From the NCBI GenBank assembly GCA_029260165.1, contig JAJDDT010000108.1, positions 1 to 45,028 of the forward strand: a DNA stretch of 45,028 bases, written 5' to 3'. The translations under genes were made by a program, and so were the position numbers. Origin of the DNA: Phycisphaerae bacterium. Lineage in GTDB: Bacteria > Planctomycetota > Phycisphaerae > UBA1845. The number at the start of each line of letters is the position of its first letter. Within the stretch, counting starts at the first letter, position 1. Under the pieces are notes generated by a model, which had not been told where the DNA came from, did no database searches, and saw only the letters and a list, made by a program, of their open reading frames with translations. Positions 1 to 45,028 of this stretch are shown here, one piece after another.

Positions 1-278
1 GCTGACCTTTGCACGGCTGAGCGGTGTGATGGGTTTGGAGCCTGTCTTGCGTCGCCGGGTGATGATGTGACGTGTGCTGCGGCTGTTCCGCCTTGTGATG
101 CTGGTGAGGTATGTAATTCGGCGACGGGTATGTGCGATGCACTTCCTGATGCGCCGGATACGACTGATTGCGAGGATGGTGCTGATCTTTGCACGGCTGA
201 GCGGTGTGATGGGTTTGGAGCCTGTCTTGCGTCGCCGGGTGATGATGTGACGTGTGCTGCGGCTGTTCCGCCTTGTGA
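1..278 (+). repeat. 180-bp tandem duplication inside the first gene
   Basis: Bases 1-98 recur at 181-278 with a single difference (GACCTT versus GATCTT). The offset is 180 bp, exactly 60 codons, so the frame is kept. The flanking parts of the two units have diverged more. This indicates a recent duplication or gene conversion of one cysteine-rich unit; further copies may lie left of the window. Confidence 0.85.
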
Positions 279-852
279 GAGCGGTGAGCTTTGCAATCCG
301 GCGACGGGTAATTGCGATGTGCTGCTGGACGCGGACGGTGCGACTTCCTGTGAGGTGGATGGTGATTTGTGTACCATTGATCGTTGCGATGGAATGGGTG
401 GATGCCAGAATGTCGGTGATGTGTCATGTCAGGCGGCTGACCTGCCTTGTGAGGGTGGTGAGGTCTGCAATCCGTCGAGTGGTCAGTGTGTTTCTGAGCC
501 TGACGGGGCGGCGGGCAGTGTGTGCGATCGTGACAACGACTCCTGCACGAGTGACGTCTGCGACGGGTTCGGAGGCTGCGTGACGGTGGCTGATGTTTGC
601 GGTTCGTGTTGCCTGAGGGACGGGACTTGTGAGGATGGTCTGACGTTGTTCGAGTGTGTTACTGCGTCGGGCATTTTTGGTGGTATTGGAAGCGGTTGTC
701 TGGGTGATGCTGACGGAAACGGTGTGGACGATTCGTGTGATGTCCCGCCGATACCGACAGTTTCGAGAATGGGCATGATGCTTCTGATGGTGTTGCTGGG
801 TTGCGGTCTTGTGCTGCAGGTCAGGCGTCGGAATCGGACTCAGGCGACGTAG
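1..852 (+). CDS. Cysteine-rich secreted protein with IPTL-type C-terminal sorting tail (5' truncated)
   Basis: The frame is open from base 1, so this is the C-terminal 283 residues of a longer protein. It consists of cysteine-rich units of about 60 residues (patterns such as GEVCNxxTGxCD, DLCTxxRCDGxGxC). A segment with GSCCLRDGTC and a DADGNGVDDSCD motif follows, then a tail with PPIPTVSRMG, a hydrophobic stretch (MMLLMVLLGCGLVL) and the basic end RRRNR. That motif-helix-basic order is the IPTL-CTERM signal recognised by XrtH exosortases. The next gene has a similar tail and xrtH follows it, so the protein is inferred to be exported, processed and surface-attached or released. Function beyond that is unknown; the aspartate/cysteine units may bind calcium and form disulfides. 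Confidence is high for the reading frame and tail, low for any specific role. Confidence 0.85.
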   Translation, partial: ADLCTAERCDGFGACLASPGDDVTCAAAVPPCDAGEVCNSATGMCDALPDAPDTTDCEDGADLCTAERCDGFGACLASPGDDVTCAAAVPPCESGELCNPATGNCDVLLDADGATSCEVDGDLCTIDRCDGMGGCQNVGDVSCQAADLPCEGGEVCNPSSGQCVSEPDGAAGSVCDRDNDSCTSDVCDGFGGCVTVADVCGSCCLRDGTCEDGLTLFECVTASGIFGGIGSGCLGDADGNGVDDSCDVPPIPTVSRMGMMLLMVLLGCGLVLQVRRRNRTQAT

Positions 853-1071
853 GTTTCGTCCGGGTTCGATCGAAGTGTTGTGGGCTTGTCGGCTGCGGTT
901 CGCTCTGGTGCGGGTTTGGTGGTCCGGCGGCGCGTTTTTTGAGGACGAAAAGGGGACAAGGCTGACACGGGCGTTCACCGGTTTGTGGTGGCGTCTGCTT
1001 CCATGCGTGACGTATCGGCCTCGTCATTTTGATTTTGGGTGTGTACCAATCCGGAATGCGAGACGGGACAT

Positions 1072-4000
1072 ATGAGCCGAATGCTGCGCTTTCTACTGGG
1101 TGTTATCGGTCTTGGGATTTTTGCACAATCTGGTTGGGCGGCACAGACGCCGATAGAGGATTCCGGTCCCGAAGGAATCACCGCGATTCTGGGTACTCTC
1201 TATACCAATGGTGAAACGATCACGCGTGTTGACGACTTTCCGGATTCGTTGACGCCTGTGGATGAAGGGGTTGCGCTTGAGCTGCTGCCTCCCGGGACCG
1301 GTCTGCCTCCGGATCGAACGGATCAGACGTGGACGGACGGTATTGTCACGGTGAATGCGCAGGTTCGGTTTGCGGGTTTCGGGCAGACGTTTGGTTGGGA
1401 GCGTGGCGGGGTTCTGACGGATTTGTTTACGGTGAGTGGCTCGGGGTTCGGTGCTACGGGGGGTGTTAACGGGATCGACGTGAGCGGTGGTTTGTTCCAC
1501 TGGTACGATCGCGCTCAAGACGACGATGATGATGAGTTTGTGTGGTTGTCGGATGTTTCTGCGAATTCCGACGGTGTTGATCACATGATTGCCTTCCGCA
1601 TCGAGGGTGGCGCGACAACGAGCACGACGTGGCTTGTGTGTTTTGAAGACCTGCCCGATGGTGGGGATGAGGACTACAACGATCTTTGTGTTGAGATTGT
1701 CGTGGATGATTGTCCGAATGATCCGGACAAGAATGCGCCGGGCGTCTGTGGGTGTGGGGTGCCCGATGTTGATGATGATGGTGACGGCAATTTCGACTGT
1801 ATTGACCAGTGCCCGGACGATCCGAACAAGTCGCAGCCTGGTGCCTGTGGGTGTGGTGTGGCGGATACGGACAGTGATCTGGATGGGACGGCGGATTGTA
1901 CGGATGGATGTCCGAGTGATCCGGCCAAGACGTCGCCGGGTGTTTGCGGTTGCGGTTTCGTCGATACGAACAGTGACAGTGACAGTGACAGCGATAGTGA
2001 CGACGACGATGATAGTGACAGCGACAGCGGATCTGACGAGGATTGCGATCCGAAGGGCCCGAGTTGCGGCAATGGTATTTGCGAGCCGTTTGCGGGTGAG
2101 GACTGCCTGTCGTGTCCCGCTGATTGTCGCGGTGATCAGAGCGGGCAGCCGTGGAACAGATTTTGTTGTGGTGCCGGTGGCGGTGAGAATTTTGAATCGG
2201 ACGTCGCGGATGACGAGATCGGTTCGGTCCATGGTGAGTATGAGCATGTGGAGCTTGGGCACGAGGGGTGCGTTGCTGGAGACCTGGATACGTCTGCTGA
2301 GTTTTCGGGCAATTCGTATGTCGAGTTTCCGCATTCGAGCGACCTTGAGATGGCGGCCGGCTCGATCAGTCTTTGTTTCAAGGATTTGAATTCGATCACG
2401 ACGGCGGGTTTGTTCAGCAAGGATTCTTCGGGCTTTGACGATGGTGGGCATGTCAATATCGGGACGAAGAAGAACAAGGTCGAGGTTCGTCTCCAGAGTG
2501 TGAGTGACAGTTATTTTGTTCGGTCCGGTTCGATACAACTGGATCAGTGGTATCACGTTGTGTTTACGTTTGGTCCGGGCGGGATGAAGTTGTATATGGA
2601 TGGGGCGTTGGTCGATACGGATCCGTTTTCGGGCGGTTTGACCAGCAATATGGAACCGTTTGTGATTGGGGCGGCGACGTGGGTCAGCGGTAATCAGACC
2701 ATTCACTCATTGTCGAACTTTTTCTCCGGGTTGATTGACGAGGTGATCGTCTTTGATCGTCAGTTGACGGATGCGGAGATTGCGAATCTGAACAGTGCGA
2801 AGCTTGCGGGCGTTGCGGCTGGTTTTGGTGACAAGGTGGCCAGTCTTGGTCCGCAGCATTATTGGCGACTGGGCGAGAATCTGGTTGGTTGTGATGACGC
2901 GCGTTGTGATGAGGGGGTCTGGATCTGTGCGAACGACTGCGCGGTTGATTGCATCGATCAGTGTCCGGACGATCCGAATAAGATTGAGCCGGGGGAATGT
3001 GGTTGTGGTTTCAGCGATCGGGACGATGACGGCGACGGTGTAGCCAACTGCAACGATGGTTGTCCGGATGACGCGTCGAAGACGTCGCCGGGGAGTTGCG
3101 GTTGCGGGGTGTCGGACACGGGTGACAGTGATGGGGACGGGTCGCTGGATTGTGCCGACGGGTGTCCTTCGGACCCGAACAAGATTGTGCCCGGTGATTG
3201 CGGTTGTGGTGTGGTGGACGTTGATACCGACGGTGATGGGGCGGCGGATTGTGTTGATCCCTGTTTTGAGGATCCCGGCAAGGTTGATCCCGGGGCGTGT
3301 GGTTGTGGTGAGCTGGATACGGATACCGATCTGGACGGGACGGCGGATTGTATTGACGGGTGTCCGATTGATCCTGCGAAGATTGCGCCCGGGGTGTGTG
3401 GTTGTGGGCATACCGACAAGTGCAACGAAGAGGAATTTGTCAATCTGAGCAGTACGGTTCAGGGGAGTCGATGCGAGGTCAGTTTCAGGCCTGTCAATTC
3501 TGATGGTTTGCCGGCGGGTTTTGTGTTGACGGCGCGATCGCGGATTGATCGCCATTCGCCGACGGACCCCGATGCGGTGGGCATTTTGGGTGCGTACAAG
3601 AACGATTCCAAGGGGGCGGGTGTGTCGCCGGCGGATTGTAGTGGTGGTTCGAGCTTGGCGGGTACGGGTGGCGATCGCGATGAAGAGTTGATCGTCACGT
3701 TCGATGTGCCGGTTCGTGCGTCTGATGTCGTTGTCGGGTTGCGGAAGATCAAGTTTAACAAGGACGATCCGGTCATTTTCATATCGAGCGACGCGAGTCC
3801 GTCGTGGGATTTCACGATTCTTGAGTCGGAGATTGTGGCGGCGTTTACGAGCACCGGGTCGGACAGGGGTGATGTTGATTTTGCCGGATTCACGTCGTTG
3901 CCGGCGGGTTTGTTGATCGACCAGTTCAAGGTACGGGAGACGAAGAAGGACATCCGGGTTTTCTCGGTGGCCACCGCGCTCGAGTGTGACAGCGATGATG

Positions 4001-7000
4001 ACGGGACGTCTGACTGTGCGGATGGTTGTCCTGACGATCCGAACAAGACGACGCCCGGTGATTGCGGGTGCGGCGTTGTGGATATCGATGGTGACGGTGA
4101 CGGGACGGCGGACTGTATTGACGGGTGTCCGGGCGATACTGACAAGACGTCGCCGGGTGTTTGCGGGTGTGGTGTGCCGGACGCGGACGGTGACGGCGAT
4201 GGAACGTTGAATTGTGAGGACGACTGTCCGGCTGACCCGAACAAGTCGTCGCCCGGGGTTTGCGGTTGCGGCAACGTGGATACGGACAGTGATTTGGATG
4301 GGACGGCGGACTGCGACGACGATTGTCCGGCTGATCCGAACAAGACGTTGGCGGGTGCGTGCGGTTGTGGTGTTTCTGACGTGGATACGGACGTGGATGG
4401 TACGCCCGATTGCAACGACGAATGCGACCTTGATCCAGCCAAGACGTTGCCGGGAGCGTGTGGTTGTGGTGTGGCGGATACGGACACTGATGGTGATGGA
4501 ACGGCTGACTGTGTTGACGGGTGTCCGAATGATCCGGCCAAGACGTCTGGTGACGTTTGTGGTTGCGGTGTGTCGGATGTTGATTCCGACGGTGACGGGT
4601 CACCGAATTGTATCGATGGATGCGAGTTTGATCCGAACAAGACCAATCCCGGTGCGTGTGGATGCGGCGTGGCGGACACCGACAGCGACGGTGACGGGGT
4701 GGCGAATTGCAACGACCTGTGTCCCGGAAAGCCTGATCTGGACGACGACGGTGACGGTGTTTTGAACTGTGACGATGGCTGTCCTTTTGATCCGAACAAG
4801 ATTGCACCGGGCGTTTGTGGTTGTGGTGTGTTGGACACGGATTCTGATGGTGATGGAACGGCTGACTGCGACGATGCCTGTGCGAGCGACCCGAACAAGG
4901 TTGTCGGCGGGCAGTGTGGTTGTGGTGTGGCGGACACGGATACGGATGGTGACGGGACGGCGGATTGTAATGATGGTTGTGTCGGTGATCCTGCCAAGGT
5001 CTCGCCGGGTGTCTGCGGATGTGGTGTGGCTGACGTGGATACGGATGGCGACGGTACGCCCAACTGCAATGACAATTGTCCGTTGGATCCGAACAAGGTG
5101 AGTCCGGGTATTTGCGGTTGCGGTGTGTCGGATGCGGATGGCGATGGTGATGGGACGGCGGACTGCAACGATGGTTGTCCGTTGGATCCGACCAAGACTG
5201 TTGTGGGAACGTGCGGCTGCGGTACGCCTGATACGGATTCTGACAGTGATGGTACGCCTAATTGTAATGATGGGTGTCCGAACGACGTGAACAAGATCGC
5301 GCCGGGGGTTTGTGGTTGCGGTGTTTCGGACGTTGACAGCGACGGTGACGGGGCGGCGGATTGTGTTGATGAGTGTCCGGCTGATTCGACGCGGACGACT
5401 GCTGACCCGCAATGCGGTTGCGGTGTTGTGGCTGACGATGACGATCTGGATGGGACGCCCAACTGTGTGGATTTGTGTCCATTGGATCCCGGCAAGACGT
5501 CGCCGGGGATTTGCGGTTGCGGCGTTTCCGACGCGGACGGTGACCTCGATGGGACGGCGGACTGCAACGATGGTTGCCCGATGGATCCGAACAAGGTTGG
5601 TCCGGGGCAGTGTGGATGTGGTGTGGCTGACACTGACGGTGACCTCGACGGGACGGCGGATTGTAATGATTTGTGTCCGACTGATCCTGGAAAGACGTCG
5701 CCGGGTGTTTGCGGGTGTGGTGCGGCGGACACTGATTCTGATGGCGATGGGACGCCTGACTGTAACGACAATTGTCCGTCTGATTTGAACAAGACGGAGC
5801 CTGGTGCGTGTGGGTGTGGTGTGGCGGATACGGACACTGATGGTGACAGCGCCCCCGATTGCAATGAGAGTTGTCCGAACGATCCGAACAAGACTGAGCC
5901 TGGTGCGTGCGGTTGCGGTGTGTTGGATACGGATACGGATGTTGATGGAACAGCGGACTGCAATGACGGATGCCCGTTGGATCCGGGCAAGACGTCCGGT
6001 GGGGCTTGTGGTTGCGGAGTGGCTGACACGGACGGTGATGGTGACGGGACGGCGGACTGCAACGACAATTGTCCGAATGATCCGGGCAAGGTTGACGGTG
6101 GGTTGTGCGGTTGCGGTGTGGTCGATACGGATACGGATGGTGACGGGACGCCTGACTGCAACGACGGATGTCCGATGGATCCGGCCAAGGTTGGTCCGGG
6201 TGCGTGCGGATGTGGTACGCCTGATACGGATGGTGACGGGGATGGTACGCCTGATTGCAATGACAACTGTCCGGCTGACCCGAACAAGACGGGTCCTGGT
6301 CAGTGTGGATGCGGTGCGCTTGAGACCGATACGGATGGCGATGGAACGGCTGACTGCAACGATTTGTGTCCGGATGATCCGGGCAAGATCGAGGCTGGCG
6401 CGTGCGGTTGCGGTGTGAGTGATGCGGATGCTGATGGCGACGGGACGGCTGACTGCAACGACGGTTGTCCGAATGATCCGAACAAGACGATGCCGGGTAT
6501 CTGCGGTTGTGGGACGCCGGATACGGACGGCGACGGGGATGGTACGGCGGACTGCAACGACATGTGCGCCGTCGATCCTGAGAAGACCGAGCCTGGTCAG
6601 TGCGGTTGTGGGAATCTCGAAACGGACAGCGATCTGGACGGTACGGCGGATTGCAACGACGGTTGTCCGGATGATCCGGACAAGGTTTTGCCGGGTGTTT
6701 GCGATTGCGGGACGCCTGATACAGATACCGATGGTGATGGTACGTCTGACTGTGACGATGCCTGCCCGAATGATCCGGGTAAGACGAATCCGGGTGTTTG
6801 TGGTTGCGGTATGCCTGATATTGATTCCGACGGTGATGGTGTTCTCGATTGCAACGATCAGTGCAAGAGCGCGCCTGATGTTGATTCGGATGGTGACGGT
6901 GTGCTCGACTGCGACGACGACTGTCCGAACGATCCGGGCAAGGTTGCGCCGGGTGTTTGTGGATGTGGGACGGCTGACACTGATACGGATGGTGACGGGA

Positions 7001-10000
7001 CGCCGGACTGTGACGATGTGTGTTTGAACGATCCGAACAAGATCGTTCCGGGGCAGTGTGGTTGCGGTAATGTTGAAACCGACACTGATATGGATGGTAC
7101 GGCGGACTGCATCGACGGATGTCCGACGGATGCGAACAAGACGTCGCCGGGGATCTGCGGATGTGGTTTTGCGGATACCGACGGGGACGGGGATGGTACG
7201 GCGGACTGCAATGACAATTGTCCGGTCGATCCGAACAAGGTCGAGCCCGGGCAGTGTGGATGCGGTGCGCTTGAGACCGATACGGATGGCGATGGTACGG
7301 CTGATTGCAATGATCAGTGTCCGAGCGATCCAGCCAAGACGATGCCGGGTACATGCGGATGTGGAACGCCGGATACGGACGGGGACGGAGATGGTACGGC
7401 GGACTGCAACGATTTGTGTCCGATTGATCCGGGCAAGACGGTTCCGGGGCAGTGCGGTTGTGGTGCGCCTGATACGGATACGGACGGCGACGGAACGGCT
7501 GACTGTGTCGACGGATGTCCGGGGAACCCGTTCAAGACGGATCCGGGTGTTTGCGGATGTAATCAGACGGACACTGATTCTGATGGTGACGGGGTGGCGG
7601 ACTGTAATGATTCGTGTCCGCTGGACCCGAACAAGACGGCTCCGGGTGCGTGCGGTTGCGGTACGCCTGAAACGGATACGGACGGTGATGGTGTGGCGGA
7701 CTGCAATGACAACTGTCTGAATGATCCGAACAAGGTTGATCCGGGGCAGTGCGGTTGTGGTGTGGCGGATACCGATACGGATGGCGATGGAACGGCGGAC
7801 TGCAATGATGGTTGTCCGAGTGACGCCGGGAAAGTTGTTCCGGGTGTGTGTGGATGTGGTACGCCTGATACGGATACGGATGGTGATGGTGTGGCGGACT
7901 GTCTCGATTTGTGTCCGAATGATCCGTTAAAGTTGGCGCCGGGCAACTGTGGTTGTGGTGCGGTGGATACGGATACGGATGGTGACGGTACGTCGGATTG
8001 TAACGATTTGTGTCCGAACGATCCGGGCAAGACGAGTCCGGGTGTTTGCGGGTGCGGCGTGGCGGATACCGATGGCGATGCCGATGGTACGCCGGATTGT
8101 AATGACGCGTGTCCTGTTGATCCTGACAAGATTGATCCGGGTGTTTGCGGTTGCGATGTGTCGGACGTTGATACGGATGGAGATGGCACGGCGGACTGTA
8201 ATGATCTGTGTCCTGTGGATCCGTTGAAGACGTCGCCGGGTGTTTGCGGTTGCGGTGCTTCCGATGTGGATACGGACGGTGATGGGACGTCTGATTGTAT
8301 TGACGGATGTCCGGCTGACCCTGCGAAGGTTTCTGCGGGTATTTGTGGGTGTGGCGCGTCGGACGCGGATGGTGACCTTGATGGAACGGCTGACTGCAAT
8401 GACGAATGCCCGGCTGATCCGAACAAGATTCTGACGGGAATTTGCGGTTGTGGTGTGGCTGACACGGACGGTGACAGCGACGGGACGGCTGACTGCAACG
8501 ACAACTGTCCGGCAGACCCGAACAAGATCGACCCGGGTGTTTGTGGTTGCGGTGTGCTGGATATCGACGGTGATGCCGATGGTACGCCTGATTGCAATGA
8601 CAACTGTCCGGCTGATCCGAACAAGATTGATCCGGGTGTTTGTGGTTGCGGCACGTCTGATGTTGACAGTGACAATGATGGTACACCTGATTGCAATGAT
8701 GATTGCCCGAATGATCCGGACAAGATTGTGGTGGGGATTTGTGGTTGCGGCGTGAGTGATGTTGATACTGATGTTGACGGGACGGCTGACTGCGACGATC
8801 AGTGTCCATCTGATCCGAACAAGCAGTTTGAAGGTATTTGTGGATGTGGTGTGACCGACGTTGACAGTGACCTCGACGGTACGCCTGACTGCAACGACAA
8901 CTGTCCGAATGATCCGCTCAAGACGAGTCCCGGGGTTTGTGGCTGTGGGGTGGGCGATACCGACGGCGATGGTGACGGGACGTTTGACTGCAACGATTTG
9001 TGTCCGGCGGATCCGAACAAATCGGCACCGGGGATTTGCGGTTGTGGGGTGTCCGATGCTGATGGTGACCTGGATGGCACGGCGGACTGTAATGACAATT
9101 GTCCGGCTGATCTGAACAAGACCGAGCCGGGGCAGTGTGGTTGTGGTGTGGCTGACACGGATACGGACCTGGACGGGACGGCTGATTGTAACGACGGTTG
9201 TCCGACCGACCCGGACAAGACGTCTCCGGGAACGTGTGACTGTGGTACGCCTGAAACGGATACGGACAGTGACGGGACGCCCGATTGCAACGACGGTTGT
9301 CCGAATGATCTGAACAAGACGAATCCGGGCGTTTGCGGTTGCGGTGTGGCTGATGTCGATTCCGATGGTGATGGCGTTTTCGACTGCAATGACCAGTGTT
9401 TCAATGCTCCGGATGTTGATACGGATGGCGACGGCACGCTGGATTGCGATGATGATTGCCTGAACGATCCGAACAAAATCGCTCCTGGTCTTTGCGGATG
9501 CGGTGTGCCTGATACTGACACCGATGGTGACTTGACGCCTGATTGCAACGACGCGTGCATCAACGATCCGACCAAGATTGATCCGGGTCAGTGTGGCTGC
9601 GGCAATCCGGATACGGATACTGATCTTGACGGCGTGGCTGACTGCAACGATGGCTGTCCGAATGATCCGGACAAGGTGTCGCCGGGTGTCTGCGATTGTG
9701 GCACGTCAGATGTGGATACCGATGGTGACGGTGTGTCTGACTGCAACGATGGTTGCCCGATGGATATCAACAAGGTGATGCCGGGGCAGTGTGGTTGCGG
9801 TTTTGTTGATGTTGATTCGGACGGTGACGGTGTGGCTGACTGCAACGATCAGTGCCCCGCAGATTCGACCAAGACGGCGCCGGGTATCTGCGGTTGCGGC
9901 GTGGTTGACATCGATACCGATCTTGACGGCGTGTTCGATTGCAACGATTTGTGCCCGAACGATCCGGACAAGGTTCTGCCGGGGCTGTGTGGATGTGGTA

Positions 10001-11544
10001 TTTCTGACGCTGATACCGACGGGGACAGTACGCCGGATTGCTCCGACGATTGCCCGATGGATCCGAACAAGATCGCGGCAGGCATTTGTGGCTGCGGCGT
10101 GAGCGACGCGGATACGGATGGCGATACCGTGGCAGATTGCAATGACAACTGTCCGGCTGACCCGAACAAGGTCGATCCGGGCGTGTGTGGTTGTGGTGTG
10201 GCGGATACCGATTCTGACAGCGACGGGACGTTGGACTGCAACGACAACTGTCCGAATGATTCGAGCAAGGTCGATCCGGGTGTTTGTGGTTGCGGGGTCA
10301 GTGATGTTGACAGCGATCTAGATGGTACGGCTGACTGCGATGATGGTTGTCCGAACGATCCGGACAAGGTCAATCCGGGGCTGTGTGGATGTGGTATTTC
10401 TGACGCTGATACCGACGGGGACAATACGCCGGATTGCTCCGACGGTTGCCCGACTGATCCGACCAAGATTGTGCCGGGTGTTTGCGGCTGCGGAACTGCG
10501 GATACGGATGGTGACAGTGACGGTACTGCCGACTGCATTGACGGATGTCCGGCCGATCCGAACAAGACCTCCGCGGGTCAGTGTGGTTGCGGTGTGGCTG
10601 ACACCGACCTGGATGGTGACGGAATAGCCGACTGCAACGACGGTTGTCCGAACGATCCGGGCAAGACTGATCCGGGGACGTGTGGTTGCGGTGTGTCCGA
10701 CGACGACTCCGATGGTGATGGTACGGCTGACTGCAACGATGGTTGCCCGAGCGATCCGAACAAGGTGACCGAGGGGCAGTGCGGATGTGGTGTGCCGGAT
10801 GATGACACTGATTCGGACGGAACAGCCGACTGTAATGATGGTTGTCCGGACGATCCTGACAAAATCAGTCCGGGTGTTTGTGGTTGCGGTAATATCGACA
10901 CGGATACCGATAGCGACGGAACAGCCGACTGTGTTGACAACTGTCCGAACGATCCGAACAAGATCGTTCCGGGAGCGTGTGGTTGTGGTGTGGCTGACAC
11001 CGACGGTGACAGCGACGGGACTCCTGATTGTAACGATGCCTGTCCGGCTGACCCGACCAAGATCGCACCGGGTGATTGTGGTTGTGGTGTGTCTGATGCG
11101 GATACCGACCTTGATGGTGTGGCCGATTGCAATGACGGGTGCGTGAATGATCCCGCCAAGACGTCGCCGGGAGTTTGCGGTTGCGGTGTGTCGGACGATG
11201 ACGGCGATTTGGATGGTACGGCTGATTGCTTCGATCTCTGTCCTGCTGATCCAGCCAAGGCGACACCGGGGCAATGCGGTTGCGGTATTCCCGATTCAGA
11301 TTTTGATGGTGACGGTGTCCCGTCGTGCATTGACGGGTGCCCGATCGATCCCTTGAAAACGGTCGTGGGTATTTGCGGCTGCAATGTCCCTGATACAGAC
11401 GCGGACAACGATGGTGTGGCTGACTGTCTGCCGCCGTTGGCGATTCCGGTGATGTCGAACCGGGGTGTGGTGGTTCTGCTGGTGTTGTTCGTTATTGGAA
11501 TGATGTTGAGATTTCGACGAGCGGATCGGGGGCGAGCGGTTTAG
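1072..11544 (+). CDS. Giant Cys/Asp-repeat secreted protein with IPTL-type sorting tail
   Basis: A 3490-residue protein. ATG 1072 is chosen because a signal peptide (MLRFLLGVIGLGIFAQSGWA) follows at once; GTG 1039 is in frame but would precede it with polar residues. Order of parts: a DUF4114-like domain (FEDLPDGGDEDYNDL, near residue 200); three 33-residue repeats; an SD-rich linker; a CGNGICEPFAGEDC cysteine cluster; a LamG/concanavalin-like domain (about residues 375-590); five repeats; a second unique beta-rich domain (about 795-965); an unbroken array of 73 repeats; and a tail of AIPVMSNRG, a helix and RFRRADR. The consensus repeat is xxPGxCGCGxxDxDxDxDG followed by TxDCNDxCPxDPxK, four cysteines and a calcium-loop-like acidic run each, resembling thrombospondin type 3 repeats. 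It is probably a cell-surface, calcium-binding, disulfide-rich fibre or adhesin sorted by the XrtH encoded next. That role is inference; frame and architecture are seen directly. Confidence 0.9.
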   Translation: MSRMLRFLLGVIGLGIFAQSGWAAQTPIEDSGPEGITAILGTLYTNGETITRVDDFPDSLTPVDEGVALELLPPGTGLPPDRTDQTWTDGIVTVNAQVRFAGFGQTFGWERGGVLTDLFTVSGSGFGATGGVNGIDVSGGLFHWYDRAQDDDDDEFVWLSDVSANSDGVDHMIAFRIEGGATTSTTWLVCFEDLPDGGDEDYNDLCVEIVVDDCPNDPDKNAPGVCGCGVPDVDDDGDGNFDCIDQCPDDPNKSQPGACGCGVADTDSDLDGTADCTDGCPSDPAKTSPGVCGCGFVDTNSDSDSDSDSDDDDDSDSDSGSDEDCDPKGPSCGNGICEPFAGEDCLSCPADCRGDQSGQPWNRFCCGAGGGENFESDVADDEIGSVHGEYEHVELGHEGCVAGDLDTSAEFSGNSYVEFPHSSDLEMAAGSISLCFKDLNSITTAGLFSKDSSGFDDGGHVNIGTKKNKVEVRLQSVSDSYFVRSGSIQLDQWYHVVFTFGPGGMKLYMDGALVDTDPFSGGLTSNMEPFVIGAATWVSGNQTIHSLSNFFSGLIDEVIVFDRQLTDAEIANLNSAKLAGVAAGFGDKVASLGPQHYWRLGENLVGCDDARCDEGVWICANDCAVDCIDQCPDDPNKIEPGECGCGFSDRDDDGDGVANCNDGCPDDASKTSPGSCGCGVSDTGDSDGDGSLDCADGCPSDPNKIVPGDCGCGVVDVDTDGDGAADCVDPCFEDPGKVDPGACGCGELDTDTDLDGTADCIDGCPIDPAKIAPGVCGCGHTDKCNEEEFVNLSSTVQGSRCEVSFRPVNSDGLPAGFVLTARSRIDRHSPTDPDAVGILGAYKNDSKGAGVSPADCSGGSSLAGTGGDRDEELIVTFDVPVRASDVVVGLRKIKFNKDDPVIFISSDASPSWDFTILESEIVAAFTSTGSDRGDVDFAGFTSLPAGLLIDQFKVRETKKDIRVFSVATALECDSDDDGTSDCADGCPDDPNKTTPGDCGCGVVDIDGDGDGTADCIDGCPGDTDKTSPGVCGCGVPDADGDGDGTLNCEDDCPADPNKSSPGVCGCGNVDTDSDLDGTADCDDDCPADPNKTLAGACGCGVSDVDTDVDGTPDCNDECDLDPAKTLPGACGCGVADTDTDGDGTADCVDGCPNDPAKTSGDVCGCGVSDVDSDGDGSPNCIDGCEFDPNKTNPGACGCGVADTDSDGDGVANCNDLCPGKPDLDDDGDGVLNCDDGCPFDPNKIAPGVCGCGVLDTDSDGDGTADCDDACASDPNKVVGGQCGCGVADTDTDGDGTADCNDGCVGDPAKVSPGVCGCGVADVDTDGDGTPNCNDNCPLDPNKVSPGICGCGVSDADGDGDGTADCNDGCPLDPTKTVVGTCGCGTPDTDSDSDGTPNCNDGCPNDVNKIAPGVCGCGVSDVDSDGDGAADCVDECPADSTRTTADPQCGCGVVADDDDLDGTPNCVDLCPLDPGKTSPGICGCGVSDADGDLDGTADCNDGCPMDPNKVGPGQCGCGVADTDGDLDGTADCNDLCPTDPGKTSPGVCGCGAADTDSDGDGTPDCNDNCPSDLNKTEPGACGCGVADTDTDGDSAPDCNESCPNDPNKTEPGACGCGVLDTDTDVDGTADCNDGCPLDPGKTSGGACGCGVADTDGDGDGTADCNDNCPNDPGKVDGGLCGCGVVDTDTDGDGTPDCNDGCPMDPAKVGPGACGCGTPDTDGDGDGTPDCNDNCPADPNKTGPGQCGCGALETDTDGDGTADCNDLCPDDPGKIEAGACGCGVSDADADGDGTADCNDGCPNDPNKTMPGICGCGTPDTDGDGDGTADCNDMCAVDPEKTEPGQCGCGNLETDSDLDGTADCNDGCPDDPDKVLPGVCDCGTPDTDTDGDGTSDCDDACPNDPGKTNPGVCGCGMPDIDSDGDGVLDCNDQCKSAPDVDSDGDGVLDCDDDCPNDPGKVAPGVCGCGTADTDTDGDGTPDCDDVCLNDPNKIVPGQCGCGNVETDTDMDGTADCIDGCPTDANKTSPGICGCGFADTDGDGDGTADCNDNCPVDPNKVEPGQCGCGALETDTDGDGTADCNDQCPSDPAKTMPGTCGCGTPDTDGDGDGTADCNDLCPIDPGKTVPGQCGCGAPDTDTDGDGTADCVDGCPGNPFKTDPGVCGCNQTDTDSDGDGVADCNDSCPLDPNKTAPGACGCGTPETDTDGDGVADCNDNCLNDPNKVDPGQCGCGVADTDTDGDGTADCNDGCPSDAGKVVPGVCGCGTPDTDTDGDGVADCLDLCPNDPLKLAPGNCGCGAVDTDTDGDGTSDCNDLCPNDPGKTSPGVCGCGVADTDGDADGTPDCNDACPVDPDKIDPGVCGCDVSDVDTDGDGTADCNDLCPVDPLKTSPGVCGCGASDVDTDGDGTSDCIDGCPADPAKVSAGICGCGASDADGDLDGTADCNDECPADPNKILTGICGCGVADTDGDSDGTADCNDNCPADPNKIDPGVCGCGVLDIDGDADGTPDCNDNCPADPNKIDPGVCGCGTSDVDSDNDGTPDCNDDCPNDPDKIVVGICGCGVSDVDTDVDGTADCDDQCPSDPNKQFEGICGCGVTDVDSDLDGTPDCNDNCPNDPLKTSPGVCGCGVGDTDGDGDGTFDCNDLCPADPNKSAPGICGCGVSDADGDLDGTADCNDNCPADLNKTEPGQCGCGVADTDTDLDGTADCNDGCPTDPDKTSPGTCDCGTPETDTDSDGTPDCNDGCPNDLNKTNPGVCGCGVADVDSDGDGVFDCNDQCFNAPDVDTDGDGTLDCDDDCLNDPNKIAPGLCGCGVPDTDTDGDLTPDCNDACINDPTKIDPGQCGCGNPDTDTDLDGVADCNDGCPNDPDKVSPGVCDCGTSDVDTDGDGVSDCNDGCPMDINKVMPGQCGCGFVDVDSDGDGVADCNDQCPADSTKTAPGICGCGVVDIDTDLDGVFDCNDLCPNDPDKVLPGLCGCGISDADTDGDSTPDCSDDCPMDPNKIAAGICGCGVSDADTDGDTVADCNDNCPADPNKVDPGVCGCGVADTDSDSDGTLDCNDNCPNDSSKVDPGVCGCGVSDVDSDLDGTADCDDGCPNDPDKVNPGLCGCGISDADTDGDNTPDCSDGCPTDPTKIVPGVCGCGTADTDGDSDGTADCIDGCPADPNKTSAGQCGCGVADTDLDGDGIADCNDGCPNDPGKTDPGTCGCGVSDDDSDGDGTADCNDGCPSDPNKVTEGQCGCGVPDDDTDSDGTADCNDGCPDDPDKISPGVCGCGNIDTDTDSDGTADCVDNCPNDPNKIVPGACGCGVADTDGDSDGTPDCNDACPADPTKIAPGDCGCGVSDADTDLDGVADCNDGCVNDPAKTSPGVCGCGVSDDDGDLDGTADCFDLCPADPAKATPGQCGCGIPDSDFDGDGVPSCIDGCPIDPLKTVVGICGCNVPDTDADNDGVADCLPPLAIPVMSNRGVVVLLVLFVIGMMLRFRRADRGRAV
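1972..2038 (+). repeat. GACAGT-type microsatellite coding an SD/DD linker
   Basis: Imperfect six-base repeats (GACAGT, GACAGC, GATAGT, with GACGAC in the middle) encode a Ser-Asp/Asp-Asp run between the third 33-residue unit and the CGNGIC cluster of the giant protein. It is a flexible acidic linker, possibly length-variable by slippage in six-base, frame-keeping steps. Confidence 0.8.
4042..11434 (+). repeat. Array of 73 tandem 99-bp coding repeats
   Basis: I counted 73 consecutive units in the translation from TTPGDCGCG to TVVGICGCN. Nearly all are exactly 33 codons. Three (7th, 28th, 53rd) carry an extra 20 residues of the form xPDxDxDGDGxLxCDD, and one (14th) has one extra residue. The measured span fits 73 x 33 plus these additions. 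Two earlier short blocks, about 1720-1970 and 2960-3420, add three and five units. Confidence 0.9.
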
Positions 11545-11643
11545 CCCCGCCGATTTTGACGTCTGAGAATGCCGGATTTGCGTCAGGAATTGTATTCGGA
11601 CGCTCTGTGCGCCTCTTTTTGTTGATCAATTCTTGGGTTCAGG

Positions 11644-11666
11644 CCCGCATTCGGGTAAAATGCGGG
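11644..11666 (+). promoter_or_regulatory. Perfect hairpin with overlapping promoter-like boxes before xrtH
   Basis: CCCGCATT at 11644-11651 is perfectly complementary to AATGCGGG at 11659-11666, with a seven-base loop. No T-run follows, so an intrinsic terminator for the giant gene is only a possibility. TTGGGT (11633-11638), a 17-base spacer and TAAAAT (11656-11661) resemble a sigma-70 promoter and overlap the hairpin. Either reading would separate the operon from the substrate gene upstream. Confidence 0.35.
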
Positions 11667-11755
11667 TCGTTGCAGGACGCGCCGGAACCGAGGGGTTTCT
11701 GACGCACGAGGTGTAGGTGTGTACGCAAATCGCGTTGGAAGAGCCGGTCTCCGCC

Positions 11756-12361
11756 ATGGGCAGATCAAGAAAGCGACATCACTCGAAAAAAGCGCATGGC
11801 GCTGACGGGCGTGGTCCGACCGCGGACGGGAATCCTGAGAAACGCGAAGGCGACAGGGGCGCGGTCATTCGCGCCATCCTTATTTTCGGTGGGTTGATGG
11901 GTCTGTTCTACGGCCTTGACTACTATTTTGAGCTTGAATCGAACAAGAACTTCCATGTGTACCTGAATAAGATCGCGTCTGTGACCGGACAGATTCTCGG
12001 GTTTTTCGGAACCGACGTGAATGTGGAAGGCAATGTCATCTGGCAGGGGGAATTCCGCGTGCGTGTTGCCCGTGGTTGTGACGCACTCGAGCCGTCAGCC
12101 GCTTTCATCGCAGCCGTGTTGGCGTCGCCGGTGGCGATGAGGCTGAAGATTCCGGGGGTGCTGGTCGGGACGATTTCCATTCTGCTGTTGAATCTCGTGC
12201 GTGTTGTCAGTCTTTTCCTTGTCGGTATCCACTTCAGGTCGATCTTCGACATGATGCACTACGATGTCTGGCAGGCGGCGTTCATCGTGTTGGCTATCCT
12301 GTTTTGGGCGGTCTGGGTTCAGTGGGCGACGCGTCATGCGATCAAGGTGGAGCATGCTTAA
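11756..12361 (+). CDS. xrtH: Exosortase H (IPTL-CTERM-type sorting transpeptidase)
   Basis: A 201-residue integral membrane protein. After a basic N-terminus (about 35 residues) come several hydrophobic segments holding the exosortase catalytic residues: Cys108 in ARGCDALEP, Arg149 in LLNLVRVVSLF and His168 in FDMMHYDVWQ. The GCDALEP form and small size fit the H subfamily, known to pair with IPTLxxWG-CTERM proteins. Exosortases act in the inner membrane, cutting the C-terminal signal of exported proteins and probably joining the new end to a cell-envelope acceptor. Two proteins with IPTV/IPVM tails are encoded directly upstream, which supports the assignment. ATG 11756 is preferred over GTG 11717, with GGAAGAG about 12 bases upstream. 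It overlaps the next gene by eight bases. Confidence 0.85.
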   Translation: MGRSRKRHHSKKAHGADGRGPTADGNPEKREGDRGAVIRAILIFGGLMGLFYGLDYYFELESNKNFHVYLNKIASVTGQILGFFGTDVNVEGNVIWQGEFRVRVARGCDALEPSAAFIAAVLASPVAMRLKIPGVLVGTISILLLNLVRVVSLFLVGIHFRSIFDMMHYDVWQAAFIVLAILFWAVWVQWATRHAIKVEHA

Positions 12362-13010
12362 CACGAAAGCGCTGGCGGGTTTCTTCGGGCGATTTCTCGC
12401 CTTTTTTACCGCGATGCTTTTGCTCTGGCCAATTGTGGGCGAAACGTACGGCACGATGTATCGCTCCGAGATGAACACTATTTTCTCATCATTCTTCGCG
12501 GACGGCGTTGTCTCACTCAAGTCGCTACAGGACGAAGGTACGACGTTCGATACGGACCTGATTCTCGCGAGCAGAACGTCGGGTCTCGAGTTGGGTCGAA
12601 GGATTAACAGTTACCAGCAAGGCTACCTCCCGACGATTTATCTTCTGGGACTTATTCTTGCGACGCCGATCCCCTGGTCGCGACGGTTTCGCGCGATTCT
12701 ATGGGGCCTGGTCATCGTCAATATCTACCTGCCCCTGCGGCTGCTCCCCGCGTTGTTGTTGGATTTCTCAAATCCGCAGTTGGGTGTTGTAACGCTCGGC
12801 CCGTGGTTCGCGACCATCGTCAGGTTTTTTCGGGATGTCGTGCATATTGGTTTCGCCGGTCATTTTGTCGTGCCGATCCCAATCTGGTTCCTGCTGTGCT
12901 TCCGCCGCGGAGATGCGGCACGCATCCTTGGGAATTCAAAAGAGGTGCGTCCGCCCGCAGAAACGAAGTCCGGCAGCGCCGCCCATCGATCTCTTCCCGA
13001 TCCTCGGTAG
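12354..13010 (+). CDS. Probable exosortase H-associated membrane protein
   Basis: A 218-residue membrane protein with an N-terminal hydrophobic segment (FGRFLAFFTAMLLLWPIVGE) and further segments near residues 90-105, 115-140 and 165-185, ending in a polar tail. The start ATG at 12354 overlaps the end of xrtH by eight bases and has GGTGG just upstream, so the two are translationally coupled. A membrane protein directly after xrtH is common in XrtH loci, and a role as partner of the sorting enzyme is inferred from that. I see no catalytic motif. The coupling is seen directly; family membership is judged from size, topology and position. Confidence 0.65.
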   Translation: MLNTKALAGFFGRFLAFFTAMLLLWPIVGETYGTMYRSEMNTIFSSFFADGVVSLKSLQDEGTTFDTDLILASRTSGLELGRRINSYQQGYLPTIYLLGLILATPIPWSRRFRAILWGLVIVNIYLPLRLLPALLLDFSNPQLGVVTLGPWFATIVRFFRDVVHIGFAGHFVVPIPIWFLLCFRRGDAARILGNSKEVRPPAETKSGSAAHRSLPDPR

Positions 13011-13042
13011 CCAATCCACGCATCCTGTGACAGAATGACAGT

Positions 13043-14848
13043 ATGCGGAATGAGGTAGTCGTGTATTCCAGCAGTGCCCGGATTGACCTGCGCCACAACA
13101 ATCGTCGACGTGCGCTCGCAGGCCGGACGGTGACGGTGGGACTGGCGGTGGTTGCGATTGTGGTCGTTGGGCTTGTCGTGGCAGACAAGGTCGGTTTCCC
13201 GCTCGCGGGATACGGGATTGGTGCGTCAAATCCAACAAAGCGGCAGGGTAATGGGGGCGGCGATTCCATTGCCGGCGAACGGGTATTCCGGGATGTGACG
13301 GCGGATTCGGGTGTCGATTTTGTGCATGTTCACGGCGATGAAACACGCTACTACTTTCCGGAACTGACGGGTCCGGGGGGGGCGTTCGTCGACTACGACA
13401 ACGACGGAGACCTCGACCTGTTTCTGGTTCAGAGCGGACAGATTGGCGCCGAATCGAACGTGCACCGGAGTCAACTGTTTCGCAATGACGGATCGGGGAA
13501 TTTTGAAAACGTAACCGTCGGGTCTGGTGCGGATGTCGGTGGGTACGGGATTGGATGTGCAGCCGCTGACTACGATGGCGACGGGGATGTCGATCTGTAC
13601 GTCACGCGCCTTGGCACCGACGTATTGCTCAGAAACAACGGTGATGGTTCGTTCACCAACGTCAGCAGGGAAGCCGGGATTGTGAACGACGCCTTTTCCG
13701 CGAGCGCTTCCTTTTTCGATTTTGATCGGGACGGCGTGCTCGACATTTTTGTCACGAATTATGTGGTCTGGTCGGTGCAGACCGAATCGCGATGCTACGG
13801 CACGTCCGGCGGTCGGGAATACTGTGCCCCGAGGGAATACCCACCGTCGGTCGACAAATTGTATCGTGGGATTGGCGACGGCACGTTTGAGGACGTGACC
13901 GATGCTTCCGGGATCGGTAGTGCGCGTGGAAACGGATTGGCGGTTCTTTGCACCGATCTCAACGATGACGGCTGGGTTGATGTGTATGTTGCCAACGACC
14001 AGACGCCGGCTCATTACTGGGTGAATCAAGAGGACGGTACGTTTATCGAGGATGCGGCCGTGTCCGGGTGTGCGTTTAGTCGCGACGGCATCGCGATCGC
14101 GGGCATGGGGATCGCGGCCGAGGATTTTGACGCGGACGGCGACTACGATCTTCTCGTCACCAACATTCGCGATCAGGCTCATCTTTGTCTTCGAAACGAG
14201 GGCGGCGCGTTCGCTGACGTCAGCCACGAGTGGGGATTCGGCGGCTGGGCGTTGCCGTTTACCGCATTCGGTATCGGGGTGTTTGACCAGAATCACGACG
14301 GCGAGCTGGAGGTTTTCATCGCAAACGGAGCCGTCATGAGACTGGCGGAACCATTCCGCGTTGGTTCACCCTATGCGATGCCCAACCAGTTTATTCGCAG
14401 AGATGAAAAAACGGGCCGGTATGAAGACGTGTCACACGAACTCGGGTTGCCGGTTTCCGATGCTTGCATAAGCCGCGGTGTGATATTGGGTGATTACGAC
14501 GAAGACGGTGACGTGGACGTGGTCGTGACGAACAACCGCGGACCGGTCAGGTTCCTGCGCAACGAAACAACCGGCGGCCACTGGACCACGCTTGAAATCC
14601 TGTTCGCAACAAACGGACCTGCCATCAATGCGCGTGTCGAGCTGTCTGCCGGGGGGGAAACCCATCGCCGCGAGGTTCGCCCCGGGCAGGGTTACCTGAC
14701 GAGCAGCGATTCTCGAATTCATGTCGGACTCGGTGAGGCAGAGGTGATCAATAAACTCACGATTCGTTGGCCCGACGGTACGGTCGGAGAGTGGCGGGAT
14801 TTGCCGGTCAATGAACGTCTTCGCTATGTGCAAGGCTCTGCTCAATGA
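13043..14848 (+). CDS. CRTAC1-family FG-GAP/VCBS repeat protein with ASPIC/UnbV domain
   Basis: A 601-residue protein with one N-terminal membrane anchor (about residues 30-47, VTVGLAVVAIVVVGLVVADK), so the bulk lies outside the membrane. At least seven FG-GAP/VCBS blades follow, marked by FVDYDNDGDLDLF, ADYDGDGDVDLY, FDFDRDGVLDIF, TDLNDDGWVDVY, EDFDADGDYDLL and GDYDEDGDVDVV. These form a calcium-binding beta-propeller. The C-terminus is an ASPIC/UnbV domain (RPGQGYLTSSDSRIHVGLG, IRWPDGTVGEW). Such proteins are abundant in Planctomycetes and often stand beside TPR proteins, as here; their biochemical role is unsettled. The gene starts 32 bases after the preceding one and ends 32 bases before the next, so it belongs to the xrtH operon. 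Confidence 0.9.
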   Translation: MRNEVVVYSSSARIDLRHNNRRRALAGRTVTVGLAVVAIVVVGLVVADKVGFPLAGYGIGASNPTKRQGNGGGDSIAGERVFRDVTADSGVDFVHVHGDETRYYFPELTGPGGAFVDYDNDGDLDLFLVQSGQIGAESNVHRSQLFRNDGSGNFENVTVGSGADVGGYGIGCAAADYDGDGDVDLYVTRLGTDVLLRNNGDGSFTNVSREAGIVNDAFSASASFFDFDRDGVLDIFVTNYVVWSVQTESRCYGTSGGREYCAPREYPPSVDKLYRGIGDGTFEDVTDASGIGSARGNGLAVLCTDLNDDGWVDVYVANDQTPAHYWVNQEDGTFIEDAAVSGCAFSRDGIAIAGMGIAAEDFDADGDYDLLVTNIRDQAHLCLRNEGGAFADVSHEWGFGGWALPFTAFGIGVFDQNHDGELEVFIANGAVMRLAEPFRVGSPYAMPNQFIRRDEKTGRYEDVSHELGLPVSDACISRGVILGDYDEDGDVDVVVTNNRGPVRFLRNETTGGHWTTLEILFATNGPAINARVELSAGGETHRREVRPGQGYLTSSDSRIHVGLGEAEVINKLTIRWPDGTVGEWRDLPVNERLRYVQGSAQ

Positions 14849-14880
14849 CCGGCAGGCATCAGAATCGATAGGGCGGGTGG

Positions 14881-16383
14881 ATGACAAGGCGGCGAAAGGC
14901 ATCCCGAAGAAACGATCGCAAATTGACGCCCGGTCCTGCGGCGGTCAATGGCGCGTTGCTTTTCATCATCGTGGTTGGCATCGGGTATCTGTGTTTCAAG
15001 TCAGATCAGCCCGATGCGGAGAATGACCTTCGTGCTACACGACGCACCGTGCCCGATCCGCCCGTGCTTCGCATCACGACCGCGAGCGGTGTCAAAGTCG
15101 CCGACATTGATAATGCCGAATTCAAGCAGTGGTGCGAGAAAGTGGGGCTGCCACCGGCACCACCAATATCATCGCTGGATCCGATCATCGCGAGCAAGTG
15201 TCGGCAGGTGTTTCTCAACGCAGCCAGGTCGCCGACGGCAGCCAATCTCGGACTGGCCGGGCAGATTTGTGAGAGTCTGCAGGCACACAGAAGTGCCAGG
15301 GTGTTTCTTTCGCGTGCAGCCTCACTCGATTCAGGGGAATTTCGTTGGCCTTACCTCCTTGGCTGCATCGCGCAAATGACCGGTGACCTCGCCGCCGCTC
15401 AGGAGTGGTTTGAGCGATCGTCGAAAATTGACGCCGAACATGCGATTCTCTACGCAAGATACGGGCAGGTGCTTCTCGATGATGGAAAGACGGTCAAAGC
15501 GCGTGACATGTTCCGTCGGTACGTCAGTTTGTCGCCGAATGACGGGATGGGGTTTGTCGGATTGGCCCGAATTGCTCTTGCCGACGGCAGGCCTGATGAG
15601 GCGCTCCTGCAACTGAATCAGGCGTTGCAAAAGACGCCCAACGATTTTCAGGTTCACTACCAACTCGGCAAGACGCTTGTTACTTTGGGGCGGAAGGAGC
15701 AGGCTGACAAGCATTTTGAGATGGCTGGCAAACTGCCTTCGGGCGTTCAGTTTAATGGCAGGGACTCAATCATTCAGGAACTGAACAAGCTCGCCGGATC
15801 GGTCGAATTGCTGGTCTCGGAGTTGCGGGGTATCAGGCACTCTTCGGATTGGCCTCGAATGGCTGAGATCATCGAGGAAATTGTCCAGCGACGCCCCGGT
15901 GATGTGGTGATGGCTGTCAATCTTGCTGACATCTATCGAAAGCTGGGACGAATCGAAGACGCCCATGCCCTTCTCGATCGACTTGAAACACAATACGGAA
16001 ATCTGCCGCGTTTCCACACCGCCCGCGCCGTGCTTTTTATCGGCGAGAGCAGGGCCGACGAGGCCGAAACCGAGAGTCGAAAAGCCATCGCGATTGATCC
16101 CAATGACGAACGAGCCTATGACGTTCTTGCTCGTGCTCTCGTCGTCAAGCGCGAGTGGCAGGACGCCGAGACCGCCATCAGGAAGTCGATCGAACTTGAC
16201 GACGGCACAATCGGCAAGACGGTCGTCCTTGGCGAAATCCTTCTGGGGCAAAAGAGACTCGCCGAGGCGCGAGAGTGTTACGCTCGTGTTCTCCAGGTTG
16301 AACCAGCCCACGCACATGCGCGACAACGTCTCCAGGCGATCGATCGCCTGTCGCCCGATGACTCGTCTCCCCGGAACCAATAG
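14881..16383 (+). CDS. Membrane-anchored tetratricopeptide-repeat protein
   Basis: A 500-residue protein with a basic N-terminus, one transmembrane segment (about residues 24-40, GALLFIIVVGIGYLCF), then tandem TPR motifs. Typical units include LGCIAQMTGDLAAAQEWFER, YGQVLLDDGKTVKARDMF, GLARIALADGRPDEALLQL and LGKTLVTLGRKEQADKHF, with further units towards the C-terminus (ARALVVKREWQDAETAI, LGEILLGQKRLAEARECY). TPRs are protein-binding scaffolds. Its position as the last gene of the xrtH operon, right after the CRTAC1 protein, suggests a periplasm-facing adaptor in that system. This is inference; no enzymatic domain is visible. ATG 14881 has a GGGCGGG stretch upstream. Confidence 0.85.
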   Translation: MTRRRKASRRNDRKLTPGPAAVNGALLFIIVVGIGYLCFKSDQPDAENDLRATRRTVPDPPVLRITTASGVKVADIDNAEFKQWCEKVGLPPAPPISSLDPIIASKCRQVFLNAARSPTAANLGLAGQICESLQAHRSARVFLSRAASLDSGEFRWPYLLGCIAQMTGDLAAAQEWFERSSKIDAEHAILYARYGQVLLDDGKTVKARDMFRRYVSLSPNDGMGFVGLARIALADGRPDEALLQLNQALQKTPNDFQVHYQLGKTLVTLGRKEQADKHFEMAGKLPSGVQFNGRDSIIQELNKLAGSVELLVSELRGIRHSSDWPRMAEIIEEIVQRRPGDVVMAVNLADIYRKLGRIEDAHALLDRLETQYGNLPRFHTARAVLFIGESRADEAETESRKAIAIDPNDERAYDVLARALVVKREWQDAETAIRKSIELDDGTIGKTVVLGEILLGQKRLAEARECYARVLQVEPAHAHARQRLQAIDRLSPDDSSPRNQ

Positions 16384-16413
16384 CGAAGCAGCCCCAGGAC
16401 GAGAAACAGCCAA

Positions 16414-17388
16414 TCAGACGCGGTCCAATACAACATCGTGGGAAGCGCGCTCAGCCATCGTCGGCAATTCAAACCGCGTCGGTGGCTTCTGCTTCGTCAT
16501 CGCTTCCTGGAATGATCGGAAACGGAATCGGCTCATCAACATACGAACCTTTTTCGCAAAAGTGCGTCGACCCATACCCTGATGCCATCGAATTGCCGCT
16601 GATAATCGCAACCCGCCCCACGGCAGTTCGCTCGCCGACCTTGAGAATTCCGCCGCATCGAATTCATGCGGATGGCAGTAGAACACAGGCCACCACCTCC
16701 GCCGAGATGCCTCCCGCACGAACAGCCTGCCCAACAACCATCCCGGAAGAAGCCTCGCATATCCACCGCCTGAAACAGGCCTGGATTTCCCGGCAACGGG
16801 CGTCACCGTGAGCGGATACTCGACAATGCTCCGACCGTTCGACAACGAGACCGTCGTTGGTTCGGCAGGCCAGTCTGGAATCCCGTAGCGACGACCTCCA
16901 AACGGAAAGATACTCGAGTCGTAGTCAAAACCCGCGTCAGCCAATACGTCCAACGCCCAGAGATTGTCGCGCAGAATCGAAAACACCGGTGCGCGAAACC
17001 CATTCATCGTCAATCCGGTGACGCTGCAAACCGCATCAATCCCCGCAGCCACATCCTCGCGAAACGTGTCCGGCGACTGCCGAAAAACCTCGATATGCCC
17101 ATAACCATGGCTGGCAATTTCATGCCCACACGACGCGATTTCCCGAACGACATCCGGATGTCGCTGAGCGAACTTTCCGAGCACGAAAAACGTCCCCCGT
17201 GCCGATGCGTCCGCGGACAGAATCTCAAGCAAACGACGCACGTTGTCCGCACAATACCCGCTGATTGGCAGATTGCGGTCGAGAACCGCCTGCCCCCAGT
17301 CTTCCACGTCACAACTGAAAATCAGCGAAGGTCTGTTGTCGTCGCGAGAATCCACCACACGCACCGTCCGTTCAAAGAGTCGATGCAC
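16414..17388 (-). CDS. Polysaccharide deacetylase, XrtA/PEP-CTERM-locus type
   Basis: A 324-residue protein of the NodB/carbohydrate esterase 4 fold. The metal-binding motif is visible: SCDVEDW (Asp27, Asp30) and SHGYGH (His94, His98). Further conserved elements are GFRAPVFS, YDSSIFPF and FYCHPHEFD. These match the DUF3473-containing subfamily normally found in exopolysaccharide/PEP-CTERM (XrtA) loci, which is thought to N-deacetylate an exported polysaccharide. No signal peptide is seen. The gene converges on the TPR gene with 30 bases between the stops. No other exopolysaccharide genes are in view, so its usual partners must be elsewhere. Confidence 0.85.
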   Translation of the reverse strand: MHRLFERTVRVVDSRDDNRPSLIFSCDVEDWGQAVLDRNLPISGYCADNVRRLLEILSADASARGTFFVLGKFAQRHPDVVREIASCGHEIASHGYGHIEVFRQSPDTFREDVAAGIDAVCSVTGLTMNGFRAPVFSILRDNLWALDVLADAGFDYDSSIFPFGGRRYGIPDWPAEPTTVSLSNGRSIVEYPLTVTPVAGKSRPVSGGGYARLLPGWLLGRLFVREASRRRWWPVFYCHPHEFDAAEFSRSASELPWGGLRLSAAIRWHQGMGRRTFAKKVRMLMSRFRFRSFQEAMTKQKPPTRFELPTMAERASHDVVLDRV

Positions 17389-17541
17389 GTCTATCGGTCA
17401 AATCAACACGGTCGTCGCAGCCTCAATTTTGCACGGGCCCATGACCGTTTTCAGTGTCGGTGTGGAAGTGGCTTGACGCCCCTGGTCTGCTCCCGGTTTG
17501 TTCATGTCAGGCGGTCGACACACCAATCAGGTGTTCCCGTT

Positions 17542-20500
17542 TTACGGCCCGCAATCGCCCACCGTCACGGTCGCCGAGTCGGACATCGTTGTAACACCGC
17601 AACCGTCCAGAATATCCACGCGGTAGTCGCCGGCGTCGCTCGGCGTCGCCGACCCAATCGATAGGAAAAAGCTCGTCGCACCGGGAATCTCCTGCCCGTC
17701 CCTGAACCACTGGAACGAATCGACACCCGTCGCCGAAATGAACAGCGTGATCGGATCACCAACACAAACATCCGCACCAACAGGCTGACTGGAGATGGTC
17801 ACCGGATTGAGGATCACCAGTTGCGCCGGCTGAGACGTCACAACACAACCCGTCAGATCCGTCACAACAGCCGAGTAGAATCCACCATCCGAAACCTGAA
17901 TGTCGCTAATGCTCAAAACCTGTGACGTTGCTCCTTCAATCTCAACGTCATCCTGCAACCATTGATAGGAAAACGGCGGAATTCCCAGCGGTTGAACGTC
18001 AAAACTCGCGCTTTCCCCCACGCATCGAGACGCGTCCAACGGATCATTGAAGATTGTCGGCGGGTTGAGCACTTGAACCGTCGCAACGTTGCTTGTCCGT
18101 ACCGTGCAACGGTTATGGGCAAACAACGCATATTCCGTTCCGTTCTCGATTTCCTCGGAAGGAACGGTTAGCTCATCGGATATCGCCGCCGGGATCGGTA
18201 TCCCCTCCCGAACCCACTGATAGGAAATGTCAGGCCCCACCCCGCTCGCGGTCAATACCGCATCCTCGCCGGGACACACCCCCACGTCCACCGGTTGCAA
18301 GTCAAACGAGATTCCACACTCACCGGTAAACGCCGTCTGGAACAATCCAAAATCGATCAGATCGAAATTGCCGTCACTATCAAGGTCAAACACACCACAA
18401 CCCCCGCCCGAGGCAGCCGGACTCTCCGGTGCCGAACACTCCGCGAACGCACCGAATTCAGCCAGGTCAATGTCGTCGTCCGCATCCACGTCCACCGGAT
18501 TGGCACACTCATCGGGCCTGCCATCCGAGTTGAAATCAAACGATACCCCGTCAATCACGTCGCAAACGTCCGGACGAAGGTTGTTGTTGCAATCACCAAG
18601 GATTCCACAACCCGGAATGTCACATTCGCCGCCCACCGGACCGCAATCCAGCTCGCACAGGTCGGGAATATCATTCCCGTTGCAATCCCCAAACGTAAAC
18701 GATGCGATCCATGTCCCCCAAATGTTGCCGGTCGCGTGGGCGTACTTCTGAACCGTCCAGATCGTGTCCAGATCGACCGGGTCGAGCGACGTAAAACTGT
18801 AATCACCCCACCGGTTGCGACCCACGTTATCCAGGGTGTTGTACGGAGCCGTCCCCGCATGCAGCAACTGCGGTTCCGCCATCGCACCGGGCGGATCCGT
18901 GCTTGAGCGCCCCGTGTAATACACCGAGGCAAATGTGTCCGGATTCGAACCGGAAAACGCCATCACCGCGTCACCCGCCGCGTTCACCATGATCGACGGA
19001 TAGGTAAACCACATCGTCGGGCTTGAAACCGTCCCGAATTGCGTCACCGAAAGCGGGCTGACACCAAACTGATACCATCGGGCAGCCGATCGATTGCCCG
19101 AGTTGATTGCATGGCTCACCCAGATTGATCCGTTGCGATAAACAGCCATCATCAAACGTGCGTCACTTGAATCCAGGCCCACATTGCTGCCCAACGCCGG
19201 AGCGTTGGGAGGCGACGACTGCGACGCCACAGGCAGATTTCCAAGGAAGATCATCGACGGATTCGACATGGGCGGGTCCACCCGGCGAACCCGAAAACTT
19301 GTGGTATTTCGGCGCGAAACGAAATACTCACCCGGTGGCGTACCATAGGTCACGACGGGCTGGACGATCCCGTCGGGCAGGTTTCGAAAAGCCGTAATCG
19401 TGCCAAGCGAAGGATTGGAAGCCACCAGCGGTGACTTGTCCAAAACGAAAATCGTCGTCCCCACCGTCTGACCGAACATGGCCCCACTGATGTAGATACC
19501 ATTGGTGTCCACCCCAAGTGTCGGGTAGTCGGGGAATCGACCGGTGTCGGCCCCCTGCGACGCCAAAAAATTGGTCTTGAACCAACTCCCGAGCGGATTG
19601 TCCGTTCGCGAGACCGCGATAAAAATGCGCGTGCTAAAGTCGGAAACAACGACGATCCAGCGTTGGCTGAAATGATCGAAAACAATACGCGGATCACCCG
19701 CAGAACCCGGCAAAAACTGACTCAGGTTTTGAGACAGCAAACGTGTTCCCGTCTCCTTCGAGAAAACAGCAAACACACGATTCACCACGCTCACAAAGTG
19801 GTCAGGCCCAACCGACCCATGAGTGTCCGCCGGGATACTGAACGAACCCGAGTCTCCCATAATGATCCCGCGAAAACTCATCTCAAGATCAGGCAACGTC
19901 CCTCCGCCACCACCTGCAGCCATCGGTCCGTCATCAACCGGCGGAACCGGAAACAATATCTCGTCGTCCTGTCCGACCGGCATCGGCGCATGGATGATGT
20001 CCTCGACCGAAAAATCACCCGCTCCGCGTTCCCAGATCAAACCACGATATCCAGGCACCTCAGACGTCAATTTTTGTTTGTACGAGGCATCCTCAAAATC
20101 GATGACCACCTGCTCACCGCGCCTCGTTGTAAACGTCAGGTCGTCCATTGCGTAATAGCCTGCCGCACCGACGACCGGGATCGACTCGATCACAACCCTG
20201 TCGATCCCCTTGAGGTTCATCTCAAACCACACAGGCTCGCTGACAATCTGACGAAACCAGTGCGTCTTTGCGACTTGTTCACCATCGCGAAAACCGATCG
20301 CCCGAACACCGCTCGTCTGAATCCTCGGACTGTGCATCCCCGCAAAGTACGCCCCGTCAAGATCGACCACCCGACCGAAACCGATCCCCATCTTCGTATC
20401 GCCCCACTTGTTCACGACGTGGTGAATACCCGAGCTGGGATACGAAGTCGTCCGAGGCGTCGGAATCCCCCATTCGCCAAAACTCCGTTCCTGTTTGGTC

Positions 20501-20694
20501 GACGATACCACAGGACCCTCCGCCGCCACCCGAATCGCAACGTCCTCCATCGACTCGATCACGCCGCGGCCATAGTCCGCCGGATCAAGACGCTCACCCT
20601 TCATCACCTCACCCGGGACAGGCTCCGCCCCGGACACCAACGCACCAACAACAAACACCGTCACCGCCGCCAACCGCAGGGTCGATAAAACCAT
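17542..20694 (-). CDS. Large exported protein with dockerin-like and immunoglobulin-like domains
   Basis: A 1050-residue protein. ATG 20694 is chosen because it begins a good signal peptide (LRLAAVTVFVVGALVSGAEP) and has GAGG five bases upstream; an in-frame ATG at 20745 would add 17 polar residues. The first two-thirds are beta-rich, with propeller-like phrases (FDHFSQRWIVVVSDF, WGDYSFTSLDPVDLDTIWTV). Residues about 665-795 carry dockerin-like aspartate repeats typical of planctomycete secreted proteins (CNGNDIPDLCE, DCNNNLRPDVCD, DLDSDGNFDLIDFGLF). The last 255 residues hold three Ig-like domains, each with paired cysteines and a YQW or FQW core. No IPTL or PEP-CTERM tail is present. Likely an extracellular binding protein; the ligand is unknown. 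Confidence 0.85.
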   Translation of the reverse strand: MVLSTLRLAAVTVFVVGALVSGAEPVPGEVMKGERLDPADYGRGVIESMEDVAIRVAAEGPVVSSTKQERSFGEWGIPTPRTTSYPSSGIHHVVNKWGDTKMGIGFGRVVDLDGAYFAGMHSPRIQTSGVRAIGFRDGEQVAKTHWFRQIVSEPVWFEMNLKGIDRVVIESIPVVGAAGYYAMDDLTFTTRRGEQVVIDFEDASYKQKLTSEVPGYRGLIWERGAGDFSVEDIIHAPMPVGQDDEILFPVPPVDDGPMAAGGGGGTLPDLEMSFRGIIMGDSGSFSIPADTHGSVGPDHFVSVVNRVFAVFSKETGTRLLSQNLSQFLPGSAGDPRIVFDHFSQRWIVVVSDFSTRIFIAVSRTDNPLGSWFKTNFLASQGADTGRFPDYPTLGVDTNGIYISGAMFGQTVGTTIFVLDKSPLVASNPSLGTITAFRNLPDGIVQPVVTYGTPPGEYFVSRRNTTSFRVRRVDPPMSNPSMIFLGNLPVASQSSPPNAPALGSNVGLDSSDARLMMAVYRNGSIWVSHAINSGNRSAARWYQFGVSPLSVTQFGTVSSPTMWFTYPSIMVNAAGDAVMAFSGSNPDTFASVYYTGRSSTDPPGAMAEPQLLHAGTAPYNTLDNVGRNRWGDYSFTSLDPVDLDTIWTVQKYAHATGNIWGTWIASFTFGDCNGNDIPDLCELDCGPVGGECDIPGCGILGDCNNNLRPDVCDVIDGVSFDFNSDGRPDECANPVDVDADDDIDLAEFGAFAECSAPESPAASGGGCGVFDLDSDGNFDLIDFGLFQTAFTGECGISFDLQPVDVGVCPGEDAVLTASGVGPDISYQWVREGIPIPAAISDELTVPSEEIENGTEYALFAHNRCTVRTSNVATVQVLNPPTIFNDPLDASRCVGESASFDVQPLGIPPFSYQWLQDDVEIEGATSQVLSISDIQVSDGGFYSAVVTDLTGCVVTSQPAQLVILNPVTISSQPVGADVCVGDPITLFISATGVDSFQWFRDGQEIPGATSFFLSIGSATPSDAGDYRVDILDGCGVTTMSDSATVTVGDCGP

Positions 20695-21063
20695 CACAAC
20701 CTCGTCAAATTTCCGCTTCAAATGAAAATGTCCGACCACCATCATGATCCGTCAAAAGCACATGATCCAAACGGATCACAACCTTCGCGGAATCTCTTAA
20801 TCATACCGATCCGCCCGGCCCGATCCAATCAGCTACGGGCTATTCGGACCATTTTGATCCATGCCTGTCAAGTCACGATGCACCAACAAAACCAGCAACG
20901 GACGCCCGATATTCCCGGACACCACCCAATCCGCGCAACCCGTACGATCCGTCTGTAATTGCTACATACTCCCTGTATTTCACGAAATTCAACCACCGCA
21001 GTACTGGCCTCACGCCGACCAACCCTGCTACGATCAGGCAGACCTGTCGGGAGCAGAAACAAC
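20695..21063. other. Divergent intergenic region (369 bp)
   Basis: This lies between the two divergently transcribed exported-protein genes and must hold both promoters, but I see no convincing -35/-10 pair. It contains several GATCC-type words, including a perfect dyad at 20764-20777 (GATCC, four bases, GGATC) that could be an operator. No tRNA or coding sequence is apparent. Confidence 0.4.
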
Positions 21064-22212
21064 ATGAACATCGTTCAATCAACTCGCGCCATCCTCATTC
21101 TCGTGTCAGCCACCGTCGCATCGGTGTCGGCCGGGGCACCATCGTTCAGCCACGTCGGCGCTTTGGGACCCGGTGCCACCGGTAGTCTGATCAACGCCGT
21201 CTCGCCCGATGGCAACGTTGTCGTCGGGTTCACAAACTCACCCGCCCCCGGTGGCGGAGAAGCATTCCGATGGACACCCGACACCGGCATCACAGGCCTG
21301 GGTGTCGGAAGCGGTCTCCAGTCCGTCGCCTATGGTGTTTCCACCGGCGGAACGGTCATCACCGGTGATTCAATCAGCATTGCAAACAACCAGGCCTTCC
21401 GATGGACACCACCGTCACAATTCAACGTTATCGGCGACATCCCCGGCGGCGGAAACACAAGCCTCGCCCGCGCTGTCTCCGCAGATGGTTCAACCATCGT
21501 CGGCCAGGGCAACTCCCCCGCAGGCCTGGAAGCGTACCGATGGACCCAACCGGACGGATTTGAACGACTCGAATTCCTCCCCGGCGGCAGCGGTTTCAGC
21601 CTTGCGCTGGATGTCTCCGCCGACGGTAACGTCGTCGTCGGCGAATCCGATTCCGCGTTGGCAGACTGCTTCGCGTGCCCCGAAGCTTTCCGATGGACGC
21701 CCGATGGCGGGATCCAACCGCTCGGCGATCTTCCCGGCGGTGAATTCCGGAGCAGCGCACGAGGCACCTCACCGGACGGCAATTTCATCGTCGGGCAAGG
21801 GTTATCGGACCAGGGACTCGAAGCCTTCGTCTGGACCGAACAATCCGGAATGGTTGGCCTGGGCGATCTGCCAGGCGGGGCGTTTGAATCCCGTGCATTC
21901 GCCATTTCCGCCGACGGTTCAACCATCGTCGGCCAGGCCAGCGCGGAAAACGGCGTCACCGCGTTTCTCTGGACCGAATCCACTGGCATGATCACCGTCC
22001 AATCACTCATTCAAAACGACCTCAATCTCGACATCACCGGTTGGACTCTTATCTCTGCCACCGACATTTCCGACGACGGACTCACCATCGTCGGCAACGG
22101 GGTTAACCCCGCAGGTCAAAACGAAGGATGGGTTCTCCGCGTCCCCGAACCCACCACCGTCACCATCCTCGCGTTCTTCGTTATCGCCATAGGCCGAAAA
22201 ACCCGCCGATAA
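21064..22212 (+). CDS. HAF-repeat protein with PEP-CTERM sorting signal
   Basis: A 382-residue exported protein. ATG 21064 opens a signal peptide (MNIVQSTRAILILVSATVAS), and the upstream in-frame start at 20959 would spoil it. The body is a series of about seven beta-propeller-like repeats of the extracellular HAF family, each with an AxSxDGxxxVG core and a following AFRWT or AFVWT (for example SPDGNVVVGFTNS and SADGSTIVGQG). The C-terminus is VPEP, a hydrophobic helix (TVTILAFFVIAIG) and RKTRR, a standard PEP-CTERM signal. That signal is normally handled by an XrtA-type exosortase, not the XrtH encoded upstream. Its role in the envelope or matrix is not known. Confidence 0.88.
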   Translation: MNIVQSTRAILILVSATVASVSAGAPSFSHVGALGPGATGSLINAVSPDGNVVVGFTNSPAPGGGEAFRWTPDTGITGLGVGSGLQSVAYGVSTGGTVITGDSISIANNQAFRWTPPSQFNVIGDIPGGGNTSLARAVSADGSTIVGQGNSPAGLEAYRWTQPDGFERLEFLPGGSGFSLALDVSADGNVVVGESDSALADCFACPEAFRWTPDGGIQPLGDLPGGEFRSSARGTSPDGNFIVGQGLSDQGLEAFVWTEQSGMVGLGDLPGGAFESRAFAISADGSTIVGQASAENGVTAFLWTESTGMITVQSLIQNDLNLDITGWTLISATDISDDGLTIVGNGVNPAGQNEGWVLRVPEPTTVTILAFFVIAIGRKTRR

Positions 22213-22246
22213 TCAACGCGGTCCGTTCGACAGCCCGATCATTCTT

Positions 22247-22274
22247 CAAAATCATTTGCACGCCCGGCGGATAT
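22247..22274 (+). promoter_or_regulatory. Possible sigma-28-type flagellar promoter
   Basis: CAAA at 22247-22250, a 16-base spacer and GCGGATAT at 22267-22274 resemble the sigma-28/FliA consensus (TAAA, N15, GCCGATAT), directly upstream of the flagellin start at 22291. The match is imperfect (spacing plus one, one -10 mismatch). Placement before a flagellin is what makes it worth recording. Confidence 0.35.
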
Positions 22275-22290
22275 ATCTAAAGCTGGGGAC

Positions 22291-23097
22291 ATGATCTCAG
22301 CACTGAACAACACGAGCGCGTTGCGCGCCGGGTTCCAATTCAATCGCAACCAGAACGAGCAGAACGCGGTGATGCAAAGACTCGCAACCGGAAAACGCAT
22401 CAACGCCGGCAAGGATGGTCCTGCGGACCTCATCTCCTCCGAAAGACTCTCCGCCGAGATCAAGGCGCTCGAAGCAGAAACCCGCAGCTTCGAAAGACAA
22501 CAGGCAAACGCCAACATCGCAGACGCCAACGTCGGACAACTATCGAGTCTCTACAGCGAACTCAACGGTCTGGTTGTTTCCAGTGCCAACAGCGCCGGAC
22601 TCAGTGACGCGGAAATCGCCGCAAACCAGCAGCAGATTGACTCCATCAACTCGAGCATCCAGCGTCTTACCGGAGACGCCGTCAAATCCGTCGACACCAC
22701 CGGGCTGTCAACTACCGAAGCAGACGCACTGAAGCAACAGCTCACCGACTCCGCCGCAGCAGCACGCTCGATCGCATCGGGAGGTGCCAACAACGTCACC
22801 AACGGCGATCTCGCGGCCGCGCAGGCTGCCATCGCCCAATCCATCACCGACGTCGCCTCGGCAAGAGGCTCCATCGGCGCGTTCCAGAAAAACACCCTTG
22901 CCCCCGGGATTCGATCGAATCAGGTCGCCATCGAGAACCTGACCGCGAGTCGAAGCAGGATCGAAGACGCAGACTTCGCCGTTGAAACAAGCAACCTCGC
23001 CCGCACCAACATCCTCACCGCCGCCGGCATCAAGACTCTGAAAATCGCGCAACAACAAGCCAGTACCGTCCTGAGCCTCCTTTCCAACGACGATTGA
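22291..23097 (+). CDS. Short flagellin-family protein
   Basis: A 268-residue protein with both conserved ends of flagellin. The N-terminal coiled region has MQRLATGKRINAGKDGPADL, matching the family's LxxLSSGxRINxAxDDAAGL pattern. The C-terminal region has SRSRIEDADFAVETSNLARTN, then LKIAQQQASTVLSLL. The central variable part is only about 130 residues, so the protein lacks large surface domains and is at the short end for flagellins. It would be exported by the flagellar type III apparatus and polymerise into filament. No other flagellar gene is in the window; the gene stands alone between a PEP-CTERM gene and a MerR regulator. Confidence 0.88.
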   Translation: MISALNNTSALRAGFQFNRNQNEQNAVMQRLATGKRINAGKDGPADLISSERLSAEIKALEAETRSFERQQANANIADANVGQLSSLYSELNGLVVSSANSAGLSDAEIAANQQQIDSINSSIQRLTGDAVKSVDTTGLSTTEADALKQQLTDSAAAARSIASGGANNVTNGDLAAAQAAIAQSITDVASARGSIGAFQKNTLAPGIRSNQVAIENLTASRSRIEDADFAVETSNLARTNILTAAGIKTLKIAQQQASTVLSLLSNDD

Positions 23098-23200
23098 CGA
23101 ATTTCGATCTTTTTTTCAAAAAACCACTTGATCCTCACGCTACGGGATGGTGTACGCTTCTACTGATGCGTCACGAATCGCGTTCCACAGGATCAGGAAA

Positions 23201-23944
23201 ATGAACGAACAAACCTGGAAAGTCGGACGACTCGCCAACCAGACGGGCGTCTCCATCCGCACGCTGCATTACTACGACGAGATCAATCTGATGACCCCGT
23301 CGCACCGCACGGGTTCAGGTCACCGACTCTATGTCCGTCAAGACGTCGAACGACTCCTGCGCATCAAGCTGCTGCAGCAACTGGGTTTCAGCCTCGATGA
23401 CATCCGCGAATTGCTTGACAACCCGACATTCGCCCCCAAACGCGTTCTCGAAATGCACCTGCGACAGTTGCGCGACGAACTCGACGCCAAACGAAAACTA
23501 TGCACGTTATTGGAGGCCATCACACGCAGGATGGACGCCAAACAGGAAATACCCGTTGAAGAATTTTTGCAAATCATCAAGGAGATCGAAATGCAGGAGA
23601 AAATCAAGGAGTACTACACCGAAGAACAGCTCGAAACCCTCAGGAAACGAGGCGAAGAGTTGGGATCGGAGCACATCGAAAACGTCCAAAAAGAATGGCC
23701 TGAACTGATGAACAGGATCAACACCGCCATGAAAAACGGCGTCGATCCGACATCACCGGAGGTTCGCGAAATGGTCGCCCGTCATCAGGAACTGATCCAA
23801 CAATTTACGGGAGGTGACAAGGGAATCGAGGAGTCCCTCAAAAACATGTACCGAAACATGGGCCAACAGGTCACCCAAACCCATAATTTCAACATGAACC
23901 CCGACATGGCTGACTACATGAACCGCGCCGGGACTGCGGGATGA
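23201..23944 (+). CDS. MerR-family regulator with TipAS-like effector domain
   Basis: A 247-residue protein. Residues 1-75 form the MerR winged-helix DNA-binding domain (WKVGRLANQTGVSIRTLHYY, then GHRLYVRQDVERL). A dimerisation helix of about 40 residues follows, then a C-terminal TipAS-like domain from about residue 130 (YYTEEQLETLRKR, EEWPEL-type helix, SPEVREMVARHQELI). In the family this domain binds ligands such as thiopeptides and the protein activates promoters with long spacers. ATG 23201 is preferred over 23147, as the MerR domain begins there with AGGATCAGG upstream. The target cannot be read from the sequence. Confidence 0.88.
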   Translation: MNEQTWKVGRLANQTGVSIRTLHYYDEINLMTPSHRTGSGHRLYVRQDVERLLRIKLLQQLGFSLDDIRELLDNPTFAPKRVLEMHLRQLRDELDAKRKLCTLLEAITRRMDAKQEIPVEEFLQIIKEIEMQEKIKEYYTEEQLETLRKRGEELGSEHIENVQKEWPELMNRINTAMKNGVDPTSPEVREMVARHQELIQQFTGGDKGIEESLKNMYRNMGQQVTQTHNFNMNPDMADYMNRAGTAG

Positions 23945-24059
23945 CGCGCAGGAGGACAGGCCTGATTTTGCGGGACTTGTGTCGCCAACGAGGCATCGAG
24001 CTGTTGGAAGGGCACAGCATGTCGTACCTGGGGAGCGGGTCCATTCCCTGGATATAACG

Positions 24060-24095
24060 TTGCAAGCCCGTCACCCGGAAGGGGTGACGCTGCAA
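24060..24095. terminator. Stem-loop between convergent genes
   Basis: CGTCACCC (24069-24076) pairs perfectly with GGGTGACG (24082-24089) around a five-base loop, and outer TTGCA/TGCAA arms extend the stem. It lies between the ends of the MerR gene and glmS, which converge. No T-run is present, so it may be a factor-assisted or bidirectional terminator. Confidence 0.5.
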
Positions 24096-24176
24096 ATAAA
24101 TGAAAAGGCGACGCGGCAGGGATCGATTTCATCCCGGCAGAATTTTATCATCACTCGATCATGGGGGTCGTGCTGC

Positions 24177-26000
24177 CTATTCGACCGTCACGCTCTTGGC
24201 GAGGTTTCGCGGTTTGTCCACGTTGCATCCGCGCAACAGAGCGGCGTGGTACGCGATCAACTGCAGCGGAATGACCGTGAGGATGGGCTGCAACGGTTCG
24301 AGGGTGTCGGGAATGTAGATGACCGACTCCGCCAGTTGGCTGATGTGGTGATCGCCTTCTGTCGCGATGGCGATGACACGCCCACCGCGCGAGCGAACCT
24401 CCTCGATATTGCTGATGATTTTTTCGTATTGACTGCCTCGCGTCGCGATGAACACAACGGGCATATCGTCGGTGATCAGCGCGATCGGACCGTGTTTCAT
24501 TTCAGCGGCGGGCAGACCCTCGGCGTGGATATAACTGATTTCTTTCAGTTTCAGTGCACCTTCAAGGGCGACCGGGTATTGGTATCCCCTGCCAAGGTAC
24601 AACCAGTTGTCACGATCGACGTAGGTTTCAGCCACCTTCCTGCAGGCATCGTTCTGTTCGAGGATGGTGGTGACCTGCTCGGGAATGCGTTCGAGTGCGG
24701 TCAGGAACTGCTCCGCTCCGGGTTGGGACATATGGCGACGCCTGCCGAGATAGCAGGCGAGCATTGAAAGAACAACAACCTGTCCCGAAAACGCCTTCGT
24801 GCTGGCCACCCCGATTTCCGGTCCGACGTGTAGATAAATTCCCGCATCGGTCGTGCGCGCGATCGAGGAACCGACGACGTTGACGACGCCCAATGCGAGG
24901 GCACCGCGTTGTTTGGCCTCTTCCAAAGCTGCCAACGTGTCGGCTGTCTCGCCGCTCTGTGATATGGCGATGACCACGGTGCCGTCCTCTATAATCGGGT
25001 TGCGATAGCGAAATTCGCTGGCGTATTCAACCTCACAGGGGATGCGGGCCAGCTCTTCCATGAGGTATTCGCCGACAAGCCCGGCGTGCCATGCGGTTCC
25101 ACAAGCCGTGAGGATGATGCGTTTCGCGCGGGTCAGCTCGCGGGCGACGTCGGCGATACCGCCCAGATGAATGGTGCCCTTCTCGGGATCGATGCGACCA
25201 CGCATGCAGGTTTTCAGGGCTGCCCCCTGTTCGTGGATCTCCTTGATCATGAAATGCTCGTGTCCGCCAAGCTCGATCTGATCCAGGGTCCATTCGATTT
25301 CCTGAATCTTCTTGGTGACGGGAATGTCTTCAAGTGTGGTTGTGCGGATTCCATTGGCACTGACGCAAACCATCTCGTCATCTTCGAGATATACCACCTG
25401 CGACGTGTGGGCGAGGATGGCGCTCGCGTCCGACGCGACGATGTATTCACCCTTGCCAATCCCGACGAGCAGCGGGCTGCCGCGTTTGGCAGCCACGATC
25501 ACACCCGGTTCGTCCCTGCAAACCACGGCGATACCGTATGTTCCGCGCACTTCGTGCAGTGCTTTGCGAACCGTTTCCTCGAGATCACCGTCGTAGAGCA
25601 GGGCGATCAGTTGTCCCAGGACCTCGGTATCGGTGTCCGATTTGAACGTGACCCCCTCGTTCTGCAGATAGGTTCGCAGGGTGTAGTGATTCTCGATGAT
25701 GCCGTTGTGCACAACGGCGAATCGCCCGGACTGGTCGGTGTGGGGGTGGGCGTTGATGTCGTTTGGCGCGCCGTGGGTCGCCCAGCGCGTGTGGGCAATA
25801 CCCGTGACGGCCTGGTCGTCGTGTTTGAGAATTTGTTCGAGAACGGAGATGCGACCGGCAGATTTGGTAATACGGATGGCATCGTCACCCACGAGTGCGA
25901 CACCTGCGGAGTCGTATCCACGATATTCGAGCCGCTTGAGACCCTCCAGCAGGATCGGTAGAGCCTGTTTGGTTCCGACGTAGCCTATGATTCCGCACAT
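24177..26000 (-). CDS. glmS: Glutamine-fructose-6-phosphate aminotransferase (isomerizing)
   Basis: A 607-residue protein making glucosamine-6-phosphate from fructose-6-phosphate and glutamine, the first step towards UDP-GlcNAc for cell wall and surface glycans. The start at 26000 gives Met then CGIIGYVG, so Cys2 becomes the N-terminal nucleophile after Met removal; an ATG 18 bases upstream would bury it. The glutaminase domain (RGYDSAGVAL, THAHTRWATHG-like region as HTRWATHG) is followed by two SIS sugar-isomerase domains (SQSGETADTLAALEEAK; PVALEGALKLKEISYIHAEG) and the conserved end PRNLAKSVTVE. Length and order are standard. No glmS ribozyme is seen upstream. Confidence 0.96.
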   Translation of the reverse strand: MCGIIGYVGTKQALPILLEGLKRLEYRGYDSAGVALVGDDAIRITKSAGRISVLEQILKHDDQAVTGIAHTRWATHGAPNDINAHPHTDQSGRFAVVHNGIIENHYTLRTYLQNEGVTFKSDTDTEVLGQLIALLYDGDLEETVRKALHEVRGTYGIAVVCRDEPGVIVAAKRGSPLLVGIGKGEYIVASDASAILAHTSQVVYLEDDEMVCVSANGIRTTTLEDIPVTKKIQEIEWTLDQIELGGHEHFMIKEIHEQGAALKTCMRGRIDPEKGTIHLGGIADVARELTRAKRIILTACGTAWHAGLVGEYLMEELARIPCEVEYASEFRYRNPIIEDGTVVIAISQSGETADTLAALEEAKQRGALALGVVNVVGSSIARTTDAGIYLHVGPEIGVASTKAFSGQVVVLSMLACYLGRRRHMSQPGAEQFLTALERIPEQVTTILEQNDACRKVAETYVDRDNWLYLGRGYQYPVALEGALKLKEISYIHAEGLPAAEMKHGPIALITDDMPVVFIATRGSQYEKIISNIEEVRSRGGRVIAIATEGDHHISQLAESVIYIPDTLEPLQPILTVIPLQLIAYHAALLRGCNVDKPRNLAKSVTVE

Positions 26001-26243
26001 GCTGCGATGCTCCTGCATTCTGGACGGTGGTTATCCCATTATCGGCCGACGCGGGTAGATGCTCCATTTCGCGGATGGGCAGCGATGTCGGACATTTTGC
26101 CGGAACGCCCGCACCACGACTGCGAAAAGTCCGGTAACATGCGTTATTATACCATCCACCGTCAGCCATCCCAATGGGGCGGTCGTTTCATTTACGATCG
26201 GTCCGCTTGGTTGTTTGGCGAAAAATCAGTTCGAGACTGAAAA
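26001..26243. other. Divergent glmS/rarA intergenic region
   Basis: These 243 bases separate two divergent housekeeping genes and should hold both promoters. A T/A-rich stretch (TTATTATACC near 26145) is the best -10 candidate for rarA, but no clear -35 accompanies it. No hairpin with a T-run and no ribozyme-like structure was recognised. Confidence 0.3.
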
Positions 26244-27590
26244 ATGGACCTTTTTCACGAACAACACGAGAAACGACGGCAGGCGGTGGCACCCCTGCCT
26301 GTGCGGATGAGGCCTGTGTCGCTGGACGATTTCGCGGGTCAGTCGCATTTTATCGGTCCCGGGAAGCTGCTGAGGCGGATGTTGGAGGCGGACCGCCTGA
26401 CCAGCGCGGTGTTCTACGGTCCGCCCGGGACGGGGAAGACGACGCTGGCGCACATCATCGCGACCGTGACGGAGGCGTCGTTCGAGCAGGTCAACGCAGC
26501 CGCGGTGGGTGTGAAGGAGATTCGGGAGATTCTCGCACGGGCGCGGGAGCGGGTTGAAACGGAGGGTCGCAGAACGGTCCTGTTTGTTGATGAACTCCAC
26601 CGGTTCAACCGTGCTCAACAGGACGTGCTGTTGGGCGACGTCGAGGACGGGATCGTGATCCTGCTGGGCGCGACGACGGAAAATCCGTTCTTTTCGGTGA
26701 ACACGCCGCTGTTGTCGCGCAGTCAGGTGTTTCAGTTCGAGCCGTTGTCCGTGGCTGACATCCGGCAATTGATGCGACGGGCGCTTGTCGATACTGAGCG
26801 CGGTTTGGGAAAATTCAACGCCACGATCGAGGACGACGCGCTCGAGCATCTGGCTGTTTCGTGCGATGGTGACGCCCGACGCGCCCTGACGGCGTTGGAG
26901 ATTGCGGTCGTCAGCCAGTCAGCCAAGGGCAATAATCAACCCACCGTCGTCGGTATCGAGGTTGCGGCTGAGTCGATTCAGAAAAAGGTCATTCGCTACG
27001 ACGCCGGTGGTGACGAGCATTACGACGCAGCCAGCGCGTTGATCAAATCCATCCGCGGGAGCGATCCCGACGCTGCGATCTATTGGCTGGCGAAGATGTT
27101 GGAGGGTGGCGAGGACCCGCGATTTATCGCACGTCGGCTGGTCATCGCGGCGGCGGAGGATATTGGCAACGCCGATCCGCGCGGACTCGTCGTCGCGCAG
27201 GCGGCGGCTGATGCGACAAATTTCATCGGTCTGCCCGAGTGTCAATTGCCCCTCGCTCAGGCGACGATCTACCTCGCGTGTGCGGAGAAATCGAACTCCG
27301 CTACCAAGGCGATCGGGGCTGCCCGGGAGGATGTTCGCCATGGTCGAACGATCCCGGTTCCCATACATTTGCGCAGCGGTCATTATCGTGGGGCGGACCA
27401 GCTCGGTCACGGGGTTGGATACCGATACCCGCATGACGAACCCGAGGGTATGATGCAGGAATATCCGGGTGTGGATCGTACGTTTTACGAACCTGTCGAG
27501 CGCGGGTACGAACGACAAATGTCAGCCTATCTGAAAAAACTGCGTGCGATGCAACGTGATCGCGGAACCGAATCGTCGGGCGGCGGGTGA
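26244..27590 (+). CDS. rarA: Replication-associated recombination protein A (AAA+ ATPase)
   Basis: A 448-residue AAA+ ATPase of the RarA/MgsA/WRNIP1 family, related to clamp-loader subunits, acting at stalled replication forks and single-stranded gaps. Visible motifs: MRPVSLDDFAGQSHFIGPG at the N-terminus, Walker A GPPGTGKTT (residues 59-67), Walker B VLFVDELHRFN, and sensor 1 GATTENPFFSVN. The C-terminal clamp-loader-like part holds AASALIKSIRGSDPDAAIYW and the conserved YRYPHDEP. Length is typical. The stop overlaps the GTG of the next gene by four bases, so the two are coupled. Confidence 0.95.
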   Translation: MDLFHEQHEKRRQAVAPLPVRMRPVSLDDFAGQSHFIGPGKLLRRMLEADRLTSAVFYGPPGTGKTTLAHIIATVTEASFEQVNAAAVGVKEIREILARARERVETEGRRTVLFVDELHRFNRAQQDVLLGDVEDGIVILLGATTENPFFSVNTPLLSRSQVFQFEPLSVADIRQLMRRALVDTERGLGKFNATIEDDALEHLAVSCDGDARRALTALEIAVVSQSAKGNNQPTVVGIEVAAESIQKKVIRYDAGGDEHYDAASALIKSIRGSDPDAAIYWLAKMLEGGEDPRFIARRLVIAAAEDIGNADPRGLVVAQAAADATNFIGLPECQLPLAQATIYLACAEKSNSATKAIGAAREDVRHGRTIPVPIHLRSGHYRGADQLGHGVGYRYPHDEPEGMMQEYPGVDRTFYEPVERGYERQMSAYLKKLRAMQRDRGTESSGGG

Positions 27591-28165
27591 CCACGGGAAT
27601 GAAAAAGGAACTGCGGCAGAAATATCGAACGCTCCTGGCGGACATGTCGATTGCGGAATACGAGCGCAAGTCGAATGAAGCTGCGGTGCGATTGTTTGAT
27701 TGTCGCGAATTTGCAAGGGCGCAGGTGATCATGGCCTTTGTGTCGCTGCCGACGGAAATCGAAACGACGCAGGTCATTCTGCACGCGTGGCAGGAGCACA
27801 AACGCGTCTGCGTGCCGAAAGTGAGCTGGGAGCAGCGGCGGATGATGCCGGTGGAGATTAACTCGCTGACCGAGGACCTCGCGGAGACGCAATTCGGCCT
27901 GCACGAGCCTGTTTCGGGGATACCCGTGCCGCTGGCCACGATTGATCTGGTGATCGTGCCCGGATTGGCGTTCGACGCGTTTGGAAACCGGCTGGGTCGG
28001 GGCAGGGGATTCTACGATCGATTTCTGTCCAACCCGGAATTCAAGGGAAAAGCCTGTGCCTTTGCGTTCGACGAGCAGATGACATCGGCTGTTCCGGTTG
28101 GGCCCCATGATCGCCCGGTCGATCTTCTTGTCACGGACAAGCGCACCCTGCGATTTCGTCGCTAG
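27587..28165 (+). CDS. 5-formyltetrahydrofolate cyclo-ligase
   Basis: A 192-residue enzyme converting 5-formyl-THF to 5,10-methenyl-THF with ATP, salvaging a storage form of the C1 cofactor. The signature is near residue 140, VPGLAFDAFGNRLGRGRGFYDRFL in two parts: VPGLAFD and the glycine-rich GRGRGFYDRFL phosphate loop. The N-terminal KKELRQKYR helix is also typical. The GTG at 27587 overlaps the rarA stop; ATG at 27599 is an equally good start and removes four residues. The family is called fau, ygfA or MTHFS in different organisms, so no symbol is given. Confidence 0.92.
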   Translation: MTTGMKKELRQKYRTLLADMSIAEYERKSNEAAVRLFDCREFARAQVIMAFVSLPTEIETTQVILHAWQEHKRVCVPKVSWEQRRMMPVEINSLTEDLAETQFGLHEPVSGIPVPLATIDLVIVPGLAFDAFGNRLGRGRGFYDRFLSNPEFKGKACAFAFDEQMTSAVPVGPHDRPVDLLVTDKRTLRFRR

Positions 28166-28533
28166 ATTTTCGTCAACACACCAATTGGGTCGCGTAAACC
28201 GTTATCACGGGTGGCCCACCTCTTTGGAGGTGGGGGGACTCGATTGCTGATTGAGATTCGACTCCCCCACGGCTAAAGCCATGGGCCACCCGACCGTCAA
28301 ACGTCGAGCAACAAAGCGCTGGATTTGCGTCAACACGTTTTGGGCTTCGCGTAAACCGTTGTCAAATAGAAGACGGCGTGATGGTGTGGAATCGGACTTG
28401 CGATCCGTTGCCCGGCGACTATCCTTGGCGAACTGAGGTTTGCAATCCCGCCAGCCTTTTGATTGACTGGACAAGCCGTTGATCGACGCGGGTCAGGGCA
28501 GCGGTTTGACATACGGAACGGAGCGAAGCCAAC
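28166..28533. other. Intergenic region (368 bp) with REP-like element
   Basis: No coding sequence is supported here. It holds a nested hairpin element (28208-28294) flanked by an imperfect direct repeat: CGTCAACAC with TCGCGTAAACCGTTATC at 28171-28206, and CGTCAACAC with TCGCGTAAACCGTTGTC at 28328-28363. The last 130 bases show nothing I can name and should contain the promoter of the L,D-transpeptidase gene. Confidence 0.55.
28208..28294. repeat. REP-like palindromic element (nested hairpins)
   Basis: The ends are a perfect inverted repeat: GGGTGGCCCA at 28209-28218 and TGGGCCACCC at 28282-28291. Each arm contains its own hairpin: CACCTC/GAGGTG at 28217-28232, and CCACGGCT/AGCCATGG at 28268-28284 with one mismatch. 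A near-complementary GGGGGACTC/GACTCCCCC pair sits between them. Such GTGGCCCA...GGCTAAAGCC sequences resemble REP elements that are mobilised by RAYT (IS200-like) transposases. No transposase is in the window. Confidence 0.65.
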
Positions 28534-29550
28534 GTGGCCAGAAGACGAAACCGACGACGTGCGAGGCGAAACAGGCGGATTGTGGTCCTTGCGATTCTGG
28601 CTGGGAGTGCGGGTCTGGTCTACTGGCAGTGGCCTGTGTTGCAGTCCATCAGGACCGGGCCGGTCATCACAACCATCACACCGCCCGTGTTGACAAACGA
28701 TCGCCCCGAGACGACGCCGCTGGACGGCGGTCCCTACAAAAACGTCCCCGAGCGGGGTGAGAATCCGTTGTCAGCTACCCCGAAAAACGTCATCGCGGAC
28801 GATTCGCGGCCGGAGGATTTGCTCGCGTCCGCCCGACATGAACTATCCGCCGGCGATCTCGTTCTCGCGCGTGCCCATTTCAGCGAGGCGCTCAATGTCG
28901 GGCTGCCCGAGGCGGACACGATCGAAGCGCGAGCGGCATTGCGCAGGCTGGGTCGGGAAACGATTTTCTCTGCGACGGCCAAGCCGGGCGATCCACTGAC
29001 CGAGTATTACACGATTGTTCCGGGCGACAGTTTGTTCAAAATTGCCAAACGATTTGACATCACGGCGGAGTTGTTGGCCCGGATCAATAACATCAGGAAC
29101 GTCAACCTGATTCAGGCGGGTAGACGCATCAAGACCGTCAAGGGACCGTTCAACGTTCGCGTTACCAAGAGCACGCATACGCTCGACATTTTCATTGGTG
29201 ACACCTTTGTCGATCATTTCAGTGTGGGGCTTGGTTCGGACGACTCGACACCGCTGGGTGGCTGGGTTGTTAAGGACAAACTGAAAAACCCGACCTATTA
29301 TCCACCGCGCGGTGGGAAGATCGTGTCCGCGGACGATGCGGAGAATCCGCTCGGCGAACGTTGGATCGGGCTGCAGGGCGTCAAGGGTGGTGCGGTTGGG
29401 CAGATGCGGATCGGGATCCACGGAACGATCGCACCGGAGTCGATCGGACAGAATGCGTCGATGGGGTGTGTGCGGATGCTCAATGAAGATGTTGAACGAC
29501 TGTTTGAATTGGTGATCGAACAGAAATCGACTGTTGAGATTACGCAGTAG
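28534..29550 (+). CDS. LysM/L,D-transpeptidase (YkuD) envelope protein
   Basis: A 338-residue protein starting at GTG 28534. It has a very basic N-terminus, one membrane anchor (about residues 15-32), a linker with a short TPR-like helical pair (residues about 92-138), a LysM peptidoglycan-binding domain (YTIVPGDSLFKIAKRF, about 158-203) and a C-terminal YkuD domain (about 205-338). The catalytic motif is complete: HGT upstream, then SMGCVRM with Cys312 as nucleophile. The family forms 3-3 peptidoglycan crosslinks or attaches proteins to peptidoglycan. This matters because planctomycetes were long thought to lack peptidoglycan. The AhpD-like gene starts 45 bases downstream. Confidence 0.93.
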   Translation: MARRRNRRRARRNRRIVVLAILAGSAGLVYWQWPVLQSIRTGPVITTITPPVLTNDRPETTPLDGGPYKNVPERGENPLSATPKNVIADDSRPEDLLASARHELSAGDLVLARAHFSEALNVGLPEADTIEARAALRRLGRETIFSATAKPGDPLTEYYTIVPGDSLFKIAKRFDITAELLARINNIRNVNLIQAGRRIKTVKGPFNVRVTKSTHTLDIFIGDTFVDHFSVGLGSDDSTPLGGWVVKDKLKNPTYYPPRGGKIVSADDAENPLGERWIGLQGVKGGAVGQMRIGIHGTIAPESIGQNASMGCVRMLNEDVERLFELVIEQKSTVEITQ

Positions 29551-29595
29551 GTTCTTCCAGTCTGGAAACGTGCGAGCCGGTCGGGATCACAAATC

Positions 29596-30153
29596 ATGGC
29601 GTGGATCAGGCAAATCAGTGACGAGCAGGCTGAGGGGCAGTTGGCGAAAATCTTTGAGGCTGCGATCAAACGTGGTGGGAAGGTCTTCAACATTGTCCGC
29701 CTGCAGAGTTTGAACCCATCTGTCCTGCAAGCGGGGATGGGCATCTACATGGCTACCATGTTCAAGGACTCGCCTCTGTCGCGGGCGCAGCGGGAAATGC
29801 TTGCAACCGTGGTTTCGCGGGCGAACGAGTGCCATTACTGAACGATCTCCCACTCAGAAGACCTCCGGTCGGAGGCCAATGACGATGTACTCGCGGAGGC
29901 AGTGCGTAAAGACTATCGCACAGCCGATCTATCTCCCGCCGACCGGTCGTTGTGCGACTACGCCGACAAGCTGACCCGGACCCCAGCCGCGTGCACCGAA
30001 TCTGACGTGCAGAAGCTACGCCAACAGGGTTTTGACGACCGTGCGATTCACGACGCCGCACAGGTGATCGCCTATTTCAACTACATCAACCGCATCGCCG
30101 ACGGGCTTGGGGTCGATCTGGAACCGGACATGCCGCCGCCTGAGGACCACTAA
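29596..30153 (+). CDS. AhpD-like peroxidase-related selenoprotein (in-frame TGA read as Sec82)
   Basis: The ATG 29596 frame meets TGA at 29839-29841, then continues open to TAA at 30151-30153, giving 185 residues. The TGA falls at the second position of the family's active-site pair: ANECHY, TGA, TISH. That makes Cys79-x-x-Sec82 with His86 four residues on, the CxxC...H spacing of AhpD-type peroxidase-related proteins. The part after TGA is family-like (KDYRTADLSPADRSLCDYADKLT, then DRAIHDAAQVIAYFNYINRIADGLG), and its codon use does not change. A hairpin 20-34 bases after the TGA has a GGTC loop as bacterial SECIS elements require. The protein would be a carboxymuconolactone decarboxylase-fold thiol/selenol peroxidase. 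The alternative, a pseudogene with a Cys-to-stop change, is less likely as no other defect is seen. Confidence 0.85.
29862..29875 (+). promoter_or_regulatory. SECIS-like hairpin after in-frame TGA
   Basis: CCTCC (29862-29866), loop GGTC, GGAGG (29871-29875). The apical loop begins with G and lies 26 bases after the TGA, inside the range of bacterial SECIS elements, which recruit SelB. The stem is short (five pairs), and one more pair can form beyond a mismatch at its base. Confidence 0.65.
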
Positions 30154-30174
30154 CCCCTACAATCAACACCGCCA

Positions 30175-31767
30175 ATGTCTGATACTTCCGTGACCAAGAC
30201 AAGCCATCAGGACATTCCGATCCCGCCTCGGTATTGGTGGCTCAAGCGGATCGGGGTTGGTGTGTTCGTGCTCATGTTGGTCGTCGTGGGATTGCGATTG
30301 TGGTGGGGATATTCCGTCGATCGCCGCGTGGACGAGATGATTGCCAAATACCACGCCGCCGGGGAACCCATCCTTCCCGAAGACTTCGCCTCCGACCCCG
30401 TTCCGGACGAGGAGAATGCGGTCTGGTATTACGAGCAGGCGGCGGCAGCGATAACCCACCCGACCGGCGTGACGATCACGATTGATGACATCAGCAGTAA
30501 TCCGGAATTGTTACGCACGCACGCCGATGAGGTCGCTACGATCATGGCCGCCAACGAGTCGTTTTTTGAATTTGCCCACCAGGCCCGATCGGTAGAGCAC
30601 ACGGATTGGAACTTCAATCTCTCCGGGCCGTTGATCAACACGATGTTGCCAAGCCTCAAGGTCTATCGCGCAGGTGCGAAGCTTCTCACTGTTGCAGCCT
30701 CAAAACACGCCCTTGACGGCGATCCAGGATTGGCTGTCCGGAAGTTTGAAGACGCGCTTGCTTTGGCAAACACTGTCCGAGAGTCTCCGACACTCATCAG
30801 CCAATTAGTCGCGATGGCGGTGGATAGGCTGATTTGTTCCACGCTGGAGCGCGCAAGTGCGACGATCGTCAACGCGGATTCTCGCGATGACGTTGAACGA
30901 CTGATCCGCGAATTGCTTGATCCACATGCCCCCAACGACGGGTGGTCCAGGGCGATGTTCATGGAGAGGGCGACATACCTTGACACGGTTTCGAGAATGG
31001 CCAATGGAACACTCACCACCTCCGCGATGGGTGGTGGCAGTTGGCCTGTAACATCCAGGCCGGCTGATCGTGCCCTTGCGTTGATTATGGGACCAGCCAT
31101 CAAGCTGTCCGCCATCGATATCATGGCGTACGCAGACTCGGCGGAACAAGCGGGTGGTCAGCCAACATATCCAAAAGCCATGCAGATGTACTCTGATCCT
31201 TCCTTTCCAGGAATCAAGGGTCCCTCACCGTCAAAACGACTTGGGCAACTGGTGCAATCTATTTTATTGCCATCCTTTGAACGCGCCCTCGTCATTCATT
31301 TTCGGGTACGCGCGCAGAGAATCATGACTGCGACCGCGTTGGCTATCCACCTGTATGAACTTGATCACGGTGAGCGTCCTGAATCTCTGGAAGAATTGGT
31401 TCCCGACTATTTACCCACCGCCCCGTTGGACCCGTTTCATCCCGATGGCAAGATCATTGGCTACCTGCCCCACGCGGACAAACCGCGCCTCTACAGCGTC
31501 GGCCTAGACGGGGTGGACGACAAGGGGACATATGAACGAAAAAAACGCGGTGCCATCAACCTTGAGGTGAAAGACTCTCCGTATTTTCTCAACGGCCCAC
31601 CCCCTGCTATTGACGAATCGTCCACACCATTACAACCCGGACACGATGGCGGTGACATAGAGAACGAGCAGGGAAATTCCAAACGGAACGACAAGAAGAA
31701 TCCCAAACCAAAAAATGGGGATGAAAATGGCCAGCTTCGTCGTAGTAACGGTTCGCCTCCGGAGTGA
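30175..31767 (+). CDS. Membrane-anchored protein of unknown function
   Basis: A 530-residue protein with a short polar N-terminus, one transmembrane segment (about residues 24-43, RIGVGVFVLMLVVVGLRLWW) and a long, mostly helical soluble part. Near residue 380, ATALAIHLYELDHGERPESLEELVPDYLP, followed by PLDPFHPDG and YSVGLDGVDDKG, resembles the C-terminal module seen in type II secretion pseudopilin-like and many planctomycete proteins. The last 45 residues are low-complexity and hydrophilic. No catalytic motif is recognised. The 3' end overlaps the convergent gene on the other strand by 138 bases. Confidence 0.75.
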   Translation: MSDTSVTKTSHQDIPIPPRYWWLKRIGVGVFVLMLVVVGLRLWWGYSVDRRVDEMIAKYHAAGEPILPEDFASDPVPDEENAVWYYEQAAAAITHPTGVTITIDDISSNPELLRTHADEVATIMAANESFFEFAHQARSVEHTDWNFNLSGPLINTMLPSLKVYRAGAKLLTVAASKHALDGDPGLAVRKFEDALALANTVRESPTLISQLVAMAVDRLICSTLERASATIVNADSRDDVERLIRELLDPHAPNDGWSRAMFMERATYLDTVSRMANGTLTTSAMGGGSWPVTSRPADRALALIMGPAIKLSAIDIMAYADSAEQAGGQPTYPKAMQMYSDPSFPGIKGPSPSKRLGQLVQSILLPSFERALVIHFRVRAQRIMTATALAIHLYELDHGERPESLEELVPDYLPTAPLDPFHPDGKIIGYLPHADKPRLYSVGLDGVDDKGTYERKKRGAINLEVKDSPYFLNGPPPAIDESSTPLQPGHDGGDIENEQGNSKRNDKKNPKPKNGDENGQLRRSNGSPPE

Positions 31768-32511
31768 TCGGTGGGCCACATGGAGTATGTCTAACCACCA
31801 GGGGAGAATCACCCCAATCGGCAACACAACCGCCGGAACTGCAAAAAACAAGAACGGCACGTCAGGTCCAAACTGTGTCCTGGGTCGGAAATGGACTGCG
31901 AAGGCGGCACATACGATGGGAAACATCATCAAGGCCAACGGACCGGATGTGTAATAGCTTAGCGCAATTGCCCGATTCTGAATCGATACCGGCAAATGCT
32001 TTGGATGAAAAAAATAGCTCGGCACCCCAGTCACCAGGGCGAGAATTAGAAGCGGCAGAGCGAGCAGGACAGACAGACCGAGCGGAAGCAACCATCCTTC
32101 CCCACCAAGAATACCAATGACCCTTAATGTGTCCCAAAGGGACCATGTCAAGAAGACCGCCAACGGCACCCACGTCAAAGAAACCGTCGCCCAGCGGTAA
32201 CTTTGCGAATGGTCGAAACCCACTGGTTTGGCGATTTCGTTGCAGAACTCGACGTTCCGAAACATCACCATCCACATCGTCTGCCCATACGCCCGCCACC
32301 AGCCTATCCGCTTGCGATGCACCCACGGAATGGCGGACTCCATCGTCTTCATGGCGGACACTTCGTACCCGCACTCCGGACAGCGATCGCTCACCAGCCC
32401 GCGGAGGTTGTAGTCGCACTGCGGGCAGTAGACATCCTCACTGATCAACCAGGGCTTGTTCGCCGCCGGCGCATCTGTGGTGCTGTCAATCGTGTCGATT
32501 TCAGGGTCCAT
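31630..32511 (-). CDS. Zinc-ribbon multi-pass membrane protein
   Basis: A 293-residue protein. Residues about 27-50 form a zinc ribbon with two CxxC knuckles (YCPQCDYNLRGL, DRCPECGYEV). About five hydrophobic segments follow, including VSLTWVPLAVFLTWSLW, VLLALPLLILALVTG and the C-terminal FGILLVVPFGISLLVLY. This CPxCxYxLRGL ribbon on a membrane protein is a common, uncharacterised planctomycete type. Function is unknown. Its last 46 codons are antisense to the tail of the preceding plus-strand gene. A second, distinct ribbon protein occurs at 38929-39735. Confidence 0.75.
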   Translation of the reverse strand: MDPEIDTIDSTTDAPAANKPWLISEDVYCPQCDYNLRGLVSDRCPECGYEVSAMKTMESAIPWVHRKRIGWWRAYGQTMWMVMFRNVEFCNEIAKPVGFDHSQSYRWATVSLTWVPLAVFLTWSLWDTLRVIGILGGEGWLLPLGLSVLLALPLLILALVTGVPSYFFHPKHLPVSIQNRAIALSYYTSGPLALMMFPIVCAAFAVHFRPRTQFGPDVPFLFFAVPAVVLPIGVILPWWLDILHVAHRSLRRRTVTTTKLAIFIPIFWFGILLVVPFGISLLVLYVTAIVSGL

Positions 32512-32563
32512 TGGCCACAGACTCGCCGCAATCGAACGGCAAGTCCACCCCAGCCTGCCCGCG

Positions 32564-32592
32564 ATGACGGGTCATCCGACTTCCGCTATAAT
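32564..32592 (+). promoter_or_regulatory. Sigma-70-type promoter for the acyl-CoA operon
   Basis: ATGACG (32564-32569), a 17-base spacer and a perfect TATAAT (32587-32592) lie 83 bases before the first acyl-CoA dehydrogenase start. This is the best promoter match in the window and leaves a leader of about 75 bases. Confidence 0.6.
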
Positions 32593-32675
32593 TCAACGCG
32601 TGGCGAACCCTTGCGGGGGCAAAGGCCCGTTGGCCTACCCACCTGATTCGCGATCAACGATACGGATGAACCAAC

Positions 32676-33830
32676 ATGGATTTTGATCTACCTGAAGAAA
32701 TGTCAGCCCTGCGGGAAATGACCCGCAGATTCTGCGCCGAGGAAATAGGCCCGCACGCTCGTGAATGGGACCGAACCGGCGAAATCCCGATGGACACCAT
32801 CAAAAAAATGGGCGAACTCGGGTTCATGGGCACGCTCGCACCGGCGGACCTCGACGGCGCGGAGCTGGGCTACCTCGGCAATGCCATCGTCATGGAAGAA
32901 TTCGCCAGACAATGCGGCGGAACCGCCCTCATGCTGGCGGCCCACAACGGATTGTGCCAGGGGCACCTCCTCGTGGCTGCCAACGACGAACAGAAGAAGA
33001 AATACCTCCCCGCACTCGCACGCGGCGAGATGATCGGCTCGTGGTGTCTGACCGAACCGAGCAGCGGATCCGACGCAGCCGCCCTCAAGACCCGTGCGGA
33101 ACTCAGGGGCGACGAATGGGTCATCAACGGCTCGAAAATGTTTATCACTAACGGTGACCGGGCGGGCTTGTTCATCGTGACAGCCCGAACCAGCGATGAA
33201 AGCAAGACCAAGGGCATCAGCGCGTTCATCGTCGAGCGCGACACGCCTGGCTTGTCTACCGGTATCAAGGAAGACAAGATGGGCATGCGTGCCAGCGACA
33301 CTGTGCCGGTGAACTTTGAAAATGTGAAAATCCCCAGGGAAAACCTCTGCGGCGAACTCAACATGGGGTTCATCGACACCCTGAAGGTGCTCGAGCGCGG
33401 ACGCATCGCGATCGGATCGCTGTCCGTCGGCCTCGCGCGTGGCGCGATGGAAGAAGCTGTCGCCTATGCGAAGGAACGCGAACAATTCGGCAAGCCGATC
33501 ATTCAACACCAGATGTTGCAGTTCATGCTCGCGGACATGGCCACCCAAATCGACGCAGCCCGCCTGCTGTGTCGAAAGGCGGCGTTGCTACAGGACTCCG
33601 GCCAATCTTCTGAAATCGAGTCGGCTATGTGCAAACTGTTCGCCAGCGAAATCGCGACGAAAGCCTGCCTCGACGCGATCCAGATTTGCGGCGGTTATGG
33701 CTATACGAAAGACATGCCAATGGAGCGACTGATGCGAGACGCCAAGCTGTGTGAAATCGGCGAAGGCTCCAGCCAGGTGCAACGTCTGGTCATCGCCCGC
33801 AAGCTGCTCGACTTGAGAAAGGGTGCGTGA
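32676..33830 (+). CDS. Acyl-CoA dehydrogenase (short-chain type)
   Basis: A 384-residue flavoenzyme introducing a trans-2,3 double bond into acyl-CoA and passing electrons to ETF. It has the three-domain family layout: N-terminal helices (MDFDLPEEMSALREMTRRFC), middle beta domain with FAD-binding signature WCLTEPSSGSDAAALKT, and C-terminal helices with QFGKPIIQHQMLQFMLADM and QICGGYGYTKDMPMERLMRD. The catalytic base region reads CEIGEGSSQVQRLVIARK. Length is typical. It is the first gene of the operon and its stop overlaps the next start by one base. Exact chain-length or branched-chain preference cannot be fixed by eye. Confidence 0.93.
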   Translation: MDFDLPEEMSALREMTRRFCAEEIGPHAREWDRTGEIPMDTIKKMGELGFMGTLAPADLDGAELGYLGNAIVMEEFARQCGGTALMLAAHNGLCQGHLLVAANDEQKKKYLPALARGEMIGSWCLTEPSSGSDAAALKTRAELRGDEWVINGSKMFITNGDRAGLFIVTARTSDESKTKGISAFIVERDTPGLSTGIKEDKMGMRASDTVPVNFENVKIPRENLCGELNMGFIDTLKVLERGRIAIGSLSVGLARGAMEEAVAYAKEREQFGKPIIQHQMLQFMLADMATQIDAARLLCRKAALLQDSGQSSEIESAMCKLFASEIATKACLDAIQICGGYGYTKDMPMERLMRDAKLCEIGEGSSQVQRLVIARKLLDLRKGA

Positions 33831-34996
33831 TGGATTTTGAACTGTCGGAAGACCATCGCATGCTACAGGAATCCGTTCGCGACTTCGCGTTCAAAGAGGT
33901 AGCCAGGGGTGCAGAGCAACGCGACCACGAATGCGCCATGCCACAAGGGTTGATGGATCAACTTAACGAATTGGGTTTGCTCGGCATTTGTATCCCGGGT
34001 CAATACGGTGGAGCGGGGATGGACACGCTCGCTTCGACACTGGTCGTCGAGGAAATTTCAAAAGCGTGTGCCGGTACGGGTGTATTTTTGAGCGCCCACA
34101 ATTCTCTTTGCGTCGATCCGATCATGGCGTTTGGCACGGAGACGCAGAAGCAAAAATATCTGTCGATGCTCGCAAGCGGGACGGTCGGATGCCTGTCACT
34201 GACAGAAGCCAACAGCGGATCCGACGCGGGGGGGGCAAAGTGCATGGCCGTCGAAGAAGCAGACGGTTGGCGTATCAATGGCAGCAAGATTTTCGTCACC
34301 AACGGCAAGGAAGCAGGCGTCATGGTGCTGATTGCCGTGACCGATCCCGACGACAAGCGACACCGCCTCAGCGCGTTCATCGTGGAGCATCCGACCGCCG
34401 GCCTGCGTATCGGCAAGCTCGAAAAGAAGCTCGGTATTCGTTGTAGCTCGACGGCGGAGTACGTTTTTGAGGACTGCATCATTCCGAAGGACAACCTGCT
34501 TGGCGAGCGAGGAAAGGGCTTCAACGTCGCACTCGCGACTCTCGACGGTGGGCGCATCGGCATCGCCGCACAAGCGCTGGGGATCGCCCAGGCCTGCCTT
34601 TACGTCGCGTCGAAATACGCCAACATGCGCGAGCAGTTCAACCGCCCAATCGCCGCGTTCCAGGCCATCCAAACCAAAATCGCCGACATGGCTGTCCGCA
34701 TCGAAGCCTCGCGAAACCTGGTCTATCGGGCAGCGTGGTTGAAGGATCAAAAACGTTCGTACGGGTATTACAGCGCCATGGCGAAACTGTACGCCAGCGA
34801 GACCGCCTCGCTGTGCGCTAATCACTGCGTGCAGGTCTTCGGTGGTTATGGTTATTGTCAGGACTATCCGGCTGAGCGGTTTCTGCGCGACGCCAAAATC
34901 ACCGAGATATACGAAGGCACGAGCGAAATCCACCGTCTGGTCATCGCCCGAGGCTTGTTGAAGGAAGCCGAAAACAACTGGATGTCGAGTATCTAG
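33830..34996 (+). CDS. Acyl-CoA dehydrogenase, second copy (butyryl-CoA dehydrogenase-like)
   Basis: A 388-residue acyl-CoA dehydrogenase. ATG 33830 shares one base with the previous stop; a GTG one codon earlier is possible. Signatures: CLSLTEANSGSDAGGAK, YGGAGMDTLASTLVVEEISK, QFNRPIAAFQAIQTKIADM, GGYGYCQDYPAERFLRDAK and the catalytic region TEIYEGTSEIHRLVIARG. This last is the classic short-chain form with Glu before GTSEI. It differs clearly from the first copy, so the two probably act on different substrates, for example a straight-chain and a branched C4 acyl-CoA. That division is inference from the mutase downstream. Confidence 0.93.
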   Translation: MDFELSEDHRMLQESVRDFAFKEVARGAEQRDHECAMPQGLMDQLNELGLLGICIPGQYGGAGMDTLASTLVVEEISKACAGTGVFLSAHNSLCVDPIMAFGTETQKQKYLSMLASGTVGCLSLTEANSGSDAGGAKCMAVEEADGWRINGSKIFVTNGKEAGVMVLIAVTDPDDKRHRLSAFIVEHPTAGLRIGKLEKKLGIRCSSTAEYVFEDCIIPKDNLLGERGKGFNVALATLDGGRIGIAAQALGIAQACLYVASKYANMREQFNRPIAAFQAIQTKIADMAVRIEASRNLVYRAAWLKDQKRSYGYYSAMAKLYASETASLCANHCVQVFGGYGYCQDYPAERFLRDAKITEIYEGTSEIHRLVIARGLLKEAENNWMSSI

Positions 34997-35022
34997 AATG
35001 TCACGAGAACGGATTGGGCAGG

Positions 35023-35337
35023 ATGATCGCGCTGATTAACCAACGGAAGAACGATCTTGAACGTGTTTGTCAACGCCGACAGGTACGGTCGCTCGACGTC
35101 TTTGGATCGGCGGCGGACGGTTCGTTTGTAGACGAGTCAAGCGATCTGGATTTTCTCGTCCAGTTCAAGGAATTGCCCCCCGCGGAGCATTACGAATCCT
35201 ACTTCGGACTGTGGGAGGATTTGCAATCAATGTTTCGGCGAAACGTCGATCTGGTCGAATCGTCCGCCATGAAGAATCCATATTTCATCCGCGAAGTAAA
35301 ACAAACAAGTCAAAGAATCTATGAAACGAAATCGTGA
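35023..35337 (+). CDS. MNT-type nucleotidyltransferase (antitoxin of HEPN/MNT pair)
   Basis: A 104-residue minimal nucleotidyltransferase. The catalytic pattern is present: FGSAADGSF (Gly28-Ser29) followed by DESSDLDFLV with Asp41 and Asp43. In HEPN/MNT modules this protein adds AMP to, and so silences, the HEPN RNase. ATG 35023 has GGGCAGG just upstream and is preferred over TTG 35014. It overlaps the HEPN gene by 17 bases. The pair lies between acyl-CoA dehydrogenase and hydroxyacyl-CoA dehydrogenase genes, to which it is functionally unrelated. Confidence 0.88.
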   Translation: MIALINQRKNDLERVCQRRQVRSLDVFGSAADGSFVDESSDLDFLVQFKELPPAEHYESYFGLWEDLQSMFRRNVDLVESSAMKNPYFIREVKQTSQRIYETKS

Positions 35338-35665
35338 CAAATATATTTACGACATGTTGGATTCCAGTCGGTATGTTATGGAAATCACGGGAGATCAATC
35401 GCTTGAGAGGTTCAACGAAGATCGCATGTTCCGCCGCACAATCGAACGCGAGTTGCAAATCATCGGAGAAGCTATGTTGCAACTCAAGTCGGTCGATCCA
35501 AAATGCGCCGCGGGCTTCGATGAACACCAACGGATCATCGGATTTCGACATGTCCTCGTCCACGGCTATGATGCGCTGGAGGCAGACATCGTCTGGCATA
35601 TTGTCACCGAGAAACTTCCGTTGCTGGTCCAACAGTTGGAAGCCGCGATGGACAAGCGAAAATAG
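35321..35665 (+). CDS. HEPN-domain RNase toxin (HepT/DUF86 family)
   Basis: A 114-residue all-helical protein with the HEPN active-site motif R-x4-H-x-Y seen as Arg76-HVLV-His81-G-Tyr83 (GFRHVLVHGYDAL). Family members cleave RNA, often tRNA, and are kept in check by the MNT partner, here encoded just upstream with a 17-base overlap. The N-terminal helix KYIYDMLDSSRYV and RRTIERELQIIGEA are typical. All key residues are present, so toxin activity is plausible. Regulation by the preceding gene is inferred from family knowledge. Confidence 0.88.
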   Translation: MKRNRDKYIYDMLDSSRYVMEITGDQSLERFNEDRMFRRTIERELQIIGEAMLQLKSVDPKCAAGFDEHQRIIGFRHVLVHGYDALEADIVWHIVTEKLPLLVQQLEAAMDKRK

Positions 35666-35702
35666 ATATTACTGAAAAAACCCAAGCGAGACGAACACCA
35701 AA

Positions 35703-36557
35703 ATGGCAACCAACAAAACAATCGCCGTCATCGGCGCGGGACAAATGGGGCGGGGCATTGCCCAGGTTTTTGCCCAGGCTGGTTTCACCGTTCATCTGAA
35801 CGACGCCTTTCCAAAAGCGATCGAAGCTGCCCCCGGCTTGATCGGCAAACTGCTCGACCGCGCCGTCGAAAAAGGCAGAATGGACGCTTCCACTGCGGAG
35901 GAAACCAAAAAGCGAATCGTTCCCACGCCGTCGTTGGCGGAACTAGGCCAACCGCAACTCATCATCGAAGCCGCCACGGAAAATCCTGATCTCAAAATCG
36001 AACTCTTCAAGAAAATCGACGGCCAGGTCGCTCCCGGTGGTATCATCGCCTCGAACACGTCGAGCATCAGCATCACCAAACTCGGTGCCGTCGTTTCCGA
36101 CGCCACCCGCTTCGTCGGCATGCACTTTTTCAATCCCGTCCCGGTCATGACTCTTGTCGAAGTCGTCCGCGGACTCGATACGTCCGATGAAACAGTCAAT
36201 GAAACCGTGGCACTCGCAAAGGAAGTCGGCAAGACCCCGCTCGTCGTCAACGACCATCCGGGATTCGTCTCCAACCGCGTGCTCATGCCCATGATCAACG
36301 AAGCCGTCTTCACTCTGCAGGACGGCGTGGCAGATGCGGAGACCATCGACGGCATCATGAAAATGGGCATGAATCATCCCATGGGACCGCTCGCGCTCGC
36401 GGACCTCATTGGCGTCGACACCTGCCTGTTCATCATGGAAGTTCTGCACCGCGACCTCGGCGAAGACCGCTACCGACCCTGCCCGCTGCTGCGAAAAATG
36501 GTGGACGCCGGTCGCCTCGGTCGAAAAGTAAAGAAAGGGTTCTTCAGCTATGAGTAG
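35703..36557 (+). CDS. 3-hydroxybutyryl-CoA dehydrogenase
   Basis: A 284-residue NAD(P)-dependent enzyme interconverting 3-hydroxyacyl-CoA and acetoacetyl-CoA-type products. The N-terminal Rossmann motif is IAVIGAGQMGRGIAQVFAQAG in a GxGxxG context. Catalytic elements are SNTSSISIT, the His of MHFFNPVPVMTLVEVV, and NDHPGFVSNRVLMPMINEA. The C-terminal dimerisation domain has MKMGMNHPMGPLALADLIG. Length matches the short monofunctional type (Hbd/PaaH). It overlaps the enoyl-CoA hydratase start by eight bases, so the two consecutive beta-oxidation steps are translationally coupled. Confidence 0.94.
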   Translation: MATNKTIAVIGAGQMGRGIAQVFAQAGFTVHLNDAFPKAIEAAPGLIGKLLDRAVEKGRMDASTAEETKKRIVPTPSLAELGQPQLIIEAATENPDLKIELFKKIDGQVAPGGIIASNTSSISITKLGAVVSDATRFVGMHFFNPVPVMTLVEVVRGLDTSDETVNETVALAKEVGKTPLVVNDHPGFVSNRVLMPMINEAVFTLQDGVADAETIDGIMKMGMNHPMGPLALADLIGVDTCLFIMEVLHRDLGEDRYRPCPLLRKMVDAGRLGRKVKKGFFSYE

Positions 36558-37308
36558 CCAGACGCAGTCAGCGGTTTCCTTCGATGGAACCATCGCAACC
36601 ATCACTCTCGCCACGGATGGCGGACTCAACGTTATGTCCACCGACGCGATCTCACGCCTCGGAGACGCTGTCGCCAGGGTCGCCGCCAACCCCGACATCC
36701 GCTTCACCATCCTCCGCGCCGAAGGCAAGGTCTTCGTGGCGGGTGCGGATATCAAGGAAATGGCCGCGTTCGATACTACCGCCGGTCAACGATTCGGCCA
36801 GCTAGGGTCATCCGTCTGCGATGCGATCGAATCACTTCCGTGCATCACTTTCGCTGCGCTGCAGGGGGCTGCCCTCGGCGGCGGATTTGAAATCGCCGTC
36901 GCGTGCGACTTTCGCATCGCTGTCGCCAAGGCCAAAATCGGCATGCCCGAAACCACGCTCGGACTCATTCCCGGCTGGGGCGGCATCCCACGATCCATCC
37001 GCCTGGCAGGTCTGTCAGCCGCGAAACGACTCATGTTCTCCGGTGCGTTCATCTCCGCCGAAGAAGGCGCGAAACTGGGACTAATCGACGCCATCGTCTC
37101 CGACGCCGACGCACTCGACACCGAAATCAAAAACTGGATCACGCGTTTCGACCGAGGTGGACCAGCCGCTATCGGACTAGCCAAACGCGCCATCCGCGAT
37201 GGCAGGGACGTCGCAGCTTTTGCCGATTGTTTCAATACAGACCAGGCCCGCGAGGGAATGACCGCGTTCACCGAAAAACGACCCGCTTCCTGGACAAAAG
37301 GCGGGTAA
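36550..37308 (+). CDS. Enoyl-CoA hydratase/isomerase (crotonase family)
   Basis: A 252-residue crotonase-fold enzyme. Motifs: FVAGADIKEMA (oxyanion-hole loop), AALQGAALGGGFEIAVACD with the first catalytic Glu, and IGMPETTLGLIPGWGG with the second Glu. Both catalytic glutamates of hydratases are kept. It would hydrate crotonyl-CoA or a similar enoyl-CoA to the 3-hydroxy compound used by the dehydrogenase upstream. The mutase subunit begins 13 bases downstream. Confidence 0.92.
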   Translation: MSSQTQSAVSFDGTIATITLATDGGLNVMSTDAISRLGDAVARVAANPDIRFTILRAEGKVFVAGADIKEMAAFDTTAGQRFGQLGSSVCDAIESLPCITFAALQGAALGGGFEIAVACDFRIAVAKAKIGMPETTLGLIPGWGGIPRSIRLAGLSAAKRLMFSGAFISAEEGAKLGLIDAIVSDADALDTEIKNWITRFDRGGPAAIGLAKRAIRDGRDVAAFADCFNTDQAREGMTAFTEKRPASWTKGG

Positions 37309-37321
37309 CGAAAGATCAATC

Positions 37322-38929
37322 ATGAGCACCCGACCCAACATAGGCCAACCACACGCAACCGAATCTCTCGACGACGACAAACCATTCGTCGGCCCCGAAG
37401 ACATACGCAATTTCGACCCAGCCAGGTCGCTCGCAGAACCAGGCCAATTCCCCTACACCCGCGGCATCCACCGCACGATGTATCAAAAACGACTCTGGAC
37501 CATGCGCCAGTTCGCCGGGTTTGGGTCAGCCGCCGAAACCAACCAACGATTTAAATACCTCCTCGAACATGGCCAAACCGGACTCAGCACCGCCTTCGAC
37601 CTGCCGACGCTCATGGGCAGAGACGCAGACGACCCACTCTCGCTCGGCGAGGTCGGTCGGTGTGGCGTAGCCATCTCATCACTGGACGACATGCGTCGCC
37701 TCTTCGACGACATCAATCTCGCAGACGTCAGCACGTCCATGACCATCAACGCACCCGCAGCCATCCTCCTCGCTTTCTATATCTGCGTCGCCGAAGAACA
37801 AGGTCACACACCCGACCAACTCCGAGGCACCCTGCAAAACGACATCCTCAAGGAATTCCACGCACAAAACGAATACGTCTATCCACCACACCCGAGCGTC
37901 AAACTCGTCATCGACACCATCGAATATTGCACCCAACACATGCCGCAATGGAACACCGTTTCGGTCAGTGGCTACCACATCCGCGAAGCCGGTGCGACCG
38001 CAGCCGAGGAACTCGCTTTCACGCTTGCGGACGGCATGGAATATGTGAAATACTCGATCGAGCGGGGGCTCGACGTCGATGCCTTTTCCCCTCGCCTCAG
38101 CTTTTTCTTCGATGTGCACAACGACTTCTTCGAGGAAATCGCCAAGTTCCGCGCTGCAAGACGCATCTGGACACACGCCATGCGCGATCGATTCAACGCC
38201 AAAAACGAACGAAGCTGGCTGCTGCGAACGCACGCGCAAACCGCCGGCGTCACCCTCACCGAACAGCAACCGATGAACAACGTCGTCCGCGTCGCCTACC
38301 AGGCCCTCGCAGCCGTCCTCGGCGGCGTGCAATCCCTGCACACCAACAGCATGGACGAAACTCTCGCCCTGCCAAGCGAGCAGGCCGTCAAGGTCGCCCT
38401 GCGAACCCAGCAGATCCTCGCCCACGAAACCAACGTCACCCAAACCGTCGATCCGCTCGCCGGCAGCTACTTCGTCGAAAAACTCACCAACGAAATCGAA
38501 GCAAAAGCCAACGCCATCATCGACCAGATCGATGCCATGGGCGGTGTGGTCCCAGCCATTGACAGAGGCTATTTCCGACGCACCATCGCAGACTCGGCTG
38601 TGCAATCCAACAAGAGTCTCGAGTCCGGCGAGTCGAAAATCGTCGGTGTCACCGACTACCGCGAGGAAAACGAAAAACGCACGATCCCCATTCTTCAAAT
38701 ATCTCAGGACACCGAAGACCTGCAGGTCGCCCGACTCAAAAAATTGAAGAGTGAGCGTGACTCCGCCAGGCACAAGTCCGCCTTGGAAGCACTGCGTCAG
38801 TCCGCCGCCAACAACGAAAACGTCATGCCCGCTCTAATCAACGCCGCCAAGGCAAACGCCACCGTCGGCGAAATGGTCGACACCCTGGCAAACGTCTTCG
38901 GCCGCTACGACGGCGGCCCGGAGTGGTGA
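37322..38929 (+). CDS. Isobutyryl-CoA mutase-like B12-dependent mutase, catalytic subunit
   Basis: A 535-residue TIM-barrel substrate-binding subunit of the methylmalonyl-CoA mutase family without its own B12 domain. Two residues set substrate choice. RQFAGFG has Phe64, where methylmalonyl-CoA mutase has Tyr; AQNEYVYPP has Gln182, where that enzyme has Arg. Phe/Gln is the isobutyryl-CoA mutase pair. Spacing to the catalytic His219 (SGYHIREAGAT) is as in the Propionibacterium enzyme (118 and 37 residues). Other marks: THAQTAGVTLTEQQPMNN and NVTQTVDPLAGSYFVEKLT. Predicted reaction: isobutyryl-CoA to n-butyryl-CoA with adenosylcobalamin. The B12 domain comes from the protein two genes on. Confidence 0.92.
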   Translation: MSTRPNIGQPHATESLDDDKPFVGPEDIRNFDPARSLAEPGQFPYTRGIHRTMYQKRLWTMRQFAGFGSAAETNQRFKYLLEHGQTGLSTAFDLPTLMGRDADDPLSLGEVGRCGVAISSLDDMRRLFDDINLADVSTSMTINAPAAILLAFYICVAEEQGHTPDQLRGTLQNDILKEFHAQNEYVYPPHPSVKLVIDTIEYCTQHMPQWNTVSVSGYHIREAGATAAEELAFTLADGMEYVKYSIERGLDVDAFSPRLSFFFDVHNDFFEEIAKFRAARRIWTHAMRDRFNAKNERSWLLRTHAQTAGVTLTEQQPMNNVVRVAYQALAAVLGGVQSLHTNSMDETLALPSEQAVKVALRTQQILAHETNVTQTVDPLAGSYFVEKLTNEIEAKANAIIDQIDAMGGVVPAIDRGYFRRTIADSAVQSNKSLESGESKIVGVTDYREENEKRTIPILQISQDTEDLQVARLKKLKSERDSARHKSALEALRQSAANNENVMPALINAAKANATVGEMVDTLANVFGRYDGGPEW

Positions 38930-39735
38930 TGTGCAACAGCACGGTATGCTACATGCTAACCGCCCGACGCGGCAGATTTTCCATCGCCTCATTGGTATGT
39001 TTGATGGGCACGGTACTCGCCGCATATGCCTGGAACCGAAGCTACGTTGAGGGCCGCATTATCAGAGAGAACTGGCCAGAATTCACGCCCGGTGACGGGT
39101 GGGGGCCCACTAACGAAAAAGTGGCTAAGGAACTGCAAGCAGGGATATCACTCGGCCAGATCGCAAGTCTCGACGAAGGGCGATCACTTCATTATGTATT
39201 TGAACTCTCCCGCAGTCATCCGGAAGCCCTTACGGGCTGGAATTGGTATTTTCAGTTCTCAAAAAACAACATCTTCTTTATCCGTTGCATCGCCGGTAGC
39301 CTACGTTTGTCGGTCCATACAATTGAACGATCATATCAAGAATTTGAAGATGCGCAGTCAGCTCGTTTTCGAACGAACCGGCGACCAAAGTCTTTCGAGT
39401 TTTGGGGATTCGGAGTAGGACAAACCGATCATCAGCGTATTGCCTCGTACGTCGAAGAGGATAGCTGGAAATTGGCTCGACGAAGGTACGCCCAAAACGA
39501 ATGGCGCATCATGAATGCTAACTTCCGCGTCTCTTTTTTGAAACTGCCCATATGGATCATCCTGGGAGCATTCCTCATCGTGCCTGTCCGCGCCTTCGTA
39601 GTCATGCCAATTCGTCATCATCGACGTCGACGCGCCAACCGCTGCGTCCACTGCAACTACAACCTCAACGCCCTCACAGAACCACGCTGCCCCGAGTGTG
39701 GCACGCCTGTTCCGTCCCGAACCCCGCTCGTGTAG
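38929..39735 (+). CDS. Zinc-ribbon membrane protein between mutase subunits
   Basis: A 268-residue protein; ATG 38929 overlaps the mutase stop by one base, and ATG 38953 is an alternative start. It has an N-terminal transmembrane segment (FSIASLVCLMGTVLAAYAW), an extracytoplasmic region of about 170 residues, a second transmembrane segment (LPIWIILGAFLIVPVRAFVV) and a C-terminal zinc ribbon (CVHCNYNLNALTEPRCPECG). The ribbon matches that of the protein at 31630-32511, but here at the C-terminus. No known family function. Codon use looks more A/T-rich in the middle than in its neighbours. Its place inside a B12-mutase operon may be incidental. Confidence 0.75.
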   Translation: MCNSTVCYMLTARRGRFSIASLVCLMGTVLAAYAWNRSYVEGRIIRENWPEFTPGDGWGPTNEKVAKELQAGISLGQIASLDEGRSLHYVFELSRSHPEALTGWNWYFQFSKNNIFFIRCIAGSLRLSVHTIERSYQEFEDAQSARFRTNRRPKSFEFWGFGVGQTDHQRIASYVEEDSWKLARRRYAQNEWRIMNANFRVSFLKLPIWIILGAFLIVPVRAFVVMPIRHHRRRRANRCVHCNYNLNALTEPRCPECGTPVPSRTPLV

Positions 39736-39806
39736 AATCTCCCGCAGCACCAAACATGATGAGTCGGCTCGCTTCGTCGCGACCCAAACACCAACGGAAC
39801 CCAACC

Positions 39807-40922
39807 ATGACCAACCAACCCATCCGAATCCTGCTCGCAAAGGTCGGCCTCGACGGACACGACCGCGGCGTCAAGGTCCTCGCTCGAACCTTCCGCGAAG
39901 CCGGTTTTGAAGTTATCTACACAGGCCTCTGGCAAACGTGTGAGTCCACCATGTACGCAGCCATGCAGGAAGACGTCGATATTGTCGGTGTCAGCCTGCT
40001 GTCGGCTGCCCACATGACCGTCATGCCCGAAATGATCCGACTCCGCACCGAACTCCACATCGAACACATCCCGATCCTCCTCGGTGGCATCGTCCCGGTC
40101 GAAGACCACCCCAAAATGAAAGACATCGGCGTCGCAGCCATCTTCAACCCAGGCTCCTCAACCGCGGACATCATCAAGACCATCAACGAACTCGCCACCC
40201 GACCGCAACCCGCCGACGTCAAAACAGCCATCGCCGACTACCAGGCCCGCAAAGACATAGGCCTCGCACAACTGTTGACCTCCCTCCAACAAGGCCAATC
40301 CCTCAACGGATGGACCCCACCCAAAGGCAACGCCACCATCGTCGGTGTCACCGGCGCCCCGGGCGTCGGAAAAAGCTCGTTCATCGGAAAACTCAGCACC
40401 GAATTGCGATCGCGAAACCTGCGCGTCGCCGTCGTCGCCGTCGACCCCACCTCCCCCATCACCGGTGGAGCACTACTCGGCGACCGACTCCGCATGATGT
40501 CCGGAAAACCAGACGAAGGGTTGTTCGTCCGAAGCCTCGCCAGCGGCACCGTCCAGGGCGGACTAGGTCCGAACCTCGCTGACACCGTCAAACTGCTCGA
40601 CGGCTACGGTTTCGACGTGATATTCATAGAAACAGTCGGCGCGGGACAATCAGACGTCGCCATCCGCGAACTCGTCGACCATGTTTTCCTGCTCGTCATG
40701 CCCGAATCAGGAGACGCCATCCAATTCAGCAAAGCCGGCATCATGGAAATCGCCACCCACTACATCCTCAACAAAGCCGACCTCGCAGGAGCAGACCGCA
40801 CCGAAGCCCAACTCCTGGGCGTTCTGGGCGACACCAAACCCATCTGGCGCGTCAGCACCATCAGCGGCCAAGGCCTGCCCGATGTCGCACAATGGCTTGA
40901 ATCACAAAGAAAAACCGCCTGA
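39807..40922 (+). CDS. Fused B12-binding domain and MeaB-type GTPase chaperone
   Basis: A 371-residue fusion. Residues 1-135 form a cobalamin-binding Rossmann domain with the base-off/His-on motif KVGLDGHDRG (His18) and later LLGGIVPVED. From about 150 comes a MeaB/ArgK G-domain: P-loop GAPGVGKSS (183-191), DPTSPITGGALLGDRLRM, FIETVGAGQSD and NKAD. MeaB-type GTPases gate delivery and repair of adenosylcobalamin in mutases. The same domains in the same order form the N-terminal half of IcmF, whose C-terminal half matches the protein at 37322-38929. So this is the B12 subunit and chaperone of that mutase in one chain. ATG 39807 precedes the domain directly; upstream in-frame ATGs overlap the previous gene or add unrelated residues. 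Confidence 0.93.
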   Translation: MTNQPIRILLAKVGLDGHDRGVKVLARTFREAGFEVIYTGLWQTCESTMYAAMQEDVDIVGVSLLSAAHMTVMPEMIRLRTELHIEHIPILLGGIVPVEDHPKMKDIGVAAIFNPGSSTADIIKTINELATRPQPADVKTAIADYQARKDIGLAQLLTSLQQGQSLNGWTPPKGNATIVGVTGAPGVGKSSFIGKLSTELRSRNLRVAVVAVDPTSPITGGALLGDRLRMMSGKPDEGLFVRSLASGTVQGGLGPNLADTVKLLDGYGFDVIFIETVGAGQSDVAIRELVDHVFLLVMPESGDAIQFSKAGIMEIATHYILNKADLAGADRTEAQLLGVLGDTKPIWRVSTISGQGLPDVAQWLESQRKTA

Positions 40923-40931
40923 CCGACAGCC

Positions 40932-42548
40932 TCACGCGGTCAGCGATATCGAATTGCGTCGAAATACGATTGACCCCGCAGTCAACAGACACAGCACCAT
41001 CACGACCGTTCCCCACTCCGACACCGTCGGAATACCCGCCGCCGTCGCCTGACCCATCAACGTCAATTCCAGACTCGTCCCGCCAATCGCCCCGGACAGA
41101 TTCTCGTCGGACACCTGAATCGTGTAGGTGGCTGAAAAAGACCCAACCCCAACCGACGGATCAAACGATGCCACAAACGACTGTCCACCGCCACCAGCCA
41201 CAACATCAGACACCGGTGCAAAATTCGTGAACAACGCCGCCGTGTCACCAACCCCGGAAATGCCGTCCAGATCAAGATTGGCTGTCAAACCCGCCACGAC
41301 CTCCAGATCATGAATGGTGAACCCTTGCGTCTGAACCGACGATCCCACGAAAAACACACCGAGGTCAATCACCAGCGTATCCTGGTTAACCACCGCATTA
41401 AACGACGCCTCCGCATGATCCAACACATCCAGCGTCGCCGTGATTACGTCGTCACCGTCAGCCGACCCGCCTCCCGCGCCTGCTGACGTCAAATCCGTAT
41501 TATCAACAACAATCGTCCCGCTCTGCTGACCCACAATCGCCGCCGAACCCAATGCAATATCAATGCTCGTCGATTGCGCCCCGCCCACAAACGTTTGATC
41601 CTGGCCAGCCGCGCCCGACACCACATCGCCGGTCACCGAAACGTCAAACGTCGTCGGAATCATACCCGCCTTGTTCAACGTCACATTCTGCATCGGAGAC
41701 ACACCACCCATGATCACACGCAGCGACACGTCACCCGTCGAAGCTCCATCACCAGGTATGACCCCGCCCACATAGATGGTCGAATCGTTGCCGGTGGGGC
41801 CCCAAATCGCCCACACAAACTCCGGATGATCGATGAACGGATTTCGATTCCCCTGGAAAAACAGCGGGTTGTCCACACTGCTGAACACCAGATGATTCCG
41901 CCGCCGCTCAATCTCATTGACCGGATCGGAAAAATGCCATTCCACCATCTCCGACAAATCGCCCATCTGCGAACCGGACGGAAAATTGTCCGTCAACGTC
42001 AGATTCGTCGTGTTTGTGTCCGACCCGTCGTAACGGGTAGCCATGTAAAACATCGCCCGGGCAACATCCCCGCGATCGTGAACGCTCGCCGGCGACAAGG
42101 CATCCGGGTCCCAGTAGCTGCTATTGATCGTACCAAAAGGCTCGCTGCCGCGATTGCTGTTCACCACCGGATTACTCGGCCGAAGATTGAACAGATCCGA
42201 ATTGTCGGGACCGCTGCTGCTGATCCCACGTGATCGAGGCCACTGGTGCTCGCGATTCCACGTCGCGCCAAAATCCCACACCCCCGGCACTGAAACCCCG
42301 TTGTAGACGAGAATGATGCGGCTCGAATCGTTCGGATCCTCATCCGTCAACTGCAACGCATCTCGAGCGTTCCCATACGTCCGCTCGACATGATTGTCGA
42401 TGATGTTGTGCAGATTGTTTCTCAGCGTCGTCCCGGTCCCCGTCGCCGTCGAATAATACCCCGCGGGCGGATCAAACTGCGCCCGAACAACCCCCGATAC
42501 CACCAGGGAAACCACCACAACCACTAAACCTGCCCATTTTCGCATCAT
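40932..42548 (-). CDS. Exported endonuclease I-like nuclease with IPTL-type sorting tail
   Basis: A 538-residue protein. The start at 42548 has GAGGAAC six bases upstream and opens a signal peptide (WAGLVVVVVSLVVSGVVRAQ). Residues about 25-260 resemble the endonuclease I/EndA family: YNREHxWP-type motif seen as TWNREHQWPRS, then DLFNLRPSNPVVNSNRG and DRGDVARAMFYMATRY. These hold the His/Asn metal site of non-specific nucleases. The rest is beta-rich and unassigned. The tail is IPTVSEWG, hydrophobic VVMVLCLLTAGSIVF and RRN, the clearest IPTLxxWG-type signal in the window. It should be a substrate of the XrtH encoded 29 kb away. It converges on the B12/GTPase gene with nine bases between stops. 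Confidence 0.9.
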   Translation of the reverse strand: MMRKWAGLVVVVVSLVVSGVVRAQFDPPAGYYSTATGTGTTLRNNLHNIIDNHVERTYGNARDALQLTDEDPNDSSRIILVYNGVSVPGVWDFGATWNREHQWPRSRGISSSGPDNSDLFNLRPSNPVVNSNRGSEPFGTINSSYWDPDALSPASVHDRGDVARAMFYMATRYDGSDTNTTNLTLTDNFPSGSQMGDLSEMVEWHFSDPVNEIERRRNHLVFSSVDNPLFFQGNRNPFIDHPEFVWAIWGPTGNDSTIYVGGVIPGDGASTGDVSLRVIMGGVSPMQNVTLNKAGMIPTTFDVSVTGDVVSGAAGQDQTFVGGAQSTSIDIALGSAAIVGQQSGTIVVDNTDLTSAGAGGGSADGDDVITATLDVLDHAEASFNAVVNQDTLVIDLGVFFVGSSVQTQGFTIHDLEVVAGLTANLDLDGISGVGDTAALFTNFAPVSDVVAGGGGQSFVASFDPSVGVGSFSATYTIQVSDENLSGAIGGTSLELTLMGQATAAGIPTVSEWGTVVMVLCLLTAGSIVFRRNSISLTA

Positions 42549-42697
42549 TTGTTCCTCTGATCTTCCACGAACCCGCCCGGACATTGTAGCAGGTCCACAC
42601 CACCAATCCAAACCCCCCCAAAAAACCGCAGCAACCGGGTATCGGTGGCCGACAGGTGGAAAATCCGGATTCCTGCGTCATCTTTTCGGGCAGTCGT

Positions 42698-42716
42698 GTC
42701 CGATATATCATCGGAC
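42698..42716. promoter_or_regulatory. Perfect dyad upstream of the lipoprotein gene
   Basis: GTCCGAT and ATCGGAC flank a five-base centre (ATATC), 60 bases before the lipoprotein start and between two divergent genes. The symmetry suggests a dimeric repressor site, possibly overlapping a -10 element. No regulator is adjacent. Confidence 0.35.
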
Positions 42717-42776
42717 CCGACCGTACGAGCATGGAAAACCCGGAAACCGCGTCGCCCCTGAGAGGAATCCAACATC

Positions 42777-43538
42777 ATGACAACCAGACGAACATTGATC
42801 ACCCTGTCGCTTTTGGTCGTGTCAGCCACCGTATCCGGGTTCTTCGGCTGCGGCGGGGTGGCGTTGGTTGGATTCATTGGCGCGAATATTTGCAATACAG
42901 ACGAGAGATGCAATGACGGCCTGTTTTGCAACGGGGAGGAGCGATGTATCGACGAGTTTTGCGAAGACGGCGTTCCGCCCTGCGACGAGGCTGTGTGCGA
43001 TGAGGAGGCAAACACCTGCTCGGCCGGTTGCACGGACGAGGCTTGTGACGATGGGGATTTTTGCAATGGGGAGGAATTGTGTAGTACCCCAATGGGTGCT
43101 TCTGGTGGCACCTGCATCAACGGTACCAGCCCCTGTTTCGTGGGTGAAGTCTGCCTTGAAGACCTGGATCGCTGCGTCGAGTGTACAAAGGACAGTGATT
43201 GCAACGAGGGTCACCTTTGCATCGATGATATTTGTATCGAAGCCCCGACTGAACCCGAGAGTTTTACCGTTTTTCTTCGGAATGAGGACAATCAGAATAC
43301 GCATCTTCTGACTGCTTCGGAGAGCTTTGGACCGGGGAATCGTGTCGGCCCCGATGGCTTCCGCACGGTGGTGATGCCACCGTCGCTGGCGGGTGACGTT
43401 TTCACGTTTCGGGCAGGTAGAGAGGGGAGCGTTTTTGCGACGCTCGATTGCGAGTTCTTTCCGGATTCGGTGGAGGACGCCGTGGTCACATGGACCGGGT
43501 TCGATCTGACCTGCACAGGTGAGCTGACCCCGGACTAA
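42777..43538 (+). CDS. Cysteine-rich putative lipoprotein
   Basis: A 253-residue protein with a signal sequence (TLITLSLLVVSATVSGFFGC) whose SGFFGC end could be a lipobox, giving a lipid-anchored Cys. Next come about 130 residues of closely spaced cysteines with repeated motifs (CNDGLFCNGEERC, CDDGDFCNGEELC, CTKDSDCNEGHLCIDDIC). Such motifs are common in deltaproteobacterial and planctomycete surface proteins, and the style resembles the first gene of the window. The last 95 residues form a beta-rich region. ATG 42777 has GAGAGGAA eight bases upstream. Function unknown. Confidence 0.82.
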   Translation: MTTRRTLITLSLLVVSATVSGFFGCGGVALVGFIGANICNTDERCNDGLFCNGEERCIDEFCEDGVPPCDEAVCDEEANTCSAGCTDEACDDGDFCNGEELCSTPMGASGGTCINGTSPCFVGEVCLEDLDRCVECTKDSDCNEGHLCIDDICIEAPTEPESFTVFLRNEDNQNTHLLTASESFGPGNRVGPDGFRTVVMPPSLAGDVFTFRAGREGSVFATLDCEFFPDSVEDAVVTWTGFDLTCTGELTPD

Positions 43539-43768
43539 CAGAACGGCGCAAAGTTACTCTCCAGGCATGACCTGATCCGGTCCACGTCGATCCCTGATTT
43601 GGACGGAGTTTCTCGCGCGGTTTTGGTGTGGCAGACCCGACGCCACGGGAAGCATTACTACGATTGTTGGACGGGTAATTCGGACGGGAAATTGGGCTCT
43701 CGGACGGGTTGCGACCTGACTGTCGAAAAAACCGCCATAAGTCTATCGCCCATAGCGTTTTACGATAC

Positions 43769-43815
43769 TGGGCAGAGCCGGACTTGAACCGGCGACACAC
43801 GGATTTTCAGTCCGA
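43769..43815 (-). tRNA. 3' remnant of tRNA-Phe (GAA), 5' part missing
   Basis: Read on the minus strand: anticodon arm with CTGAAAA loop (GAA anticodon; stem CGGA/TCCG), variable loop GTGTC, T-arm GCCGG, TTCAAGT, CCGGC, acceptor strand TCTGCCC and discriminator A at 43769. CCA is not encoded. The partner GGGCAGA and the D-arm GCTC...GAGC are absent from the bases that should precede it. It is therefore not a functional gene, but the piece left at one end of an element integrated into the 3' half of a tRNA gene. In this orientation the element would extend to the right. Confidence 0.75.
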
Positions 43816-43971
43816 AACAACACCCCCACCCCCATACCCAAAAACGACGATATCAGCGTTCCCGGTATCGCTACGGCTGTTTGTTCGTTTGGGTTGCGTT
43901 AGGTTCGGTGGGGCTTTGTGTCATTCGCGCCTGCCACAAATCTGCCATTTTTTCAAAACGGAAGTACGAAA

Positions 43972-43987
43972 TGTATCACGCGATACA
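43972..43987. promoter_or_regulatory. Palindromic operator-like site
   Basis: TGTATC (43972-43977), four bases, GATACA (43982-43987): a perfect dyad 28 bases before the TTGACA box at 44015, so a plausible regulator site for the gene at 44075. Confidence 0.4.
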
Positions 43988-44014
43988 GTTTTTCCGTTCG
44001 TGCGGTTTTTTGTC

Positions 44015-44041
44015 TTGACAGCTCTCTATAGTGGTTATAGG
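44015..44041 (+). promoter_or_regulatory. Promoter-like boxes before the 44075 gene
   Basis: A perfect TTGACA at 44015-44020 is followed by TATAGG at 44036-44041 with a 15-base spacer, or TAGGCT with 17 bases. The -35 is strong and the -10 weak. Confidence 0.4.
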
Positions 44042-44074
44042 CTCTTGGAGACACAGTCGAAGGAGATGTCGAAA

Positions 44075-44809
44075 ATGCCCAAAACCAAACAGAAAAAAAC
44101 CGCAGTGAAGCCGCCTCAAAGCAAGGCCCAATTTAATTTGTTCGTCGAGCCTGCTTTCGTTCGGATGCTGGATGCGCTCGGACTCATCGAAAGCAAGAGC
44201 CGCCCGGGCGTCTTGGCGGACCACCTGTCCGGTGACTGCCTGAATTTTATCGACAAGTGCGTCGAGACCGGAATCGTCACGGCGGACGAGTTCAACGAAG
44301 TGATGACTTTGCACGAAGGCGAGGGGATACCAGGCGTTTACGACGCCATCGCGGACCTGCTGGACCTGGTCTTCCGCCGATGCCCGAACGTGATGCAGCA
44401 ATTGACGAGACCGCCCGCTGCGGCACGCGGTCCCGTAGACCACCTGAAGATCATGCGCATCACCTACGCGGACGGAGGGTCCGGTATTCGTGTGCAGGTT
44501 GGTGACGAAGCGTTCGTCGCGCCTGTCGTCGCGGCGATGCACCTCGCGCAAATGGTCGTGTCGGTGGCTTCCTTCGGTGGCGAGCCTGGACCGGATGTGG
44601 CTGAGTTTCTAGCAGAAGACCACAACCCACGCGGAAAGTCGGTTGATTTTCTGACTGAAGCGAAAATAGCCGTCGCGCTCGAGACGACGCCTGACGGCGA
44701 CCGTGTTTGCGTGCTCTATGGTGAAAATTCAATGATTTGCTTCGACCGCCAGTCGGCGGTTGAGTTCGCAGGAAAGTTGAGAACGTCGTGCCAAACCGTA
44801 ACGGCGTAG
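44075..44809 (+). CDS. Uncharacterised protein, possibly carried by an integrated element
   Basis: A 244-residue protein. AAGGAG at 44060-44065 favours ATG 44075, seven to nine bases on; ATG 44066 abuts it. The open frame continues upstream across the tRNA remnant, but that part is not coding-like. The N-terminus is lysine-rich (MPKTKQKKTAVKPPQSKAQ), suggesting nucleic-acid binding or disorder. The body is a helical/beta mixture with no transmembrane segment, and no family is recognised. Phrases such as FVEPAFVRMLDALGL and FLAEDHNPRGKSVDFLTEAK give no clear match. Its position beyond the tRNA scar suggests acquired DNA. Confidence 0.7.
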   Translation: MPKTKQKKTAVKPPQSKAQFNLFVEPAFVRMLDALGLIESKSRPGVLADHLSGDCLNFIDKCVETGIVTADEFNEVMTLHEGEGIPGVYDAIADLLDLVFRRCPNVMQQLTRPPAAARGPVDHLKIMRITYADGGSGIRVQVGDEAFVAPVVAAMHLAQMVVSVASFGGEPGPDVAEFLAEDHNPRGKSVDFLTEAKIAVALETTPDGDRVCVLYGENSMICFDRQSAVEFAGKLRTSCQTVTA

Positions 44810-44950
44810 TTCAATTGGTTCTTATTGCTTTTGCGTGTTGGCCAAGCCCGGGTTCCAAGAAAACGTCCGAGCGCGCGAACAGTTTGTCCGATGGCGAGCA
44901 GGTCGTGTGTCCGCGACCTGGGCCGCTGTCGTTTTTTTGGAGATAGAAAA

Positions 44951-45028
44951 ATGCAGACTTTCAAATTCAACCGCGGAAAGTGCGCGACGACGGTGCACGT
45001 TCCCGACGGAGCGGACGCGGCTAACCAT
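44951..45028 (+). CDS. Start of an unidentified gene (3' cut by window end)
   Basis: ATG 44951 follows GGAG at a normal distance (TTGGAGATAGAAAA). The 26 codons visible begin MQTFKFNRGKCATTVHVPDG and remain open to the window edge. They are too short to identify. The same kind of strong ribosome-binding site precedes the previous gene, 141 bases upstream, so the two may be one transcription unit. Confidence 0.6.
   Translation, partial: MQTFKFNRGKCATTVHVPDGADAANH

Follow-up and report, generated by a model that had tools for sequence, protein, structure and literature searches.

The window analysed here, the whole stretch of 45,028 nucleotides from a Phycisphaerae bacterium, carries on its forward strand a frame of 185 residues that runs from the ATG at 29596 to the TAA at 30151-30153. 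An internal TGA at 29839-29841, codon 82, is the sole stop inside this otherwise open frame. It lies in the context Cys79-His-Tyr-U82-Thr-Ile-Ser-His86, in which the codon of Cys79, the first active-site cysteine of the CxxU motif, occupies 29830-29832 and that of His86, a conserved active-site histidine, occupies 29851-29853, both on the forward strand. Downstream of the TGA, on the same strand, a bacterial SECIS-like hairpin is found within the coding sequence at 29862-29875. The frame, its coordinates, Cys79, the TGA and His86 are exactly as given in the original prediction, which had proposed a selenoprotein at this locus. When the frames of the window that hold one TGA, flanked on each side by about 40 or more codons free of stops, were ranked by the third-position G+C of their poorer flank, the sole criterion used, the frame at 29596-30153 came out at the top of 140; the remaining one-TGA frames were ranked by third-position G+C only (best 25 of 140). 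Several other genes of the window were also observed. These include a 3501-residue open frame at 1039-11544 with a laminin-G-like domain and DUF4114, whose product is probably a giant surface protein, a short flagellin-like protein of 268 residues at 22291-23097, in which the flagellin N and C domains are both present, and two acyl-CoA dehydrogenase genes at 32676-34996 that overlap by four bases.

The read-through protein belongs to a known enzyme family. It matches the Pfam family CMD (PF02627) with 47.1 bits and the NCBIfam family TIGR01926, peroxidase-related protein, with 159.1 bits over residues 3-177, well above the cut-off of 81.8. A search of the host genome with TIGR01926 returned this gene as the single match. 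Membership of two further families was considered and rejected: NF041238 (AhpD_rel_CFYUT) scored 86.7 bits over residues 2-179, below its cut-off of 175 bits, and NF053654 also scored under its family cut-off. Together with the alignment of homologues, the TIGR01926 match bears out the proposal that the gene encodes an AhpD-type enzyme with selenocysteine (Sec) in place of the second active-site cysteine.

An AlphaFold model of the read-through protein, with U given as C, has a mean pLDDT of 96.1, and the protein is confidently predicted to fold as an AhpD-type enzyme. The best PDB match is 6k40, the AhpD of Deinococcus radiodurans (Z 25.5, 38% identity, 181 residues), followed by 2oyo, a peroxidase-related protein of Deinococcus geothermalis (Z 25.3, 34% identity, 181 residues). 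6k40 is probably the AhpD-like protein of D. radiodurans whose part in peroxide resistance is discussed below. In an alignment of 32 proteins, Cys79, Tyr81, residue 82 and His86 are invariant and Glu67 is conserved in at least 90%. The spacing is that of AhpD, with Glu67 followed 12 residues on by Cys79-x-x-U82, and with His86 four residues after U82. The proton relays described for related enzymes consist of Glu118, Cys130, His132, Cys133 and His137 in Mycobacterium tuberculosis AhpD and of Glu36, Cys48, Tyr50, Cys51 and His55 in PA0269, as listed in PMC3141380. The spacing of Glu67, Cys79, Tyr81, Sec82 and His86 equals that of PA0269 and also that of M. tuberculosis AhpD, in which His132 stands at the place of Tyr81.

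The genes needed for selenocysteine insertion are present in the host genome, an assembly of 4.43 Mb in 119 contigs with a listed completeness of 100% and a listed contamination of 1.71%. Its nearest homologues point to a planctomycete of the Phycisphaerae. A tRNA-Sec with anticodon TCA (68.1 bits) was found, as were SelA (541.6 bits, contig C5), SelB (361.3 bits, including a neighbouring piece), which adjoins SelA on contig C5, and SelD (367.8 bits, contig C10), all on contigs other than that of the AhpD-like gene. The absence of such machinery had been named beforehand as grounds for dropping the prediction, and the search thus came down on its side. The host selD gene (L018, G000:C10:9728-10648) has an in-frame TGA of its own, in SCAG-TGA-AGKLP, and itself looks like a selenoprotein gene; because of this, the AhpD-like gene is, as judged from sequence, likely to be at least the second selenoprotein gene of this genome. 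Across 60 relatives, including the host, co-occurrence was uninformative: SelA or SelB scored over the cut-off in 32 of 36 genomes with the TGA form vs 21 of 24 other genomes (Fisher p = 1). Completeness is 63-81% in the four TGA-form genomes with no SelA or SelB match over the cut-off; in G003, whose listed completeness is 98%, SelB was found and SelA gave no match.

The TGA is conserved among homologues. The aligned codon was TGA in 110 of 110 loci, 80 of which came from named genomes and 30 from a search of relatives, and in 139 of 139 after the addition of 29 loci from a phylum-wide search; the gene's own copy is counted in both figures, and the loci were picked either for resembling the Sec query or for scoring best, so that they are a selected set rather than an unbiased census. 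Some genomes are apparently present in both collections (for example, L022 and L103), which leaves 129 distinct downstream stretches. In none of the 139 loci is there a second stop near the TGA, the range covered being 85 codons downstream and, where the sequence extended that far, 60 codons upstream; the extra stops of L106, L111 and L119 sit 95-97 codons past the TGA and are the gene ends. The 139 loci match through the TGA in one frame, so the frameshifts or other stops in the downstream half that would have spoken against the prediction were not found in them. The phyla given for the named loci are Planctomycetota, Acidobacteriota, Chloroflexota, Actinomycetota and Gemmatimonadota, and phylum labels are absent for 69 of the 132 Sec rows of the tree described below. 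In the phylum sample of 119 genomes, 72 matches scored over the cut-off on their own, 63 with one TGA and nine with no stop, the place of the TGA being checked only where the locus was given. An exchange of Cys and Sec among aligned homologues was a further point proposed for checking, and it was seen: in 21 rows from 20 stretches, picked mainly as matches without a stop, the Sec position holds Cys in 16, TGA in three, and Leu and Gly in one each. His86 is present in 129 of 129 distinct sequences.

Some homologues depart from this pattern. At L163 (G130:C155:92700-94100), related genes lie in tandem, one with CHY-TGA and its neighbour with CEYL, which has Leu at the Sec position; the Leu-bearing copy is perhaps decayed or repurposed. 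Homologues in G002, G028, G042, G046, G053 and G054, including L179 and L180, show a break in the match at about residue 97. The aligned stretches of L179 and L180 exceed the query in length, suggestive of an insertion immediately past the SECIS region.

On a tree of 148 proteins, which has weak support at 60 of its 143 inner branches and includes several long Cys rows, two changes account for the Sec label, compared with a shuffled mean of 14.5, a pattern that fits one main Sec clade. Substitution rates were estimated with the NG86 method against six copies, with no dS obtained for four of the 12 segments. Against the same-genus copy L103, dN/dS was 0.056/1.755 before the TGA and 0.122/0.937 after it, and against L107 the values were 0.297/1.667 and 0.299/1.314, respectively; in most of the more distant copies, the two halves change alike. 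The low dN relative to dS against L103 and L107 indicates purifying selection on the part downstream of the TGA, which is thus maintained as protein, if a little less strictly in the closest pair.

The hairpin consists of CCUCC (29862-29866), the loop GGUC (29867-29870) and GGAGG (29871-29875), and the first G of the loop is the 26th base past the TGA, with 25 nt between them. Criteria for bacterial SECIS elements as printed in PMC13188914 are a loop of 3-9 nt, a stem of 4-16 bp, a G in the first two loop positions, a loop 16-37 nt after the UGA and an MFE of -7.5 or lower. The hairpin agrees with these, having a 4-nt loop, a 5-bp stem, a spacing of 25 nt and a value of -8.1 in a 29-nt fold; the bare stem-loop alone reaches -7.0, short of the printed -7.5. 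Folding of this one sequence is unexceptional, with the hairpin no more stable than shuffles in the four stretches folded (z +0.55, +0.78, -0.83 and -0.26), and the case for the hairpin is therefore a comparative one. A search of 29500-30200 against Rfam gave two matches far under their gathering scores and nothing credible.

Among the 129 distinct sequences, a SECIS-shaped hairpin reaches at least -7 kcal/mol in 113 and -7.5 in 103, and in 16 it is missing at -7 kcal/mol. Resampling of synonymous codons with the codon usage of the family (20 runs) gave a mean of 25.8 and a maximum of 33 at -7, and a mean of 23.6 and a maximum of 32 at -7.5. As a control, ten other in-frame positions in the same genes yielded 2-31 of 128-129 at -7. 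With all 129 sequences laid out gap-free, 749 of 1032 stem cells are paired, vs at most 720 in 500 shuffles that ignore relatedness and 299-488 when the stem is slid by 1-3 columns. Counted in the same way, 71 cells are compensatory, vs at most 51 in the shuffles and 18-40 when slid. Most of these fall at two positions, one changing from C-G to U-A (25) and the other from C-G to G-C and others (28), and the outermost of the eight stem positions is mostly unpaired (paired in 20 of 129). Codon choice is constrained as well: the Leu90 codon is CTC in 109 of 118 against a background of 37%, and the Arg91 codon is CGG or CGT in 111 of 119 against a background of 33%. The comparison across sequences thus indicates that the hairpin is conserved beyond coding need. 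The predicted hairpin with a G-first loop at the usual SECIS distance is supported by both its coordinates and the 113 of 129 sequences, and of the two lines by which it was to be checked, the single-sequence fold proved unremarkable, whereas the compensatory changes exceeded the shuffles.

The hairpin does not occupy the same place in all members of the family. In 22 of the 120 tree rows that have a hairpin, the best one lies nearer to the TGA, with the loop at 20 nt or less. In the majority register, a GAG strand further downstream is the pairing partner of the conserved CUCCG strand of the Leu-Arg codons, which places the loop 24-25 nt after the UGA. A second register is seen in 13 distinct sequences out of the 129 (L030, L031, L033, L035, L037, L038, L039, L042, L044, L054, L061, L063 and L133), nine of which are labelled Acidobacteriota: here a CUCCG-like strand pairs instead with an upstream CACG strand, and the loop lies about 17 nt after the TGA. 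The register label needs seven changes on the tree, at least three of which are forced by well-supported branches. We consider the odds about even that the SECIS hairpin changed register more than once within the AhpD-like family while Sec stayed, in which case SelB binding would tolerate displacement of the hairpin by 7-8 nt while the protein is otherwise fixed.

Two other ways of reading the TGA were weighed against selenocysteine insertion. It could be a true stop, in which case the gene would yield a truncated product of 81 residues or be a pseudogene in decay, and TGA does end other genes of the window, for example, at 27590, 33830 and 14848. The retention of this TGA in all 139 retrieved loci, with no other stops nearby, and the purifying selection on the downstream half led us to reject the pseudogene; in addition, the downstream half is modelled as folding together with the upstream half, and the genome has the Sec machinery, which makes a true stop very improbable. 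Alternatively, the TGA could be read as Cys or Trp through a general change of the code or through near-cognate suppression. Cys holds the position in relatives, as this would lead one to expect, yet TGA terminates five of the 11 forward-strand frames of the window whose ends were inspected, so that the code is not changed wholesale and a code change was rejected. The presence of tRNA-Sec, SelA, SelB and SelD and a SECIS hairpin that is kept beyond coding need also argue against it, and this second alternative is even less probable than a true stop. It is therefore very likely that the internal TGA inserts selenocysteine.

Our main reading, with a probability of about 0.96, is that 29596-30153 is a bacterial selenoprotein gene whose UGA82 is decoded by tRNA-Sec via SelB and the downstream hairpin, and whose product is an AhpD/CMD-fold redox enzyme, probably a peroxidase or a disulfide reductase acting by Cys79-x-x-Sec82. 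The genes and the hairpin are observed; SelB would bring tRNA-Sec to UGA82 on recognizing the in-frame hairpin about 25 nt downstream. The product would be an all-helical enzyme with a Cys79-x-x-Sec82 pair and Glu67, Tyr81 and His86 as proton relay. By analogy with AhpD, Sec82 may attack a peroxide or disulfide, after which Cys79 would resolve the selenenyl-sulfide. We infer the enzymatic role from Cys-containing relatives only, and by that analogy, the most likely role of the product is that of a thiol/selenol peroxidase or of a disulfide reductase that supplies a peroxiredoxin. The protein could also be a selenoprotein that uses the AhpD/CMD fold for different redox work, for instance reductive dehalogenation or disulfide exchange. 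The fold family is mixed in function, and other chemistry is possible because the debrominase Bmp8, whose chains align at Z 19.3, has the same fold. The closest structures, at Z about 25, are nevertheless peroxidase-related proteins and D. radiodurans AhpD, and the Glu/Cys/Tyr/Sec/His spacing matches AhpD. In the account of a review, loss of the AhpD-like protein makes D. radiodurans more sensitive to H2O2, and both cysteines of the CxxC motif matter (PMC8945050). A function other than that of a peroxidase is accordingly unlikely, though a realistic alternative to the peroxidase-type role.

The selenoprotein had been predicted to be of an undescribed kind, and this does not hold. An AhpD-like protein of COG2128 with CxxU was tabulated with 27 sequences in the Sargasso Sea study of 2005 (PMC1088965), in which SECIS-like stem-loops were reported for every new selenoprotein, and AhpD-like 1 of COG2128, also with CxxU, was tabulated with 299 selenoproteins in PMC2398784. 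A review from 2026 lists an AhpD-like protein, TIGR01926, with CxxU, citing the Sargasso paper of Zhang 2005 as reference 59 (PMC13188914). With these three listings, the family is already described, and 29596-30153 is a genuine new member of it. What the gene adds is a clear, well-conserved case whose SECIS can be put to the test. It lends support to the presence of a selenium-dependent redox enzyme in planctomycetes and, going by how the retrieved loci are labelled, in four other phyla, and such genes can be cut short by ordinary gene calling.

Compared with known systems, the gene is closest by tabulated description to the Sec-containing AhpD-like proteins of the Sargasso and GOS collections (TIGR01926/COG2128, exemplar MCB9421940.1), with which it shares the NCBIfam family and CxxU, and among which it is a planctomycete member. 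NF041238, the Sargasso "hypothetical protein 1", is likewise named a (seleno)protein and is tabulated with CxxU, but its profile is longer (357 positions) and, as noted above, scores the window protein below cut-off. M. tuberculosis AhpD (1gu9, 1knc) shares the AhpD fold (Z 11.8, 136-138 residues aligned) and the relay spacing, whereas its identity to the window protein is 12% and both of its active-site positions are Cys. The proteins of D. radiodurans (AhpD, 6k40) and D. geothermalis (2oyo) have the same fold as the window protein, with Cys at the second active-site position where the window protein has Sec.
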